Part shown: positions 1-64,000 of the stretch, piece after piece
How positions within the stretch are numbered: the first letter of the stretch is position 1
Layout of the letters: each line of letters starts with the position of its first letter
Source: Pseudomonas azadiae
GTDB taxonomy: Bacteria; Pseudomonadota; Gammaproteobacteria; Pseudomonadales; Pseudomonadaceae
NCBI RefSeq assembly: GCF_019145355.1
Contig: NZ_JAHSTY010000001.1
Coordinates: 496,001 to 560,000, forward strand
Length of the DNA: 64,000 nt
Reading direction: 5' to 3'
Notes under the pieces: generated by a model
The model's input: the letters and a program-made list of their open reading frames with translations, nothing else
Told to the model about the DNA's origin: nothing
Databases searched by the model: none
Program-made: the position numbers and the translations under genes

Positions 1-638
1 GCGACGACTTCCTCACCAAGCCGATCAAGCCGCGCCACCTGATCACCACCGTGCGCAACCGCGCCGCGCGTGCGCGCAACCTCAAGGCCCGCATGGTGCG
101 CGACAGCCTGACCGGCCTGTACAACCACACCCACATCCTGCAATTGCTCGAAGACTGCAGCTTTCGCGCACGCCGCGAAAACAAGCCGTTGAGCTTTGCC
201 ATGCTCGACATCGACCACTTCAAGCGGGTCAATGACAGCCACGGCCACCCCATGGGCGACCGCGTGATCAAGAGCCTGGCGCTGTTTCTCAAGCAACGCC
301 TGCGCAAGACCGACTATATCGGGCGCTACGGCGGAGAAGAGTTCGCTATTGTGATGCCCGACACCGACCTGGAATCGGCGTGCCAGGTGCTGGACGAAAT
401 CCGCGGTCGCTTTGCCGAAATCCATTACCCGGCGCAGCCTCAGGATCTGTGGTGCACCTTCAGCGCCGGGCTGGTGGAGCTGTGCGACGGTTCCGACAGC
501 CTGATGATGGCGGCCCAGGCCGACGAAGCGCTGTACCGCGCCAAGCACGCCGGACGCAATCGCGTACACGCGGCGCGCAGATCAAGTCAAAGTGCCATCT
601 TTTCATCGGAATCGACTGATTCAGTCATAACGCTGTAA
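1..638 (+). CDS. Response regulator with GGDEF domain (diguanylate cyclase), 5' end outside window
   Basis: The open frame runs in from the left edge (first full codon at base 3), so the start lies outside the window and only the last 211 codons are seen. The first residues (DDFLTKPIKP) are the end of a receiver domain, including its conserved Lys-Pro. A linker and a GGDEF domain follow, with DSLTGLYNH at its start, DIDHFKRVND (metal-binding Asp) and the catalytic YGGEEF motif. The product should make cyclic di-GMP from two GTP in response to phosphorylation of the receiver. No RxxD inhibitory site is obvious before GGEEF, though I read this only by eye. A chemoreceptor gene follows in the same direction after a short gap, so the two may share a signalling role. 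Receiver-GGDEF architecture is clear; the exact orthologue is not. Confidence 0.9.
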   Translation, partial: DDFLTKPIKPRHLITTVRNRAARARNLKARMVRDSLTGLYNHTHILQLLEDCSFRARRENKPLSFAMLDIDHFKRVNDSHGHPMGDRVIKSLALFLKQRLRKTDYIGRYGGEEFAIVMPDTDLESACQVLDEIRGRFAEIHYPAQPQDLWCTFSAGLVELCDGSDSLMMAAQADEALYRAKHAGRNRVHAARRSSQSAIFSSESTDSVITL

Positions 639-691
639 TGGAAACGCAATAACTTCAGGCCCTTATCTTTTGCTGTCGGTTGAAACCACGC

Positions 692-2653
692 ATGCGCCTG
701 AAGCTGCTGACCAATCTCAATACCCTTCTTCTGGTGGCCGTGTGCCTGGCGCTGGGGGCGACGCTGTGGTGGTCGCAACGGGCGCTGGAGCGGCCTTATC
801 TACTGATGGAACGTTACCTGGGGCTGTCGCAGACGTTCCAGAACCAGGCCGCGCGCAATATCGACGACTACCTGGCCAGCGGCGATGCGCTGCGCCTGAG
901 CAGCGCCAGCCAGAGCCTGGAAGGCCTGTTGCACGATCTGGATGAACTGCCGGCAAACCTCGCGCAAAACCTGCGCCCCAGCCTGGTAGACCTTGACGGC
1001 TTCAGCAAGACCGACTTGCTGGCCGCTGGCAAGCTCGCTGGCGACCCGCAAGCCCTGCTGCTGCAGGCCGAACGCGAACTGGGCGCGAATCTGGAGCAAC
1101 TGAGCCAGTACGCCATTGGCGTCAATTCCGCCGAAGCCGCACGCTACCTGCCACCGCTGCTGACCGCGTCCCAGCACTTGGGCAAACTGTCCCTGGCCCG
1201 CGACAAACTGGTGAGCAGCGGGCGCGCGGAGCTCGCCACTGATGTGGAACGTGAAGTCGGCAATATCCGCAGCCAGGCGGACCTGCTGGAACAACTGCCG
1301 TTGCTGGGCGTCAAGGCGAAAAACGAATCCGGCGCCGATGATTTTTCCGCGCTGATGGGCCTGGAAAACACCGAAAAAACCGAAGCCCAGGACAGCGGGG
1401 TCGATCTCAAGCGCGAGCTCAACGGACTGCTGACCCGCTACCCCGCGGAACTCAATCGCACGCGCGAGCAGATCCAGAAACGCGCCGACCTGGCCGCCGC
1501 TACCCACCTGAAAATCAACGCCGTGCAAGAGGCCATCGCCGGCCTTGAACCGGTGGTGCGTGCCCAGCACGGCATTATCCAGGGCGAAGTGCGCCTGATG
1601 CAGGGCGTGATGATCGGCTTGATTCTGCTGATCGCGCTGTTGATCGACACGCTGCAGCGGCGCCTGGCACGGGTGCTGACCAACCTGGCCCCGGCACTGT
1701 CGACTTGGGCCGAAGGCGACTTCAGCCAGCCGATTGCCTTGGGCAAGACCAATCGCGAGCTGCGCGATATCGAAGCGTCCCTGAACCGCTTGCGTGCCTA
1801 TTTGGTGGACTTGGTGGGCACCATTCGCGGCAACGCCGAAGAAGTCGCCGGCAGCAGCCGCGCCCTTGCCGAACTGAGCAGCGGCCTGCATGACGGCGCC
1901 GAACGCCAGGCCGGGGATACCGCGCAGATCCGTGACTCGCTGGGCGAACTGGAAGCGACCATCCAGCAAGTGGCGGGTGACGCCAGCCACGCCGCCGGCG
2001 CCAGCCGCAGCGCCGGGCAGGCGGTGGAACAAGGCCAGCGGGTGATCGGCCTGAGTTTGACCGGGCTGCATGCCTTGGTCGGCGAAGTACAGCAGAACGC
2101 GCAGATGATCGAAAAACTCGCCGAGGAATCCGCCACCATCGGCGGTGTGCTCACGGTGATTCGTTCAATCGCCGACCAGACCAACCTGCTGGCGCTCAAC
2201 GCCGCCATCGAAGCCGCGCGCGCCGGTGAAGCCGGGCGTGGCTTTGCGGTGGTGGCCGATGAAGTCCGCTCCCTGGCACAACGCACCGCCGGCGCCACGG
2301 CCGAGATCCAAGGCCTGATCGCCGGCCTGCAAACTGCCGCGCACCAATCCGTGCAAGGCATGCGCGCCCAGGTCGAACACGCCGAAGCCACCGCCCAGCA
2401 GGCGCAGGCGGCGGACGGTGCGCTGGATGAAATCGTCGGGGCGATCCGGACCATTTCCGACACGGCCGTGCGGATTGCCGATGTGACGGCGCAGCAGAGC
2501 GGCGCGGTGAGTGAGATTCGCGATAACAGTGAAAGAATTCACCAGCTGGGTGAAGACAATTTGCTGCGTATCGGCCAGGGCCGGCGCCAGGGTGAACACC
2601 TGCTGGTGCTGGGCGGGCAGCTCAACACGGCGGTGCAGGCCTTTCGCGTCTGA
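692..2653 (+). CDS. Methyl-accepting chemotaxis protein
   Basis: This is a 653-residue chemoreceptor of the inner membrane. A first membrane helix lies at about residues 7-25 and is followed by a large, mostly helical periplasmic sensor region of some 280 residues. A second membrane helix ([14 protein letters not shown]) lies near residue 310, followed by a HAMP segment and a cytoplasmic signalling domain. The hairpin tip carries the highly conserved core [21 protein letters not shown], which binds CheA and CheW. I recognise no sensor-domain family, so the ligand is unknown; a long helical periplasmic domain suggests a helical-bundle type. Start choice: an in-frame TTG lies at 680, but ATG at 692 (MRLKLL) gives the usual short basic N-terminus before the helix. 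Neither has a strong ribosome binding site. Confidence 0.93.
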
Positions 2654-2700
2654 CGCGATCACCTCGCTCACGAATATCCAGACCCATGTGGCGATCAAAA

Positions 2701-2891
2701 TGTGGGAGCGGGCTTGCTCGCGAATGCGGCCTGTAGTGAGCGGGCTTGCCCCGCGCTGGGTGGCGAAGCCGCCCCAAACCAGGCGACTCGGTTCTACCTG
2801 GAGGTCGGAGGTGTCTTTATTGGGGCCGCAGCCCAGCGCGGGGCAAGCCCGCTCACTACATACTGCCTTCGCGAGCAAGCCCGCTCCCACA
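2701..2891. repeat. Nested REP-type palindrome (two inverted pairs)
   Basis: The outer arms are perfect inverted copies of 24 bases at 2701-2724 and 2868-2891 (core gggagcgggcttgctcgcg). Inside them a second perfect inverted pair of 29 bases lies at 2732-2760 and 2832-2860 (core gcgggcttgccccgcgc). The whole could fold into one long interrupted hairpin. The outer sequence is the common Pseudomonas REP family mobilised by RAYT transposases. The rest of the 416-base gap between the chemoreceptor and aroQ (2892-3069) shows no gene; it should hold the aroQ-accBC promoter. Confidence 0.85.
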
Positions 2892-3069
2892 TTGATCTCC
2901 TGTGTACTCTGATCCGTATTACCAGTGACCAGATCCAACTACTTGGTCACATACTTTGCGCAATCCTCGCTAATCGTGCCGCCTACTGCATAGAACTGGA
3001 CAGTCACAAAGGCTTTGCGGCATAGTCGCCGGGTTCTGCCGTACCCACACCAATAACAAGGAACAGCCG

Positions 3070-3525
3070 ATGGCGACCTTACTGGTTCTTCACGGACCCA
3101 ACCTGAACCTGCTCGGCACCCGTGAACCGGGCGTCTACGGGGCAGTCACCCTGGATCAGATCAACCTCGATCTTGAGCGCAGGGCGCGTGAAGCCGGGCA
3201 CCATCTGCTCTACCTGCAAAGCAATGCCGAGTACGAATTGATTGATCGCATCCATGCCGCGCGCGGCGAAGGCGTGGACTTTATCCTGATCAATCCTGCC
3301 GCTTTCACGCACACAAGCGTTGCATTACGTGACGCGTTGCTGGCGGTGAGCATCCCATTCATCGAAGTGCATTTGTCGAACGTGCACAAACGTGAACCTT
3401 TCCGCCATCACTCCTACTTCTCCGACGTAGCGATAGGAGTGATCTGCGGCCTTGGCGCCAGCGGTTACCGACTGGCCCTGGAGGCCGCCCTGGAACAGCT
3501 TGAACAACCGGCCAAGCGCCCCTGA
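3070..3525 (+). CDS. aroQ: Type II 3-dehydroquinate dehydratase
   Basis: This 151-residue cytoplasmic enzyme converts 3-dehydroquinate to 3-dehydroshikimate in the shikimate pathway. Family marks are [21 protein letters not shown] at the N-terminus (with the lid Arg and catalytic Tyr), [29 protein letters not shown], and [17 protein letters not shown] (catalytic His region). Length is normal for the dodecameric type II family. The start ATG follows a purine-rich AAGGAACAG at good spacing. It is the first gene of aroQ-accB-accC, an order widely conserved in Pseudomonas and other gammaproteobacteria, and is followed by accB after 24 bases. Confidence 0.98.
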
Positions 3526-3549
3526 CCGACCCTTGGGAGTTGATGATTC

Positions 3550-4011
3550 ATGGATATCCGTAAAGTTAAGAAACTAATCGAACTGCTGGAAGAATCCGGT
3601 ATCGACGAGCTGGAAATCAAGGAAGGCGAAGAGTCCGTACGGATCAGCCGTCACAGCAAGACGCCAGCCCAACAGTTCTATGCGCCACAGATGCAAGCGC
3701 CGGCCCCGGCAGCCGCACCTGCCGCTGCGCCTGCCGCCGCCGCAGCACCTGCTGCCCCGGCCGCACCTGCGTTGAACGGCTTCGTGGTCAAGTCGCCAAT
3801 GGTCGGTACGTTCTACCGCACCCCGGCACCGACCTCGCCAGCCTTCGTTGAAGTCGGCAAGACGGTGAAAGTGGGCGACACCATCTGCATCGTTGAAGCG
3901 ATGAAGATGATGAACCACATCACCGCTGAAAAAGCCGGCGTCATCGAATCCATCCTGGTAGAAAACGGTCAGCCGGTTGAGTACGACCAGCCGCTGTTCA
4001 CCATCGTTTGA
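3550..4011 (+). CDS. accB: Biotin carboxyl carrier protein of acetyl-CoA carboxylase
   Basis: This 153-residue carrier holds biotin for the biotin carboxylase and transcarboxylase of acetyl-CoA carboxylase, the first step of fatty acid synthesis. The N-terminal 35 residues ([26 protein letters not shown] in outline) are the usual AccC-binding helix region. A flexible Ala/Pro-rich linker covers about residues 50-75, coded by repetitive GCC/CCT codons. The C-terminal biotinyl domain has the EAMKMMNH motif, in which the Lys between the two Met residues is biotinylated. The 'thumb' segment [12 protein letters not shown] typical of true AccB is present. accC follows after 17 bases in the same operon. 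Confidence 0.98.
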
Positions 4012-4028
4012 ACCGCGGAGCGCCTTCG

Positions 4029-5390
4029 ATGTTGAAACCTGCGAAGAAACTGCAAAAAGTCCTGATCGCCAACCGCGGCGAGATCGCGCTGCGTATCCTG
4101 CGCGCCTGTAAGGAAGAGGGCATCAAGACCGTCGCTGTTTACTCGACGGCCGATACCGAATTGATGCACGTGAAACTGGCGGACGAGAGCATCTGCATCG
4201 GCCCGCCACTGGCCGCGAACTCGTACCTGAAAGTCTCGAACATCATCGCCGCCGCTGAAGTGACCGGCGCCGATGGCATCCACCCGGGCTACGGCTTCCT
4301 TGCGGAAAACGCCGATTTCGCCGAACAGGTGGAAAAATCCGGGTTCGCCTTCATCGGCCCGAAAGCCGAGACCATTCGCCTGATGGGCGACAAGGTATCG
4401 GCCAAGGACGCCATGATCGCCGCCGGCGTGCCGACCGTTCCAGGCTCCGACGGCCCGCTGCCTGAAGACGAGGAAACCGCGCTGCGCATTGGTCGCGAAG
4501 TCGGCTACCCGGTGATCATCAAGGCCGCCGGTGGCGGTGGTGGTCGCGGCATGCGCGTGGTGCACAAGGAAGAAGACCTGATCGAGGCCGCCAAGCAGAC
4601 CCGCTCCGAAGCGGGCGCCTGGTTCGGCAACCCGATGGTCTACCTGGAGAAGTACCTGACCAACCCGCGTCACGTGGAAGTGCAGGTACTGTCCGACGGC
4701 CAGGGCCATGCCATCCACCTGGGTGACCGCGATTGCTCGCTGCAGCGCCGTCACCAGAAGGTGTTGGAAGAAGCCCCGGCACCGGGCCTGGACGAGAAGG
4801 CCCGCGAGGAAGTGCTGGCACGCTGCGTCAAGGCGTGCATCGACATCAACTACCGCGGCGCCGGTACCTTCGAGTTCCTCTACGAGAACGGTCGTTTCTA
4901 CTTCATCGAGATGAACACTCGCGTGCAGGTAGAGCACCCGGTGTCGGAGATGGTCACCGGTATCGACATCGTCAAGGAGATGCTCAGCATCGCCGCCGGC
5001 AACAAGCTGTCCTTCACCCAGGACGACGTGAAGATCCATGGCCACTCGCTGGAATGCCGGATCAACGCCGAAGACCCGCAAACCTTTATGCCGAGCCCAG
5101 GCCTGGTCAAGCATTTCCACGCGCCCGGCGGCAACGGCGTACGCGTGGATTCGCACCTGTACAGCGGCTACAAGGTTCCGTCCAACTACGACTCGTTGAT
5201 CGGCAAGCTGATCACCTGGGGCGCCACCCGCGACGAGGCCATGGCCCGCATGCGCAACGCCCTGGACGAAATCGTGGTGGACGGCATCAAGACCAACATC
5301 CCGCTGCATCGGGACCTGGTCCGTGATGAAGGCTTCTGCGAAGGGGGCGTGAACATTCACTACCTGGAACACAAGCTGGCCAATCAGTAA
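4029..5390 (+). CDS. accC: Biotin carboxylase subunit of acetyl-CoA carboxylase
   Basis: This 453-residue enzyme carboxylates AccB-biotin with ATP and bicarbonate. Its ATP-grasp architecture is plain: [18 protein letters not shown] at the start, [13 protein letters not shown], the glycine-rich [12 protein letters not shown] loop, [47 protein letters not shown], and the C-terminal barrel. The frame is open a little upstream (4008), but ATG at 4029 is preceded by GCGGAGC at good spacing and gives the normal length. The N-terminus has a small extra segment (LKPAKKLQ) before the conserved start. A strong terminator follows 17 bases after the stop and closes the aroQ-accB-accC operon. Confidence 0.98.
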
Positions 5391-5407
5391 GTTCGTGCTC
5401 CACCCAC

Positions 5408-5429
5408 AAAACCGCCTTCGGGCGGTTTT
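5408..5429 (+). terminator. Rho-independent terminator of aroQ-accB-accC
   Basis: A perfect 9-bp stem (AAAACCGCC/GGCGGTTTT) with a TTCG tetraloop is followed by further T residues, 17 bases after the accC stop codon. Confidence 0.93.
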
Positions 5430-5873
5430 GTTGTTTATGCAATAGCAAGAACACCACCAACCCCCTGTGGGAGCTGGCTTGCCTGCGATAGCGGTGGATC
5501 AGGTATTGATGAGCAAGCAGACACTCCGCCATCGCAGCATGGGTATCTACACAACTTTCAGCGGTGTGTGGCGGGGGGCTTGGTTCCGTGGCGGCCTTTG
5601 GGCCGACCAGACTGTTGTTGATCGGGTACATATCCGTTATTTGGGTAGCGGCGGCTATTGGTTCCGCCCTCACGGCGGGTCACTTTGGAAAAGCCCCAAA
5701 GTAACCAAAGGGCTCTTGCCCCACCACTCGGCACCTCGCTTAGGCTCGGTGTGCCCGAACGCAGGCTTGGTTGACGGGGCGCCTGAGATCAAGATCAAAA
5801 GCCAGATCAAGAGCAGATCAAAAGCAGAGCCAGAGCCAGAGCAGTCTGAGGTCTACCTGATGTGTGTAGATCA

Positions 5874-5968
5874 AACTGTGGGAGCGGGCTTGCTCGCGAA
5901 GGGGGTGTGTCAGCGACTACATCTGTCACTGATCCACCCCATTCGCGAGCAAGCCCGCTCCCACAGTT
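5874..5968. repeat. REPIN (paired REP palindromes)
   Basis: Perfect inverted 27-base arms lie at 5874-5900 and 5942-5968 (core gggagcgggcttgctcgcgaa), separated by 41 bases. This is the same REP family as at 2701-2891 and 62481-62584. It sits in the spacer of the larger inverted-repeat element. Confidence 0.88.
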
Positions 5969-6062
5969 TTGACCGAGTACACCGGACCTATCACCGGTCG
6001 GCTCGAAGGCCGCCGCGCTCTTGCTTTTGATCTGCAATCGCCCCGTCAACCACGCTGGCCGG

Positions 6063-6166
6063 AATTCGACAGTGATTTGGGGGGTAAACCGGCAGGGATG
6101 CCGGTTTAGCCGCCCACGCGCCATGGATGGCGCGTAGGCGGCGGCCCCCCAAATCAGTGTCGAATT
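6063..6166. repeat. Compound palindrome with three stems
   Basis: The outer arms of 22 bases (6063-6084 and 6145-6166) are inverted copies with one or two mismatches. They enclose two smaller perfect or near-perfect hairpins: aaaccggcagggatgccggttt at 6086-6107, and acgcgccatggatggcgcgt at 6116-6135. The arrangement would form a three-way or cruciform-like structure in single-stranded DNA or RNA. Confidence 0.8.
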
Positions 6167-6321
6167 ACGGGCATGCCGAGCCTAGGCGAGGCACCGAGTG
6201 GTGGGGCGAGGACTTTTTGGTTACTTTTTGCTGGGCCGGCATTCCGGTCCTTCAAAAAGTGACCCGCTGTAAGAGCGGAACCGCCAGCCGCCGTGACCTA
6301 AATAACGGATATGTACACAGT

Positions 6322-6363
<42 letters not shown>

Positions 6364-6551
6364 CGGCCCGGTCGCCCCCAAGGCCACCGCAACACTGACC
6401 CAATCCTGTCGATTGCTTGCCTGATCCTCTGAATACGCCCCCAATCGCATACATACCCCTTGCATCCTGGGCTAGAGTCCGAAGATGGGCGATCCATCGC
6501 CTCCTATAAGAAACCCGAAGCACCAACCGATGATCAGCAGGTGAGCCCACC

Positions 6552-7007
6552 ATGGAATTACGAATCAACCAAAAAGCCTATCAGGTCGACGCCGATGCCG
6601 ACACGCCATTGCTGTGGGTGATCCGCGACGACCTGGGCCTGACCGGCACCAAGTTCGGCTGCGGCCTGGCCCAGTGCGGCGCCTGTTCGGTGCTGGTGGA
6701 CGGCAATGTGGTGCGCTCGTGCGTCACGCCGGTCGCCGGCGTGATCGGGCGGGAGATCACTACCATCGAGGCGATTGAAGCCGATGCAGTGGGCAAGCGC
6801 GTGGTCGCGGCCTGGGTCGAGCGCCAGGTGGCGCAATGCGGTTACTGTCAGTCCGGGCAGGTGATGGCGGCCACTGCCCTGCTCAAGCACACCCCCGCGC
6901 CGACCGATGCGCAGATCGAAGCGGCGATGATCAACCTGTGCCGTTGCGGCACTTATAACGCGATTCGCACGGCCGTCCACGACTTGGCCAAGCAGGAGGG
7001 CGTCTGA
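6552..7007 (+). CDS. (2Fe-2S)-binding subunit of a xanthine-oxidase-family molybdenum hydroxylase
   Basis: This 151-residue subunit carries two [2Fe-2S] clusters that pass electrons from the molybdenum site. The N-terminal plant-ferredoxin-like half has FGCGLAQCGACSV followed by RSC. The C-terminal helical half has QCGYCQSGQV and LCRCGTYNAIR. Length and motifs match the IorA / aldehyde oxidase small-subunit family. ATG at 6552 follows a GCAGGTGAG ribosome binding site. The stop overlaps the next start (TGATG), so translation is coupled to the large subunit. There is no separate FAD subunit, and electrons probably go to the cytochrome c encoded third. Substrate could be an aldehyde or an N-heterocycle; the sequence does not decide. 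Confidence 0.93.
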   Translation: MELRINQKAYQVDADADTPLLWVIRDDLGLTGTKFGCGLAQCGACSVLVDGNVVRSCVTPVAGVIGREITTIEAIEADAVGKRVVAAWVERQVAQCGYCQSGQVMAATALLKHTPAPTDAQIEAAMINLCRCGTYNAIRTAVHDLAKQEGV

Positions 7008-9238
7008 TGAACATGCGCCCCGAACTGCCCGACCTGTTATCCGGTGAACCCATAAACCTGTCGCGCCGCCGTTTCCTGGCGAGTACCGCCGTGGGTGCGC
7101 TGGTGATCGGTTTCGGCCTGCCGCTCGGCTCCGCCAGGGTGCAGGCCGCGGCCGCCGCAGAGCGCGGCACCCAGGTGCCGGCGTTCCTGGAGATTCGCCC
7201 GGACGGCAGCGTGCGTCTGCTCAGCCCCTTCATGGAAGGCGGCCAAGGCACCCACACCGCCATGGCGCAGATCGTCGGCGAAGAACTGGACGCCGACCCT
7301 GCCACATTCATCGTCGAAGCCGCCCCGCCCGGCGAGGCCTATGTGGTGATGGAAAACGGCATGCGCATCACCGGCGGCAGCATGTCGGTGCGCATGAGCT
7401 ACCCGACCATGCGTCGCCTCGGCGCCCTCGCCCGCGCCATGTTGCTGCAGGCCGGCGCCGAGCAGTTGGGTGTGCCAGTCGCCGAGTTGAGCACCCAGCC
7501 CGGCCGGGTGGTACACGCTGCGTCCGGTCGCTCGCTGGGTTACGGCGAACTGGCCGGGCGCGCCCTGGACATGCCGGTGCCTGACCCGGCCAGCATCAAG
7601 CTGCGCGATCCGAGCCAGTTCCGCTGGATCGGCAAGCCGGTCAAGCGTCTGGACGCCTACGACAAATCCACCGGCAAGGCGCAATACAGCATCGACCTGA
7701 AAGTCGACGGCATGCTCCACGCTGCGGTACAGCATGCGCCACGCCTGGGCATGACCGTGGGCGGCCTGCGCAACCAGTCCCAGGTCGAAGGCATGAAAGG
7801 CGTGCATTCGGTGCACGTACTGCCCGGTGCGGTGGCGGTGGTGGCTGAACGCTGGTGGCACGCCAAGCGTGCGGTGGAAGCGGTCCAGGTCGACTGGCAG
7901 GAAGCGGCGGCCGACTCGACCGTACGCGTCATGCCGGCGGACTTTTCCAGCGACAAGTACCGCGACTTCCTCGCCGCTCAACAAGGCCCGGCCCGCGACG
8001 ACGAGAATGAAGGAGACGTTGCCGGCGCGCTGGCAGGCGCCAAGACCCGCATCGAAGCCACCTACCACAACCAATACGTCAACCACGCCCAGTTGGAGCC
8101 GCCGTCGGCCCTGGCCCGCTACAACGCCGACGGTACGCTGGATATCTGGCTGCCCAACCAGGCGCCGGACATGTTCCGCGCCGACATCGCCAAGCGCACC
8201 GGCCTCGACGTGGCGAAGATCAACCTGCATTCACCACTGCTGGGCGGTTTTTTCGGCCGGCATTTCCTGTATGACTCGGCCAACCCCTACCCCCAGGCCA
8301 TTACGTTGGCCAAGGCTGTGGGCCGGCCGGTCAAGGTGATCTGGACCCGTGAGGAAGAGTTTTTGCGCGACGTATTGCGCCCGGTGGCGGTGGTCAAGTT
8401 CCGCGCCGCGCTGGACGACAAAGGCCTGCCGCTGGCAATCGAAGCCGTCAGCGCCACCGAAGGCCCGAGCGAGGCCATCGCCGGCAAACAGGGCGACAAA
8501 ATCGACCCCACGGCCCTTGAAGGGTTGTCGGGCAAAGCCTACGCCATCCCCCACAAACGCATCGCGCAGATCTACGTCAAAGGCCCGGCGATGCTTGGCT
8601 ATTGGCGTTCGGTGGGCAATTCGCTCAACGACTTTTTCTACGAAGCGTTCCTGGATGAGCTGGCCGACAAAGGCGGCCAGGATCCCTATGAATTGCGCCT
8701 GCACCTGTTGCGCGACAATTCACGGCTGACCACCCTGCTGCACGCGGTCGGCGAGTTGTCCGGCGGCTGGAAGCGTGGCCCGTTCACCGCCGAGGACGGC
8801 AGCCGACGCGCGCGCGGCGTGGCCATGGCTTCGCCGTTCGGCTCCCACGCGGCGGTGATCGCCGAGGTGTCCATCGAGGGTGGCCAGGTCAAGGTGCACG
8901 ATATCTGGCAAGCCATCGACCCGGGCAGCATCGTCAACCCGGCGATTGTCGAAGCTCAGGTCAATGGTGCCGTGGCGTTGGGTTTATCCCAGACGTTGCT
9001 GGAAGAAGCGGTATACGTGGACGGCATGCCACGGGCGCGCAACTACGACCTGTATCCGATCCTGGCGGCCGCGCAGATGGCGCGGGTGCATGTGCGGATC
9101 GTCGAAAGTGGCGAGAAGATGGGCGGCATCGGTGAACCGCCGCTGCCCGCCGTGGCACCGGCCGTGGCCAACGCCGTGGCGCAACTGACCGGCCAGCGTA
9201 TTCGCAGCCTGCCCTTGAGCCGACACACCTTCAGCTGA
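7007..9238 (+). CDS. Molybdopterin-binding subunit of a xanthine-oxidase-family hydroxylase (IorB-like)
   Basis: This 743-residue catalytic subunit is probably exported folded by the Tat system. Residues 18-45 show SRRRFLAS followed by a hydrophobic stretch ending in AxA-type sequence (VQAAAAAE). The body has the family's molybdopterin-cytosine-dinucleotide segments, such as SPFMEGGQGTHTAMAQIV, LGGFFGRHFLYD and YWRSVGNS, and near the C-terminus GGIGEPPLPAVAPA, whose Glu is the expected catalytic base. Length fits the single-chain, Tat-containing IorB/aldehyde oxidase group rather than cytosolic xanthine dehydrogenase. It overlaps the 2Fe-2S gene by one base and is followed after 16 bases by a cytochrome c gene. 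This predicts a periplasmic enzyme that feeds electrons to the respiratory chain. Confidence 0.92.
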   Translation: MNMRPELPDLLSGEPINLSRRRFLASTAVGALVIGFGLPLGSARVQAAAAAERGTQVPAFLEIRPDGSVRLLSPFMEGGQGTHTAMAQIVGEELDADPATFIVEAAPPGEAYVVMENGMRITGGSMSVRMSYPTMRRLGALARAMLLQAGAEQLGVPVAELSTQPGRVVHAASGRSLGYGELAGRALDMPVPDPASIKLRDPSQFRWIGKPVKRLDAYDKSTGKAQYSIDLKVDGMLHAAVQHAPRLGMTVGGLRNQSQVEGMKGVHSVHVLPGAVAVVAERWWHAKRAVEAVQVDWQEAAADSTVRVMPADFSSDKYRDFLAAQQGPARDDENEGDVAGALAGAKTRIEATYHNQYVNHAQLEPPSALARYNADGTLDIWLPNQAPDMFRADIAKRTGLDVAKINLHSPLLGGFFGRHFLYDSANPYPQAITLAKAVGRPVKVIWTREEEFLRDVLRPVAVVKFRAALDDKGLPLAIEAVSATEGPSEAIAGKQGDKIDPTALEGLSGKAYAIPHKRIAQIYVKGPAMLGYWRSVGNSLNDFFYEAFLDELADKGGQDPYELRLHLLRDNSRLTTLLHAVGELSGGWKRGPFTAEDGSRRARGVAMASPFGSHAAVIAEVSIEGGQVKVHDIWQAIDPGSIVNPAIVEAQVNGAVALGLSQTLLEEAVYVDGMPRARNYDLYPILAAAQMARVHVRIVESGEKMGGIGEPPLPAVAPAVANAVAQLTGQRIRSLPLSRHTFS

Positions 9239-9254
9239 CCCACAGGAAACGCCC

Positions 9255-10598
9255 ATGAACAACCGTCGATTCGCAAGAACCGCAGGCTGGCTGGCGCTGC
9301 CCTGCCTGGTCGCGGCAGGCCTGCTGGCCTGGTACGTCACCCGTGAGCCCGCAACACCGTTCGCACAGGAACCGGCCGCCGCCACCTTCGAGCCCGCACG
9401 GGTCAGTCGCGGCGAGTACGTGGCCCGTCTCAGCGACTGCGTGGCCTGCCACAGCCTGCCGGGCAAGGCGCCGTTCGCCGGTGGCCTGGAAATGGCCACG
9501 CCGCTGGGTGCGATTCATGCCACCAACATCACGCCGGACAAAGCCACCGGAATCGGCGCCTACAGCCTGGCCGACTTCGACCGCGCAGTGCGCCAGGGCG
9601 TGGCGCCGGGTGGCCGACGCTTGTACCCGGCCATGCCCTACCCTTCCTACGTCAAGCTCAGCGACGATGACGTGCGCGCGTTGTATGCGTTCTTCATGCA
9701 GGGCGTGCAACCGGCCAACCAGCCGAATATCCCCAGCGATATCCCCTGGCCCCTGAACATGCGCTGGCCCATCGCACTGTGGAACGGCCTATTCGCGCCC
9801 ACCGCGACCTATGCCGCCAAGGCGGATCAGGACGCCCTGTGGAACCGTGGCGCTTACATCGTCCAAGGGCCGGGCCACTGTGGCAGTTGCCACACGCCGC
9901 GCGGCCTGGCCTTCAACGAAAAAGCCCTGGACGAGTCCGGTGCGCCGTACCTCGCCGGCGCCCTGCTCGACGGCTGGTACGCACCCAGCCTGCGCCAGGA
10001 CCCCAACACCGGGCTGGGACGCTGGAGCGAGGCGCAGATCGTGCAGTTCCTCAAGACCGGCCGCAACGCCCATGCCGTGGTCTACGGCTCGATGACCGAA
10101 GCCTTCAACAACTCGACGCAGTTCATGCAGGATGACGACCTGGCCGCCATCGCGCGTTATCTCAAGGCACTGCCCGGCGACCCGCAGCGCGACGGCACGC
10201 CCTGGCAATATCAGGCGGTGACCGCGCGCCGGGACGTCCCCGGCGCCCACACCTATGCGACCCGCTGCGCCTCCTGCCATGGACTGGACGGCAAGGGCCA
10301 GCCCGAATGGATGCCACCCCTGGCCGGCGCCACGTCGGCGTTGGCCAAGGAAAGCGCCTCTGCGATCAACATCACCCTCAACGGCTCGCAACGCGTCGTG
10401 ACCGCCGGCGTACCGGATGCCTACCGCATGCCGGCGTTCCGTGAGCAATTGTCCGACCAGCAGATCGCCGAAGTACTCAGTTACATGCGCGGGGCCTGGG
10501 GCAACCACGGTGGCGCGGTGGACGCAACCGCAGTGGGCAAGCTGCGTGGGCAGACCGACCCGGCGAGCAGCAGCCCGATCATCCTGCAGATGCGCTGA
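9255..10598 (+). CDS. Membrane-anchored tri-haem cytochrome c
   Basis: This 447-residue protein has an N-terminal signal or anchor helix (LALPCLVAAGLLAWYV, about residues 13-30) and three CxxCH haem c sites: CVACH near residue 60, CGSCH near 210 and CASCH near 340. The arrangement is that of the cytochrome subunits of alcohol, gluconate and aldehyde dehydrogenases (AdhB-like). The ribosome binding site CAGGAAAC precedes the ATG. As the third gene of the molybdenum hydroxylase operon, it should accept electrons from the 2Fe-2S subunit in the periplasm and pass them to ubiquinone or an oxidase. Its stop lies 2 bases from the stop of the convergent regulator gene. Confidence 0.93.
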   Translation: MNNRRFARTAGWLALPCLVAAGLLAWYVTREPATPFAQEPAAATFEPARVSRGEYVARLSDCVACHSLPGKAPFAGGLEMATPLGAIHATNITPDKATGIGAYSLADFDRAVRQGVAPGGRRLYPAMPYPSYVKLSDDDVRALYAFFMQGVQPANQPNIPSDIPWPLNMRWPIALWNGLFAPTATYAAKADQDALWNRGAYIVQGPGHCGSCHTPRGLAFNEKALDESGAPYLAGALLDGWYAPSLRQDPNTGLGRWSEAQIVQFLKTGRNAHAVVYGSMTEAFNNSTQFMQDDDLAAIARYLKALPGDPQRDGTPWQYQAVTARRDVPGAHTYATRCASCHGLDGKGQPEWMPPLAGATSALAKESASAINITLNGSQRVVTAGVPDAYRMPAFREQLSDQQIAEVLSYMRGAWGNHGGAVDATAVGKLRGQTDPASSSPIILQMR

Positions 10599-10600
10599 GT

Positions 10601-11677
10601 TCAGGGTTTCAGGTTTTTCACACTGGCAAACGTCGCCTCGCCCCGTGCCTGCTCCATGACGTTCATTGGCACGGGCGCAGCTGACGGCCGGATAACCGGC
10701 TTGGGCACGATGGAGCGTTCGCTGTCCATCACCGAACGTTCGTCGCTGGGCGGCACGCCGAAGTACTCCCGGTAGCATTTGGAGAAATGCGGGGTGGACA
10801 CGAAGCCGCACAGCACCGCCAATTCCACGATTGAAATCGGCGTCTGCTTGAGCAACTGCCGTGCGCGGATCAACCGTAGCCGCAGGTAGTAGCGCGAGGG
10901 TGAACAGTGCAGGTACTTCTGGAACATGCGCTCAAGCTGTCGACGCGACAACGCCACGTAAGCGGCCAATTGATCCAGTTCGATCGGCTCTTCCAGGTTG
11001 GCCTCCATCAACGCCACGATGTCCTGCAGCTTGGGCTGCTGGGTGCCCAGCATGTGCTTCAAGGGCACACGTTGATGGTCCTGCTCGTTGCGGATTCGCT
11101 CATACATGAACATGTCGGAAATGGCCGCCGCCAGTTCGTGCCCGTGATCACGTCCGATCAGGTGCAGCATCATGTCCAATGGGGCCGTACCGCCCGAGCT
11201 GGTGAGGCGGTCTCGGTCAAGGGTGAACAGGCTGGTACTGAGTGTCACCCGAGGAAACGCCTCCTGCATGGCCGCCAGCCATTCCCAATGCACGCTGCAT
11301 TCATAGCCATCGAGCAAGCCGGCCCGCGCCAGCACCCAACTGCCGGTACAAATACCGCCCAAGCGCTTGGAGTAACGTGCCTGGGTGCGCAGCCATTTGA
11401 CCAGTTCGCCCGTCACGGTGCCCTGGATACCAATGCCGCCGCAGACGATCACGATATCAGCCGACGGCACGTTGAGTATCGAACCGTCCGGTGTGATGGG
11501 CACGCCGTCACTGGCCCACACTGGGTTACCGTCGGCACTCGCCGTGTGCCATTGGTAAAGCTCCTGGCCCGACAGCTGGTTGGCCATGCGCAAGGGTTCG
11601 ACCGCCGAGGCCAGTGACATCAGGGTGAACTGGTCCAGCAGCAGGAAAACGATGCTGCCTGTAGGGCGACCGTTCAT
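10601..11677 (-). CDS. GlxA/GbdR-type AraC-family transcriptional regulator
   Basis: This 358-residue regulator has an N-terminal DJ-1/PfpI-like domain (FLLLDQFTLMSLASAVEPLRM at the start, GGICTGSWVLARAGLLDG with the nucleophile-elbow Cys). A C-terminal AraC/XylS DNA-binding domain follows with two helix-turn-helix motifs (LAAYVALSRRQLERMFQKYL and ELAVLCGFVSTPHFSKCYREYFG). From memory the sequence is very like GbdR, the glycine betaine catabolism regulator of Pseudomonas, but the neighbours are not the gbc/dgc genes, so this is more likely a paralogue. Its ATG overlaps the stop of the upstream permease gene (ATGA). The pair probably senses and imports the same amino acid or quaternary amine. 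Confidence 0.88.
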   Translation of the reverse strand: MNGRPTGSIVFLLLDQFTLMSLASAVEPLRMANQLSGQELYQWHTASADGNPVWASDGVPITPDGSILNVPSADIVIVCGGIGIQGTVTGELVKWLRTQARYSKRLGGICTGSWVLARAGLLDGYECSVHWEWLAAMQEAFPRVTLSTSLFTLDRDRLTSSGGTAPLDMMLHLIGRDHGHELAAAISDMFMYERIRNEQDHQRVPLKHMLGTQQPKLQDIVALMEANLEEPIELDQLAAYVALSRRQLERMFQKYLHCSPSRYYLRLRLIRARQLLKQTPISIVELAVLCGFVSTPHFSKCYREYFGVPPSDERSVMDSERSIVPKPVIRPSAAPVPMNVMEQARGEATFASVKNLKP

Positions 11678-13083
11678 GGCGATGAGGCGGCGGCCGCGGT
11701 GCTTGCCGAGGGTTCGGGCTGCCGTGCGGTGAGCAATCCGATCAACGAAATGATCAAGGCCAGGCCGATGGTCGAAGACACTTCAAAGCGGTGTTCGGGC
11801 GTTACCAGCATCGTCGCCAACGCGGCGCAAATGAATACGATGACCAGCCAGGTCAGCCAGGGGAACAGCCACATCTGGAAGCTCAGCGTGACGTTGCGCT
11901 GCCGCAGGATCTTGCGCATGCGCAGCTGGGAAATGGCAATCACCAGGTACACCAGCAAGGCGATGGCGCCTGAACTGGCCAACAGGAACTGAAACAGCCC
12001 GGCCGGCATGAAGTAGCTGAACAGGGTCACGCCCGCCCCCAGGACCGTGCTGGCAATCACTGCCGCCCGGGGCACGCTCGCGGCCGAGGTCTTCTTCATC
12101 AGCCGGGGCGCATCGCCGCGCTTGCCCAGGGAAAACAGCATGCGCGAGGCAATGTAGATGGAAGAATTCATGCAACTGGCCACGGCGATCAGCACCACCA
12201 CGTCCACCAGCAGTTTGGCATGGGGAATATTCATCAGCTCCAGCGCCCGCTGATACGAGCCGACCGACGCCAGCAGTGGGTCATTCCAGGGCACTACAGA
12301 GATCACCACAAAAATCGACAACACGTAGAACACACCGATGCGCCACATTACCGAGCGCGTCGCCCGGGCTATGTTCTGCGCCGGGTTGCTGGACTCGGCC
12401 GCCGCGATGGTGACCGCCTCGGTGCCGATAAAACTGAACATGATGGTAATGAAGGCCCCGACCACCGCCGACAGCCCGTTGGGCGCGAAACCGCCATGGT
12501 CCTGCATCAACTGGCCAAGCCCGCTGGCCTCTCGCTCAGGCACCCAGCCCATCAGCACCGCAAAGCCCAGGCCGATGAAGGCGATGATCGCGATGACCTT
12601 GGCCATGGCAAACCAGAACTCGAACTCGCCGTACTTGGACACGCTGAACAGATTGGTGACCACCAGCAAAAAGATCGACAGCAAGGCAAATAGCCAAGCG
12701 TCGATCTGCGGGAACCACTGGTTGAGGATATGCCCGGCGGCCAGGGCTTCGATGGGAATTACCAGCACCCAGAACCACCAGTACAGCCAGCCGATGGTAA
12801 AGCCGGCCCAACGGCCGATGGCCTGGTCGGCATAGGTCGAGAATGAACCGGTATCCGGGTTGGCCACCGCCATCTCCCCCAGCATGCGCATCACCAGCAC
12901 CACCAGCAAGCCGGAAAACAGATAGGCCAGCAGCACCGCAGGCCCTGCCGCCGCAATCGCATGCCCGGAACCGACAAACAACCCCGCGCCGATGATGCCC
13001 GCAATCGAAAGCATGGTGACATGACGCGGCTTGAAGCCTTGCGCCAGCTGGCCGTTTGAATCGTTGGACGGGAGGCTATTCAT
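11674..13083 (-). CDS. APC-family amino acid permease (GabP-like)
   Basis: This 469-residue inner membrane transporter has about 12 hydrophobic helices. Helix 1 carries the APC-superfamily signature MLSIAGIIGAGLFVGSG. Further family marks are LGEMAVANPDTGSFSTYAD and FSFIGTEAVTIAAAESSNPAQNIARAT. The pattern fits the GABA permease / aromatic and basic amino acid proton symporter family; the substrate cannot be fixed by eye. The frame is open to a TTG at 13128, but ATG at 13083 (MNSLPSND) gives the normal short hydrophilic N-terminus. The stop overlaps the start of the GbdR-like regulator by four bases, so the two genes are translationally coupled. Confidence 0.92.
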   Translation of the reverse strand: MNSLPSNDSNGQLAQGFKPRHVTMLSIAGIIGAGLFVGSGHAIAAAGPAVLLAYLFSGLLVVLVMRMLGEMAVANPDTGSFSTYADQAIGRWAGFTIGWLYWWFWVLVIPIEALAAGHILNQWFPQIDAWLFALLSIFLLVVTNLFSVSKYGEFEFWFAMAKVIAIIAFIGLGFAVLMGWVPEREASGLGQLMQDHGGFAPNGLSAVVGAFITIMFSFIGTEAVTIAAAESSNPAQNIARATRSVMWRIGVFYVLSIFVVISVVPWNDPLLASVGSYQRALELMNIPHAKLLVDVVVLIAVASCMNSSIYIASRMLFSLGKRGDAPRLMKKTSAASVPRAAVIASTVLGAGVTLFSYFMPAGLFQFLLASSGAIALLVYLVIAISQLRMRKILRQRNVTLSFQMWLFPWLTWLVIVFICAALATMLVTPEHRFEVSSTIGLALIISLIGLLTARQPEPSASTAAAASSP

Positions 13084-13271
13084 TGTTTTTTTGTTCTCGG
13101 TGATCGACGTCAAGGCGTGCTGACTCAAGCGTCAGGCGATCATCATTTCTTAATGATGGGTCACCTTACGCGGCCTGACTTCAGCAAAAACAGCCTGAAA
13201 GCGTCACAGGTTGGCCTGATATCGACATTCGGCTGGGCTGACATCGGAAGAACTCGCAGGTGCAACCCAAC

Positions 13272-13770
13272 TCCACCTGACACAGCCCCTGGGGGAGCTG
13301 TCGAGCTCCAGCGAGGCTGCGATAGCGGTGGGTCAGGCGAAGTAAATGCCAGCCATGCCGCCGCCTTCGCAGCCTCGCTGGGGCTCGACAGCTCCCACAG
13401 TTGATCTGTGTCGTTGCCCAGAGTGTGCTCGCGGGTAAACCCATTCCATCTGACACAGCCATTCCCCTGTGGGAGCTGTCGAGCTTTAGCGAGGCTGCGA
13501 TAGCGGTGTATCAGGCGAAGTAAATGCCAGCCATGCCGCCGCTATCGCAGCCTCGCCGGGGCTCGACAGCTCCCACAGTTGATCTGTGTCGTTGCCGAGA
13601 TTGTGCTCGCAGGTAAACCCATTCCACCTGACACAGCCATTCCCCTGTGGCAGCTCCCGAGCTTTAGCGAGGCTGCGATAGCGGTGTATCAGGCGAAGTA
13701 AATGCCAGCCATGCCGCCGCTATCGCAGCCTCGCCGGGGCTCGACAGCTCCCACAGTTGATCTGTGTAAT
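13272..13770. repeat. Three tandem copies of a 178-bp palindromic unit
   Basis: The marker ttgatctgtg recurs at 13401, 13579 and 13757, giving a period of exactly 178 bases twice. Each unit contains inverted arms (gggagctgtcgagctccagcgaggctgcg against cgcagcctcgctggggctcgacagctccc) around a conserved loop with gcgaagtaaatgccagccatgccgcc. It is therefore a REP-type hairpin with its flank, amplified in tandem. The gap from the permease start (13083) to pip (13804) holds these repeats and, at 13084-13271, the permease promoter; no gene is seen. Confidence 0.93.
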
Positions 13771-13803
13771 TGCCGAATGGCCTTTGTGTGCGAAATACAA
13801 ACG

Positions 13804-14784
13804 TCAGCTGAATGCGCCACGGGTCTTAAACTGCTCGGTTGCTTCAATCAAAGCGCTGATGATCCCGGTTTCCGACGGCGAATGCCCGGCATCATTGACG
13901 ATCGTCAGCACCGAGCCAGGCCAGGCTTTGTGCAGGCGAAAGGCGGAATTGGGCGTCGCGATCATGTCATGGCCACCCTGGATGATCCTGCACGGCAGAT
14001 GGGCGATTGCCGCTATGTCCCGAATCAATTGATCCTCCTCCAGGAACAGCTTGTTCTTGAAGTACCACGCATCCAGGCAAGCCATGCCGATGCTGGTCTG
14101 GTCATCCGAAGCTTGCTCCTCCACGCCGTCAGGGTCGTGTCGCAATAAGGAACAACTTGCCGAATAACGCACCCAGCAGCGGATCGCGTCCATGCGCAGT
14201 TGCTCGTCATCGTCCTTCATGCGGTCGAGGTAGGCCTTCAACAGATCGTGGCGTTCGGCTTCGGGGATGAAGTTGATGAAATCTTCATGGGCGCGGGGAA
14301 AGAAGCGCCGCATGCCGTAGATAAACCAATCAATCTCGTCGGCCGTGCCCAGAAACACTCCGCGCAGGATGAAGCCCAGGCAGCTTTGTGGATGCGCCTC
14401 GCCATAGGCCAGTGCCAAGGTGGTCCCCCATGAGCCACCGGTGATCAACCAACGATCAATGCCCAGATGTTCCCTCAGCGCTTCGAGGTCAGTAACAAGC
14501 GCCTGGGTGGTGTTGTTGCGCAGTTCCGCCAAGGGCGTCGAGCGCAGTGCGCCGCGCTGGTCGAATAGCACGATACGGTAGTGGTCCGGGTCCCAGAATT
14601 GTCGTTTGGTCGGCGGGGCACCTTCGCCGGGACCGCCGTGAAGGTAAACGACCGGCACACCGTCGGGGTTGCCGCTTTCTTCCCAATACAATGTATGCAG
14701 ATCGTCGACTGCCAGCATGCCGCTGCGCCGAGGACGCTCGATGGGCGGAAATTGTTCATAGGTGATTTGGCGGGGGGCATCCAT
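13804..14784 (-). CDS. pip: Proline iminopeptidase (alpha/beta hydrolase)
   Basis: This 326-residue cytoplasmic peptidase removes N-terminal proline. Peptidase S33 marks are YLHGGPGEG (oxyanion-hole region), FDQRGALRSTP, the nucleophile elbow GGSWGTTLAL (catalytic Ser), and NDAGHSPSE near the end (catalytic His). The Asp is expected in GGHDMIA, near residue 270. Family members usually read DQRGxGxS; here it is DQRGALRST, a small departure. The frame is open 47 codons further upstream, but ATG at 14784 is preceded by AAGGAGC at ideal spacing and matches the usual N-terminus (PPIERPRRSGMLAVDD). Expression is probably monocistronic; the downstream side carries the tandem repeats. Confidence 0.93.
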   Translation of the reverse strand: MDAPRQITYEQFPPIERPRRSGMLAVDDLHTLYWEESGNPDGVPVVYLHGGPGEGAPPTKRQFWDPDHYRIVLFDQRGALRSTPLAELRNNTTQALVTDLEALREHLGIDRWLITGGSWGTTLALAYGEAHPQSCLGFILRGVFLGTADEIDWFIYGMRRFFPRAHEDFINFIPEAERHDLLKAYLDRMKDDDEQLRMDAIRCWVRYSASCSLLRHDPDGVEEQASDDQTSIGMACLDAWYFKNKLFLEEDQLIRDIAAIAHLPCRIIQGGHDMIATPNSAFRLHKAWPGSVLTIVNDAGHSPSETGIISALIEATEQFKTRGAFS

Positions 14785-14998
14785 TGAGCTGCTCCTTGTA
14801 AATGGCGTTAAAAACAGGGGTCTGTCTGGGTTTCGAAAATAGCCGCGCGATGCAAGTTCAGCTGTGCAGACCGCGCAGGATACAAACGGGCAAGTCGTTG
14901 ATAACGAGGCATAAACAACGGCCATTTGTCGGCTGGAGCAATCTTTGCCGATCCTTTCGAGCCAGTGCTAATGACACCGCACTTACGAGGAACAGGCG

Positions 14999-15994
14999 AT
15001 GCCTTTGGACCCGGATGAATACAACGCGCTGTTCGCGCGACCAGACTCTGCTTCTGCCGAAGCGGGGCATGTCGATTTTGATTGCCTGATCATCGGCGCC
15101 GGCCCCGCCGGGTTGACCACGGGTGTTTACCTGAGTCGGTTCCACCGCCAGGTCCTCATCGCCGACGGCGGGCCCAGTCGTGCGAGCCTCATCCCACTGA
15201 CCCATAACTACCCCGGCTTTCCACCGGGCATATCCGGCCGGGATCTGCTCGCCCGGCTGCGAGAGCAGGCTTTGCGCTACGGCGCGCTCATCGAGTCAGC
15301 AAGGATAGAGTGCTTGCTCAAGCACCCCACAGGCTTCGTCGCCCAGCTCAACGGCCGCCGGGTGACTGCGCGTCGCGTGGTACTGGCGACCGGCATCGTC
15401 GACACGCTGCCGCACATGGAGGGCGCCTATGATGCCGTTGCGCAGTCTGTGATCCGACTCTGTGCGATCTGTGATGGCTACGAAGTCAACGGCGATAACG
15501 TGGCGGTGTATGGCGAAGCGCACTGTGCGATCAATCATGGACTTTTCCTGCGCAATTTCACCGACCGGGTGACGGTGCTGGTCCATGGCGAAAACGAGGC
15601 CTGCGAAGCGGCCGTGGCGGTAGCCAGGCACGCCGGGATTCACCTCGTCGGTGATCGTGTCGAGCACATCGAGATGCGCGACGAAAAAGTCCAGGTGACG
15701 ACTTGCACAGGTGAAAGCCTCTGCTTTGACATTGTCTACCCCTCGCTGGGCTCCCACATAGCTTCCGAGTTGGCGGTGCAACTCGGTGCCGAAGCCGACG
15801 AGCAAGGTGCGCTGAAGGTCGACGCTCGCCAAGGCACCTCGGTCGAAGGCCTTTATGCGGTTGGCGACGTCGTCAATTCGCTCAAGCAGATCAGTGTCGC
15901 AACGGGCCAGGCTGCTGTCTGTGCGACCGCAGTACACAACAGCCTGGAGGTGCGTTTGTGGGACCGAGCGCGTGACAAGAAACACGGCGTTTGA
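14999..15994 (+). CDS. Thioredoxin-reductase-like FAD-dependent oxidoreductase
   Basis: This 331-residue flavoprotein is related to thioredoxin reductase (TrxB). It has a FAD dinucleotide-binding motif near residue 30 (CLIIGAGPAGLTTGVYLSR) and a redox-active CxxC, CAICDG, near residue 155. The C-terminal FAD motif is GLYAVGDVVNSLKQISVATGQAA. The second nucleotide-binding motif, normally GxGxxA for NADPH, reads VAVYGEAHCAINHG, so the cofactor side is degenerate or altered. A 20-residue N-terminal extension precedes the fold. GAGGAACAGG provides a strong ribosome binding site. It is not the housekeeping trxB in motif detail; the partner protein is unknown. Confidence 0.85.
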   Translation: MPLDPDEYNALFARPDSASAEAGHVDFDCLIIGAGPAGLTTGVYLSRFHRQVLIADGGPSRASLIPLTHNYPGFPPGISGRDLLARLREQALRYGALIESARIECLLKHPTGFVAQLNGRRVTARRVVLATGIVDTLPHMEGAYDAVAQSVIRLCAICDGYEVNGDNVAVYGEAHCAINHGLFLRNFTDRVTVLVHGENEACEAAVAVARHAGIHLVGDRVEHIEMRDEKVQVTTCTGESLCFDIVYPSLGSHIASELAVQLGAEADEQGALKVDARQGTSVEGLYAVGDVVNSLKQISVATGQAAVCATAVHNSLEVRLWDRARDKKHGV

Positions 15995-16012
15995 GTTTCT
16001 CCCGGTCGGCGT

Positions 16013-16726
16013 TTATCTGCGGCGCGCGGCATCAACCCTGCGCAACGTTGCGCCTTGAAGCGCGCGCGGGGAGGTCAGTACATGTTCCAGTTGCGGTTCA
16101 TCGACGGCCATGTGCGCTGTCATCTGCAGCGCTTGCTCCCACTGCAGGTCCGGCTCCAACCATCCGAGTGCATGCTCTGCATTGAACGCCAGAAGGCGCT
16201 GTTCGGCACTAGCGGGGTCGCCGCAGGTCATCAATACCAGCCCATCGCAGCCGCACGGCTTTTCACTGATCTGAGCGAAGGCGGCCAGGAACATCGGCGA
16301 CGATTGCCGGGAGGTGGTGTAGCTCAAGGATGGGGTCTGGTGAGAGGGCGTGGCTGCGGGGATATCGTACCAGCCGTCCACCGCGACCAGCACTCGCCCT
16401 TCGCTGCGGATGCGGTCGAACACCCGCGAGCGCATCACCAGGTGCAAGGGCAAGTGAGTGCGCGGCGGCATCGTTCCCATCGTCCAGACGGGTGACCATC
16501 CCCAGCGCACCTTTACGCATTCGAGCTGGCCGTCGCGCAGGCGGATTGCGCTGACGGTCATGCTCGGCTTGATGATGTTCCTGGCCTCGGCCACACCCGG
16601 GACGGTGTCAGGGCGCAAGCTTGGGCAAAAAACACTGCCGGCGCCATTGACACGTCCGCTTGCGCTGCCGGCCAGCAGTTCCAAAAGGTCTGGGGAAGAA
16701 CCGGGTTGAACGATAAATTCACACAT
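16013..16726 (-). CDS. Divergent SOS response-associated peptidase (SRAP, HMCES/YedK family)
   Basis: This 237-residue protein belongs to the family that crosslinks to abasic sites in single-stranded DNA through Cys2. The start at ATG 16726 places Cys directly after Met (MCEFIVQ), as the chemistry requires; an upstream GTG at 16747 would bury it, so I reject that start. Family landmarks are KPSMTVSAIR, VRWGWSPVW, and VLVAVDGWYDIP at the place of the usual GFYEW, so the catalytic Glu position holds Asp. The usual HDRMP motif is not recognisable; NAEHALGW is the nearest His. The normal MCGR start is MCEF. These changes suggest a divergent paralogue that may or may not keep the reaction. Confidence 0.75.
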   Translation of the reverse strand: MCEFIVQPGSSPDLLELLAGSASGRVNGAGSVFCPSLRPDTVPGVAEARNIIKPSMTVSAIRLRDGQLECVKVRWGWSPVWTMGTMPPRTHLPLHLVMRSRVFDRIRSEGRVLVAVDGWYDIPAATPSHQTPSLSYTTSRQSSPMFLAAFAQISEKPCGCDGLVLMTCGDPASAEQRLLAFNAEHALGWLEPDLQWEQALQMTAHMAVDEPQLEHVLTSPRALQGATLRRVDAARRR

Positions 16727-16788
16727 TGCCTGAACTCCAGCAGTCACTCAAAAAGGTACCGATACAGGTCGTCGCCCCGTCATCTGCG

Positions 16789-16968
16789 ATGATCAGGTTA
16801 AGGTGCGAAGACGTTATAAGTACGAGCGGATGCCGTAGACACTGGTTCGAAAATCCCGGACATTGGCGGATGAACGGAAATTGGAGAAAATTCAAAAATT
16901 TATGCGGCCTTTCATCGCCTGGAGAGGCCCTGCTGTCAGCGATCAACATCGACTCGAAAAAAGCGTGA
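16789..16968 (+). CDS. Possible small hypothetical protein (59 residues)
   Basis: An open frame from ATG 16789 gives a 59-residue product with Cys, Trp and His residues (CRRHWFENPGHWRMNGN) ending INIDSKKA. It ends 9 bases before an intrinsic terminator that would suit a plus-strand transcript. No good ribosome binding site is visible and the frame is open upstream to 16726. I do not recognise the family. It may be real or a chance frame. Confidence 0.3.
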   Translation: MIRLRCEDVISTSGCRRHWFENPGHWRMNGNWRKFKNLCGLSSPGEALLSAINIDSKKA

Positions 16969-16977
16969 TGCAGGAGC

Positions 16978-17001
16978 AAAACCCGGCCATCGCCGGGTTT
17001 T
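16978..17001. terminator. Bidirectional rho-independent terminator
   Basis: A 10-bp stem (AAAACCCGGC/GCCGGGTTTT) with a 4-base loop has A and T runs on both sides. It lies 9 bases downstream of the minus-strand dehydrogenase stop (17011) and would also end any plus-strand transcript of the small frame at 16789. Confidence 0.9.
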
Positions 17002-17010
17002 GCTTTTTGC

Positions 17011-18021
17011 TCAACTGACCTTGATCACCACCTTGCCGAATGGACCGCGAGCCAAGTGCTCGTAAGCCTCACGCGCTTGTTCGAACGGGTACACATGGTC
17101 GATTACCGGACGGATACGGTGGGTGTTGAGGAACGCGTTCATCCGGTCAAACGACGAGCGTGGCGCAACGGCGATACCGCGAATCGTGGTTTGGCGGAAG
17201 ATCATCGGCATCAAGTTCAACGCGGTGGTCTGGCCAGTCAGGAAACCGATTTGAGCAATACGACCGCCCACTTTGGTTGCTTGAACAGAAGCGTTGACAC
17301 CGTCGCCGCCCGCCACTTCCAGCAACAGGTCAACGCCCTTGCCGTCGGTAAGTTTCAGGACTTGTGCAGCCCAGTCCGGCGTCTTGCGGTAGTTCACCCC
17401 AGCGACCGCGCCCAGTTTGATGACCGCTTCGAGGTTATCGTCGCGACTCGACGTAATGATGACCTTCGCGCCCAGCGCCATGGCGATCTGAGCGGCAAAG
17501 ATCGATACACCGCCCGTGCCCTGTACCAGTACGGTCTGGCCCGCTTCGACCTGGCCGAAGTCCACCAGCGAATACCAGGCCGTCAATGCTGCGATTGGAA
17601 GGGTCGAGGCTTCTTCGTCACTCATATCGTCGGGCGCACGAACGGCGCTGTCTTCATGGATGATCATGAACTCAGCCAAGCCGCCAGGCAGGGGGGAGCC
17701 GAGGCAGTAATCGGGTTCGTCGTGCGCCGGCATGCCATCGAGCCAGCGGGAGTACAGGTGGGAGTTGACGCGGTCACCCACCGCAAAACGGCGCACGCCC
17801 TCGCCCACTGCCACCACAGTACCGGCGGCGTCGCTGACCGGAATCAGGGGTTTGGGGACCTTATGCGGCTCGTAGATACCGTCAACAATCGCTTTATCGC
17901 GGAAGTTGAGAGACACCGCGCCGACCTTGACCAGCAGTTCACCGGCCTTGGGCGTTGGCGTTTGCGCCTCTCCCTGCTGCAGGTTGTCCAGGCCAAAATC
18001 TTTCAGAAGCCAAGCTTTCAT
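17011..18021 (-). CDS. Zinc-independent medium-chain NAD(P)-dependent alcohol dehydrogenase / quinone oxidoreductase
   Basis: This 336-residue cytoplasmic MDR-superfamily enzyme has an N-terminal GroES-like domain (LNFRDKAIVDG, PVSDAAGTVVAVGEGV) and a Rossmann domain with VLVQGTGGVSIFAAQIA and VIITSSRDDN. The catalytic zinc ligands of classical alcohol dehydrogenases are not present at the usual places, and the sequence fits the NADPH:quinone-reductase-like subgroup. The frame is open 33 codons upstream, but ATG at 18021 follows GAGAAGGAAAAAA and gives the normal N-terminus (MKAWLLKDFG). It is divergent from a LysR-type regulator (start 18187), a layout in which the regulator usually controls its neighbour. 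The substrate is not predictable. Confidence 0.9.
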   Translation of the reverse strand: MKAWLLKDFGLDNLQQGEAQTPTPKAGELLVKVGAVSLNFRDKAIVDGIYEPHKVPKPLIPVSDAAGTVVAVGEGVRRFAVGDRVNSHLYSRWLDGMPAHDEPDYCLGSPLPGGLAEFMIIHEDSAVRAPDDMSDEEASTLPIAALTAWYSLVDFGQVEAGQTVLVQGTGGVSIFAAQIAMALGAKVIITSSRDDNLEAVIKLGAVAGVNYRKTPDWAAQVLKLTDGKGVDLLLEVAGGDGVNASVQATKVGGRIAQIGFLTGQTTALNLMPMIFRQTTIRGIAVAPRSSFDRMNAFLNTHRIRPVIDHVYPFEQAREAYEHLARGPFGKVVIKVS

Positions 18022-18186
18022 TTTTTCCTTCTCCATTCGAAGTGCACGCCAGGCGGTCGGTTCGGCAGCCTGTTGGTGCCGTGCATTGTTTCGCTTCAGG
18101 CGCTTGGAATAAATGTTCAACGACGCACAAGATTGTTACCCTGCCAGGCAACAAAACCCTGCCTATTGGCAGAATTGGAGGTTTGG

Positions 18187-19104
18187 ATGGAACTCTTGCA
18201 ATCAATGCGCGTGTTCGTTCGGCTCGCGGAATCGGGCAGCTTTACCAAGGTGGCGGAGGCGACACAGACGGGGCGCCCGTCTATCACCCGGTCGATCCAG
18301 GCGTTGGAGGCGTCCCTGGGTGTACGCTTGTTCCACCGCACCACCCGCAAGGTCAATCTGACGGCCGAAGGGGAGCGATTCTACGAGCGGGTCAAATGCA
18401 TCCTGGCGGACATCTCGAACACCACGTCAATGTTCGATGCCAGCGGAGCCATGTTGCAAGGCCGGCTGCGTGTTGATATTCCCAGCGCGTTTTCCCAGCG
18501 AAGCTTTATCGAGAGCTTGAAAACATTTACCGCAACGTTCCCCGACATCGAACTCATCGTGGGTGTCACTGACAGGGCCGTCGACCTGGTCGCAGAAGGT
18601 GTCGACTGCGTATTGCGCATTGGCGAACTGCCTGACTCAAGCATGGTGGCCCGTCACATTGGAGCGGTCGAAATGGTCACCTGCGCAGCGCCAGGCTATC
18701 TCCAGGAGCGGGGGGAACCCAAGACGCTGGACGAGTTGGTCGACCACAGAGGCGTCAACTTCCTCTCAGGGCAAAGCAACAGGCCGCTTCCCTGGTATTT
18801 TCGAGGTAAAGGGGCGGATCAGCCTTTCACCTGCCGCGGCGCCATCACCGTCAACGAATCGAATGCTTACGTCCACTGCGCCGTGGCTGGCTTCGGCATC
18901 ATTCAAGCACCGGGCATCACCGTCGACGCGGCGCTGTCCAGTGGCGAGCTGGTGGAGGTGCTGCAACCTTACCGCCCCGCACGGCGCAAGGTTTCAGTGC
19001 TGTATCCCAGCAGGACCCTCCTCGCCCCACAGGTGCTGGCATTTGCGAATTGGCTGCGCGAACACTTTCCAGCGCTTCATCCAACGTGGTTCAAGGCTGA
19101 CTGA
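18187..19104 (+). CDS. LysR-family transcriptional regulator
   Basis: This 305-residue regulator has an N-terminal winged helix-turn-helix (MRVFVRLAESGSFTKVAEA, SITRSIQALEASLGVRLFHRTTR) and a C-terminal LysR substrate-binding domain (GRLRVDIPSAF, DLVAEGVDCVLRIGELPDSSMVAR). The start ATG at 18187 is preceded by TTGGAGG at good spacing; the longer open frame upstream (from 17056) runs antisense to the dehydrogenase and is rejected. The domain order and DCVLRIG style match the PA0477/CrgA-like aldehyde and quinone-stress branch. It likely controls the divergent dehydrogenase through the 165-base shared region at 18022-18186. Confidence 0.93.
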   Translation: MELLQSMRVFVRLAESGSFTKVAEATQTGRPSITRSIQALEASLGVRLFHRTTRKVNLTAEGERFYERVKCILADISNTTSMFDASGAMLQGRLRVDIPSAFSQRSFIESLKTFTATFPDIELIVGVTDRAVDLVAEGVDCVLRIGELPDSSMVARHIGAVEMVTCAAPGYLQERGEPKTLDELVDHRGVNFLSGQSNRPLPWYFRGKGADQPFTCRGAITVNESNAYVHCAVAGFGIIQAPGITVDAALSSGELVEVLQPYRPARRKVSVLYPSRTLLAPQVLAFANWLREHFPALHPTWFKAD

Positions 19105-19415
19105 TTTCGACTGTCGCTTGAACAACTCCTCGCCCGTGGGGGTCGGTCGAACTAACCTGCTTTTCATCAGCGACTGCGATGGCGTCTCGGTCGTCTGAGA
19201 GAGCGTCGCGACTTGCCCTTTTTAGGCGTGCTGAATATCGCGGGTGGGCTCAAGCACCGGTTGCATTTCCCCTACTTCCTCGCCACCCACTTCCGACAGC
19301 CCCTTCTGAAAATCCCAACAGTCACGAAAAAATACGAGCCCCGCTCGGCAATAAACGCTATGTATTGGAATCGTTTGAGACAAGTCGCCCCTGCCACGTA
19401 TGAAGGACGAGGATC
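19105..19415. other. Gene-free stretch
   Basis: I see no gene, repeat or clear terminator in these 311 bases; the last part contains the ribosome binding site of the next small gene. Confidence 0.6.
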
Positions 19416-19619
19416 ATGCCAACCATCCCCTCATCTCTCCAGCTGCCCGCCGCCTCCGGCACCTCCCTGCGGACTCGCCCACTCAACCGGGATGAGGAGC
19501 GTCTGGTTCGCTACTACCGCTCATTGTCAGATCAGGACCGTGACGCGGTGCGCTGTCTGTTGTATGCGATCAGGGAAATCCGTCGATCCGAACGCCCTGC
19601 CCGGCAGGAGGCGCCGTAG
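19416..19619 (+). CDS. Small hypothetical protein (67 residues)
   Basis: The product is 67 residues, hydrophilic, and rich in Arg, Asp and Glu. It has a central predicted helical pair (NRDEERLVRYYRSLSDQDRDAVRCLLYAIREIR). ATG 19416 follows GGACGAGGATC, a good ribosome binding site, which is the main reason to believe it. Small proteins of this RYYRSLSDQD type occur in other Pseudomonas, as far as I recall, with no known role. No membrane segment or signal is seen. The broken phosphopantetheinyl transferase follows in the same direction. Confidence 0.6.
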   Translation: MPTIPSSLQLPAASGTSLRTRPLNRDEERLVRYYRSLSDQDRDAVRCLLYAIREIRRSERPARQEAP

Positions 19620-19684
19620 CAGCAGCCAGCAAATGCGCAAAAACCGACCGCCAGGACCTGAACGGTACAGTGTGTGCAAGGGCG

Positions 19685-20064
19685 CAGCAGCGGCAAAAAT
19701 GGCTGGCGTGCGCGATGACATCCAGGCGCAAGGAGTTCGCAGCCGGCCGAATCTGTTCGGCTGCGGCGCTTCAGGCACTGAGTGGCGATAGCGTGTGGCT
19801 GCCTATTGCCAAGCCCTATCGCTATAGGCCTGGACGCTGAACCGATGGTGGCACACGCAGAACTTGAACAAATGGCCCATCATGTCCTTTCTCCGAACGA
19901 GCTGAACCAGTTCAAAAAAAATGGAGGGAGAACAGGCGCTGACGTTCTTCTATTTATGTTTTTCAGCCAAGGAAGCCTTGTTCAAGACGCTGCTTCCTCT
20001 GTGCCAGACCGACATGGAATTTACAGAACAAACCCTTTTCGGTTTCAAAGCGAACAAGGATTAA
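19685..20064 (+). pseudogene. Broken Sfp-type 4'-phosphopantetheinyl transferase
   Basis: Three frames together spell parts of an Sfp-type phosphopantetheinyl transferase, the enzyme that arms carrier domains of NRPSs. The first frame (to about 19790) has RRKEFAAGRICSAAALQAL, the N-terminal family block. The second (about 19785-19915) has AIGLDAEP, the magnesium-binding block. The third (about 19920-20064) has CFSAKEALFKTLLPL, the C-terminal catalytic block, ending KANKD-stop. The second-to-third shift falls on a run of eight A (19914-19921); removing one A would restore that join. The first join lacks the GSISH segment, so bases have been deleted there. Remaining coding length is roughly half of the normal 240 residues. 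The end overlaps the stop of the convergent lipoprotein gene. The enzyme cannot work as read. Confidence 0.8.
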
Positions 20065-20605
20065 CGAGGTTTACGATAGAGGTCATCGTCATCCCTGCTC
20101 TCCCTTGCCCCGTGTCCTTCACATAATCCTTTTCAGTGCCCACTAAAGTTCGCTTGCCTGGTTGGAGCATGGTAGCCACGATGAGTTTTTTCTTCGCTAT
20201 ATCCGGTTTAAAACTGGGCTCTACTGGCCAAATTTGTACGGCATAGTCTTGGGCGAACAAAATCAGATTTGGAGCGGTGTCTACCGGCGTCTGTAGATGC
20301 GCGCACATGACATCGCTGGCTTGTACTTCAACAATTGTTTTGTAGTGGGGCTTGTCGTAACTAGCCAATATCAATTTTGTCCGAGTCTGAACCCCCAGCG
20401 CCTCCTGAGGGTGGCAAGGCGTCACTTCTCCATAGGCGTAGGAGCACCAACTCACCTGGGTCATTGTGACAATTTCCTCAGGTTTTACAGACAAGTCTTT
20501 CTGGATGCTCAGCTGGTCTTGCGGCTTTTCGTAGGGGATTGCTGCGCAACCAGTGAGCAATGTGAGCGTGAGCAGAGTGATGAAATTTAAATACATTGCT
20601 TTCAT
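20045..20605 (-). CDS. Hypothetical lipoprotein
   Basis: This 186-residue protein has a lipoprotein signal: about 15 hydrophobic residues followed by the lipobox LLTGC (Cys near residue 20), so it should be lipid-anchored. The mature part contains several Cys residues and no domain I recognise. A second in-frame ATG at 20596 has AGGA at better spacing than the ATG at 20605, so the true N-terminus may be three residues shorter. It stands convergent to the phosphopantetheinyl transferase remnant, overlapping its last 20 bases. Its codon use looks less G+C-rich than the flanking genes, which fits an acquired gene in this degraded stretch. Confidence 0.7.
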   Translation of the reverse strand: MKAMYLNFITLLTLTLLTGCAAIPYEKPQDQLSIQKDLSVKPEEIVTMTQVSWCSYAYGEVTPCHPQEALGVQTRTKLILASYDKPHYKTIVEVQASDVMCAHLQTPVDTAPNLILFAQDYAVQIWPVEPSFKPDIAKKKLIVATMLQPGKRTLVGTEKDYVKDTGQGRAGMTMTSIVNLVNPCSL

Positions 20606-20709
20606 TCCTATGAATTACATCGACTTGATAGAAAAACTTCGAAAATCGAAATTTTTTCCTGCTTAGCATAACCGGATGGCGAGCACACTTACCGAACTCC
20701 AACATTTGG

Positions 20710-21062
20710 CAGCCCCGTGCGGATGAGGCCACCGTGTACTTCTATCGCACCTCGGCCTGCCTTCCGGTAGTTTTTTCAGGGCCGGCATTCCCGCCGGCAA
20801 GCACAGCGTCGCCTCCACCTCGCCACCCATCATCAGCGGTATGGTTAACAAGCGGTTCGATATCACCGTCGAAAATGGAAAGGTGTATTGCGTCGCCGAT
20901 CAACTCAGCACCTTTGACTACAAGAATGGGCAGACCTTGGGTGAAGTCGACGGCCGTCGTTTCCGTGGAACAATGTTTTACTCGCGCTACGCGCTTGTGC
21001 CTGCCGAGGAAGCGTTGCGTTCCATCAAGTGGTGCCAGGAGTTGCCGGAAACTGCACCGTAA
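20710..21062 (+). pseudogene. Frameshifted DUF2846-like lipoprotein fragment
   Basis: One frame (from about 20710) reads RADEATVYFYRTSA, typical of the start of the DUF2846-type fold after its signal peptide. A second frame takes over near 20780 and reads GIPAGKHSVASTSPP then MVNKRFDITVENGKVYCVA and continues to a stop at 21062. The switch of frame and the missing signal peptide mark a broken gene. The 73-residue open frame from ATG 20841 is the tail of this fragment and not a gene by itself. Family assignment is from memory of the VYFYR and PAGKH patterns. Confidence 0.6.
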
Positions 21063-21068
21063 CCACGC

Positions 21069-21301
21069 GTGCAGTCCAGCAGCGGCGTGGCTTCGAGACT
21101 CAATATTGCTTCGTTCAACCTCGGTACGGCGCTGGGTGGCATCGGCGCGGGCTGAACCAGGTCGGGCTCGCCTATATACCCGTTGCGGGCGCAGGTGTGG
21201 CATTGGTGGCCATCGGAACACTTGTTCTACAGATGAAAAACAGGCCAGGCCGGCGAGAAAACCCTACAGGAAAGGCGCTTTCAGAGACTGCAGAGCGGTA
21301 G
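21069..21301 (+). pseudogene. 3' remnant of an MFS transporter
   Basis: One frame reads SSSGVASRLNIASFNLGTALGG and stops; a second frame continues as GLNQVGLAYIPVAGAGVALVAIGTLVLQ to a stop at 21301. These are the signature near the tenth helix and the last helix of DHA1-type drug or sugar efflux carriers. The 5' three quarters of the gene are absent and the remainder is frameshifted with an internal deletion. It lies next to the downstream end of the lipopeptide cluster. Confidence 0.65.
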
Positions 21302-21440
21302 CTTCATTGCGGCCCCGCCTGTGCGTTTGATTAAACGCAAATCGAAACGTTGTACTAGGATAGGATCCATGCCCGCAGCGCTTTTGCCGGTCAAGAAGCT
21401 TTTCGCCGCAGCTGCAGGGACACGCACCACCCTTTGTTAT

Positions 21441-21450
21441 TCAAGGATGA
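21441..21450 (+). promoter_or_regulatory. RsmA/CsrA binding site on the luxR leader
   Basis: The ten bases tcaaggatga match the published consensus (A/U)CANGGANG(U/A) at every fixed position. The GGA overlaps the ribosome binding site of the luxR start at 21455, so bound RsmA or RsmE should block translation until Gac-induced small RNAs titrate it away. Confidence 0.7.
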
Positions 21451-21454
21451 AGAC

Positions 21455-22183
21455 ATGAACTCAAACCTGTTTCCGCACATCGGCAAGGTCATCGCCAGCA
21501 CCGGTAGCCGCCACTTCCCACGCATGCTGCATGATCTGATCCGCGCCCAACTGGCGGTGGACGCCACGCATATCCGGCAGATGCGCGTCGAACCGGTGAC
21601 ACAGCGCTGTGAGCCCGAGCCACCGAAAGACGCAGCGCTGCGAGCCGACACCCTCTTCAGCGAACACAGCGACAGGCGGCAGCCCGAGCCCTCGTCGACC
21701 GCCGCCGACGCTGCGCAGTTGCACCTGACCCGGCGCAAGGACGGTTACCGTTACGTGATTTCGGTGTACCGCAACGATCAGTCGGAACGGTTTTCGGCTC
21801 AGGAGCGCAGCCTGTTGCAGGACATCTCCCCGGTGCTGCTGCCTATGGTGGAAAAACACATCAACGCGCTGCAGCCGCTAGAGATGGGTCCGCCAGGTCT
21901 GGCGCCGATCGCCGAAACCACTGGGCTCGACATTCTGCGCCTGCGTTTCAACGAGCGTTTGCAGCAACTGGGGTTGAAGCTGTCGAACCGCGAAAGCGAA
22001 GTGTGCGTCGGCCTGCTCGCCGGGCACACGGCACCTGAACTGGCTGGGCAGTTACAGTTGAAGGTCAACACCGTGGAAAGCTATCTCAAGCGCGCGGCGA
22101 TCAAGCTGGGCATCAGCGGCCGGCATTCGTTGATGAAGTGGATGTATTCGCCACAGAACAGTGCAGCCTCCCCCGCGGCCTGA
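21455..22183 (+). CDS. LuxR-family regulator at the downstream edge of the lipopeptide cluster
   Basis: This 242-residue regulator has a C-terminal LuxR/FixJ helix-turn-helix (LSNRESEVCVGLLAGHTAPEL, LKVNTVESYLKRAAIKLGISGRH). The N-terminal domain is unlike an acyl-homoserine-lactone binding domain and resembles the regulators that flank Pseudomonas lipopeptide genes (for example those beside viscosin and massetolide synthetases, which need no AHL). An in-frame TTG at 21434 exists, but ATG 21455 has AAGGA at good spacing. It converges on macB, with 10 bases between the stops. It is a homologue of the other cluster regulator at 53689 (same helix-turn-helix style and ISVYR motif). It most likely activates the synthetase and exporter genes. 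Confidence 0.9.
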   Translation: MNSNLFPHIGKVIASTGSRHFPRMLHDLIRAQLAVDATHIRQMRVEPVTQRCEPEPPKDAALRADTLFSEHSDRRQPEPSSTAADAAQLHLTRRKDGYRYVISVYRNDQSERFSAQERSLLQDISPVLLPMVEKHINALQPLEMGPPGLAPIAETTGLDILRLRFNERLQQLGLKLSNRESEVCVGLLAGHTAPELAGQLQLKVNTVESYLKRAAIKLGISGRHSLMKWMYSPQNSAASPAA

Positions 22184-22193
22184 CACCGCGACG

Positions 22194-24152
22194 TCAATCC
22201 CGTGCCAACGCTTCGATCGGATCCAGCCGCGAAGCGTTGCGCGCGGGCACGAAGCCGAACACCACGCCGATGAGGGTCGAACAGAACACCGCCGTCAGCA
22301 CTGAGCCCATTGAAAACACCATCTCCCATTCCTTGATGAACACCGAGAACAGATGGCCGATGGCATACGACAGGGAAATACCGATGGCGCCGCCGAGCAG
22401 ACAGACCATCACCGCTTCCACCAGAAACTGCTGACGAATGTCCGACTGCCGCGCGCCGACCGCCATGCGAATACCAATCTCGCGGGTACGCTCGGTTACG
22501 GAGACGAGCATGATGTTCATCACGCCGATGCCGCCGACCACCAGCGAAATCACCGCGATCAGAGACAGCAGCAGTGCCAGCGAGCGGCTGGTTTTTTGTA
22601 CGGTTTGCATAATGCTGTCGAGGTTGTTGGTGAAAAAGTCCTTGGTGCCGTGGCGCTGCAGCATCAGCTTGTTGACGTTGTCTTCCACCACTTTGCTCGG
22701 CTGACCGTCCTTGATACGCACACTGATGCTGTCCAGATAGCGCTGGCCCAACAGACGTCCGGCAGCGGTTTCGTAGGGCACCCAAACGTTGAGTGATTTG
22801 CTCGCGGCGAACAGGTTCTTGTTCTGCGCTGTCACACCAATCACGGTGCACGGCAGATTACCGATAAGGATCACCTGCCCCAGCGGATCGACCTGCTCGC
22901 CAAACAGACGCTGACGGGTCTTGTGATCGATGACAACCACCTGGGCCTGACGCCGCGCATCGCTTTCGCTGAAATGAATCCCCGCTGCCATTTTGATCCC
23001 GCGCACCTGAAAATACAGATCGCTGACGCCGTTGACCTGGGCATCGACGTCGATGTTGCGGTAACGCAACAGCAGATTGCGTCCGACCACCGGCGTCGCG
23101 CTATCGACGTAATACAGCTGATTGAGCGCCGCGACATCGGCGGGCACCAGGGTTTCGATCGCGGCAGAACGACTGTCGCCGAAACTGGTCCCGGAATAGA
23201 TATCGATGGTATTGCTGCCGATCGCCTGAATGTCCTTGAGCACATAACGCTTGGCGCCCTCGCCGATCGCCGAGATCGAGACCACCGAGGTGATGCCGAT
23301 GACGATACCGAGCATGGTCAGCAAGGTACGCATGCGATGCGAAATCAACGCGACCCAGGCCATGTTGAATGCTTCCTTGAACAGCCCGAGGCTGGCGACC
23401 AGACGCCGTGCTGCGGTTGCTTGTGGCGCCACCCGATCGTCGCTCGCCGGCGCTTCACTACAACGTACGTTGCGGCGGTCGCTGAGGATTTCGCCATCGC
23501 TGACTTCAATGATGCGCTCGGCATTGGCCGCGACTTTCGGGTCATGGGTCACCAGAATCACCGTGTGCCCGGCGGCGTGCAGCTCCTGCAGAATGTGCAT
23601 GACTTCCTTGCCACTGGTGGTGTCAAGAGCGCCGGTCGGCTCGTCGGCGAGAATGACTTCACCGCCGTTCATCAAGGCGCGGGCAATACTCACGCGCTGC
23701 TGCTGGCCGCCGGAGAGCTGGCTGGGCCGGTGCGTCAGGTGCCCCTCCAGGCCAAGCCGCGCCAACAATTCACGGGCGCGGGCATGGCGTTGCGGCTCTG
23801 GGGTTCCGGCGTAAATCGCCGGGATTTCGACGTTGTGCATGGCGCTCAGGTGCGGCAGCAAGTGATAACGCTGAAAGATGAAACCGAAGTAGTCGCGACG
23901 CAGTTCCGCCAGCGCCTCGCTGTCAAGATCACGGGTTTCGCGGCCGTTGATCTTGTAGCTGCCGGCGGTGGCGTAATCAAGGCAGCCCAGGATGTTCATC
24001 AGGGTGGATTTTCCGGAGCCGGAGGCGCCGATGATCGCGATCATTTCCCCGGCATGGATCGTCAGGTCAATAGCGTTCAGCGCAAGGAATTCGCGGTCAC
24101 CCGCAGTGAAGCTGCGAGTGATGCCGCTCAGTTGCAGCAGAGCTTGGGCCAT
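22194..24152 (-). CDS. macB: MacB-type ABC exporter (ATP-binding and permease fused)
   Basis: This 652-residue protein combines an N-terminal ATPase with a C-terminal MacB permease. ATPase motifs are Walker A GASGSGKST (near residue 40), signature LSGGQQQRVSIARAL, Walker B VILADEPTGALD, and the H-loop VTHD. The permease has one membrane helix before a large periplasmic domain (about residues 275-520) and three C-terminal helices (LLSLIAVISLVVGGIGVMNIML, etc.). It starts 2 bases after the macA stop and follows the NRPS genes in the same direction. With MacA and an outer membrane factor it would export the lipopeptide from the periplasm. The PleB/viscosin-cluster MacB proteins have this place and role. 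Confidence 0.95.
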   Translation of the reverse strand: MAQALLQLSGITRSFTAGDREFLALNAIDLTIHAGEMIAIIGASGSGKSTLMNILGCLDYATAGSYKINGRETRDLDSEALAELRRDYFGFIFQRYHLLPHLSAMHNVEIPAIYAGTPEPQRHARARELLARLGLEGHLTHRPSQLSGGQQQRVSIARALMNGGEVILADEPTGALDTTSGKEVMHILQELHAAGHTVILVTHDPKVAANAERIIEVSDGEILSDRRNVRCSEAPASDDRVAPQATAARRLVASLGLFKEAFNMAWVALISHRMRTLLTMLGIVIGITSVVSISAIGEGAKRYVLKDIQAIGSNTIDIYSGTSFGDSRSAAIETLVPADVAALNQLYYVDSATPVVGRNLLLRYRNIDVDAQVNGVSDLYFQVRGIKMAAGIHFSESDARRQAQVVVIDHKTRQRLFGEQVDPLGQVILIGNLPCTVIGVTAQNKNLFAASKSLNVWVPYETAAGRLLGQRYLDSISVRIKDGQPSKVVEDNVNKLMLQRHGTKDFFTNNLDSIMQTVQKTSRSLALLLSLIAVISLVVGGIGVMNIMLVSVTERTREIGIRMAVGARQSDIRQQFLVEAVMVCLLGGAIGISLSYAIGHLFSVFIKEWEMVFSMGSVLTAVFCSTLIGVVFGFVPARNASRLDPIEALARD

Positions 24153-24154
24153 GA

Positions 24155-25303
24155 TCAGGCCCCCGCCACAGCGGATACCGGGTCACCGATCACCACCCGA
24201 TCGCCTTCAACCAATCCGTCGTTGATTTGAACTTTGACGTTGTTGTTGATCCCGACCCGTACAACGCGCGCCTGGGCCTGGCCCTTGGCATCGAGCACGC
24301 GCACCGCAAAACTGCCATCGTTGTTGCGCGCTCCTAGCGCCGCCACCGGAATGGTCAGCACTGATTTGGCCGTGTCGAGCACCACCCGCACCTGCGCGGT
24401 CATGGAAATGCGCAGGCGATGATCCGGGTTGGGCACCTCAAACAGCGCGTTGTAAAACACCGCCGTGTTTTGCTTCGCAGTACCGGCCGGCGGGGTTTCG
24501 AGGAAATTCTGCGGTGCCGGCTCAGTGCCGCGCAGCTTGCCGTAATAGCGTTTGTCTTCGCCAAGAATGGTGAAATACACCTCCTGCCCCGGCGCGATGT
24601 GAATCACATCCGCTTCTGACACTTGCGCCTTGACGGTCATGGTGTCCAGATCGGCCAGCTTGAGCAGGATCGGCGCCAACTGGTTAGCGATGACAGTCTG
24701 GCCTTCCTGTGTGACGATGCCGACCACATCGCCATCAATCGGCGCAATAATCCGCGTGTACGCCAGATTGACCTTGGCGGTGTCGATCTGGATATGCGCA
24801 CTCTTGATCTGCGCGTCCAGGGACAGCAGGTTGGCCTGCTGCACTTCGTAATTCGATTGTGCGGTTTCGAAATCCTGGCGGGAGATCGAAGCGTCCTCCT
24901 GCAAGTTCCGGTAACGCTCGAACAGCGCCTTGGTCTGGCGCAATTGCGCCTGGGTCGCGCGCTTTTGGGCTTGCAGGTTTTCTTCGTCGACCTGGGCCTG
25001 ACGCAACGTGTTCTGCAACACCAGCGGATCGATTTCCGCCAGCCACTGCCCCTTCTTCACCTTGTCGCCGACCTTGACCTTCAGCGATTTCAATTGACCC
25101 GACACTTGCGCACCGACATCGACCTGCTTGATGCCTTCGAGCAGCCCGGTCGCGAGCACTGCGTTCTCGATGTCACCGCGCTCCACCGTGGCGGTCAAAT
25201 ACTGTGGCGCTTGCGCCGGCGCTTGCACCGCGTAAAGCAACAAGCCGGCCATGGCCGTCAACACCACACCCAGAGCGACTTTGCGCAACTTTGACTTTTC
25301 CAT
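24155..25303 (-). CDS. macA: MacA-type periplasmic adaptor (membrane fusion protein)
   Basis: This 382-residue adaptor has an N-terminal membrane anchor helix (VALGVVLTAMAGLLLYAV). The order is typical for the HlyD/MacA family: first beta half-barrel and lipoyl strands (VDVGAQVSGQLKSLKVKVGDKVKKGQ), a long coiled coil (about residues 100-180), the second lipoyl half (APIDGDVVGIVTQEGQTV), then beta-barrel domains. ATG 25303 (MEKSKLRKV) is favoured over the upstream TTG at 25315. It lies 67 bases after the last NRPS stop. That gap has a GC-rich hairpin (GCCCGG/CCGGGC at 25331-25350) without a T tract, so read-through from the synthetase genes is likely. Confidence 0.95.
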   Translation of the reverse strand: MEKSKLRKVALGVVLTAMAGLLLYAVQAPAQAPQYLTATVERGDIENAVLATGLLEGIKQVDVGAQVSGQLKSLKVKVGDKVKKGQWLAEIDPLVLQNTLRQAQVDEENLQAQKRATQAQLRQTKALFERYRNLQEDASISRQDFETAQSNYEVQQANLLSLDAQIKSAHIQIDTAKVNLAYTRIIAPIDGDVVGIVTQEGQTVIANQLAPILLKLADLDTMTVKAQVSEADVIHIAPGQEVYFTILGEDKRYYGKLRGTEPAPQNFLETPPAGTAKQNTAVFYNALFEVPNPDHRLRISMTAQVRVVLDTAKSVLTIPVAALGARNNDGSFAVRVLDAKGQAQARVVRVGINNNVKVQINDGLVEGDRVVIGDPVSAVAGA

Positions 25304-25369
25304 AGATGACCACAAATCCGTTAAGGGTTGAGCCCGGCCAGCGACCGGGCTGCAAGACGTACACGTCAG

Positions 25370-28300
25370 TCAGGAGAGCATTGCACTGGCCGGCTGCTTC
25401 AGACCCTCGTGCCACCATGCTGCGAAACTGAACACATTGGGGGCCTTGAGCAGGGTGAAATGATTGCCTGGCCCGCGCCACACCGTCAGATCATTCGCCT
25501 CACGCCGCCAGCCTTCGACCATAGCCGCCTGCTCGCGCTGATTGCCGGCAGCGTCCAGCGTCGGATCCTCCGCCAGCGCCAATCGCACCGGGCCGCTATA
25601 GCGCTGACGCGGTTGATAAACCGTGCGCAAGGCGCTGGCGAAGGTGCGCGTCGAACCGAGTAGAGACTGCGGCGACGACCGCGCCGACAGCACGCCCGCA
25701 CGCACCATGCCCTCGTGCAACAGACGCAGTTGCATGGCGTCATCGGCGACGGCGAATACCTCAGCATCGATGCCCAGCGAAGTGCCGGCCGACAGTTGCA
25801 GCGCCTCGATCAGCCGCTGTAGCGCAGCGGTCGCGGTGTACGGCTTGCCAACCACCCCATTGCCGCCGGGTGATTCGCTGTCGATCAGGGTCAACGACGC
25901 CACTTCGCGTCCATCCGCCTGGAACTGCGCGGCCATGGCATGGACCACCCAGCCGCCGAAAGAATGCCCGATCAGGTGCAGCGGGCCTTGCGGATAGAGT
26001 TGCTCAATTGCCCGCCGATAAAAACGCGCCGCTGCCTCGACCTCACTATGCGGCACAGCGCCGCCTTCCAGCCCGCGCGGTTGCAGGCCGTGGACTGGCC
26101 AATCGGGACCGATGGCCTCGGTCAGATGAATGAAGCCGGTGACGCTGTCGCCGGCACCCGGCACGCAGAAGATCGGAGCCCGTGCGCTATCGCCGGTCTG
26201 AAGGGTGACCAGCGGTTGATACACAGGCGCTGCCGGTGCCTGCGCCCCTTCCAGTGCCTGGCTCATTGCCAGGCCCAGCGCTTGAATGTGCGGGGCTTTC
26301 ATCATGCTTTGGTGATCGCCGGGCACGTCGATGCAGCACAACTCGGCATCCGGCAACTCCTGCGCCCAGCCCAGGGTCGGGCTGAGCTGCTCCATCGCCG
26401 TCGAGCGTTGCTGCGCGCGGAACACGTGCACTGGCAACGGCAACGGATTGACCCGGTAATGCGCCAGCGCATGCCCGTGCGCCACCTCGCGATCGATGTA
26501 GTGCCAGGTATCCTCCGCCGAGGCTGCCGCCAACTCGGGATGGAGCAATTGCTGGCGCTGGCAGCGTTCGAGCAGTTCGGCGAACGTCAGTGCTTGCACC
26601 TCGCTTTGCAACACGGCCAGCGCCGTCAGCCCGCGCTGGCCGTCGTCGCCAAGGCCGATCCAGTGCGCGGTGCAATGCAAGAGCAGTTGGCGCTTGTGCA
26701 CGTGAGCATCGCTCCAGCGGGCCTTGTGCGGATCGGCCAGGCGCGGCACATAGCTGTCGATCAGTCCGATAAACTCGACGACTTCGTCCTGGCCCAACAG
26801 TTGCTGAGCGACTTCGTAAGCCAGCACCCCGCCAAACGACCAGCCTGCCAATCGAAAGGGCCCGTGGGGTTGTCTGCCACGAATGATCTTGACCATGCGC
26901 GTCGCCAGGCATTCAAGGGTGCGTAATTGCGTCTGGCCGAAGTCGATACCGGGCAGACCGTAGATCGGGAAATCGCCGCCGATGTGCCGGCCCAACGCCG
27001 GAAAATACAGGTCGCGGCCGCTGAATTCATGGACCAGAAACAATGGCGTACCGCGATCGCCTGCGCGAACCACGGTCAGCCCCGGTTCCTGCTCGATGAC
27101 ACCGTCTCGTTCACCGAGCAGCGCAGCCGCCGCTTCAATGCTCGGGTGCTGGAACAGCTCGGCCAAGGTCATCGACAGACCGGTTTGCTGCATCTGGTTG
27201 ACCAGCCGCACCGCCAACAACGAATGCCCGCCCAGCTCGAAGAAGTTGTCATGACGCCCAACCCGTTCGACCTGAAGGATTTCGCTCCACAACTCGGCCA
27301 GACGGGTTTCCATGGGATTGCCCGGCGCCTCGTACACACGGTTGAGCATTGCCGCCTGGGTCGGTACCGGCAGGGCCTTGCGGTCGACCTTGCCGTTGTT
27401 GTTCAGCGGCAACACCTCAAGACGCACCCACGCCGAAGGCACCATGTATTCCGGTAGCCGTGCCTGCAACAAGGCACGCAGCGTGGCGCTTTGCAGGTCG
27501 GCATCGTCTGCGGTGAAATAAGCCACCAAACGTGTCTGCTTGCCGTCTTGCCGTGCCAGCACCACCGCCTCTTTGACGCCCGGGCAACTGAGCAGCCGGT
27601 TTTCGATCTCGCCCAGTTCAATGCGAAAGCCGCGAACCTTCACTTGGTCGTCATTGCGGCCGAGGCACTCGAGCTGCCCCGGCGCCAGCCAGCGCACCAG
27701 GTCGCCGGTGCGGTACATGGTTGCATCGGGCCTGCTGCTGAACGGGTCGTGGAGGAATTTCTGTGCCGTCAGCTCAGGACGGTTCAGATAACCCAGGGCA
27801 ACGCCCTGCCCGCCGATGTACAACTCACCGGTGACGCCGAACGGCACCGGTTGCTGACAGGCATCGAGCACATACACCTGTGTGTTGGAAATCGGCCCGC
27901 CGATTGACACGCTGTCGGCCTCTTCGGCGACGCTCTGTACTGCAAATGCAGTGGCGTACGTGGTGGTTTCCGTCGGGCCATAGCAGTGCACCAGACGCAG
28001 ATCAGGTGCCTCGGCGCGCAACTTGCGAAACGCCGCCGGATCACCGCGCTCGCCGCCGCAAAGCAGGATACGCAAGCCCTTCAGGGCGTCGGGAATCAGC
28101 TGTACATATTGGTTGAACAGTGCCGTGGTCACGAACAGGATGCTCGCGCCGCTGCGTTTCAGCTCGTCGCCGAACGCCTGCGGCTCGAGCAAAGTGGCAT
28201 GGTCGATGATCGCCACCCGCGCGCCATTGAGCAATGCACCCCAGACGTCCATGGTGCTCGCGTCGAACGCCGGGTTGGAGGCGAATGCCACGCAATCCTG

Positions 28301-31300
28301 CCGATTGAAATCGGCGTAGCCGTTGTTGATCACCAGCCGCGTGATCGCCCGGTGCGGCACCATCACGCCTTTGGGCATGCCGGTGGAGCCTGAGGTGTAC
28401 ATGATGTACGCCGGCGTTTGTGCCGACTGCGGCAGATCCGGGTTGTGATGGGGTTGAGTGTCAAGCTGTAACAGATCGAGATCGATGCGCCGTACGGCAA
28501 AGTCCAGGGTGGCTGTGCTATGGGTCAGCAGCACAGACGCCTGGCAATCCTCGACCATGAACGCCTGGCGCTCGCTCGGCGCGTGAATATCCAGCGGCAC
28601 CCAGGCGGCCGCGCATTTGCCGATAGCCAATTGCGCGAGCAGCAAGTCCAGTGAGCGCGGCAACAGAAGCGCCACCGCATCGCCGGCTTTTACGCCATTG
28701 CTGAGCAGATAATGTGCCAGCCGATTGGCCCTGTGGTTTAACTGCGCATAGCTCAGGGTCTGCTCGCCATGCAGCGCTGCGACGGCGTGGGGTTGTTGCA
28801 AGGCCAGGGCTTCGAACACACGCTGTACCGTGTCGCTCTGTGGGTATTCGCGTTCGGTCGCATTGAAATCAACCAGCAAGCGCTGGCGCTCCTCGTCCTG
28901 CACCAGCGGCACATGGGCGAGCAGCGCCTGGTCGTTGCTGACCATGGCCTGCAGCAGTTGCTGCAAGTAACCGGCAAAGCGCTTCACCGTAGTTTCATCG
29001 AACAGCGCCGTGGCGTATTCAAGCCAGCCGCCGATGCCCTCGGCAGTGTCGCCGAGGGTCAGGGTCAGATCGAACTTGGCGAAGTGACTGGGTTCGGCCA
29101 CGGCTTCCAGCGTCAACTCACCCAAGGCCAGTGCCGGGCCGTCGCCGTTGCGCCAGTTGAACATGGTCTGGAACAGCGGACTGTGCGCCAGGCTGCGCAC
29201 TGGCCGAGTAATTTCCACCACTTGCTCGAACGGCAGGTCCTGATGCGCCTGAGCTTCGACTGTCAGCGCCTTGACCCGCGCCAGCAGCGCTTCGCCGGTC
29301 AACTCACCGCCGGTGTCGATGCGCAGTGCCAGGGTGTTGACGAACAGGCCAATCATTCCCTCGACTTCTGCCCGAGTGCGGTTGGCCACCGGCGAACCGA
29401 TGATCACGTCAGTCTGCCCGGCCAGACGCCCGAGCAGCAGTGCCCATGCGCTGAGCAGCGTCATGTATAACGTCACGCCATGGCGCTGACTCAAGGCCGT
29501 GAGCCCGGCGCTCAAGCGCTCATCCAGTTGCAGCGCAATGCTGCTGCCGGCGTAATCCTGCTGCGCCGGTCGCGGCCGATCCGTGGGCAGGGTCAGCAGG
29601 GCCGGCACATCGCGCAAGGTGCGTTGCCAGTATTCGCTCTGACGCTGCAACACCTCGCCGCTCAACCAACGCCGCTGCCACACCGCGTAATCACTGTATT
29701 GCAGGGTCAACGCCGGCAACGGATCGTCTTCGCCCCGACTGAACGCCTGATACAGCGCCATCAGTTCGCGGGTGAGCACGCCCATCGACCAACCGTCTGA
29801 GATGATGTGGTGCAAGGTGAGCAGCAGCACATGGTGATCATCGGCCAGACGTATCAGACGTCCGCGAATCAGCGGATCGTCAAGCAGATCGAACGGCCCC
29901 GAAGCCTCGCCCTGGATCAGCGCCTGCAACGCCTCTTGCGCCTGTGGGTGGTGGCGCAGATCCTCGACGCGCAACAGCAGGCCGCTGTCGACCGGAGCGA
30001 TCAACACCTGAGCGTTGCCATCCAGCGGCGCGAAGCGGCTGCGCAATGTTTCGTGGCGCGCGACGATGCGCGCCAGCGCCCGTTGCAGGGCATCGTCGTC
30101 CAGCGCACCGCGCAGGCGCAGGGCAATCGGAATGTTATAGGCGGTGTTGGCACCCTCCATCTGCGCCAGAAACCAGAAGCGCTGCTGCGAAAACGACAGT
30201 GGCAGCGCCGTTTCACGGGGCACCGGCAGTATCGGCGGTTGCGTGCAGCGCCCGGCCTCGGTCAATACCTGCGCCACCGCCGCCAGTTCGGCGTTGGCGA
30301 ACAGATCACTGAGCACCAGCTCGACACCCAGTCGCTGCCTGACCTGCGCGACCATGCGCATGGCCAGCAGCGAATGCCCGCCCAATTCGAAGAAATGATC
30401 CGCGCGCCCTACCCGCTCGACCTGCAGCACGTCGGCCCAGATGTCGGCCAGCGCGTTTTCCACTTCGCCTTGCGGCGCGGCATATTCTCGGGCGAACAAT
30501 GCCGAACGCTCGGGTTTCGGCAGGGCCTTGCGGTCGAGTTTGCCGTTGGCGGTCAGCGGTAATCCGTCGAGTTTGACGAAGGCGGACGGCACCATGTATT
30601 CCGGCAGTTGGGTCAGCAGCAGCGTGCGCAGTTCGGCCACGGCCAGCGCCTGCACCTGCGTCTGTTCGGTGAAATACGCCACCAGCCGCGGCTGCCCCGG
30701 CTGATCCTCGCGCACCAGCACCACCGATTCCTGAATCCCGGGCAATTGATTGAGGCGGTTCTCGATTTCCCGCGGTTCGATACGCGCGCCGCGAATTTTC
30801 ACCTGATCATCATTGCGCCCCAAATACTCGAGCGTGCCGTCGCCGCGCCAGCGCGCAAGGTCGCCGGAGCGGTACATGCGCGCCTGTGCCGCGTGGCTGA
30901 AGGGATCGCGCAGGAAGCGTTCGGCCGTCAGCTGCGGCTGGTTCAAGTAGCCCCGGGCTACGCCAGTACCGCCGATGTACAACTCGCCGACCGCGCCAAT
31001 CGGTACCGGGCGCTGTTGCTTATCGAGCAGATAGACCGTGGCATTGCTCACCGGCTTGCCGATGTGCAACGCATCACCGCAGTCAATGCGCCCGGAAGTG
31101 GCGACCACCGTGGTTTCGGTCGGGCCGTAATTGTTGATTACGTCGAAACGCTGGTTGCGCGAAAACTGGCGCAAACGGTCGCCGCCGACCAGTAGCGTGC
31201 GCAACGTCGGGTGTTCCAACTGTTGGCTGAATGCGTATTCCGCCACTGGCGTGGGCAGGAAACTCACATCCAGGGGCTGCGCGCGCCACCAGTCAAGCAA

Positions 31301-33667
31301 GGCGTCGATGTCTTCGCTGCCGTCATGCGCCGGGGCGATGTGCAGCGTGGCGCCCGCACACAGCGCTGGCCAGACTTCCCAGGCCATGGCATCGAAGCCG
31401 AAGCCGGCGAGGCTCGAGGTGTGGCGGCCGGCACACAGGTCAAAGGCGGCGCAGTGCCAGTCGACCAGGTTCGACAGGGTACGGTGCTCGACCATTACGC
31501 CCTTGGGCAAACCGGTCGAGCCGGAGGTATAGATCACGTAAGCCAAGTGCGTGACATCGAGATCCGTCCGTTGCGGGTTACGGGTGCTGCCCAGCGGCCA
31601 GGTGCGCGGGTCCAGGTCCAGCATGGGCACTGCCAGTCCCGGCAGACGTTCGCGCAGATCAGCGCTGGTTAATACGGCGACTGGCGCACTGTCGCGCAGC
31701 AGATGCAGCAGACGTTCAGCCGGGTGCGCGGGATCGACCGGCACGTAACCGGCGCCGGCCTTGAGGATCGCCAGCAACCCGACCACTGCGTCCAGCCCGC
31801 GCCGGGCGAGGATGGCGACCCGGTCGTCAGGTTGCACGCCCAGAGCGATCAATTGATGCGCCAGGGCGTTGGATCTCTGATTCAACTCGGCAAAAGTCAG
31901 CGACTCACCCAAATGCACCGCAGCCAGCGCGTGCGGACGCGCCAGCACCTGTGCTTCGAAACGCTGATGAATGGGCTGCGCCGGTGGGTAATCGACCTGG
32001 CTGGCATTGAACCCACGCAGCACCTGTTCGCGCTCGGCGGTCGGCAGCACCGACAATTGACTCACCGGGGTGTCCGGCGCGTGTTCGAGCGTCGACAGCA
32101 ACTGCTCCACCGCGCGCACCAGATAGGCGCAGAGACGCTCACCATCAACAGCACTGGTGGCCAGTAACGTGAGGCTGAAGCGGTCGCCGAAGTCGTCGAT
32201 GCTCAGCGTCAGCGGGTAGTTGGTGCGCTCTTGCGAACGCAGCACACTGATGCCGTCCCAGGCGGCGAGTGCTTCGGCGCTGGCATTGGCGCTGGAGGCA
32301 CTGTGGCGATAGTTGAGCAGCGTGCTGAACAACGGCGACGAGGCAACCACCCCACTGCAGCGCTGCGCCAGTGCCAGCGGCGCATGCTCGTGGCGCATCA
32401 GCGTGGTCAGCCGCGCGTGGGTGGCCTTGATCGCCTCCCTGACGGCCAGCGCTGCGATGTCGACCCGCAGCGGCAAGGTATTGATGAAGATGCCCAGCGC
32501 GCGTTCGGTGCCTTCGGCGTTGTGCATGCGCCCCATCAATACGGTGCCGAAGACCACGCTCGTTTGCCCGGTCAGGGCGCTCAGCACCTGGCCCCAACCC
32601 AGGTGGAACAGGCTTGCGACGCTCACCCCCTGCCGTCGTGCCTGTGCTCGCAAGCGTTGGTCCAGTTGCGAGTCGAGCGCCTGGCTGGATTCGACAAGGT
32701 CGCTGCCGTCGCCATGCACGCCTTGCAGGCCGTACGGCAAGGTGGGTTCGTCGATGTCAGCGAGCATGTCGCGGAAGAACGCTTCGTGTTCCGCCTCGCT
32801 GATGCCCAATCGCGCCTGGGCCACGTAATTGCGAAACGGCACGGGCGGGCCCAACCGCGCGGCGTACCCGCACAGGCAGGCCTGCAGCTCCTCACTGACC
32901 ACCGCCAGTGCCGAGTGGTCCATCGCCATGTGGTGGAATAACAGCATCGCGACGATGCGTTGCTCGCACGCATCCCAGGCATGCACCAGGCGCACCAGCG
33001 GCGCGCAGGTTACGTCAAGACGGAACTGCCGGGCGTCGAAGCGTGCGTGCAACTGTGCCAGCGCATCGCCGCCATCGGCCTCCAGCACCACTTCTTCCAA
33101 GGGTAAGCGCGCATCGCGCATGACCACTTGCAAGGGCGTGTCGAGGCCTTCCCAGGCCACCGCCGTGCGCAAGATGTCGTGGCGATCGATGACCGTTTGC
33201 AAGGCATCGGCGAACGCCTGCAAACGCTGCGGCCCGCTGAACGCAAATTGCGCCTGCATCACGTACGGGTCGCCGTGCTGCGCGCTGACGTGGTGGTAGA
33301 GAATGCCTTCCTGCAACGGTGTCAGTGGATAGATGTCCTGCACGTTGGCCGCCCCGCCGGGGATGCCTTCGCACAGTTGATCCAGGGCTTCCTGGCTCAG
33401 TTGCGTCAGGGTCAGCATCGCCGGGGTGATGTAAGTGCAACCGGCCTCAATGCCATTAGCTGGCACCTCGACCTGTCCGGTGCGGGCGGCTGAATACTCG
33501 CCTGCCTTGATCAGTTCGATCAGCGCCGCCTTGTGTTCGCGCAACGACGCCAGTAATGCCGGATCGCCCAGGGCCTGCTTGTTGCCATTGACGCGCAACT
33601 GGTCGTCCGTGACCGTCAACTGGATGTCTCGGGCTTTGAGTGTCGCCAACAAAGGATTCAGGTTCAC
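25370..33667 (-). CDS. Lipopeptide NRPS, third subunit: modules 7 and 8 with tandem thioesterases
   Basis: This 2765-residue synthetase begins at a GTG whose G-T-G-A overlaps the stop of the previous synthetase. Order: TubC-like docking domain (1-60), C7 (about 75-500, HHMAMDH near 246, dual C/E signature HHVSAQHGD), A7 (about 520-1030), T7 (LGGHSLL near 1094), C8 (about 1125-1560, ordinary LCL type, HHIISDG near 1288), A8 (about 1590-2080), T8 (near 2147), TE1 (GWSFGG near 2276), TE2 (GHSFGG near 2569). Specificity codes read against GrsA are DAWFLGNVVK for A7, a known leucine code, and DAMFLGCTYK for A8, isoleucine or valine. C7 should epimerise residue 6, while C8 accepts an L residue. TE1 probably closes a lactone between residue 8 and Thr3; paired TEs are usual in Pseudomonas lipopeptides. 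Related viscosin-type subunits have three modules here; this one has two. Confidence 0.95.
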   Translation of the reverse strand: MNLNPLLATLKARDIQLTVTDDQLRVNGNKQALGDPALLASLREHKAALIELIKAGEYSAARTGQVEVPANGIEAGCTYITPAMLTLTQLSQEALDQLCEGIPGGAANVQDIYPLTPLQEGILYHHVSAQHGDPYVMQAQFAFSGPQRLQAFADALQTVIDRHDILRTAVAWEGLDTPLQVVMRDARLPLEEVVLEADGGDALAQLHARFDARQFRLDVTCAPLVRLVHAWDACEQRIVAMLLFHHMAMDHSALAVVSEELQACLCGYAARLGPPVPFRNYVAQARLGISEAEHEAFFRDMLADIDEPTLPYGLQGVHGDGSDLVESSQALDSQLDQRLRAQARRQGVSVASLFHLGWGQVLSALTGQTSVVFGTVLMGRMHNAEGTERALGIFINTLPLRVDIAALAVREAIKATHARLTTLMRHEHAPLALAQRCSGVVASSPLFSTLLNYRHSASSANASAEALAAWDGISVLRSQERTNYPLTLSIDDFGDRFSLTLLATSAVDGERLCAYLVRAVEQLLSTLEHAPDTPVSQLSVLPTAEREQVLRGFNASQVDYPPAQPIHQRFEAQVLARPHALAAVHLGESLTFAELNQRSNALAHQLIALGVQPDDRVAILARRGLDAVVGLLAILKAGAGYVPVDPAHPAERLLHLLRDSAPVAVLTSADLRERLPGLAVPMLDLDPRTWPLGSTRNPQRTDLDVTHLAYVIYTSGSTGLPKGVMVEHRTLSNLVDWHCAAFDLCAGRHTSSLAGFGFDAMAWEVWPALCAGATLHIAPAHDGSEDIDALLDWWRAQPLDVSFLPTPVAEYAFSQQLEHPTLRTLLVGGDRLRQFSRNQRFDVINNYGPTETTVVATSGRIDCGDALHIGKPVSNATVYLLDKQQRPVPIGAVGELYIGGTGVARGYLNQPQLTAERFLRDPFSHAAQARMYRSGDLARWRGDGTLEYLGRNDDQVKIRGARIEPREIENRLNQLPGIQESVVLVREDQPGQPRLVAYFTEQTQVQALAVAELRTLLLTQLPEYMVPSAFVKLDGLPLTANGKLDRKALPKPERSALFAREYAAPQGEVENALADIWADVLQVERVGRADHFFELGGHSLLAMRMVAQVRQRLGVELVLSDLFANAELAAVAQVLTEAGRCTQPPILPVPRETALPLSFSQQRFWFLAQMEGANTAYNIPIALRLRGALDDDALQRALARIVARHETLRSRFAPLDGNAQVLIAPVDSGLLLRVEDLRHHPQAQEALQALIQGEASGPFDLLDDPLIRGRLIRLADDHHVLLLTLHHIISDGWSMGVLTRELMALYQAFSRGEDDPLPALTLQYSDYAVWQRRWLSGEVLQRQSEYWQRTLRDVPALLTLPTDRPRPAQQDYAGSSIALQLDERLSAGLTALSQRHGVTLYMTLLSAWALLLGRLAGQTDVIIGSPVANRTRAEVEGMIGLFVNTLALRIDTGGELTGEALLARVKALTVEAQAHQDLPFEQVVEITRPVRSLAHSPLFQTMFNWRNGDGPALALGELTLEAVAEPSHFAKFDLTLTLGDTAEGIGGWLEYATALFDETTVKRFAGYLQQLLQAMVSNDQALLAHVPLVQDEERQRLLVDFNATEREYPQSDTVQRVFEALALQQPHAVAALHGEQTLSYAQLNHRANRLAHYLLSNGVKAGDAVALLLPRSLDLLLAQLAIGKCAAAWVPLDIHAPSERQAFMVEDCQASVLLTHSTATLDFAVRRIDLDLLQLDTQPHHNPDLPQSAQTPAYIMYTSGSTGMPKGVMVPHRAITRLVINNGYADFNRQDCVAFASNPAFDASTMDVWGALLNGARVAIIDHATLLEPQAFGDELKRSGASILFVTTALFNQYVQLIPDALKGLRILLCGGERGDPAAFRKLRAEAPDLRLVHCYGPTETTTYATAFAVQSVAEEADSVSIGGPISNTQVYVLDACQQPVPFGVTGELYIGGQGVALGYLNRPELTAQKFLHDPFSSRPDATMYRTGDLVRWLAPGQLECLGRNDDQVKVRGFRIELGEIENRLLSCPGVKEAVVLARQDGKQTRLVAYFTADDADLQSATLRALLQARLPEYMVPSAWVRLEVLPLNNNGKVDRKALPVPTQAAMLNRVYEAPGNPMETRLAELWSEILQVERVGRHDNFFELGGHSLLAVRLVNQMQQTGLSMTLAELFQHPSIEAAAALLGERDGVIEQEPGLTVVRAGDRGTPLFLVHEFSGRDLYFPALGRHIGGDFPIYGLPGIDFGQTQLRTLECLATRMVKIIRGRQPHGPFRLAGWSFGGVLAYEVAQQLLGQDEVVEFIGLIDSYVPRLADPHKARWSDAHVHKRQLLLHCTAHWIGLGDDGQRGLTALAVLQSEVQALTFAELLERCQRQQLLHPELAAASAEDTWHYIDREVAHGHALAHYRVNPLPLPVHVFRAQQRSTAMEQLSPTLGWAQELPDAELCCIDVPGDHQSMMKAPHIQALGLAMSQALEGAQAPAAPVYQPLVTLQTGDSARAPIFCVPGAGDSVTGFIHLTEAIGPDWPVHGLQPRGLEGGAVPHSEVEAAARFYRRAIEQLYPQGPLHLIGHSFGGWVVHAMAAQFQADGREVASLTLIDSESPGGNGVVGKPYTATAALQRLIEALQLSAGTSLGIDAEVFAVADDAMQLRLLHEGMVRAGVLSARSSPQSLLGSTRTFASALRTVYQPRQRYSGPVRLALAEDPTLDAAGNQREQAAMVEGWRREANDLTVWRGPGNHFTLLKAPNVFSFAAWWHEGLKQPASAMLS

Positions 33668-36600
33668 AGGACGATCTCCATTCTTTCCGTGATTGCGGCG
33701 TAGCCGGCCAGCGTCGGTTGTTCGAACAACGCCCGGACGTCAGCCTCCATGCCTTCCTGTTGCAGACGGCCGACCAGACTCACCGCCAGCAACGAATGCC
33801 CGCCCAGCTCGAAAAAGTGGTCGTGACGGCCGATCCGTTCGACGTTGAGCAACTCGCACCACAGCCGCGCCAAGGTGATTTCCACCGCGCCGACCGGGGC
33901 CTCATATGGACGGCTGACAAGCGCGTCCTGATTCGGCGCGGGCAAGGCCTTGCGGTCGAGTTTGCCGTTGGGGCTGAGTGGCAAGCGCTCCAGATGGATG
34001 TAGGTCGCAGGGACCATGTAATCCGGCAGCGCATGCAGCAATGCGGCGCGCAGGAGGTCGATGTCCAGACGCGAACCGGTGTAGTACGCCACCAGGCGTT
34101 TGTTGCCTGGCACGTCTTCGCGGGCCAGCACTGCCGCTTCCTGCACGCCGTCGATCCTGGACAGGCACGCCTGAATTTCACCCAGCTCGATGCGCAGGCC
34201 GCGAATCTTGACCTGATCATCATTGCGACCCAGGTATTCGATATTGCCGTCGGCGCGATAGCGAGCAATATCGCCGGTACGGTACATGCGCGCTTGCGCC
34301 TGCTGGTTGAACGGGTCACGCAGGAACCGTTCGGCGCTGAGCTCGGCGCGGTTCAGATAACCGCGCGCCACCTGGACGCCACCGATGTACAGCTCGCCAA
34401 CCACGCCTTGCGGCACTGGTTGTTGCTGCGCGTTGAGGATATACATTCGCGTGTTGGCGATGGGTTTGCCGATCGGCGTGTTGTCCGGGGTGTCCAGCAA
34501 CGGCCCGGCGCAGTTCCACGCGGTGACGTCCACCGCTGCTTCGGTCGGACCGTACAGGTTATGCAACTGGCTGGCCGGCAAGTGCTGTTTGAACCGCCGC
34601 ACCAGACTGCCGGGCAACGCCTCGCCGCTGCACATCACCTGACGCAGTGCGGCACAGCGCTCGATCTGGCCGTGGGCAAGAAACACGTCAAGCATCGATG
34701 GGACAAAATGTGCCGTGGTGACATGTTCGCGCTCGATCAGCTCACTCAGGTAGGCCGGCTCCTTGTGCCCGCCAGGGCGCGCCAGCAGCAGGCGCGCACC
34801 GGTCATCAACGGCCAGAAAAACTCCCACACAGACACGTCGAAACTGAACGGGGTCTTCTGCAACACCGTATCCGCCGGCGTCAGCGCATAGGCGTCCTGC
34901 ATCCACAGCAAACGGTTGACCACCGCGCTGTGCTCGTTGGCCACACCTTTGGGCTGACCGGTAGAGCCGGAGGTGTAGATGACATAGGCCAGATGCGCCG
35001 ACGTCAGGCCGTTGATCTGCGGATTGGTCGCCGGCAAGTCACCCCAGACCTGTTCCTCCAGATTGATCGCCGGCACCGTCAGCGTGCCGGCCAGCGCCGC
35101 CGTGCTGCCTTGCACCAGCACCGCCACCGGCGCACTGTCGGCGAGCATGTACGCGATGCGTTCAACCGGGTAGTCCGGGTCGAGCGGAACATAACCGCCG
35201 CCCGCCTTGAGGATCGCCAGCAGGCCGACGACCATGGCGACACTGCGCTCGACGCAGATCGCCACCCGTGAATCCGCCTGGACTCCAAGCTGGATAAGAT
35301 GATGGGCCAGGCGGTTGGCGTGCTCGTTGAGTTGCTGGAAGTCCAAGTGCTGACCCGCGATTTGCACCGCGACTGCATGCGGGGTGCGCAGCACCTGAGC
35401 CTCGAACAGGCCATGCAAGGTTTGCTGCAGGTTGTAAGCGACGGCCGTAGCGTTGAAGTCGAACAGCAAGCGCTGGCGCTCGGCATCTGGCAATACCGGC
35501 ACCTGATCGATCGGTTGCTGCGGCGTCTGCTCCAGCGCGTCGACCAACCCGTGCAGTGCAGTTTCCATATACGTGCAGAGGCGCAACGCACCGACCTCGG
35601 CCGAGGTGATTGCGGTGAGCCTGAAACCTGTGTCGAGGTCATCGACGTTGAGACTCAACGGATAGTTGGTGCGCTCCTCGCTGTGCAAGGTTTCGATGCC
35701 TTGCCACGCCGGATGCGCTTGTGCGGGCGTCGCGCTGCCGTGGCGATAGTTGAGCATCGCGCTGAACAGCGGCGCCGGTGCCGCGATCCGGCTGCAACGC
35801 TGGGCCAGCGCCAGCGAAGCGTGCTCATGCGCCAACAGCCCGGTGAGTTGCCCATGCGTGGCCGCAAGCGCCGCCTGCACGGCTTGTGCGCCGAGATCGA
35901 CGCGCAGCGGCAAGGTGTTGATGAACATCCCCAGCCCGCGATCCGCGCCCGCCCCGCCCTGCATGCGACCCATCAGTACAGTGCCGAACACCACGCGCTC
36001 CTGCCCGGAGGTGGCGCCCAGCACCCGTGCCCAAGCCAGATGAAACACGCTGGCGACGCTGATACCCCTCTGTCGCGCCTGACTGCGCAGCCGTTGCGCC
36101 AGCGCGTCGGGCAGTGCCAGCCCAGCTTCCGCGTAAGTACCCGCCTCGGCATTGACCTCATGCAGACCGAACGGCAGCGTTGGCTCATCGATATCACCGA
36201 GCATGTCGCGGAAAAACCCTTCGTGCTCCGCCTCACTGATGCCCAACCGCGCCTGCGCCACATAGTTGCGGTACGGCACCGCTGGCGGCAGGGGGCGCTG
36301 TTCGCCACAGAGGCTGATCTGCATTTCTTCGCGCACGACTTCCAGCGCCGTGTGGTCGAGGGCGATGTGATGGAACAACAGCACACCGGCCACTTGCTCA
36401 GAGGCCGGATCGCGGGCGTACAACAAGCGGATCAGCGGGGCTTGACCCAGATCCAGCGAACGCGTCGACAGTTGCTCGATCGTGACTTCTTCCACCGGCA
36501 ATTCAGCCTCGCGCCACACCACTTGCACCGGCGCGGCCAGGCCTTGCCAGACGATCGCCGTGCGCAGGATGTCGTGGCGCGCCATGACCTGACGCAACGC

Positions 36601-39600
36601 GCTGGCGAAGGCCTCGACGCGCTCGACACTGGCGAACATCAGACGCGACTGCAGCACGTACGGATCGTGTTGCCTGGCGGTGATGTGATGATAAAGAATG
36701 CCTTCCTGCAACGGCGCCAGCGGGTAAATGTCCTGCACATTGGCCGCGCCGCCCGGCACCGTGGCGACGATGCGTTCGATGCTGGCCTGATCCAGTTCCA
36801 GCAGGCTGAGCATGCCTGGCGTGATGTGAGCACAGTTCGTCGCGATGCCGTTGGCCGGCACTTCGATTTCGCGACCGCTCCCCACGGCCGCCGCCAGCGC
36901 CGTCAATGTCGGCTGGTTGAACAGTACGCGCACGTCAGTGCTCAGATCGATCTGGCGCATGCGCTCAATGACGCTGACGGCGAGCAACGAGTGGCCGCCC
37001 AGTTCGAAGAAGTTATCGTGGCGGCCGACCTGTTCGACCTTGAGCACATCGCTCCAGATTTGAGCCAGCGCGATTTCCACCGCGCCTTGCGGCGCTTCGT
37101 ACGTGCGGCTCAGCCATGCACTTTGATTCGGGTCCGGCAAGGCGTTGCGGTCAAGTTTGCCATTGGCCGTCAGCGGCAAGGCCTCCAACTGCATGTAGGC
37201 CGCCGGCAGCAAGGCTTGCGGTAAGCGCGATTGCAGATGCTGGCGCAGGTCGTCGAGTTCCAACGAATCGCGCGCGGTGAACCAGGCCAGTAATTGACCG
37301 TCACGCACCTGTGCCACGGCGTCCCGCAGCGTCGGATAACTGACCAGCGCCGCTTCGATTTCCCCGAGTTCCACGCGCACGCCACGCAGTTTGACCTGGT
37401 CGTCGTTTCGCCCCAGATACTCCAGAGTGCCGTCGGCGCGCCAACGCACCAGGTCGCCCGTGCGATACATTCGCGCGCCGGGCTCGGCGCTGAACGGGTC
37501 GGCGCAGAACCGCTCGGCGGTCAATTCATCGCGGTTCAGGTATCCCCTGGCCAAGCCGGCGCCGGCGACGTACAGCTCACCCTTGACCCCTACTGGCAAT
37601 GGGTTCTGTTGTGCGTCGAGGACATACACCCTGGCATTGGCGATCGGCCGACCGATGTGCAACGCCTGCGCCGCATCGATACGACCCGACGTCGCCACCA
37701 CCGTGGCTTCGGTGGGTCCGTAGTTGTTTATCACGTCGAAGGTCTGATTGCGTGGGAATTGCCTGAGCTTGTCGCCGCCGATCAACAGTGTGCGCAAGGT
37801 CGGATGGCTCAGCCCGCGGCTGAACGCGTATTCAGCCACCGGCGTCGGCAGGAAACTGACCTGCAACGGCTGCGCCCGCCACCATTCGAGCAACTCATCG
37901 AGGTGTTCATTGCCGATCGATGCCGGTGGCAAATGCAGGGTCGCGCCCACACACAAGGCCGGCCAGACTTCCCAGGCCATGGCGTCAAAGCCGAAACCGG
38001 CGACACTGGCGGTATGGCTGCCGGCGTGCAAATCGAAGGCTGCGGCGTGCCAGTGCACGAGGTTTTCCAGGGTACGGTGTTCGACCATCACGCCCTTGGG
38101 CTGGCCAGTGGAGCCGGAGGTGTAAATCACGTAGGCAAGATTCTGTGGCGTCAAACCGTCGCCCTCAGGATTCTGTTCAGGCAGGTCAAGCCAATGCTCA
38201 TCACCAAGGTCAATCACCGGCACCGCCACCGCGCCCAGCGCCACGCCAGAGACCAGCAGGGCCAGCGGTGCACTGTCGGCCAGCAAGTAAGCGATGCGCT
38301 CGGCCGGATGCGCCGGGTCGATCGGTACATAGGCTGCGCCAGCCTTGAGCACCGCCAGCATGGCCAGCAGCATGTGCGGGTCACGCCGGGTGCAAATCGC
38401 CACCCGCGCGTCGGGCCTGACACCCAGCTCGAGCAGATAGTGCGCAAGGCGATTGGCCTGTTGATTGAGCTGCGCATAGGTCAGTTGCTGCTCGCCTGCT
38501 TGCACCGCCACCGCCTGAGGGTTGAGCAAGACCTGCGTTTCGAAGAGTCGGTGCACGGTTTGCGCTGGCGGGAAAGCCGCCGCGCTGGCGTTGAACTGCA
38601 TGAGCACCCGTTCGCGCTCGCATGGCGGCAGGATCGACAGTCGATTCAGCGCCCGCTGCGGGTTGTGCTCCAGCGCCGACACCAGCACCGCCAGCGCGCT
38701 GTGCATCAGGTCGCAGACCTGTTGCGCACCGACCTCGGGGCGCGTCAGCACCGACAGATCGAAACCTTCGCCCAGGTCGTTGATGCTCAGCGTCAGCGGG
38801 TAATGGCTGCGCCCTTCATGCGTTAGAAATTCGATCCCCTGCCACGCTGGTTCATCGGACTGGCGCGCGGCGCTGTGACGATAATTGAGCACCGAACTGA
38901 ACAGCGGCGACGGCGCGGCAACAGCACTGCAACGCTGGGCCAGCGCCAGTGAGGCGTGTTCGTGACCGAGCAGCGCGGCCAGCCGTTGATGCACAGCGCG
39001 CACTGCTGTGCTGACGCTGTGCTCGTTCACTTCGACGCGCAACGGCAAGGTATTGATGAACATACCCAGTGCTCGATCAGCGCCCGCGCCGCCCTGCATG
39101 CGACCGAGCAGCACCGTGCCGAACACCACGCACGGCTGCCCGGCCGTGGCCGCCAGCACCTGCGCCCACGCAAGGTGAAACAGGCTGGCGGCGCTTACCC
39201 CGACGCTGCGCGCCTGCGCCCGCAAGCGCTGGCTCAACTCAAGTGGCATTGCACTGACATACGCTTCAATATCGCGGCCATCACCGTCGATTTCACGCAA
39301 ACCGAACGGCAAGGTTGGCTCATCAATATCGCCGAGCATTTCGCGGAAAAACGTTTCGTGCTCCTGCTCGCTGACGCCGTGCCGTGCCTGCGCCACGTAG
39401 TTGCGGTACGGCGCTGGCGCCGGCAGTGGTTGAGTGTCGCCGAGCAGGCTGGCCTGCATCTCCTGACGCACCACCTCCAGGGCGGTGTGATCAAGGGCGA
39501 TATGATGGAACAGCAGCATGGCCACGACTCGCTCGTGCACGGGATCGTCGGCATACACCAGCCGCATCAGCGGCGCCTGGCCGAGATCGAGCCGCCATTG

Positions 39601-42600
39601 CCGGGCGGCAAAACGCGCTTGCAGCTGGGCGAGCACGTCACCGTCGGCGGCGTCCAGCGTCACGCCGTCCACCGCTAACGGCGCACGTCGCCAGACCACT
39701 TGCTGCGGACTGCGCACCCCCTCCCAGACCACGCTGGTGCGCAAAATATCGTGCCGCTCGATGACCCCTTGCAAGGCATTGACGAAGGCATACAGACGGT
39801 CGATGTTGGCAAAGGCCAGGCTCGATTGCAGCAGATACGGATCGCCCTGGCCGGCGCTGAGGTGGTGATAGAGAATGCCCTCCTGCAACGGCGCCAGCGG
39901 ATAAATGTCCTGCACATTGGCCGCACCGCCCGGCACGCTGGCGACGATGCGCTCGACACTGGCCTGATCCAGCTCGCTCAAGCTCAACATGTCCGCGGTG
40001 ATGTGACGGCAGTCATGCGCAATGCGATTGGCTGGCACGTCGATTTCGCGGCCACTGCCCAGCGTTGCCGCCAGCGCGGCGAGGGTCGGCTGACTGAACA
40101 GCACACGCACATCGGCGCTCAGACCGCGCTGACGCAGGCGCTCGATCAGGCTCACGGCGAGCAGCGAATGCCCACCAAGTTCGAAGAAATTATCATGACG
40201 CCCGACCTGTTCGATCTTGAGCAGATCGCTCCAGATCTGCGCCAACGCCTGTTCCAGCGGACCTTGCGGCGCTGCGTATTCATAGCTGAGCCAAGCACCG
40301 TGATCCGGCTCAGGCAAGGCCTTGCGGTCAATCTTGCCGTTGGCGGTCAACGGCAACGCCTCGACCCGGACATAAGCGGCGGGGATCAGCGCTTCGGGCA
40401 GCCGGCTCTGCAAGTGGCGACGCAAGTCGGCAATATCGACCGCGCCGCGCTCGCTGAACCACGCCAGCAGTCGCCCGTCCCGCACCAGCACCACCACATC
40501 CTGGATGGCACTATGCGCACTGAGCGCGGCTTCGATTTCGCCGGGTTCGATGCGTACGCCGCGCAGTTTGACCTGATCGTCATTACGCCCCAGATACTCG
40601 AGCGTGCCGTCCGCCCGCCAACGGGCAAGGTCACCGGTGCGGTACATGCGCCCGTGCGGTTTATCGCTGAACGGATCTTCGAGGAACATTTCGGCGGTCA
40701 GCGCCGGGCGATTCAGGTAACCGCGAGCGACGCCGGCGCCGCCGACATACAGCTCACCCTGGACGCCGACCGGTACCGGTTGTTGCTGACTGTCGAGTAA
40801 ATAGACGTTGGCATTGGCGATCGGTCGACCGATGTGCAACCCCTGCCCAGGCTCGATGCGCCCGGACGTTGCGACCACCGTGGCTTCGGTCGGTCCGTAG
40901 TTGTTTATCACCTCAAAGGTCTGGTCACCCGGGGACTGCCTGAGCTTGTCGCCGCCGATCAACAGCGTACGCAAGGTCGGATGGCCCAGCCCGCGACTGA
41001 ACGCGTATTCCGCTACCGGCGTCGGCAGGAAACTGACCTGCAACGGCTGCGCGCGCCACCATTCAAGCAACTCATCAAGGTGTTCGTTGCCTATCGATGC
41101 CGGCGGCAGATGTACAGTGGCGCCAACACACAGAGCGGGCCAGACCTCCCAGGCCATGGCGTCAAAGCCAAACCCGGCGACGCTGGCGGTATGGCTGCCG
41201 GCGCGAAGATCGAAGGCTTCAGCGTGCCAATGCACGAGGTTTTCCAGCGTGCAATGTTCGACCATCACCCCTTTCGGTTGGCCGGTGGAGCCAGAGGTGT
41301 AAATTACATAGGCGAGATGGGCCGGAGTCAGCGCTGGCAACCGCGGGTTGTCGTCGGACAAATGCGCCCAGCCATCGCTGTCCAGGTCGACCAATGGCAC
41401 GGTGCCGAGCAACGCGCGGGTCGAGGCGTCGGCCAGCACTGCGAGCGGATCGCAGTCCTGCAGCAGATAGGCGATGCGCTCGCGAGGATGGGCCGGATCG
41501 ATCGGCACATAAGCGCCGCCTGCCTTGAGAATCGCCAGCAATGCCACGAACATCTGCGGGCTGCGGCGCAGGCACACGGCGATGCGATCATTGGGCTGCA
41601 CGCCGAGGTCGATCAGGTGATGGGACAGGCGATTGGCGCGCTGATTCAGCTGGGCATAACTCAAACGCTGCTCGCCCTGCACCGCAGCCCACGCGTCGGG
41701 ATTGGCCAACGCTTGCACTTCGACCAAACGCTGCACGGTCTGCGCCGGCGGGAATGACTGCGCGGTGTCATTGAAACCGAACAATACCTGCTGGCGTTCG
41801 CCCGGCGAGACAATCGACAACTGCCGCACCGGCACTGTCGGCGAGTCATCGAGAGCGTCCACCAGACTGTGTAAAGCGGTTTGCAAGTAATCGCAAACGC
41901 GCACGCCGTCCACCTGCGGCACCGCCTGTACATTCAAAAGGAAACCGTCACCGAGGTCGTCGACGCTGACCACCAGCGGGTAATTGCTGCGCTCGCGCGA
42001 GCAGAGCATTTCTATGCCGTCCCAGGCCGGCGTGGCCGCGCCTGGCTGACTGTGGCGGTAATTGAGCAGCGTGCTGAACAGCGGCAGCGTCGCGGCGACA
42101 CCGCTGCAGCGCTGGGCCAGCGCCAGTGAAGCCTGCTCATGCCCGAGCAACTGGGCCAGACGTTGATGGGTGGCGCGCACGCTGTCCTGCACCGATTCGG
42201 CGCCGACAGTGACGCGCACTGGCAAGGTGTTGATGAACATGCCCAACGCGCGATCAGCGCCCTCGCCGCCTTGCAGGCGCCCGAGCAGCACGGTGCCGAA
42301 AACCACGTCCTGCTGGCCTGAAACCCGCGCCAGGACTTGCGCCCAGGCTTGATGCACCACGCTGGCGATGCTGATACCGAGGCGCCGGGACAACTCGCGC
42401 AGACGTCGGCCAAGGTCATCGTCCAGGGCTAACTGGCTGTCGACAATGGCGCTACCATCGCCGAGCACGTCCTGCACACCGAACGCCAGGGTGGGTTGAT
42501 GGATGTCGCCGAGCATGTCGCGAAAAAATTGCACTTGCGCCTCTTCATCGCTGCCCGCGCGGGCATGCGCCACATAGTTGCGATATTGCACCGCTGGCGG

Positions 42601-45600
42601 CAGATCTTCCGTGCGCCCGTGCATCAGGTCGCTTATTTGCGCCACGAGCACGTCCAGCGCGGTATGGTCGAGGATCATGTGATGCATCAGCAGGATGCCG
42701 ACCCAGCGCTGATTGGCCCGGTCTTCGGTGTAGGCAAAACGCATCAGCGGCGCCTGTTTCAGATCGAGACGATAGTGACGCGGATCGAAACGTGCCTGCA
42801 TCTGCTCCAGCACATCCCCGGTCAGGCTGTCGGCATCCACCCGCTCAAGGTTCAGCGGTGCCTCGCGCCAGACCACTTGCACCGGTTCCTCCAGGCCTTC
42901 CCAGACCACGCCGGTACGCAGGATGTCGTGCCGCACAATCACGCGGTTCATGGCAAGCACAAAGGTTTTGATCCGCGCCAGGTCATCGAACGCGAACTGC
43001 GCCTGCAACACGTAGGGGTCGCCGCTGTTCGTGGCGAGGTGGTGATAGAGAATTCCCGCCTGCAATGGCGCCAGTGCATAGATGTCTTGAACATTAGCGA
43101 CACCGCCGGGCACGCTGGCAAGCACCGTGTCGATGCCGGCCTGATCGAGGTTGGCCAACGGCAATTGCTGCGGGGTGATCGACGTGCAGCCGGGCTCGAT
43201 GCGATTGGCCGGTACGGCATAAGCCTGCGCCACACCAAGGGTCGCCGCCAACGCCGCCACGCTCGGCTGCCCGAACAGTACCCGCACATCGCAGTGCAGG
43301 TCGTGCTGGCGCATGCGTTCGACCAGCTTGACCGCCAGCAGCGAATGCCCGCCCAACTCGAAAAAGTTCTCATGCCTGCCCACTTGCTCGACACCGAGCA
43401 AACTTTGCCAGATGCCGGCAATCAGGCTTTCCACCGCGCCCTGGGGCGCCTCGAATCCGCGTCGCGCATACGCTTCGCTGTCCGGCGGCGGCAACGCCTT
43501 GCGGTCAAGTTTACCGTTGGTGGTCAGCGGCAAGGCGTCGAGACGCACGAACGCACTTGGCACCATGTAATCAGCCAGCGAGTTCAGCAGCGCGTCGCGC
43601 AGGTGCGCCACGCTCGGTTCTTCGCCGTCGTCAGCGATCCAGTACGCGACCAGTCGCGGGTCGCCGGGGCTGTCTTCACGGGCAATGACCACAGCTTCGC
43701 GCACGCCGGCGCAGGCCGACAGACGCGCTTGAATTTCGCCGAGTTCGATGCGAAAACCGCGGATCTTCACCTGATCATCGTTGCGCCCCAGATAGTCGAG
43801 ACTACCGTCGGCTGCCCAGCGGGCCAAGTCACCGGTTTTGTACAGGCGCGCATCGGCGGCGCTGCTGAAAGGGTCGCGAATGAAGCGCTCGGCGGTAAGC
43901 TGCGCACGATTCAGATAACCCCGCGCCACCCCGGCGCCACCGACATACAACTCGCCCGTCACACCGACCGGCACCGGTTCACCTTGAGGGTCGAGCAGGT
44001 ACAGTTGCAGGTCGGGAATTGGCACGCCGATCGGACTGACCCCGAGCCGTTGCGCATCGGTGGCCTGCAGTGGGCGACAGGTCACGTGCACCGTGGTTTC
44101 GGTGATGCCGTACATGTTCACCAACCGGGTACCGGCGTTGCCGACACGGGCATACCACGGTTTCAGCAACTGCGGCTCGAGCGCTTCGCCGCCGAAAATC
44201 ACCTCCCGCAGCGAATGCTGCAGCACACTGCGGCCCTGCGCGTCGATCAACTGGCGGAACGCGCTGGGTGTTTGGTTAAGCACGGTCACGCCGCTGCGGC
44301 ATAGCAACGCATAGCACTCCTGCGGCGCACGGCTGACGCTTTGCGGGACCAGCAGCAATTGCCCACCGAACGCCAGCGCGCCCCAGATTTCCCACACCGA
44401 GAAATCGAAGGCGAACGAGTGGAACAGCGCCCAGACGTCGCGCTCATTGAAGTGAAACCAGTGCGACGTAGCGCAAAACAGCCGCGCCACGTTGCGATGC
44501 TCGACCATGACGCCCTTGGGCAAACCGGTGGAGCCAGAGGTGTAGATCACGTAAGCCAGATGCGCAGGGGTCAACCCGGCGATCTGCGGATTGCTTTCGG
44601 ATTCGGCGTGAAGATGCTGACTGTCGAGGTCGATCAGCGGCACGTCGAGCGCACCGACGCGAGCCCGCGTAGCGGTTTGCAGCAGCAGCGCGACCGGCGC
44701 GCTGTCCTGCAAGGTGAAGGCGATTCGCTCTTGCGGATACGCCGGGTCGATCGGTACATAAGCGGCGCCGGCCTTGAGTACGCCAAGCAAGCCGATGATC
44801 ATTTGCGGGCCACGCTCGACGCAGATCGCCACACGATCGTCCGGCCGAATTCCAATAGCCAGCAAGTGATGGGCGACCCGGTTGGCGCGGCGATTGAGCT
44901 CGCCGTAGCTGAGGGTCTGCTCGTCAAATAGCAATGCGGTGGCGTCCGGCCGGGTCTGCGCGTGAGTTTCGAATTGCCGATGGATCAACGGCGTATCAGG
45001 GAAGTGCGCGAGCGTTGCATGGGCGCCGTGCAATAGCTGTTCGCGCTCGGCTTGCGGCAGGATGCGAATGCTGTGCAGCGGCGTGGGCGCGGCCGCCTGC
45101 AAGGCATCGACCAGGCCTTGCAATGTAGTCTGCAGATACTCGCCGATCCGTTGCGCACCAAGACTGGCCTCGGCCAGGGCGGTGATGCGCAAATCTTCGC
45201 CTAAATCGTCAATGTTGACGGTCAACGGGTAGTTGGTGCGCTCCCGCGCGCCCAATACCTGCACACCCGGGGCGATATCGATGATCTCGGCAACTTCGTC
45301 AACACTGCTGTGACGGTAATTGAGGATCGCGCTGAACAGTGGCGTCGGCACTGCCACCGCGCTGCAGCGCTGGGCCAGCGCCAGCGAGGCTTGCTCATGG
45401 CCGAGCAACCCGGTCAGGCGACGATGGGTCAGCAACACGCCGGCGCGCACATCGTCGGCACCGACGTCGACCCGCAGCGGCAAGGTGTTGATGAACATCC
45501 CCAATGCGTGTTCGCCGCCCTCGCCGGCCGCCATCCGCCCGAGCAGTACGGTGCCGAACACCACCGCCGTTCGCCCGGACAATTCGCCGAGAACCCGCGC

Positions 45601-46629
45601 CAACACCAAGTGCATGACACTGGCCACACTTACCCCCAACTGCCGCGCCTGCTCGCGCAATTGGAGACTCAGGGCCCTGTCGAGCATCAGCGAGGCTTCC
45701 TCGATCAAATGCCCGTCGCCCTTTACATCCCGCAATCCGCAGGGCAGCGTCGGCTCGTCGATGTCGGCGAGCATCTCGCGGAAAAACGCCTCATGGGCCG
45801 GCTTGTTCGCGGCCAGCCTGGCGCGCGCGAGGTGATCGCGATAGGGCACCGGCGCCGCCACCTGGGCGCTCTGCCCGAGCAGAAAGGCCTGCGCTTCGCG
45901 GCGTATCACATCCAGCGCAAGGTGGTCCATGATCAAGTGATGGAACAGCAACAAGGCAACTATGCGACCATTGGCGGGATCGTCGGCAAACACCAGGCGC
46001 AGCAGCGGCGCCTGCTGAACATCGAGGCGCAAGTGCTGCGGATCGTGGCGTCGCAGCAGTTGCCCGAGCGCGTCATCGCTGCCGCTCACCTCAAACTCTT
46101 CGCAGTGCAACGAAGCCTTGCGCTGGACCACTTGCAGCGGTTCGTCCAGGCGCTCCCAGATAAACGAAGTGCGCAAAATGTCGTGGCGTCCGATCATCCA
46201 TTGCAATGCGTCGGCGAAGGCCTGCAGGCGCTCTCGGCTGGCAAAGGCAAATCGCGCCTGCGAAACGTAAGGGTCGCCCGCCTCGGCGGACAAATGCAGG
46301 TAAAGCATGCCCTCCTGCAGAGGTGCCAAGGGGTAGATGTCCTGAAGATTCGCTGCCCCCCCTGGCACGTCCGCGACGATGCGGTCGAGGCTGGTTTGAT
46401 CCAGCGTCACCAGCGGCAACATGTCCGGGGTGATGCGAAAGGCCGGGCTCAACCAATCGCCGTTGTGCCGGGCAACCAACTCCAGCAGTTGCGCCTTGTG
46501 GGCAGCGAGGCTGTCCCACAGCGCATCGTCCAGCGCGTCGTCACTGCCCAGAATGACCAAGTCTTCATCTTCCTGTTGAAGGCGGATCGCACGGGTGGAA
46601 ATAACGGCCAACAGTTCGCTGAAATGCAT
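33664..46629 (-). CDS. Lipopeptide NRPS, second subunit: modules 3 to 6
   Basis: This 4321-residue synthetase has a TubC-like docking domain (1-55) and four C-A-T modules. Carrier sites (LGGHSLL) are near residues 1093, 2151, 3213 and 4276. Adenylation codes read by eye: A3 DFWNIGMVHK (Thr), A4 DAWFLGNVVK (Leu), A5 DAWFLGNVVK (Leu), A6 DVWHMSLVDK (Ser). All four C domains end their active site in DH (HHLIMDH, HHMILDH, and two HHIALDH) and carry the upstream motif of dual condensation/epimerisation domains. In C3 that motif lacks its first His (YLHLSAEAGD), and in C6 the final GD is HD (HHITARQHD). No separate E domain is present. A4 and A5 are nearly identical over the core. The start ATG 46629 has only a weak AGGTT upstream. 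The protein ends soon after the last carrier domain without a TE and passes the chain to the third subunit. Confidence 0.95.
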   Translation of the reverse strand: MHFSELLAVISTRAIRLQQEDEDLVILGSDDALDDALWDSLAAHKAQLLELVARHNGDWLSPAFRITPDMLPLVTLDQTSLDRIVADVPGGAANLQDIYPLAPLQEGMLYLHLSAEAGDPYVSQARFAFASRERLQAFADALQWMIGRHDILRTSFIWERLDEPLQVVQRKASLHCEEFEVSGSDDALGQLLRRHDPQHLRLDVQQAPLLRLVFADDPANGRIVALLLFHHLIMDHLALDVIRREAQAFLLGQSAQVAAPVPYRDHLARARLAANKPAHEAFFREMLADIDEPTLPCGLRDVKGDGHLIEEASLMLDRALSLQLREQARQLGVSVASVMHLVLARVLGELSGRTAVVFGTVLLGRMAAGEGGEHALGMFINTLPLRVDVGADDVRAGVLLTHRRLTGLLGHEQASLALAQRCSAVAVPTPLFSAILNYRHSSVDEVAEIIDIAPGVQVLGARERTNYPLTVNIDDLGEDLRITALAEASLGAQRIGEYLQTTLQGLVDALQAAAPTPLHSIRILPQAEREQLLHGAHATLAHFPDTPLIHRQFETHAQTRPDATALLFDEQTLSYGELNRRANRVAHHLLAIGIRPDDRVAICVERGPQMIIGLLGVLKAGAAYVPIDPAYPQERIAFTLQDSAPVALLLQTATRARVGALDVPLIDLDSQHLHAESESNPQIAGLTPAHLAYVIYTSGSTGLPKGVMVEHRNVARLFCATSHWFHFNERDVWALFHSFAFDFSVWEIWGALAFGGQLLLVPQSVSRAPQECYALLCRSGVTVLNQTPSAFRQLIDAQGRSVLQHSLREVIFGGEALEPQLLKPWYARVGNAGTRLVNMYGITETTVHVTCRPLQATDAQRLGVSPIGVPIPDLQLYLLDPQGEPVPVGVTGELYVGGAGVARGYLNRAQLTAERFIRDPFSSAADARLYKTGDLARWAADGSLDYLGRNDDQVKIRGFRIELGEIQARLSACAGVREAVVIAREDSPGDPRLVAYWIADDGEEPSVAHLRDALLNSLADYMVPSAFVRLDALPLTTNGKLDRKALPPPDSEAYARRGFEAPQGAVESLIAGIWQSLLGVEQVGRHENFFELGGHSLLAVKLVERMRQHDLHCDVRVLFGQPSVAALAATLGVAQAYAVPANRIEPGCTSITPQQLPLANLDQAGIDTVLASVPGGVANVQDIYALAPLQAGILYHHLATNSGDPYVLQAQFAFDDLARIKTFVLAMNRVIVRHDILRTGVVWEGLEEPVQVVWREAPLNLERVDADSLTGDVLEQMQARFDPRHYRLDLKQAPLMRFAYTEDRANQRWVGILLMHHMILDHTALDVLVAQISDLMHGRTEDLPPAVQYRNYVAHARAGSDEEAQVQFFRDMLGDIHQPTLAFGVQDVLGDGSAIVDSQLALDDDLGRRLRELSRRLGISIASVVHQAWAQVLARVSGQQDVVFGTVLLGRLQGGEGADRALGMFINTLPVRVTVGAESVQDSVRATHQRLAQLLGHEQASLALAQRCSGVAATLPLFSTLLNYRHSQPGAATPAWDGIEMLCSRERSNYPLVVSVDDLGDGFLLNVQAVPQVDGVRVCDYLQTALHSLVDALDDSPTVPVRQLSIVSPGERQQVLFGFNDTAQSFPPAQTVQRLVEVQALANPDAWAAVQGEQRLSYAQLNQRANRLSHHLIDLGVQPNDRIAVCLRRSPQMFVALLAILKAGGAYVPIDPAHPRERIAYLLQDCDPLAVLADASTRALLGTVPLVDLDSDGWAHLSDDNPRLPALTPAHLAYVIYTSGSTGQPKGVMVEHCTLENLVHWHAEAFDLRAGSHTASVAGFGFDAMAWEVWPALCVGATVHLPPASIGNEHLDELLEWWRAQPLQVSFLPTPVAEYAFSRGLGHPTLRTLLIGGDKLRQSPGDQTFEVINNYGPTEATVVATSGRIEPGQGLHIGRPIANANVYLLDSQQQPVPVGVQGELYVGGAGVARGYLNRPALTAEMFLEDPFSDKPHGRMYRTGDLARWRADGTLEYLGRNDDQVKLRGVRIEPGEIEAALSAHSAIQDVVVLVRDGRLLAWFSERGAVDIADLRRHLQSRLPEALIPAAYVRVEALPLTANGKIDRKALPEPDHGAWLSYEYAAPQGPLEQALAQIWSDLLKIEQVGRHDNFFELGGHSLLAVSLIERLRQRGLSADVRVLFSQPTLAALAATLGSGREIDVPANRIAHDCRHITADMLSLSELDQASVERIVASVPGGAANVQDIYPLAPLQEGILYHHLSAGQGDPYLLQSSLAFANIDRLYAFVNALQGVIERHDILRTSVVWEGVRSPQQVVWRRAPLAVDGVTLDAADGDVLAQLQARFAARQWRLDLGQAPLMRLVYADDPVHERVVAMLLFHHIALDHTALEVVRQEMQASLLGDTQPLPAPAPYRNYVAQARHGVSEQEHETFFREMLGDIDEPTLPFGLREIDGDGRDIEAYVSAMPLELSQRLRAQARSVGVSAASLFHLAWAQVLAATAGQPCVVFGTVLLGRMQGGAGADRALGMFINTLPLRVEVNEHSVSTAVRAVHQRLAALLGHEHASLALAQRCSAVAAPSPLFSSVLNYRHSAARQSDEPAWQGIEFLTHEGRSHYPLTLSINDLGEGFDLSVLTRPEVGAQQVCDLMHSALAVLVSALEHNPQRALNRLSILPPCERERVLMQFNASAAAFPPAQTVHRLFETQVLLNPQAVAVQAGEQQLTYAQLNQQANRLAHYLLELGVRPDARVAICTRRDPHMLLAMLAVLKAGAAYVPIDPAHPAERIAYLLADSAPLALLVSGVALGAVAVPVIDLGDEHWLDLPEQNPEGDGLTPQNLAYVIYTSGSTGQPKGVMVEHRTLENLVHWHAAAFDLHAGSHTASVAGFGFDAMAWEVWPALCVGATLHLPPASIGNEHLDELLEWWRAQPLQVSFLPTPVAEYAFSRGLSHPTLRTLLIGGDKLRQFPRNQTFDVINNYGPTEATVVATSGRIDAAQALHIGRPIANARVYVLDAQQNPLPVGVKGELYVAGAGLARGYLNRDELTAERFCADPFSAEPGARMYRTGDLVRWRADGTLEYLGRNDDQVKLRGVRVELGEIEAALVSYPTLRDAVAQVRDGQLLAWFTARDSLELDDLRQHLQSRLPQALLPAAYMQLEALPLTANGKLDRNALPDPNQSAWLSRTYEAPQGAVEIALAQIWSDVLKVEQVGRHDNFFELGGHSLLAVSVIERMRQIDLSTDVRVLFNQPTLTALAAAVGSGREIEVPANGIATNCAHITPGMLSLLELDQASIERIVATVPGGAANVQDIYPLAPLQEGILYHHITARQHDPYVLQSRLMFASVERVEAFASALRQVMARHDILRTAIVWQGLAAPVQVVWREAELPVEEVTIEQLSTRSLDLGQAPLIRLLYARDPASEQVAGVLLFHHIALDHTALEVVREEMQISLCGEQRPLPPAVPYRNYVAQARLGISEAEHEGFFRDMLGDIDEPTLPFGLHEVNAEAGTYAEAGLALPDALAQRLRSQARQRGISVASVFHLAWARVLGATSGQERVVFGTVLMGRMQGGAGADRGLGMFINTLPLRVDLGAQAVQAALAATHGQLTGLLAHEHASLALAQRCSRIAAPAPLFSAMLNYRHGSATPAQAHPAWQGIETLHSEERTNYPLSLNVDDLDTGFRLTAITSAEVGALRLCTYMETALHGLVDALEQTPQQPIDQVPVLPDAERQRLLFDFNATAVAYNLQQTLHGLFEAQVLRTPHAVAVQIAGQHLDFQQLNEHANRLAHHLIQLGVQADSRVAICVERSVAMVVGLLAILKAGGGYVPLDPDYPVERIAYMLADSAPVAVLVQGSTAALAGTLTVPAINLEEQVWGDLPATNPQINGLTSAHLAYVIYTSGSTGQPKGVANEHSAVVNRLLWMQDAYALTPADTVLQKTPFSFDVSVWEFFWPLMTGARLLLARPGGHKEPAYLSELIEREHVTTAHFVPSMLDVFLAHGQIERCAALRQVMCSGEALPGSLVRRFKQHLPASQLHNLYGPTEAAVDVTAWNCAGPLLDTPDNTPIGKPIANTRMYILNAQQQPVPQGVVGELYIGGVQVARGYLNRAELSAERFLRDPFNQQAQARMYRTGDIARYRADGNIEYLGRNDDQVKIRGLRIELGEIQACLSRIDGVQEAAVLAREDVPGNKRLVAYYTGSRLDIDLLRAALLHALPDYMVPATYIHLERLPLSPNGKLDRKALPAPNQDALVSRPYEAPVGAVEITLARLWCELLNVERIGRHDHFFELGGHSLLAVSLVGRLQQEGMEADVRALFEQPTLAGYAAITERMEIVL

Positions 46630-46653
46630 GGGATAACCTGCTGTAAAGACGAG

Positions 46654-46695
46654 AAAAAAAGCGCACGCAGCGGCGAGTCCGTGCCCGCGGCGCGC
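46654..46695 (-). terminator. Hairpin with U7 tract between first and second NRPS genes
   Basis: On the minus strand an imperfect GC-rich hairpin (about 46661-46695, stems GCGCGC and GCGG pairing with GCGTGC and CCGC) is followed by seven T at 46660-46654, about 25 bases before the second NRPS start. A second inverted pair (gtctggc/gccagac) lies upstream near 46728-46785. It may act as a partial terminator or attenuator inside the operon. The A-B gap is 182 bases and holds no gene. Confidence 0.45.
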
Positions 46696-46811
46696 AGCCC
46701 GGAAAAACTAAAACATCGGCGCAGCGCTGTCTGGCATGGGAAGCCGGGACAAGTCCCGCTCCGCGCCGCAGCGCCAGACGCTACTGCGCGAGCGCAAAGC
46801 CCTGTGCAGGA

Positions 46812-49800
46812 TCAGATCCGCCGCTTGCGGTTGAGCTGCGGAATGGTGGTCGGCGCGATGTCGACCTTGTGCGTTTGCCGCGAGGATTGCGCCGCCAGTG
46901 CCGCCAGCGTCGGCTGACTGAATAGCGTGCTGGCGTCGACATGCAGCCCGGCCTGCCGCATGCGCGCCACAAGACTCACCGCCAGCAACGAATGCCCGCC
47001 CAACTCGAAGAAGTTGTCGTTGCGCCCGACCTGCTCAATGCCCAGCGTCTCGGCCCAGACGCGCGCCACGGCCTGTTCGATATCGCCCTCGGGCGCCACG
47101 TAGGCGCGGCTGAGCAAGTGTTCGGCGCCGGGGGCTGGAAAGGCCTTGCGATCGATCTTGTCATTGGGCGTCAGCGGCATCGCCGCAAGCCGCACAAAGG
47201 CGGCCGGCGCCATGTACTCCGGCAATTGCTGCAAGACATGCTCACGCAAATGCTCGATGCAAGGCTCAGCGTGGCCGTCGCGCACGGTGAAATACGCTAC
47301 AAGGCGCTCATCGCGCACCAGCACCACGGCCTCGCGCACGGAGACATGCTCAATCAGCCGCGCTTCGATTTCTCCCGGTTCGAGACGCAGACCGCGCAAC
47401 TTCAGCTGAAAGTCGGTGCGGCCGAGAAATTCGAGATTGCCGTCCGCCTGATAACGCACGCGATCGCCGCTGCGATACAAACGGTCCCCCGCCACGAACG
47501 GGCTATCGATAAAGCGTTCGGCCTGTATCCCGGGCAATCCGTGGTAACCACGCGCGACGCCAATGCCGCCAATGTGCAGCTCGCCGCCGACGCCCAATGG
47601 CACCGGCTGATCGTTGCCGTCAAGCACATACAGCCGCGTATTGGCCAGTGCCTTGCCGATCGGTATGACCCGCTCGGGCACCGGATCATGGGGTTCCAGG
47701 GTCCAGGCGGCGCTGTCGACCGTGGTTTCGGTCGGTCCGTAAACGTTATGCAGGCGCACCCACGGCAAGCGTTCGCGCATGGCACGGGCCAAGGCGACGG
47801 TGAGGTCGCCACCCCCACAGAACACGTCGGTAAGGCTGGTGCAGGCACTGACATCGTCCTGTTCAAGGAACTGCTGCAACAGCGCCGGAACGAACTTGAC
47901 CACGCTGATGCGTTGCTCGCGAATCACCTGCGTGACGTAGGCCGAATCGCGGTTGCCATCGGGACGCGCAAGGACCAGCCGCAAACCGGCGCTCAATGGC
48001 CAGAAAATCTCCCACACCGAGCTGTCGAAGCTGAACGGTGCCTTTTGCAACAGCGCGCCATCGGCGGTCGGCGGCCGGATCTGCGAGCCCCAGTGCATCA
48101 GGTTGCAGACACTGCGGTGCTCGATCATCACGCCCTTCGGCGTGCCGGTGGAGCCCGACGTATAGATCATGTAAGCGAGGTTCGACGCACTCAGGCCCGG
48201 CACCTGCAGATTGGCGCTTGGCGCCTCGTCCCAGGTGCTGTGGTCGAGGTCGACCACGGCCACCTCCACTTCGCCCAGTAGACTGCGGGTCGCAGCGTGC
48301 AGCAGCACCGCCACCGGGGCGCTGTCGCGCAACATGAATTGCAGACGCGCCAGCGGGTAATCCGGGTCCAGCGGCACGTAGGCCCCACCGGCCTTGAGAA
48401 TGGCGAGCAGACCGATCACCAGCTCAAGGCTGCGCTCGACACAGATCGCCACGCGTGCATCCGTTTGCACCCCTTGTTCACGCAGGTGATGGGCCAGACG
48501 GTTGGCCTGTTCGTTGAGTTGCCGCCAGGTCAGTTGCGAGTCGCCGGCCTGCAACGCAATCGCATCCGGCTGGCGCTGCACCTGCTGTTCGAACAGCCTG
48601 TGCAGCGGCTGCTCAAGTGGGCATTCGACTGCGGTTGCGTTGAAGCCGGTCAGCAACTGATCTCGCTCTGCCGGTGACAGAACCGGCAGCCGGCTCAACG
48701 GCAGGTCCGCGTCCTGTTCCAGTGCGTCGACCAGGCCGCCCAAGGCCATGTGCATGTAATCACCGATGCGTTGCGCGCCAATGCTGATCACTGCCCTGGC
48801 GGTCAATTGCAAGCCATCGCCGAAATCGTCAACGCTCAGGGTCAACGGGTAGTTGGTGCGTTCCTCGTTAGCGAGGGTTTCGATGCCTTGCCAGTCCGGC
48901 CCTTCGGCATGGCCGAGCTGACGGTCGGTGTGGCGATAGTTGAGCAGCGCACTGAACAGCGGGGTCGGCGCAGCCACGCCACTGCATCGCTGGGCCAGGG
49001 CCAGCGATGCATGTTCATGCCCGAGCAATCGGGTCAAACACTGGTGGGTAGTCTGCACAGCGGTCCGCGCAGCCGCAGCGACATCGACGCGCAACGGCAA
49101 GGAATTGATGAACACCCCGAGTGCGCGGTCGGCGCCGTCGCCGCCCTGCATGCGCCCCATCAAAACCGTGCCGAATACCACTCGTTCCTGCCCCGATGTC
49201 GCCGCCAGCACCTGCGCCCAAGCCAGGTGAACCAGGCTGGCGACGCTGACGCCGAGCCGGCGCGCCTGCTGATGCAGTCGCCCGTCCAGCTCGCCGGCCA
49301 GTTGTTGCCGCGACTCCTCGATACCCCGACCATCGCCTTGTACGTCGCGCAAACCGAACGGCAGCGTCGGTTCGTCGATATCACCGAGCATCTCGCGGAA
49401 AAATTCTTCATGTTCCGCTTCGCTGACGCCCAACCGTGTCTGCGCCACATAATTGCGGTACGGCACCGCTGGCGGCAAAGGCCAGCGCTGCCCGGCAAGG
49501 CTGGCGGTCATTTCTGCGCGTAGCACTTCAAGCGCAATGTGATCGAGCGCAAGGTGATGAAACAGCAACACACCGACAATTCGCGCCTTGGCTGGGTCGC
49601 GGGCAAACATCAAGCGCAGCAGCGGTGCCTGGCTGACGTCGAGGCGGTAACGGCGCGCATCAAAGCGCTGATGCAATTGTTCAAGCACGTCGCCCTGCGC
49701 GGGGTCGATAGTCATTTCCTGCACCGGCAGTTCAGCCTTGCGCAGGACCACCTGTACTGGCGTGACCAGCCCCTCCCAGACCACGGCGGTGCGCAGGATA

Positions 49801-52800
49801 TCGTGACGGGCCATGGCCGCGCGCAACGCGTCGGCGAAGGCTTCGACGCGCTCCAGACTGGCGAAAGCCAGATGCGATTGCAGCAGGTACGGATCACCCT
49901 GCGCGGCAGTGATGTGGTGATAAAGAATGCCGTCCTGCAGCGGCGCCAGCGGATAGATGTCCTGCACATTGGCCGCGCCGCCGGGCACACTGACCACAAT
50001 GCGGTCGAGCGTAGCCTGATCCAGTTCAATCAACGACAACATGTCGGGCCTGATCGTGGCGCAATCGGCCGCAATGCGATTGGCCGGCACCTCGATTTCG
50101 CGCCCGCTGCCGACGGCCGCCGCCAATGCGGCCAGCGTCGGTTGGCCAAACAACACTTGTACATCACAACTCATGCCGAGCTGGCGCATGCGTTCGATGA
50201 GGTTGACCGCCAGCAGCGAGTGCCCGCCCAGCTCGAAGAAATGGTCGTGCCGCCCGACTCGCGTCACCTGCAGTACCTCCTGCCAGATCTGCGCCACTGC
50301 GCGTTCCACTTCGCCCTGCGGTGCCGCATAGTCGCGGCGGACCAGAGCGTCCGGCCCCGGTGCCGGCAAGGCCTTGCGGTCGATTTTGCCATTGGCGGTC
50401 AGCGGCATCGCCGTCAGGCGCACGTACGCTTGCGGCAGCATGGCACTGGCCAGGCGGGCTTGCAGATACGCGTGCAACTCAAGAACATCCACCGGCCGGC
50501 GCTCGCTGAACCACGCCAGCAACTGCCCGTCGCGCGCCAGCACCACCGCTTCCTGAACGGCATCGTGATGACTCAGCGCGGCCTCGACTTCGCCCGGCTC
50601 GACACGTACACCACGGATTTTCACTTGATCATCGCTGCGCCCCTGATATTCCAGCGTGCCATCGGCGCGCCAACGCACCAGGTCGCCGCTGCGATACAGG
50701 CGCGCAGCCGGGTCGTCGCTGAACGGGTCGCGCAAGAAGCGTTCGGCGGTGAGATCCGGGCGATTCAGGTAACCGCGGGCGATACCGACGCCGCCGATGT
50801 ACAGCTCGCCGGTGATGCCGATCGGCAGCGGCCGCTGCTGTTCATCGAGAACGTACACCGTTGCGTTGCTCACGGGTTTGCCGATATGCAGTGCTTGTCC
50901 GGGCTCGACTCTGCCGAACGTGGCAACCACCGTGGCCTCGGTCGGGCCGTAGTTGTTGATGACCTCGAACGACTGCGCGCGGCTGAACCGGCGCAGGCGA
51001 TCACCGCCGATCAACAGCGTGCGCAGGGTCGGATGCTTGAGTCCGCGGCTGAAGAGGTATTCGGCGATGGGCGTCGGCAGGAAACTGACATCCAGTGGTT
51101 GCGAGCACCACCACCCCAGCAGCGCGTCGATGTCTTCGCTGCCGTCATGGGCCGGCGCCAGGTGCAGGGTCGAACCGGCACACAGCGCCGGCCAGACTTC
51201 CCAGGCCATCGCGTCGAAGCCGAATCCGGCGAGGCTGGAAGTGTGCTGGCCGGGGCCGAGGCTGAAAGCCTGACAATGCCAGTCGATGAGGTTGCCCAAA
51301 GCGCGATGTTCGACCATCACACCTTTGGGCAGCCCCGTGGAGCCTGAGGTGTAAATCACGTAGGCGAGGTTCGCCACGGTCAACCCCGCCACCATGGGGT
51401 CGGCATCGCTGCCGGTCGTCCAGTCGCGCAGGTCAAGCTCGATCACCGGCACTTGCAAATGCGGCAAGCGTGAGCGCAAATCACTCTGCGTCAGCACCGC
51501 CAGCGGTGCGCAGTCCGTCAGTAAATAGCTCAAGCGCTCGCTCGGGTGCGCCGGGTCAACCGGCACATAGGCCGCGCCGGCCTTGAGCACACCGAGCAGT
51601 CCCGCCAGCGTATCAAGGCCACGACGGGCGACAACGGCCACGCGGTCATCGGGCTGTACACCGAGTGCAAGCAGATCTCGGGCGAGGGCATTGGCCTGGC
51701 TGTTGAGTTGGGCATAAGTCAATTGCTGCCCTTGATAAACCACAGCGATAGCGTCGGGTTGCTGCGCTGCTTGCGCAGTGAAACGCTGAGCAATTGTCTG
51801 GTCTTGCGGGAAGTCCACTCGCGTGTCGTTCCATTGCTGCAATTGCCTCGATTCGTGCGCTGTGCTGAGGCAGAAATTCGCCGTCGACAACCCCGGCTGC
51901 TCCAGACCTTGCTCGATAATCAACAGCAACCGTGCGCCCAGCGCTTCAACTTCCGTGGCATCAAAGTACGTTTGGTCGTAAACCAGGTGCAGCCAGGCCT
52001 GAGCGTTGAAGCGATTGCTGCGCAGATGGATCGCCAGCGGCGTGGCTTCATGGCCATTGGAGACTTTGAGGGTGCGCGCCGAGGCCGTGCCGTACCGATA
52101 ATCGTGGTCGTCCTGCTCGTACGACACCGACACTTCGAACAGCTGGGCCCGGTCCTCGCGCAGCAGCCCCAGTGCGCGATTCATCTCGCTCAGGGAATAA
52201 CGCTGATGGCGCAGATCCTGCTTCAGTTCAGCTGCGATCGCGCGCACCAAGTGTGCAAATGGCAACTCCTGGGCAAACCCCAAGCGTACCGCGCTGACCT
52301 GGGCGAACAAGCCGAGGGTGGTTTTGAAGCGCGCGCCCGAACGGTTGAGAATTGGCAAGCCCACCACCCACTCGTCCCGTTGCGCCGTACGGCTGAAATA
52401 CACGTGCAATGCCGCCAGCAACACATGGAAAGCCGAAGCACCGAGCTGGCGCGCCGATTGCTGCATACGCTGATGCAGCAACGCGGGCATGGCTTGCACA
52501 TGCGCCTGTGAGGGTCTTGTGCCTTGGCAGGCACCCTGACGATACCGCGGTAGCAGCAGCGGCTCCGGCGGCGAACGGTACTTGTCGAGCCAGTAACCGC
52601 GGTCGCGAGCGTGCCGATTCGAGCGCTGATAGCGTGTGTCGTCGGCAATGAAATCGACATAGGACGGTGCCGAGATCGACGGTGATTGCCCCTCGCTCAG
52701 CGTGCTGTAGATTTCACCCAGCGACTTGAGCATCTGGCCAAAGCCCCAGCCGTCGAGAATCAAGTGATGGGCCTGGGTCGCCAGCCAGTGACGCTCATCA

Positions 52801-53231
52801 TCCAGACGAATCAGGCAAAAACGAAACAATGGCTGGCCGTCCAGGCGATAGATCTGCTCCATCTGCTGTTGCACCAATGCCCGGGCCGCTGCTTGCGCTT
52901 CGTCATGCCCGCGAAGATCAAACAGCGGCATCCCCACCGCCATCGTCCGTGCAAAAGTTTGCAGGGGCATGCCATCAGCGCCAGCGCCCGGCAGCAAGAC
53001 AGTGCGCAGCGCGTCGTTGCTCGCGACCAGAGAGGCCAGCGCCGCCTGCATCAGGGCCTGATCCAGCGGGCCATCCAACTCTACGTATCCACCAATGTTG
53101 TACAGCGGTGAATCACCGCGACTGAGTTGATCCAGCCAGATATCCCGTTGGGCGGCGGTCAGCGCAAAGGTTTCGCAAAGCGCGGACAGTTCGTCCGCTG
53201 CGGGAGCAGAAGTGGGCTGCATAAGATCCAT
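46812..53231 (-). CDS. Lipopeptide NRPS, first subunit: starter module 1 and module 2
   Basis: This 2139-residue synthetase starts the lipopeptide. Order: starter condensation domain (about 20-450, HHLILDG), A1 (about 470-980), T1 (LGGHSLL near 1002), C2 (about 1050-1490, HHLALDH near 1227, dual C/E motif HHITAAQGD), A2 (about 1510-2030), T2 (near 2079). The N-terminal C domain differs clearly from all others in the locus, as expected for one that joins a 3-hydroxy fatty acyl group to the first amino acid; no acyl ligase is present, so acyl-CoA comes from metabolism. Codes: A1 DAWFLGNVVK (Leu), A2 DSWKFGVVDK (acidic or amide; Glu most likely, Asp or Gln possible). The Met at 53231 lacks a strong ribosome binding site, and Met4 (53222) is an alternative. 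It is divergent from the luxR at 53689. Confidence 0.95.
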   Translation of the reverse strand: MDLMQPTSAPAADELSALCETFALTAAQRDIWLDQLSRGDSPLYNIGGYVELDGPLDQALMQAALASLVASNDALRTVLLPGAGADGMPLQTFARTMAVGMPLFDLRGHDEAQAAARALVQQQMEQIYRLDGQPLFRFCLIRLDDERHWLATQAHHLILDGWGFGQMLKSLGEIYSTLSEGQSPSISAPSYVDFIADDTRYQRSNRHARDRGYWLDKYRSPPEPLLLPRYRQGACQGTRPSQAHVQAMPALLHQRMQQSARQLGASAFHVLLAALHVYFSRTAQRDEWVVGLPILNRSGARFKTTLGLFAQVSAVRLGFAQELPFAHLVRAIAAELKQDLRHQRYSLSEMNRALGLLREDRAQLFEVSVSYEQDDHDYRYGTASARTLKVSNGHEATPLAIHLRSNRFNAQAWLHLVYDQTYFDATEVEALGARLLLIIEQGLEQPGLSTANFCLSTAHESRQLQQWNDTRVDFPQDQTIAQRFTAQAAQQPDAIAVVYQGQQLTYAQLNSQANALARDLLALGVQPDDRVAVVARRGLDTLAGLLGVLKAGAAYVPVDPAHPSERLSYLLTDCAPLAVLTQSDLRSRLPHLQVPVIELDLRDWTTGSDADPMVAGLTVANLAYVIYTSGSTGLPKGVMVEHRALGNLIDWHCQAFSLGPGQHTSSLAGFGFDAMAWEVWPALCAGSTLHLAPAHDGSEDIDALLGWWCSQPLDVSFLPTPIAEYLFSRGLKHPTLRTLLIGGDRLRRFSRAQSFEVINNYGPTEATVVATFGRVEPGQALHIGKPVSNATVYVLDEQQRPLPIGITGELYIGGVGIARGYLNRPDLTAERFLRDPFSDDPAARLYRSGDLVRWRADGTLEYQGRSDDQVKIRGVRVEPGEVEAALSHHDAVQEAVVLARDGQLLAWFSERRPVDVLELHAYLQARLASAMLPQAYVRLTAMPLTANGKIDRKALPAPGPDALVRRDYAAPQGEVERAVAQIWQEVLQVTRVGRHDHFFELGGHSLLAVNLIERMRQLGMSCDVQVLFGQPTLAALAAAVGSGREIEVPANRIAADCATIRPDMLSLIELDQATLDRIVVSVPGGAANVQDIYPLAPLQDGILYHHITAAQGDPYLLQSHLAFASLERVEAFADALRAAMARHDILRTAVVWEGLVTPVQVVLRKAELPVQEMTIDPAQGDVLEQLHQRFDARRYRLDVSQAPLLRLMFARDPAKARIVGVLLFHHLALDHIALEVLRAEMTASLAGQRWPLPPAVPYRNYVAQTRLGVSEAEHEEFFREMLGDIDEPTLPFGLRDVQGDGRGIEESRQQLAGELDGRLHQQARRLGVSVASLVHLAWAQVLAATSGQERVVFGTVLMGRMQGGDGADRALGVFINSLPLRVDVAAAARTAVQTTHQCLTRLLGHEHASLALAQRCSGVAAPTPLFSALLNYRHTDRQLGHAEGPDWQGIETLANEERTNYPLTLSVDDFGDGLQLTARAVISIGAQRIGDYMHMALGGLVDALEQDADLPLSRLPVLSPAERDQLLTGFNATAVECPLEQPLHRLFEQQVQRQPDAIALQAGDSQLTWRQLNEQANRLAHHLREQGVQTDARVAICVERSLELVIGLLAILKAGGAYVPLDPDYPLARLQFMLRDSAPVAVLLHAATRSLLGEVEVAVVDLDHSTWDEAPSANLQVPGLSASNLAYMIYTSGSTGTPKGVMIEHRSVCNLMHWGSQIRPPTADGALLQKAPFSFDSSVWEIFWPLSAGLRLVLARPDGNRDSAYVTQVIREQRISVVKFVPALLQQFLEQDDVSACTSLTDVFCGGGDLTVALARAMRERLPWVRLHNVYGPTETTVDSAAWTLEPHDPVPERVIPIGKALANTRLYVLDGNDQPVPLGVGGELHIGGIGVARGYHGLPGIQAERFIDSPFVAGDRLYRSGDRVRYQADGNLEFLGRTDFQLKLRGLRLEPGEIEARLIEHVSVREAVVLVRDERLVAYFTVRDGHAEPCIEHLREHVLQQLPEYMAPAAFVRLAAMPLTPNDKIDRKAFPAPGAEHLLSRAYVAPEGDIEQAVARVWAETLGIEQVGRNDNFFELGGHSLLAVSLVARMRQAGLHVDASTLFSQPTLAALAAQSSRQTHKVDIAPTTIPQLNRKRRI

Positions 53232-53688
53232 CTCATGTGATTTGCCGGTTATTCAAGCATCGGCTCTGTTTCTGGCATGACACCTGAAACCCGGACAAGC
53301 GCAGCGCGCCCCTGCCCCGCTCGCCCTGGAAGCCGTCCTGGGGCGCGCCTTTGCCGGTTCGCTGAGGAAACGACTGAAACATCTGTAGGAAAAACGCCAT
53401 GGTTCAGTAGTGTTTTTCGCTAAGTCGTCGTCGGAGCAACGACCTCATCTGCCGACAGCCCGGGCGTTTGGCGCGACCCGCACGTCATTAACGCCATTTA
53501 ACGCAAGCGTCTGCGGCGGGCATCCCAGCGGGAATAGTGGCACTTTGTGTCCCTGTTTTCCGCTACAGACGAAGGGCACGCGCCTAGATTAAATTTCGCT
53601 CGATCAGTTCAAGGAGAGGATTGCGCGATGGCTTTTGCGTGAGCGGCAGACGAAGCGGTGATGACTCTGAACCAGGGATGAGAAGGAC
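53232..53688. promoter_or_regulatory. Divergent regulatory region between NRPS and luxR-nodT genes
   Basis: This 457-base region should hold the promoters of both the synthetase operon and the upstream luxR. It contains a perfect inverted repeat GCGCGCCCC/GGGGCGCGC at 53304-53312 and 53340-53348 with a 27-base spacer, within what would be the leader of the first NRPS gene. I see no gene and could not identify a certain lux-box. Confidence 0.5.
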
Positions 53689-54483
53689 ATGAATCTGACC
53701 GGTTGTATTCGCAACATGGAAAACCCGCATTTCTACTGGCAACTCGGAGAGCTGATAGCCAGCATCGGCGACGATCATTTCGCCAGCAATATGTTCCAGT
53801 TGGTTGACACGCTGGTGCCGGTCAACCGCCTCGACCTCAGTGAATGGACATTGGACGAGCGCCAGGCCAGCGTGCTCGAGATCAAGCCACTGGGCAGTGC
53901 GGGCCTCCCCCCCGCCGGCAACTGCAACTCAGCGATCGAGCGGCCTCGCGATCATCCGCTCCTGCAGAAAATGATCAAGATGAACGACTCGCTGCTGATT
54001 CAGCTGAAAGCGTCCCTGTTGCCGCGCCATCCGCAACACGGCGTGCATCAGTGCAATCTGGTGTCGCGTACCTCCAATCGCCGTTGCGTGATTTCGGTGT
54101 ACCGGCCGCATACCCAACGGGTCTTTTCCCTTCCGGAGCTGGCGTTTCTCAAGAGTCTGTCCGACACCTTGCTGCCGCTGATCGAACGGCATGCACAGAT
54201 GACCCGGCAAAGACTCGCCCGGCAGCCTCGCCCGGCGCCGGCCGAGTCGGACCAAGCGCCACTCGCGCAAATCTTCGATGACCGGCTGGCGCTGAGCGAT
54301 ATCGTCCTCTCGGCCCGCGAGAAAGAAGTCTGCCTGGGCCTGCTGACCGGCGCCACCGTGCCGCAAACGGCGGAAAAACTGCGGGTCAAGAACAGCTCGA
54401 TCGAGACTTATCTCAAGCGTGCCGCGGCCAAGCTTGGGGTCAGCGGGCGCCATGGACTGGCCAAATGGATGGCCGGGGCTTGA
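53689..54483 (+). CDS. LuxR-family regulator at the upstream edge of the lipopeptide cluster
   Basis: This 264-residue regulator has a C-terminal LuxR-type helix-turn-helix ([48 protein letters not shown]). The N-terminal domain ([22 protein letters not shown]) is of the kind found in the non-AHL LuxR proteins that flank Pseudomonas lipopeptide synthetase genes. It is divergent from the first NRPS gene and lies 47 bases upstream of the outer membrane factor gene, with which it may be co-transcribed. ATG 53689 has GAGAAGG close upstream; the spacing is short but acceptable. It resembles the cluster's other LuxR at 21455 throughout, so both probably arose from one ancestor. It likely activates the synthetase operon. 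Confidence 0.9.
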
Positions 54484-54530
54484 ACTCATCTCGATCTCTA
54501 CCGTGTCTGCGACTGAAAGGTGGCTGTGTC

Positions 54531-55925
54531 ATGACTGCGTTACGCCTTTCCCCGCTATCGGCGGTGGCGCTGATGGTCGGGTGTTCGTTGATTCCGGATT
54601 ATCAGCGTCCGTCATCGCCAAGTGCCGCGCAGTACTCGATTGCAACGCAGCCAGCCACGCGCCGCGAAGACTGGCGCACGCTGTTCAACGACCCGGCCAT
54701 GGAGCAACTGATCGAAACTGCCCTGGTCAATAACCGCGACCTGCGTGTGGCGGCGCTGAACGTTCAGGCGTTCCAGGCGCAATACCGCATTCAACGCGCC
54801 GACCTGCTACCGGCGGTGTCGGCCAACGTTAACCAGTCGCGCCAACGCATGCCGCCCAGCATCACCGGCGGCCAGGCGCAGATCACCTCGGCGTATGCGG
54901 TCAATCTTGGCTTCAGCGCCTATGAGCTGGATTTCTTCGGCCGGGTGCGCAGCCTCAGCGAGCAAGCCTTGCAGGGTTGGCTGGCCACCGAACACGCGCG
55001 GCGCAGTGCCGAGTTGACCCTGGTGGCGAACGTTGCCAATGCCTACCTGACGTGGCGCGCCGATCAGCAACTGCTTGAACTGAGCCAGAACACGCTCGCC
55101 GCCGACGAACAGAGCCTGCGCCTGACCACGCGCAACCGCGAGGCTGGCAAGTCCTCGGGGCTGGAGCAGGCCCAGGCGCGGACCCGCGTCGACAGTACGC
55201 GGGTCAATGTGGCGCGCTACCAGCGGCTGGTCGCACAGGACCTGAACAGCCTGACGCTGCTGGTCGGTGCGCCGATTTCAGCGCAATTGCCGGCGCTTCC
55301 TCTGGCCAGCGAACGGGTGCCGCCTGTTCCGGCCGGGCTGCCGTCGGACCTGTTGCAACGGCGTCCGGACATTCTCCAGGCCGAATACCGGCTCAAAGCC
55401 GCCAACGCTAATATTGGTGCAGCGCGCGCGGCGTTTTTCCCCAGTATGAGCCTGACTGCCAATGCTGGCACTGCCAGTCGCGATCTGTCGGGATTGTTTA
55501 ACGCGGGCTCCGGCGCGTGGACATTCCAGCCACAGATCAGCCTGCCGATTTTCAATGCCGGCGCCCTGCGCGCGAGCCTGGATTACGCGAAGTTGCAGAA
55601 AGACGTCGCCATCGCCGAGTATGAACAGGCGATTCAGACAGCATTTCAGGAAGTCGCCGACGGACTGGCGGCGCGCAGCACCTATGAGCAGCAACTGCAA
55701 GCCCAAGGCGATTTGGTGCAGGCCACCCAGGACTACTACAACCTGGCCCGCAACCGTTACCGCAACGGCGTCGACAGCAGCCTGACGTTTCTTGATGCGC
55801 AGCGTTCACTGTTCACTTCGCAACAAGGTTTGATCAGCGACCGCCTGGCGCAGCTGATGGCCGAGGTCAATCTTTACACCGCGTTGGGTGGTGGCTGGCA
55901 AGCTGATGAGCCGGCCGCGCGGTGA
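54531..55925 (+). CDS. Outer membrane efflux lipoprotein (OprM/NodT family)
   Basis: This 464-residue outer membrane channel is of the TolC-like RND/ABC family. The signal peptide ends in the lipobox LMVGC (Cys near residue 18), so it is lipid-anchored. Two repeats of the outer-membrane-efflux fold follow, with marks such as [64 protein letters not shown] and [13 protein letters not shown] [11 protein letters not shown]. The frame is open 22 codons upstream, but ATG 54531 has AAAGGTGG upstream and begins a proper signal. Together with MacA and MacB at the other end of the cluster it should form the tripartite lipopeptide exporter. NodT genes upstream of the first synthetase are usual in viscosin-like loci. 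Confidence 0.93.
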
Positions 55926-56076
55926 TCTTCGGTCACAGCACCTACAGAACCTGATCCGCTTCGGGCTCCAGCGCAACCACTGTCGCGACCTGGGGGATGC
56001 CGAAAGGAATGTGCGCTCAAGGACTCGAGGGTTTTAAGAAGCGCGCAGAAAGTCAAAATACTTTTCTTTGGACGAA

Positions 56077-56108
56077 AAAAATGGACCTCTTTTCAGAGGT
56101 CCATTTTT
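56077..56108. terminator. Bidirectional terminator between nodT-type gene and tRNA-Gly
   Basis: A perfect 14-bp stem (AAAAATGGACCTCT-type arms at 56077-56090 and 56095-56108) with a 4-base loop is flanked by A and T runs. It ends just 6 bases beyond the 3' end of the tRNA-Gly gene (minus strand) and 150 bases after the nodT-type stop. Bases 55926-56076 show no feature. Confidence 0.9.
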
Positions 56109-56114
56109 AAAGTT

Positions 56115-56190
<76 letters not shown>

Positions 56191-56253
56191 GTCTTGGTGG
56201 TGCGCATTCTATAGAATTATCAGAACGCGTCAACACCTTGATTCAAAAAAGTT

Positions 56254-56814
56254 TTATTTCTTTTCAACCGTCGTGCGCAGGTGAGGCCAGGCGGCGCGCA
56301 GATACTGCAGCATGGACCACAGGGTCAGGCCTGCGGCGATCAGGAGCAAGGCGTAGCCGGTGAGGACCCAGAACGAGAAGTCCGACGGGTTGGCCAGCAA
56401 GATGACCAGTGCGAGCATTTGCGCGGCGGTTTTCCATTTGCCCATGTTCGACACGGCGACATGGGCGCGGGCGCCGATTTCGGCCATCCACTCGCGCAGC
56501 GCCGAGACGACGATCTCGCGGCCGATGATCACCGCGGCCGGCAGGGTCAGCCACAGGTTGCCGTGTTCCTGCACCAGCAGCACCAGGGCGACGGCGACCA
56601 TGAGCTTGTCGGCCACCGGGTCCAGGAATGCGCCGAATGGCGTGCTTTGTTCCAGGCGGCGCGCCAGGTAGCCGTCGAGCCAGTCGGTGGCGGCCGCGAA
56701 GGCGAACACGGAACTGGAGGCCACGTAGCTCCATTCGTACGGCAAATAGAACAACAGGATGAAAATGGGAATAAGCAGGACGCGTAGAACGGTGATCAGA
56801 TTAGGAATATTCAT
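56254..56814 (-). CDS. pgsA: CDP-diacylglycerol-glycerol-3-phosphate 3-phosphatidyltransferase
   Basis: This 186-residue integral membrane enzyme makes phosphatidylglycerol phosphate, the committed step to phosphatidylglycerol and cardiolipin. The CDP-alcohol phosphatidyltransferase signature DG-x2-AR-x8-G-x3-D-x3-D is complete ([20 protein letters not shown] then VAD). About five hydrophobic helices are visible. ATG 56814 ([16 protein letters not shown]) is the usual start; a GTG at 56820 is also in frame. The gene lies 32 bases after uvrC in the conserved gacA-uvrC-pgsA order. Confidence 0.97.
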
Positions 56815-56846
56815 CGGCACAACTGGCTACGAGGTGGAAAGGCATT

Positions 56847-58670
56847 CTATTCGCTGTGCAGATTCGCATAAATCAACTCAGCGAGCTTTTTACTGATACC
56901 GGGTGCTTTGGCTATTTCGTCAATGCTGGCACGGGATAGCTCTTGCAAGCCACCAAAATGTTTGAGCAAATCGCGACGCCGCGTCGGGCCAACCCCCGCC
57001 ACCCCTTCCAGGGTTGAGGTTCGCCGGGTTTTGCCACGGCGGGCGCGGTGGCCGGTAATGGCGAAGCGGTGGGCTTCGTCGCGGATCTGTTGAATCAAAT
57101 GCAGCGCTGGCGAGTCGCCCTTCAAGGTGAACTCATGGGCGGCATCATTCAAGTACAACGTCTCGAAACCGGCCTTGCGCGTGGTGCCCTTGGCCACGCC
57201 CAGCAGGATCAGGTCGGGCACAGCCAGTTCGGTGAGCACATCGCGGGCCATGGACAGCTGGCCTTTGCCGCCGTCCACCAGCAGGATATCCGGCAACTTG
57301 CCCTCGCCTTCCTTCAACCTGCTGAAGCGCCGCGTCAAGGCTTGATGCATGGCTGCGTAGTCATCGCCGGCAGTGATGCCTTCGATGTTGTAGCGCCGGT
57401 AATCGGATTTGATCGGACCTTCCGGGCCGAACACGACGCAGGACGCCACCGTGGCCTCGCCACTGGAGTGGCTGATGTCGTAGCACTCAAGGCGCTGCGG
57501 CGGCTCGTCCAGGTTGAGGACTTCAGCCAGGGCGTCGAAGCGTGCGGCGACGTGCTGTCGATTGGCCAGCCGCGCGCTCAGGGCCTGTTCGGCATTGGTC
57601 ACGGCCATTTGCTGCCAACGTGCACGGGTGCCGCGCACGCGGTGGCTGATGTCCAACTCGCGGCCGCGCAGTTCGTGGATCGCCTCGATCAGCGTGGGGA
57701 AGTCTTCATGCACCACGTTGACGATCAACTCCGAGGGCAGGTCGCGCTCGGGGCTGCTGACGTAATACTGCCCGAGGAAGGCCGACATGACTTCGGCCAC
57801 CTCCTCGTCAATGCCCGTCTGCGGGAAGAAGTTCTTGCTGCCCAATACTCGCCCGCCACGCACGCTGATCAAGTGCACACAGGCGCCGCCCGGGTTGACG
57901 AACGCTGCGATCACGTCGACGTCGCCGGTGCCGCCTTCCATGCTCTGCTGATCCTGCACGCGGCGCAGCAGGGAGATCTGGTCGCGCAGTTCGGCGGCCT
58001 TTTCGAAGTCCAGGTTGCTGGCGGCGTGTTCCATGGCGCTGGAGAGCTCATCGGTGAGCGCATTGCTGCGGCCTTCGAGGAACATCACCGAATGGCGTAC
58101 ATCTTCGGCGTACTCGGCTGGCTCAACCAGGCCCACACAGGGCGCCTTGCAGCGTTTGATCTGGTATTGCAGGCAGGGCCGGGTGCGGTTTTTGTAGAAG
58201 CTGTCTTCGCATTGACGCACAAAAAAGGTTTTCTGCAGCAGGCTCAGGCTTTCGCGGACCGCTCCAGCACTGGGATAGGGCCCGAAATACTTGCCCTTCT
58301 GCTTCTTCGCGCCCCGGTGAATGCTCAGGCGCGGAAAATTGCCATCGGATAAAAACACGTAGGGGTAGGATTTATCGTCACGCAGCAGAATGTTATAGGG
58401 CGGCCGCCATTCCTTGATCAGCGTCTGCTCAAGCAGCAGCGCTTCGGTTTCATTCGCCGTGATGGTGGTTTCGACCTGGGCGATACGCGCTACCAGCGCA
58501 GCGGTCTTGGGCGCCAAACCGCTCTTGCGAAAGTAGCTCGCCAGGCGATTCTTCAGGTTCTTGGCTTTGCCGACATAAAGCAGGCGCGCCTCGCTGTCAA
58601 ACATGCGGTATACGCCGGGGCGGCCACTGCAGGTGGAGAGAAAGGCACTTGGATCAAACGGTGTGGTCAT
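56847..58670 (-). CDS. uvrC: UvrABC excinuclease subunit C
   Basis: This 607-residue nuclease makes both incisions in nucleotide excision repair. Domains in order: GIY-YIG nuclease ([28 protein letters not shown] near residues 15-45), a Cys-rich segment ([13 protein letters not shown] near 165) that may bind a metal cluster, the UVR motif that binds UvrB (near 205-240), the RNase H-like C-terminal nuclease ([29 protein letters not shown]), and a helix-hairpin-helix pair at the end ([21 protein letters not shown]). Length is normal. It starts one base after the gacA stop, a known co-transcribed pair in Pseudomonas. Confidence 0.98.
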
Positions 58671-58671
58671 G

Positions 58672-59313
58672 TCAGGCGCTGGCGTCCACCATGCCGTGGC
58701 GCACCGCGAGCAGGGTCAATTCAACATCACTGCTGATGGCGAGCTTCTCGAAAATGCGATAACGGTAGGTGTTGACAGTCTTGGGCGACAGGCACAGCTT
58801 GTCGGAAATCGTCTGCACCTTCTGGCAACCGACGATCATCAAGGCGATCTGGATTTCCCGCTCCGACAGCGCGTCAAACGGCGAGTCACTGACGGGCTGG
58901 AAGGATTTGATGGCCAACTGCTGGGCGATCTGCGGGCTGATGTAACGCTGGCCGGCAAACACCAGACGAATGGCCTGGACCATCTCGGCCAAGCCTGCGC
59001 CCTTGGTCAGGTAACCGGCCGCGCCTGCCTGCAACAAGCGTGTCGGGAACGGGTCTTCTTCACAGACGGTCACCACCACGACTTTGATGTCTGGATGACT
59101 GCGCAACAATTTGGTCGTGGCGCCCAGACCGCCGATGCCGGGCATCTTGACGTCCATGAGCACCACGTCTGGCTTCAACTCCCGGGCCTTGATCAGGGAC
59201 TCTTCCCCGGATTCAGCCTGGCCGACTACTTGCAGGCCATCGATGTCAGCCAGCATTCGTGTAATGCCTGTACGAACGAGATCATGGTCATCGACTACTA
59301 GCACCCTAATCAA
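58672..59313 (-). CDS. gacA: Global response regulator GacA
   Basis: This 213-residue NarL/FixJ-type regulator is activated by the GacS sensor and drives the Rsm small RNA genes that control secondary metabolism. The receiver domain has [11 protein letters not shown] (acidic pocket), VLMDVKMPG (phosphorylated Asp54) and YLTKG (conserved Lys). The C-terminal helix-turn-helix is [43 protein letters not shown]. The start is the well-known TTG of Pseudomonas gacA at 59313; the frame is open further but without a start that fits the family. Family variation is visible: [10 protein letters not shown] in place of GGLEATRKLL. In related strains gacA mutants lose lipopeptide production, which ties it to the neighbouring cluster. 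Confidence 0.98.
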
Positions 59314-59599
59314 GCAGACACCTCGCGATATGGTCTTATAGGTTGCTGAACACCTTAGCAAAAAACCAAGGCGCAGACCTAGCTGCAGCGTCATATATAT
59401 AGGGTTTCAACACACACAAACCGACCATTGAGAGGCAAACGCCTTTATTTGCTGGGCGCAAGGTCAGAAATCCTGGGGCACGGCCTGGTTTCCCGTACGG
59501 CACACTGAATGCTCGGCCAGAGTTGGCGCCAAGCGGCGGATCGCAGCCTGGCCTTCCTTGAGCAAACCAGTATGCGTTTGCAGGCATTCACCGCCTGGT

Positions 59600-60031
59600 T
59601 TAGCTCGACTGACAGACACGCTCCATGCGCCAGAAGCAATCCTCTTCACCCACGATGCTCATCCCTCGGCGCTGATAGAGCCTCCTGGCCGGATTGGTCT
59701 TGAAGACGGTCAAGCGTAACAAGCCCAGCGCCTGCGCCTTGAGCGCCATCTGCTCCAATACCCAACTGCCCGCGCCGAGTCCACGAAACGCCTCTATCAA
59801 GTGCAATTCGCGGATATAGAGCGCCTGGCTGTCGCGGCTGAGGCTGACAAACCCCATCACGACGTCGCTGTCGCAGATCAGCCAGTTCTCCCGGCCAGCC
59901 CAGGCGACGTCGAAGCCCGTGCTGGACCACACCAAGTCATATTGCCGGTAGTAGCGGCTCATGGACTCGAAGGTCAGCGTTCGTGCAAACGGGAGGTCCT
60001 GGTCTGTGGCCGCGCGCAAGTGAAAAGCCAT
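59600..60031 (-). CDS. GNAT-family N-acetyltransferase
   Basis: This 143-residue protein has the GNAT fold: an N-terminal strand-helix (FHLRAATDQDLPFARTLTFESM), the acetyl-CoA loop motif A as LHLIEAFRGLGAGSWVLEQM (the R-G-x-G-A part), and motif B NPARRLYQRRGMSIVGEEDCFWRMER. The substrate is unknown. ATG 60031 overlaps the stop of the upstream nitrilase-family gene (TAATG), so the two are translationally coupled and perhaps act on the same amide or amine. No clear terminator follows; bases 59314-59599 up to gacA hold no recognised gene. Confidence 0.9.
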   Translation of the reverse strand: MAFHLRAATDQDLPFARTLTFESMSRYYRQYDLVWSSTGFDVAWAGRENWLICDSDVVMGFVSLSRDSQALYIRELHLIEAFRGLGAGSWVLEQMALKAQALGLLRLTVFKTNPARRLYQRRGMSIVGEEDCFWRMERVCQSS

Positions 60032-60780
60032 TAGAGAACCACCACCTGGCCAGCCCACCCCTCGTCATTGCGGTGAGCAATCACCAACGCATCCCCCATC
60101 CCAGGGGCAGCGGCGAGTAAGTTGCCATTAGCGGACCAGATAGCGCTGCGCCCGGCGCAAACGTAGCCACCGGATGGGCCACCATGGTTGGCCACCAACA
60201 CCAGCAGGCCATGCTCGGCGGCATAACCCTGAAGCAGTGCGCTGTCCGTTGCGCAGCCGCCTTCGCTGATCAGCGCGCCGACGGCATATATAGTGGCGCC
60301 CGCCTTTGCCGCCAGGCGCGGATGGCTGGGGTGGGAAAAATCCGCACACACGGCCAATGCAATCCTGTCATCGCCCCATTCGAGGGGCGCGCCGCCCTGC
60401 CCCGGGACAAACGCAACCTCTTCGCCTGGGTGCAGATGCTGCTTGGTGTAGACCGCCAGGGAACCATCCGCGCCAAGCACCAACGCAGCAATCGACACGC
60501 CGGCCTCGGGCGCCTGGCGGATCGGCATTCCCACCACTGCCGTCAGTCCCAGCTCCCGGGCCATTTCACGCAGGGGGCCCAGGACAGGATCATCCGGCGC
60601 GATTGCCAAACCGGCAGCCAACGATGGCTCATACCCGGTGAGCGACAGCTCCGGGAACACCAGCAACTGCACAGCGTGCTCGGCTGCCGCCTGCATGACT
60701 ATCAGATGCCGCTCAATATTGGCCGGCAAGTCGCCCGCGATGGAAATGGATTGAGCAGCAGCAAGGGTCAAAGCAGTCAT
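60031..60780 (-). CDS. Carbon-nitrogen hydrolase (nitrilase superfamily amidase)
   Basis: This 249-residue cytoplasmic hydrolase has the Glu-Lys-Cys triad of the nitrilase superfamily in FPELSLTGYEP (Glu), YTKQHLHPGEE (Lys) and AVCADFSHP (Cys). Length and motifs fit the small stand-alone amidase branches such as omega-amidase or N-carbamoyl-type enzymes; the precise substrate is not visible. ATG 60780 (MTALTLAAAQ) is the natural start. It is divergent from the DAHP synthase leader region and coupled with the GNAT gene downstream. Confidence 0.9.
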   Translation of the reverse strand: MTALTLAAAQSISIAGDLPANIERHLIVMQAAAEHAVQLLVFPELSLTGYEPSLAAGLAIAPDDPVLGPLREMARELGLTAVVGMPIRQAPEAGVSIAALVLGADGSLAVYTKQHLHPGEEVAFVPGQGGAPLEWGDDRIALAVCADFSHPSHPRLAAKAGATIYAVGALISEGGCATDSALLQGYAAEHGLLVLVANHGGPSGGYVCAGRSAIWSANGNLLAAAPGMGDALVIAHRNDEGWAGQVVVL

Positions 60781-60864
60781 GGTCGCGTCCAAGCAATCAT
60801 CATCAAGGTTGCAAGCATATCTCGCCCAATAGCGATGAGTCCCTTACGCAATAGAAATTAATGA

Positions 60865-60891
60865 TTGAGTCCGTCTGCATGCCTCTAGTAA
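60865..60891 (+). promoter_or_regulatory. Candidate promoter for the DAHP synthase leader
   Basis: TTGAGT at 60865-60870 and TAGTAA at 60886-60891 resemble sigma-70 -35 and -10 boxes, but the 15-base spacer is short. It sits about 25-30 bases before the first leader peptide's ribosome binding site region. Weak evidence only. Confidence 0.3.
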
Positions 60892-60919
60892 GCTCCTACC
60901 CATCATTTGGAGACATGTC

Positions 60920-61054
60920 ATGTTGCAACTCACCCACACTCCGCTTTGCCCTGCTGCCAGCGCCCCGCGCTCGGTGTCGGCTACCCGCGTGAACGGTTCG
61001 AGCGCAGCTGTCAGCTTTTATTTTGGGTATTGGTTTAGCCACTGGCGCGCCTGA
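60920..61054 (+). CDS. Aromatic leader peptide 1 (44 residues)
   Basis: A 44-codon frame with a good ribosome binding site (TTGGAGAC) ends in SFYFGYWFSHWRA and a TGA. Three Phe, two Tyr and two Trp codons fall within the last twelve residues. A strong intrinsic terminator follows 52 bases after the stop. This is the architecture of an amino-acid attenuator like those before trp and phe operons: ribosomes starved of charged aromatic tRNAs should stall on the control codons and let transcription continue into the DAHP synthase gene. The first thirty residues look unconstrained. I infer the role from layout; I do not know of a named homologue. Confidence 0.8.
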   Translation: MLQLTHTPLCPAASAPRSVSATRVNGSSAAVSFYFGYWFSHWRA

Positions 61055-61106
61055 TACCTGAAATCGGCGCCCACTGCTCAAGGGGTCGCCTACCAGAGAA
61101 ATCTAA

Positions 61107-61143
61107 CCCCCGGTCGGCTCCCCGACCGGGGGTTTTGTTTTTT
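61107..61143 (+). terminator. Attenuator terminator before DAHP synthase
   Basis: A perfect 11-bp stem (CCCCCGGTCGG/CCGACCGGGGG at 61107-61117 and 61122-61132, 4-base loop) is followed by TTTTGTTTTTT. A competing pairing, GGGGT at 61082-61086 with ACCCC at 61106-61110, would use the left stem and could serve as antiterminator. A third pair, GGCGC near 61044 with GCGCC near 61065, could be the 1:2 hairpin. Confidence 0.88.
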
Positions 61144-61184
61144 CAGGCCTCATCTTTTTGCAAGAACACTTAAAGGACCTACAC

Positions 61185-61337
61185 ATGAACTACGCCACCT
61201 ATTACCGCTACGACATCTGCACCGCATGGCGATTTAGCCAGCTCCGCTCGGGACAGCCTGCCGCCTCCGATCGGTCACCTATTGGTGGCAAGCCAACACA
61301 CGTCGCCAACCCGGCCAATTGTCGAACACCCCAGTAG
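61185..61337 (+). CDS. Tyrosine-rich leader peptide 2 (50 residues)
   Basis: A 50-codon frame begins MNYATYYRYDICTAWRF, with four Tyr codons in the first nine, then Trp and Phe. It has a strong ribosome binding site (TAAAGGACC) and ends 48 bases before the DAHP synthase start. The sequence GGCAAGC (61287-61293), inside this frame, can pair with GCTTGCC (61364-61370), which directly abuts the CAGGAAG ribosome binding site of the enzyme gene. Translation through or stalling in this frame could therefore change access to that site. Both the coding status and the mechanism are inferred from layout. Confidence 0.6.
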   Translation: MNYATYYRYDICTAWRFSQLRSGQPAASDRSPIGGKPTHVANPANCRTPQ

Positions 61338-61385
61338 GGCCAAGCGCGCGGGACCAGCCCGCCGCTTGCCCAGGAAGCCTTGAAT

Positions 61386-62468
61386 ATGAACTCCGCCACC
61401 GCCGCTCTGCCGATCCACACCCTGACCAGCGCCAATGAAGCCCTGACCCAGCGCTTGCCCAGCGCCCTCGAACTCAAGCATCAGTTGCCCCTCAGCCCGT
61501 TCCTCAACGAACAAGTCCATGCCCATCGCCAAGCCGTGCACGCCATTCTCCATGGCGAAGACTCGCGTTTACTGGTAATCGTCGGTCCGTGCTCGATCCA
61601 CGATCCGAAATCGGCGATGGAATACGCGCGCAACCTGAAGAAGCTCGCGCTTGAAGTCAGCGACCAGATGCTGCTGGTGATCCGCGCCTATGTCGAAAAA
61701 CCGCGCACCACCATCGGCTGGAAAGGCCTGGCCTACGACCCGCACCTGGATGGCAGCGACGACATGGCCGCCGGCCTCACCCTGTCCCGCGAGCTGATGC
61801 GCGAAATGCTGCGCCTGGGCCTGCCGGTCGCCACCGAGCTGCTGCAACCCATGGCCGCCGGTTACTTCGATGACCTGCTCAGTTGGGTTGCGATTGGTGC
61901 ACGCACCACCGAATCGCAAATCCACCGCGAAATGGCCAGCGGCCTGGGCGTGCCCGTGGGCTTCAAGAATGGTACCGACGGCGGCGTGGCGATTGCTTGT
62001 GACGCGATGCGTTCGGCCGCCCACCCGCACCGCCACTTCGGTGTCGACAGCCAGGGCCACCCGGCGATCATCCAGACCCCGGGCAACCCGGACACCCACC
62101 TGGTGCTGCGCGGCGGCCACCGCGGGCCGAACTACGACGCGCATAACGTGGCGCAGGTCAAGCAAGATCTGGCCAAGTCCAAGGTGGCAGCGCGCCTCAT
62201 GGTCGATTGCAGCCATGCCAACAGCGGCAAAGACCCGTTGCGTCAACCGACGGTGTTCAACGAGGTACTGGAGCAACGACTACAGGGTGACACGGCGCTG
62301 ATCGGCATGATGCTCGAAAGTCATCTGTTCGAAGGCTGCCAACCGTTGAGCGCATCCATGAAATACGGCGTGTCCGTGACCGATGGTTGCCTGGGCTGGA
62401 ATGCCACCGAGCAGTTGTTGCGCAGTGCGGCCGAGCGTTTGCGCAAACAGCACAAACCAACCGACTGA
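61386..62468 (+). CDS. Class I 3-deoxy-7-phosphoheptulonate (DAHP) synthase
   Basis: This 360-residue enzyme condenses phosphoenolpyruvate and erythrose 4-phosphate, the first step of aromatic amino acid synthesis. AroF/G/H-family marks are LLVIVGPCSIHDPKSAMEYA, VIRAYVEKPRTTIGWKGL, WVAIGARTTESQIHREMASGL, VGFKNGTDG, LRGGHRGPNYD and MVDCSHANSGKDP. ATG 61386 has CAGGAAG upstream; a TTG at 61380 is less likely. Which aromatic acid inhibits it cannot be told by eye. Two aromatic-rich leader peptides and an attenuator precede it, so it is probably repressed when aromatic amino acids are plentiful. aroQ of the same pathway is in the window but far away. Confidence 0.96.
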   Translation: MNSATAALPIHTLTSANEALTQRLPSALELKHQLPLSPFLNEQVHAHRQAVHAILHGEDSRLLVIVGPCSIHDPKSAMEYARNLKKLALEVSDQMLLVIRAYVEKPRTTIGWKGLAYDPHLDGSDDMAAGLTLSRELMREMLRLGLPVATELLQPMAAGYFDDLLSWVAIGARTTESQIHREMASGLGVPVGFKNGTDGGVAIACDAMRSAAHPHRHFGVDSQGHPAIIQTPGNPDTHLVLRGGHRGPNYDAHNVAQVKQDLAKSKVAARLMVDCSHANSGKDPLRQPTVFNEVLEQRLQGDTALIGMMLESHLFEGCQPLSASMKYGVSVTDGCLGWNATEQLLRSAAERLRKQHKPTD

Positions 62469-62480
62469 TGAAGATCAAAA

Positions 62481-62584
62481 TGTGGGAGCGGCGGTGCGAC
62501 GATTCGACTTGCTCGCGAAAGCGGTGTATCAGTGACAGATGTACTGACAGACCCACCGCCTTCGCGAGCAAGCCCGCTCCCACA
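62481..62584. repeat. REPIN with an interrupted left arm
   Basis: The right arm ttcgcgagcaagcccgctcccaca (62561-62584) is complete. The left arm reads tgtgggagcg, then about 18 extra bases (gcggtgcgacgattcgac), then ttgctcgcgaa. The left side therefore has an insertion relative to the family at 2701 and 5874. It separates the DAHP synthase and aldo/keto reductase genes; no gene is seen at 62469-62732. Confidence 0.85.
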
Positions 62585-62732
62585 TTTGGACTGTGTGCGA
62601 TTCAGTACAAAGCCTGCGCACCTGAAGATTTGTGTCCTGAGGTAAAAAGTCCTTTTCGAATTCGGCGGTTTTTCCTAAGGAACGACGGGCGGATACTCGA
62701 CTCCATTGTTCACAACCCTTCAGGAGTTACTG

Positions 62733-63551
62733 ATGTCTATCTCAACGCAAAACGTTCCGGCCTTCGGCCTTGGCACCTTCCGCCTGCAAGGCCAGGTGGT
62801 GATCGATTCCGTCAGCACCGGCCTGGAACTGGGCTATCGCGCCATCGATACCGCGCAGATCTACGAGAACGAAGCCGAGGTGGGCCAGGCGATTGCGGGC
62901 AGCGGCATTGCGCGCGACGAGCTGTTTATCACCAGCAAGATCTGGATCACCCATTTCGCCGAAGGCCAGTTGATTCCCAGCCTGCGTGAAAGCTTGCGCA
63001 AACTGAAAACCGACTACCTGGACCTGACCTTGATCCACTGGCCGTCGCCGGAAGACCAGGTGCCCGTCGCCCAATTCATGGGCCAACTGCTGGAAGCCAA
63101 GCGCCTGGGCCTGACCCGCCAGATCGGCATTTCCAATTTCACGGTCGACCTGATGAAGCAAGCGATTGCTGCCGTTGGGGCAGAACATATCGCCACCAAC
63201 CAGGTCGAGTTGCACCCCTACCTGCAGAATCGCAAGGTCGTTGAGTTCGCGACCGCCAACGGTATCCAGATCACTTCCTACATGACCCTGGCCTACGGCG
63301 AAGTGCTCAAGGACCCGGTGATCCAGCAAATCGCTGAGCGCCACAACGCTACGCCGGCACAAGTGGCCCTCACGTGGGCCATGCAGTTGGGTTATGCGGT
63401 CATTCCGTCGTCGACCAAACGCGCCAACCTGGAAAGCAACCTCAAGGCCCTGCAACTGACCTTGAGCGCTGCCGACATGGAGCAGCTCGCCGGGCTGGAT
63501 CGCGGCCATCGCCTGACCAGCCCCAAGGGTATCGCACCGAGATGGGATTAA
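62733..63551 (+). CDS. Aldo/keto reductase (2,5-diketo-D-gluconate reductase B-like)
   Basis: This 272-residue NADPH-dependent reductase has the catalytic tetrad of the AKR family: Asp and Tyr in [14 protein letters not shown], Lys in FITSKIW, and His in LTLIHWPSP. Further marks are IGISNF and [10 protein letters not shown], and the cofactor end [15 protein letters not shown]. Length and motifs fit the DkgB-like AKR5 group, which reduces diketogluconate and methylglyoxal. ATG 62733 follows CAGGAG at good spacing. Its stop overlaps the stop of the convergent receiver-like gene by a few bases. Confidence 0.93.
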
Positions 63552-63976
63552 GCCGCTGGCACGGCTGTGCGGGATAATTCCCGCAGCCAAGGCAACACCC
63601 GCAGGCCGGTAGTGGCCGCGGGTGGGTCGATGATGTCCATGAAGTGTTCAAGGCTGACATTGTCCGGTACGCCGGGCAACCGCACCAGCACCGCAGGCGT
63701 TGTACCGCCGGGCGCTTCAAGGCCCAGGTCCAGATGATCGTAGATCAGCACATGATGCGCCTGGGGCTGGGGTCCGCACGTGTCAACCGCCAGCGCGGCA
63801 TTGATGATCAGTACGTCAAAGGGCTGTGCCGGTATGGCGGTGAGCAATTGCACCTCTTCAAAGGTTTGCACCGGTACGATCCGGTGGTATCCCAACCGAT
63901 TAAGCATTTTTTCGATGTGCAGACGTTGCAGGTGCTGTTCATCGGCAATCAGGATGGTCAGTGCTTTGTTTGGCAT
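63548..63976 (-). CDS. Degenerate response-regulator receiver-domain protein
   Basis: This 142-residue single-domain protein has the outline of a CheY-like fold: [25 protein letters not shown] at the start (acidic pair reduced to Asp-Glu) and [12 protein letters not shown] where the phosphorylated Asp should be, now Asn. The conserved Lys-Pro near the end is not seen; [12 protein letters not shown] occupies that place. It is therefore a pseudo-receiver that probably cannot be phosphorylated and may act by protein binding. Similar short proteins are commonly annotated in Pseudomonas as response regulators, often with no known partner. The ATG at 63976 is followed by normal coding sequence and the gene is complete. 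Confidence 0.8.
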
Positions 63977-64000
63977 GTCGAACCCCTGGGCAGGCAGTAC

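Follow-up and report, generated by a model that had tools for sequence, protein, structure and literature searches.

Why would a single biosynthetic gene stand behind two successive short reading frames, both rich in codons for aromatic amino acids? The question is raised by the DAHP synthase gene aroF of Pseudomonas azadiae, contained in the 64,000-nt stretch of DNA analysed here (hereafter, the window). An initial annotation of this stretch had placed two aromatic leaders upstream of aroF: a first one (leader 1) followed by a strong terminator and assigned to transcription, and a second one (leader 2) beyond the terminator, perhaps acting on translation. All elements that it described were found at or near the positions it gave (Table 1).

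Table 1. Features of the aroF upstream region (coordinates of the window).
Feature	Position	Strand	Evidence or remark
Leader 1 ORF, 44 aa, ATG 60920 to TGA 61054	60920..61054	+	Ends FYFGYWFSHWRA
Leader 1 control codons TAT TGG TTT	61028-61036	+	
P15 (Rfam RF00627): leader 1 end, alternative hairpins, terminator	61012..61132	+	112.9 bits versus gathering cut-off 70, E 2.6e-22
Candidate pairing of GCGCC (61047-61051) with GGCGC (61066-61070), freeing GGGGTCGCC	61047..61070	+	Predicted folds
Anti-antiterminator hairpin GGCGCCC/GGGTCGCC	61066..61090	+	Rfam consensus structure and folds
Candidate antiterminator, GGGGT (61082-61086) with ACCCC (61106-61110) of the terminator 5' arm	61082..61110	+	Predicted folds
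Intrinsic terminator and T tract	61105..61146	+	13-pair stem, 61105-61134
Leader 2 Shine-Dalgarno AAAGGA	61172..61177	+	AGGA/GAGGA before the start in most aligned rows
Leader 2 ORF, 50 aa, TAG stop, starts MNYATYYRY	61185..61337	+	Internal indels in frame, outside ones not
TGGCGATTT, Trp-Arg-Phe codons	61227..61235	+	149/150 loci
Predicted pseudoknot helix S1, 61244-61251 with 61267-61274	61244..61274	+	One internal mismatch in the window
Predicted pseudoknot helix S2, 61259-61265 (S1 loop) with 61284-61290	61259..61290	+	
Conserved in-frame CGAACAC near leader 2 end	61323..61329	+	
Hairpin from the leader 2 stop codon to the aroF Shine-Dalgarno	61337..61371	+	3' end abuts the Shine-Dalgarno
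aroF Shine-Dalgarno AGGAA	61372..61376	+	
DAHP synthase, class I (aroF-type)	61386..62468	+	TIGR00034 446 bits, PF00793

The two frames are conserved beyond Pseudomonas. A pattern search recovered both leaders jointly in 151 of 166 records ranging from Pseudomonas to the Halomonas family; these records overlap (L152 is the window itself, and some genomes occur twice), and among the 15 that the pattern missed are Salinicola loci lacking leader 2, truncated loci and failures of the pattern (e.g., L077 and L102). Conservation of leader 2 extends over Pseudomonas, Stutzerimonas and Halopseudomonas and reaches into the Halomonas family, where the DNA pattern TGGCGATTTA was found in 54 of 70 additional loci (30 best and 40 picked, of 121 genomes) and a looser pattern added none. 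Among the other 16, L231 carries a variant of the site, L251, L253 and L256 possess a second leader of another kind, and L212 lies at a contig edge; the leader-2 site was found in none of the eleven remaining loci (nine examined twice; L239 and L240 once). Several Halomonas-family loci carry leader 1 alone. In seven Salinicola-like loci (L237-L241, L244 and L247), leader 1 lies nearer to aroF than elsewhere and leader 2 was not found. Family f36 was taken as the Halomonas family because L187 matches L075 at 100%. The clade labels used below (aeruginosa-, mendocina-, stutzeri-, putida-, syringae- and fluorescens-like) are those of this analysis, with leader type among the criteria.

Leader 1 and the P15 RNA

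The ATG of leader 1 is preceded at 7 nt by GGAG. The aromatic codons at its Tyr-Trp-Phe site are nearly constant, with TAT in 144 and TTT in 145 of 148 loci, and a terminator was detected by rule in 141 of 148. In the structure of the matching Rfam family, RF00627, the control codons (GGGTATTGG) pair with CCTGATACC around and after the stop, and the GGCGCCC/GGGTCGCC hairpin and the terminator follow. Classical transcription attenuators with leader peptides (trp, phe and the like) share this combination of control codons, alternative hairpins and terminator. It has a counterpart in Corynebacterium glutamicum, where a leader with Phe-Tyr-Phe precedes the DAHP synthase gene aroF; in the excerpt available, that system has one leader, and no pseudoknot is mentioned (PMC4046766).

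We folded the RNA left free ahead of a ribosome position by position along leader 1 in 141 of 150 loci, seven loci without a rule-defined terminator and others without the codon pattern being excluded. The predicted probability that the 5' arm of the terminator is already paired averaged 0.48 when the free RNA began 9-12 nt past the start of the Trp codon, 0.31-0.38 when it began 30-6 nt before that codon, and 0.25 at 18 nt and 0.28-0.32 at 21-36 nt after it; a second peak (0.46-0.50) lay at 39-45 nt. This second peak, and the level of 0.31-0.38 reached with no ribosome close by, weigh against the model. A ribosome shields about 13 nt beyond the first base of its A-site codon, and if this figure applies, the first peak corresponds to a delay at TAT or TGG of leader 1. 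The leader 1 stop of the window, 21 nt past the Trp codon, falls in the zone of low pairing.

By its anatomy, leader 1 is very likely a classical transcription attenuator, in agreement with the transcriptional role first proposed for it. RF00627 is catalogued in Rfam as an sRNA, P15, which would likely be the terminated RNA of this attenuator.

Leader 2, the Trp-Arg-Phe nonamer and a predicted pseudoknot

Leader 2 is recognizable as a reading frame by its codons and its spacing. Codons for Phe, Tyr and Trp make up 31% (mean) of those before Trp-Arg-Phe (WRF), versus 6.7% in 17 long ORFs of the window. In 86 of 99 long-type loci the stop lies at a distance of 108 from TGG, and at 96-111 in the others; CGAACA stands in the leader-2 frame in all 99 long-type and in 35 of 38 short-type loci; the distance from the stop to aroF is spread over all residues modulo 3 (38/25/36 in the 99 long-type loci). 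In Halomonas-family leader 2, an in-frame CGATGT or CGAAGT recurs about 75 nt past TGG, and the CGAACA of Pseudomonas comes later.

The peptide itself was rejected as a functional product: in the variable part of leader 2, the three codon positions differ alike (0.47/0.41/0.44). As the peptide looks unconstrained there, the act of translation seems to be what is kept. None of 82 relatives of leader 2 carries a Pfam domain, and those with names are hypothetical proteins of Pseudomonas; a search of Rfam over leader 2 gave no match even at E up to 1. Taken as a whole, we consider it highly probable that leader 2 is a translated control ORF with a structured checkpoint.

The most constant part of this frame is TGGCGATTT, at which no pairwise difference was seen at any codon position in 41 rows, versus 0.3-0.45 differences on both flanks. 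The lone exception in Table 1 (L064) arose when the script took the wrong ORF, the true site being TGGCGCTTTAGC. The 150 loci were chosen by a protein pattern demanding WRF[ST], and the amino acids W-R-F are therefore conserved partly by choice, whereas the codons are not. CGA accounts for 6% of Arg codons and TTT for 28% of Phe codons; rarity was rejected as the cause of CGA in the nonamer, since AGA and AGG are rarer. The Halomonas-family locus L231 reads TGGCGATATA, in which a Tyr codon (TAT) replaces that for Phe, and this fits a need for an aromatic codon at that position.

Behind the nonamer and still within leader 2, two interleaved helices are predicted to form an H-type pseudoknot. 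Numbered from TGG, S1 joins 17-24 with 40-47, and S2 joins the S1 loop (32-38) with 57-63. In 44 distinct rows, covariation was 0.194 versus 0.132 when shuffled (0/500) and at most 0.090 when the structure was slid along the alignment, and 87.3% of pseudoknot cells pair versus at most 47.1% when slid. In the count of double changes, a slide of +3 equals the structure in these rows (8 pairs and 35 cells versus 8 and 36) and exceeds it in the 27 ungapped rows (7 pairs and 15 cells versus 5 and 11); covariation in the latter was 0.145 versus 0.099 shuffled (0/500) and 0.119 at the +3 slide. Seven diverged rows (L068, L213, L243, L246, L252, L254 and L255) were left out of alignment A2 and judged singly. 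Three of these, all from the Halomonas family, display replacement of whole helices: L252 has a 12-pair S1 and an S2 of GCGCCG/CGGCGC, L254 an 11-pair S1 and an S2 of GAGTGCC/GGCGCTC, and L243 TGTCACC/GGTGACG.

Of 57 distinct rows (55 Halomonas-family and two Pseudomonas), a simple rule finds both S1 and S2 contiguous in 55, L070 being one of the two misses, and 56 of the 57 reach p < 0.01 versus shuffles of their own letters. Only two of 48 long-type Pseudomonas rows pass the contiguous rule because their S1 carries an internal mismatch; 27 of the 48 are at p < 0.01. The pseudoknot was found in none of 28 short-type rows. Covariation and whole-helix replacement thus support the predicted pseudoknot. 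A model of it (R1) finds one site in the genome of the window and sites in 12 of 293 genomes of the order under stricter filters, all in this genus and f36. The knot therefore seems restricted to aroF and to the groups named, and the idea of an element before other genes was rejected; matches of a pattern scan in 12 of 46 genomes of the G333 family look like chance. Two other readings of the region were set aside: a resemblance of GGTGGCA to a T-box, as this strand pairs and covaries as S2, and (by eye) a pairing of GTTCG in the S1 5' arm with CGAAC, which is constant even where GTTCG has become GCTCG or GATCG.

The pseudoknot begins about 4-9 nt past the TTT codon of the nonamer. By the geometry of the ribosome, which fixes the mRNA entry relative to the P site, the knot would therefore lie at the entry when CGA occupies the P site.

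A possible connection between leader 2 and the aroF start

The hairpin running from the leader-2 stop to the aroF Shine-Dalgarno had a mean z of -3.4 in 74 distinct long-type sequences, 64 of them below -1.5, and a mean z of -3.4 in 31 short-type sequences (mononucleotide shuffles in both). The initial annotation had proposed a different contact, between GGCAAGC in leader 2 and GCTTGCC beside the aroF Shine-Dalgarno. Both strands exist (61287-61293 and 61364-61370), and the helix is present in just five of 48 non-redundant rows, the window included; it was rejected as the second-stage pairing. The GGCAAGC strand overlaps the 3' strand of S2, GGTGGC(A), whose partner is the upstream TGCCGCC within leader 2.

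A second possible contact involves the nonamer. Left unconstrained, RNAalifold joins (GA)CTGGCG in leader 2 to CGCCAG(A)TC, immediately ahead of the aroF ATG, in three sets, the aeruginosa-, mendocina- and stutzeri-like ones (10, 6 and 5 rows); it does not pick this pairing in the Halopseudomonas, 'oth', putida-, syringae- and fluorescens-like sets. In L031, nine contiguous pairs are formed with AAATCGCCATG. Two-strand folds of the segment from -3 to 9 relative to TGG against the start region gave 5.2 expected pairs in the short set, 5.3 in the syringae-like (5 rows), 3.1 in the putida-like and 1.2 in the fluorescens-like set, versus 0.0-0.3 for an upstream control segment. A locus's own pairs beat cross-species pairs in the short group only (p = 0.0015), and were no better in the long (p = 0.99) and halo (p = 0.72) groups or in all loci (p = 0.07). 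Versus shuffled start regions, p < 0.05 was reached in 5 of 18 short and 3 of 16 putida-like cases, and in none of 43 distinct fluorescens-type pairs (the clade of the window) or 10 Halomonas-family pairs; controls reach this level too, namely the upstream arm (15 of 51 fluorescens-like, 7 of 27 short) and the coding start (11 of 47 fluorescens-like, 4 of 11 Halomonas-family). In a duplex scan of the short set, the TGG window had the lowest energy with the aroF start region (-12.8); in the long set, other GC-rich windows came near (-10 to -11), and own and cross-species duplexes were at most about 1 kcal apart. We therefore find the pairing of the codons with the start region credible for one group of clades, whereas the clade of the window gives it no support; it cannot explain the invariance of TGGCGATTT.

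Accessibility of the aroF Shine-Dalgarno was flat across ribosome positions in leader 2 in the long (45 used of 99), short (38) and halo (12) sets, in folds that ignore pseudoknots and tertiary contacts; these folds showed no switching of the site by ribosome position. The pairing first proposed for the translational role of leader 2 found no support. We consider leader 2 plausible as a translation-level control, which would then act through other pairings.

A possible two-stage control and the alternatives

We consider it quite possible, at somewhat under an even chance, that this one DAHP synthase is under two-stage control by charged aromatic tRNAs. At stage 1, a ribosome slowed at the Tyr-Trp-Phe codons of leader 1 would allow GCGCC:GGCGC to form, and this would free GGGGTCGCC, blocking the terminator; with no delay, transcription would end and leave the short RNA known as P15. 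At stage 2, after RNA polymerase has passed, leader 2 would be translated, with its Tyr cluster and Trp-Arg-Phe codons as a second checkpoint, so placed that a ribosome would run into the pseudoknot base when CGA occupies its P site and TTT its A site. A ribosome waiting at this point would cover TGGCGATTT. This strand could pair with the aroF start region in the aeruginosa-, mendocina- and stutzeri-like sets, and perhaps the putida- and syringae-like ones, so that a delay would free the aroF start. Anatomy and comparison support the predicted stage 1, and comparison of sequences supports the frame, pseudoknot, Shine-Dalgarno hairpin and aromatic codons of stage 2; stalling, the direction of the effect and any codon:start pairing in the window's own clade are what we infer. 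That leader 2 frees aroF translation when ribosomes wait at Trp or Phe is possible, and we propose it with reserve. Only tentatively do we combine these steps into one mRNA checked twice for the same amino acids, by an attenuator yielding P15 and then by a translated leader 2 that gates DAHP synthase translation, with a pseudoknot abutting Trp-Arg-Phe.

The closest precedent for leader 2 is the LEU element upstream of leuA in Actinobacteria, which in the excerpt available has a leader with leucine codons, a pseudoknot, a base stem of codons with the Shine-Dalgarno and no conserved unpaired nucleotides (PMC1262725). Leader 2 likewise has control codons in a leader ORF and the predicted pseudoknot (not found in the 28 short-type rows); a stem of codons with the start region has no support in the clade of the window (0/43), so leader 2 was not filed as a LEU element, and a nearly invariant nonamer is present. 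The LEU element differs further in phylum, gene and amino acid, and no preceding transcription attenuator appears in the available part of its description; the authors doubt translation of its leader, as leader mutants did not fit classical attenuation, and favour a binding protein (PMC1262725). Two leader ORFs also precede ermB; as far as the available excerpt goes, they overlap, and the system is drug induced with one translational stage (PMC8274638). The arrangement, for which the initial annotation knew no described parallel, has some precedent: the LEU element has the same plan (PMC1262725, in excerpt) and P15 is in Rfam, while neither a link of P15 to aroF or attenuation nor a description of this two-leader aroF system was found in the open-access literature, among the matches listed.

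If one mRNA is indeed checked twice, the arrangement would date back at least to the divergence of Pseudomonadaceae and Halomonadaceae. The orphan Pseudomonas sRNA P15 gains a likely identity. A pseudoknot inside a translated leader would be kept by compensatory change across two families, and serial attenuation of transcription and then perhaps of translation could be tested directly at the entry step of aromatic synthesis. A pseudoknot with a leader both at leuA in Actinobacteria and at aroF in Gammaproteobacteria would point to a general means of sensing the supply of amino acids that has received little study.

It is unlikely that leader 1 alone senses amino acids and that leader 2 is a coupling or reinitiation uORF, which hands ribosomes on to aroF and protects the transcript from Rho while the pseudoknot sets the speed. 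Rho sites are C-rich and G-poor, as is the region from the pseudoknot to the stop (C 0.37, G 0.18), but the first 90 nt of aroF are equally C-rich. Reinitiation at leader ORFs close to a gene has been proposed (PMC4833913, in the excerpt available), and the leader-2 stop of some Halomonas-family loci overlaps or nears the aroF start (by eye, e.g., L075 and L078); in long-type Pseudomonas, however, it lies 43-53 nt away. Nor does coupling need so high a share of aromatic codons before WRF or near-invariant W-R-F codons.

We find it improbable that the pseudoknot is an aptamer (riboswitch) or a protein site to which the aromatic ORF is secondary. A compact conserved fold does stand upstream of a biosynthetic gene, and a protein is what the LEU authors favour at their element. 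However, the loops vary, the helix sequence turns over wholly with the fold retained, a kind of pattern used by those authors against small-molecule binding (PMC1262725, in the part available), and variation is lowest in a stretch of codons read in frame.

The Rfam entry for P15 is an sRNA gene, and P15 might accordingly act in trans, its position before aroF being incidental. This is highly improbable. A search for RF00627 detected it in 182 of 199 genus genomes (181 above the cut-off) and in 15 of 194 genomes of an order sample that contains this genus. In the other 17 genus genomes, the DAHP synthase closest to the window's aroF reaches just 50-54% identity, as the paralogue does, so this aroF seems absent there too and the element goes with this isozyme. 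The second DAHP synthase in the genome of the window is 52% identical to aroF, and a rule-based scan found no aromatic leader there, nor at any of 17 paralogous loci (two G123 pieces lay outside this sample). Moreover, the last part of leader 1, codons and stop included, lies within P15. Two matches to RF00627 per genome were seen in G016, G065 and G094.

Finally, a programmed frameshift signal made of the Trp-Arg-Phe site and the pseudoknot is extremely improbable and was rejected: the pseudoknot does begin close behind TTT and TTTA is kept, but no in-frame X XXY YYZ site was seen by eye, the 0 frame is maintained up to the leader-2 stop, +1 stops are scattered (e.g., -83, -5, +1 and +50 relative to aroF), and the immediate -1 TAG of TTTAGC loci is absent from 41 TTTACC loci, so that neither a slippery site nor a conserved shifted frame was seen.

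Two further elements were observed in the window. Downstream of aroF (about 62480-62585) lies an inverted repeat, GTGGGAGCGG...CCGCTCCCAC, which resembles Pseudomonas REP elements. At 6048-6181 on the + strand, a TwoAYGGAY RNA (RF01731, 65.5 bits) stands upstream of a two-gene set starting at 6552, which by eye encodes a 151-aa protein like a 2Fe-2S subunit and a 743-aa protein like a molybdopterin dehydrogenase.
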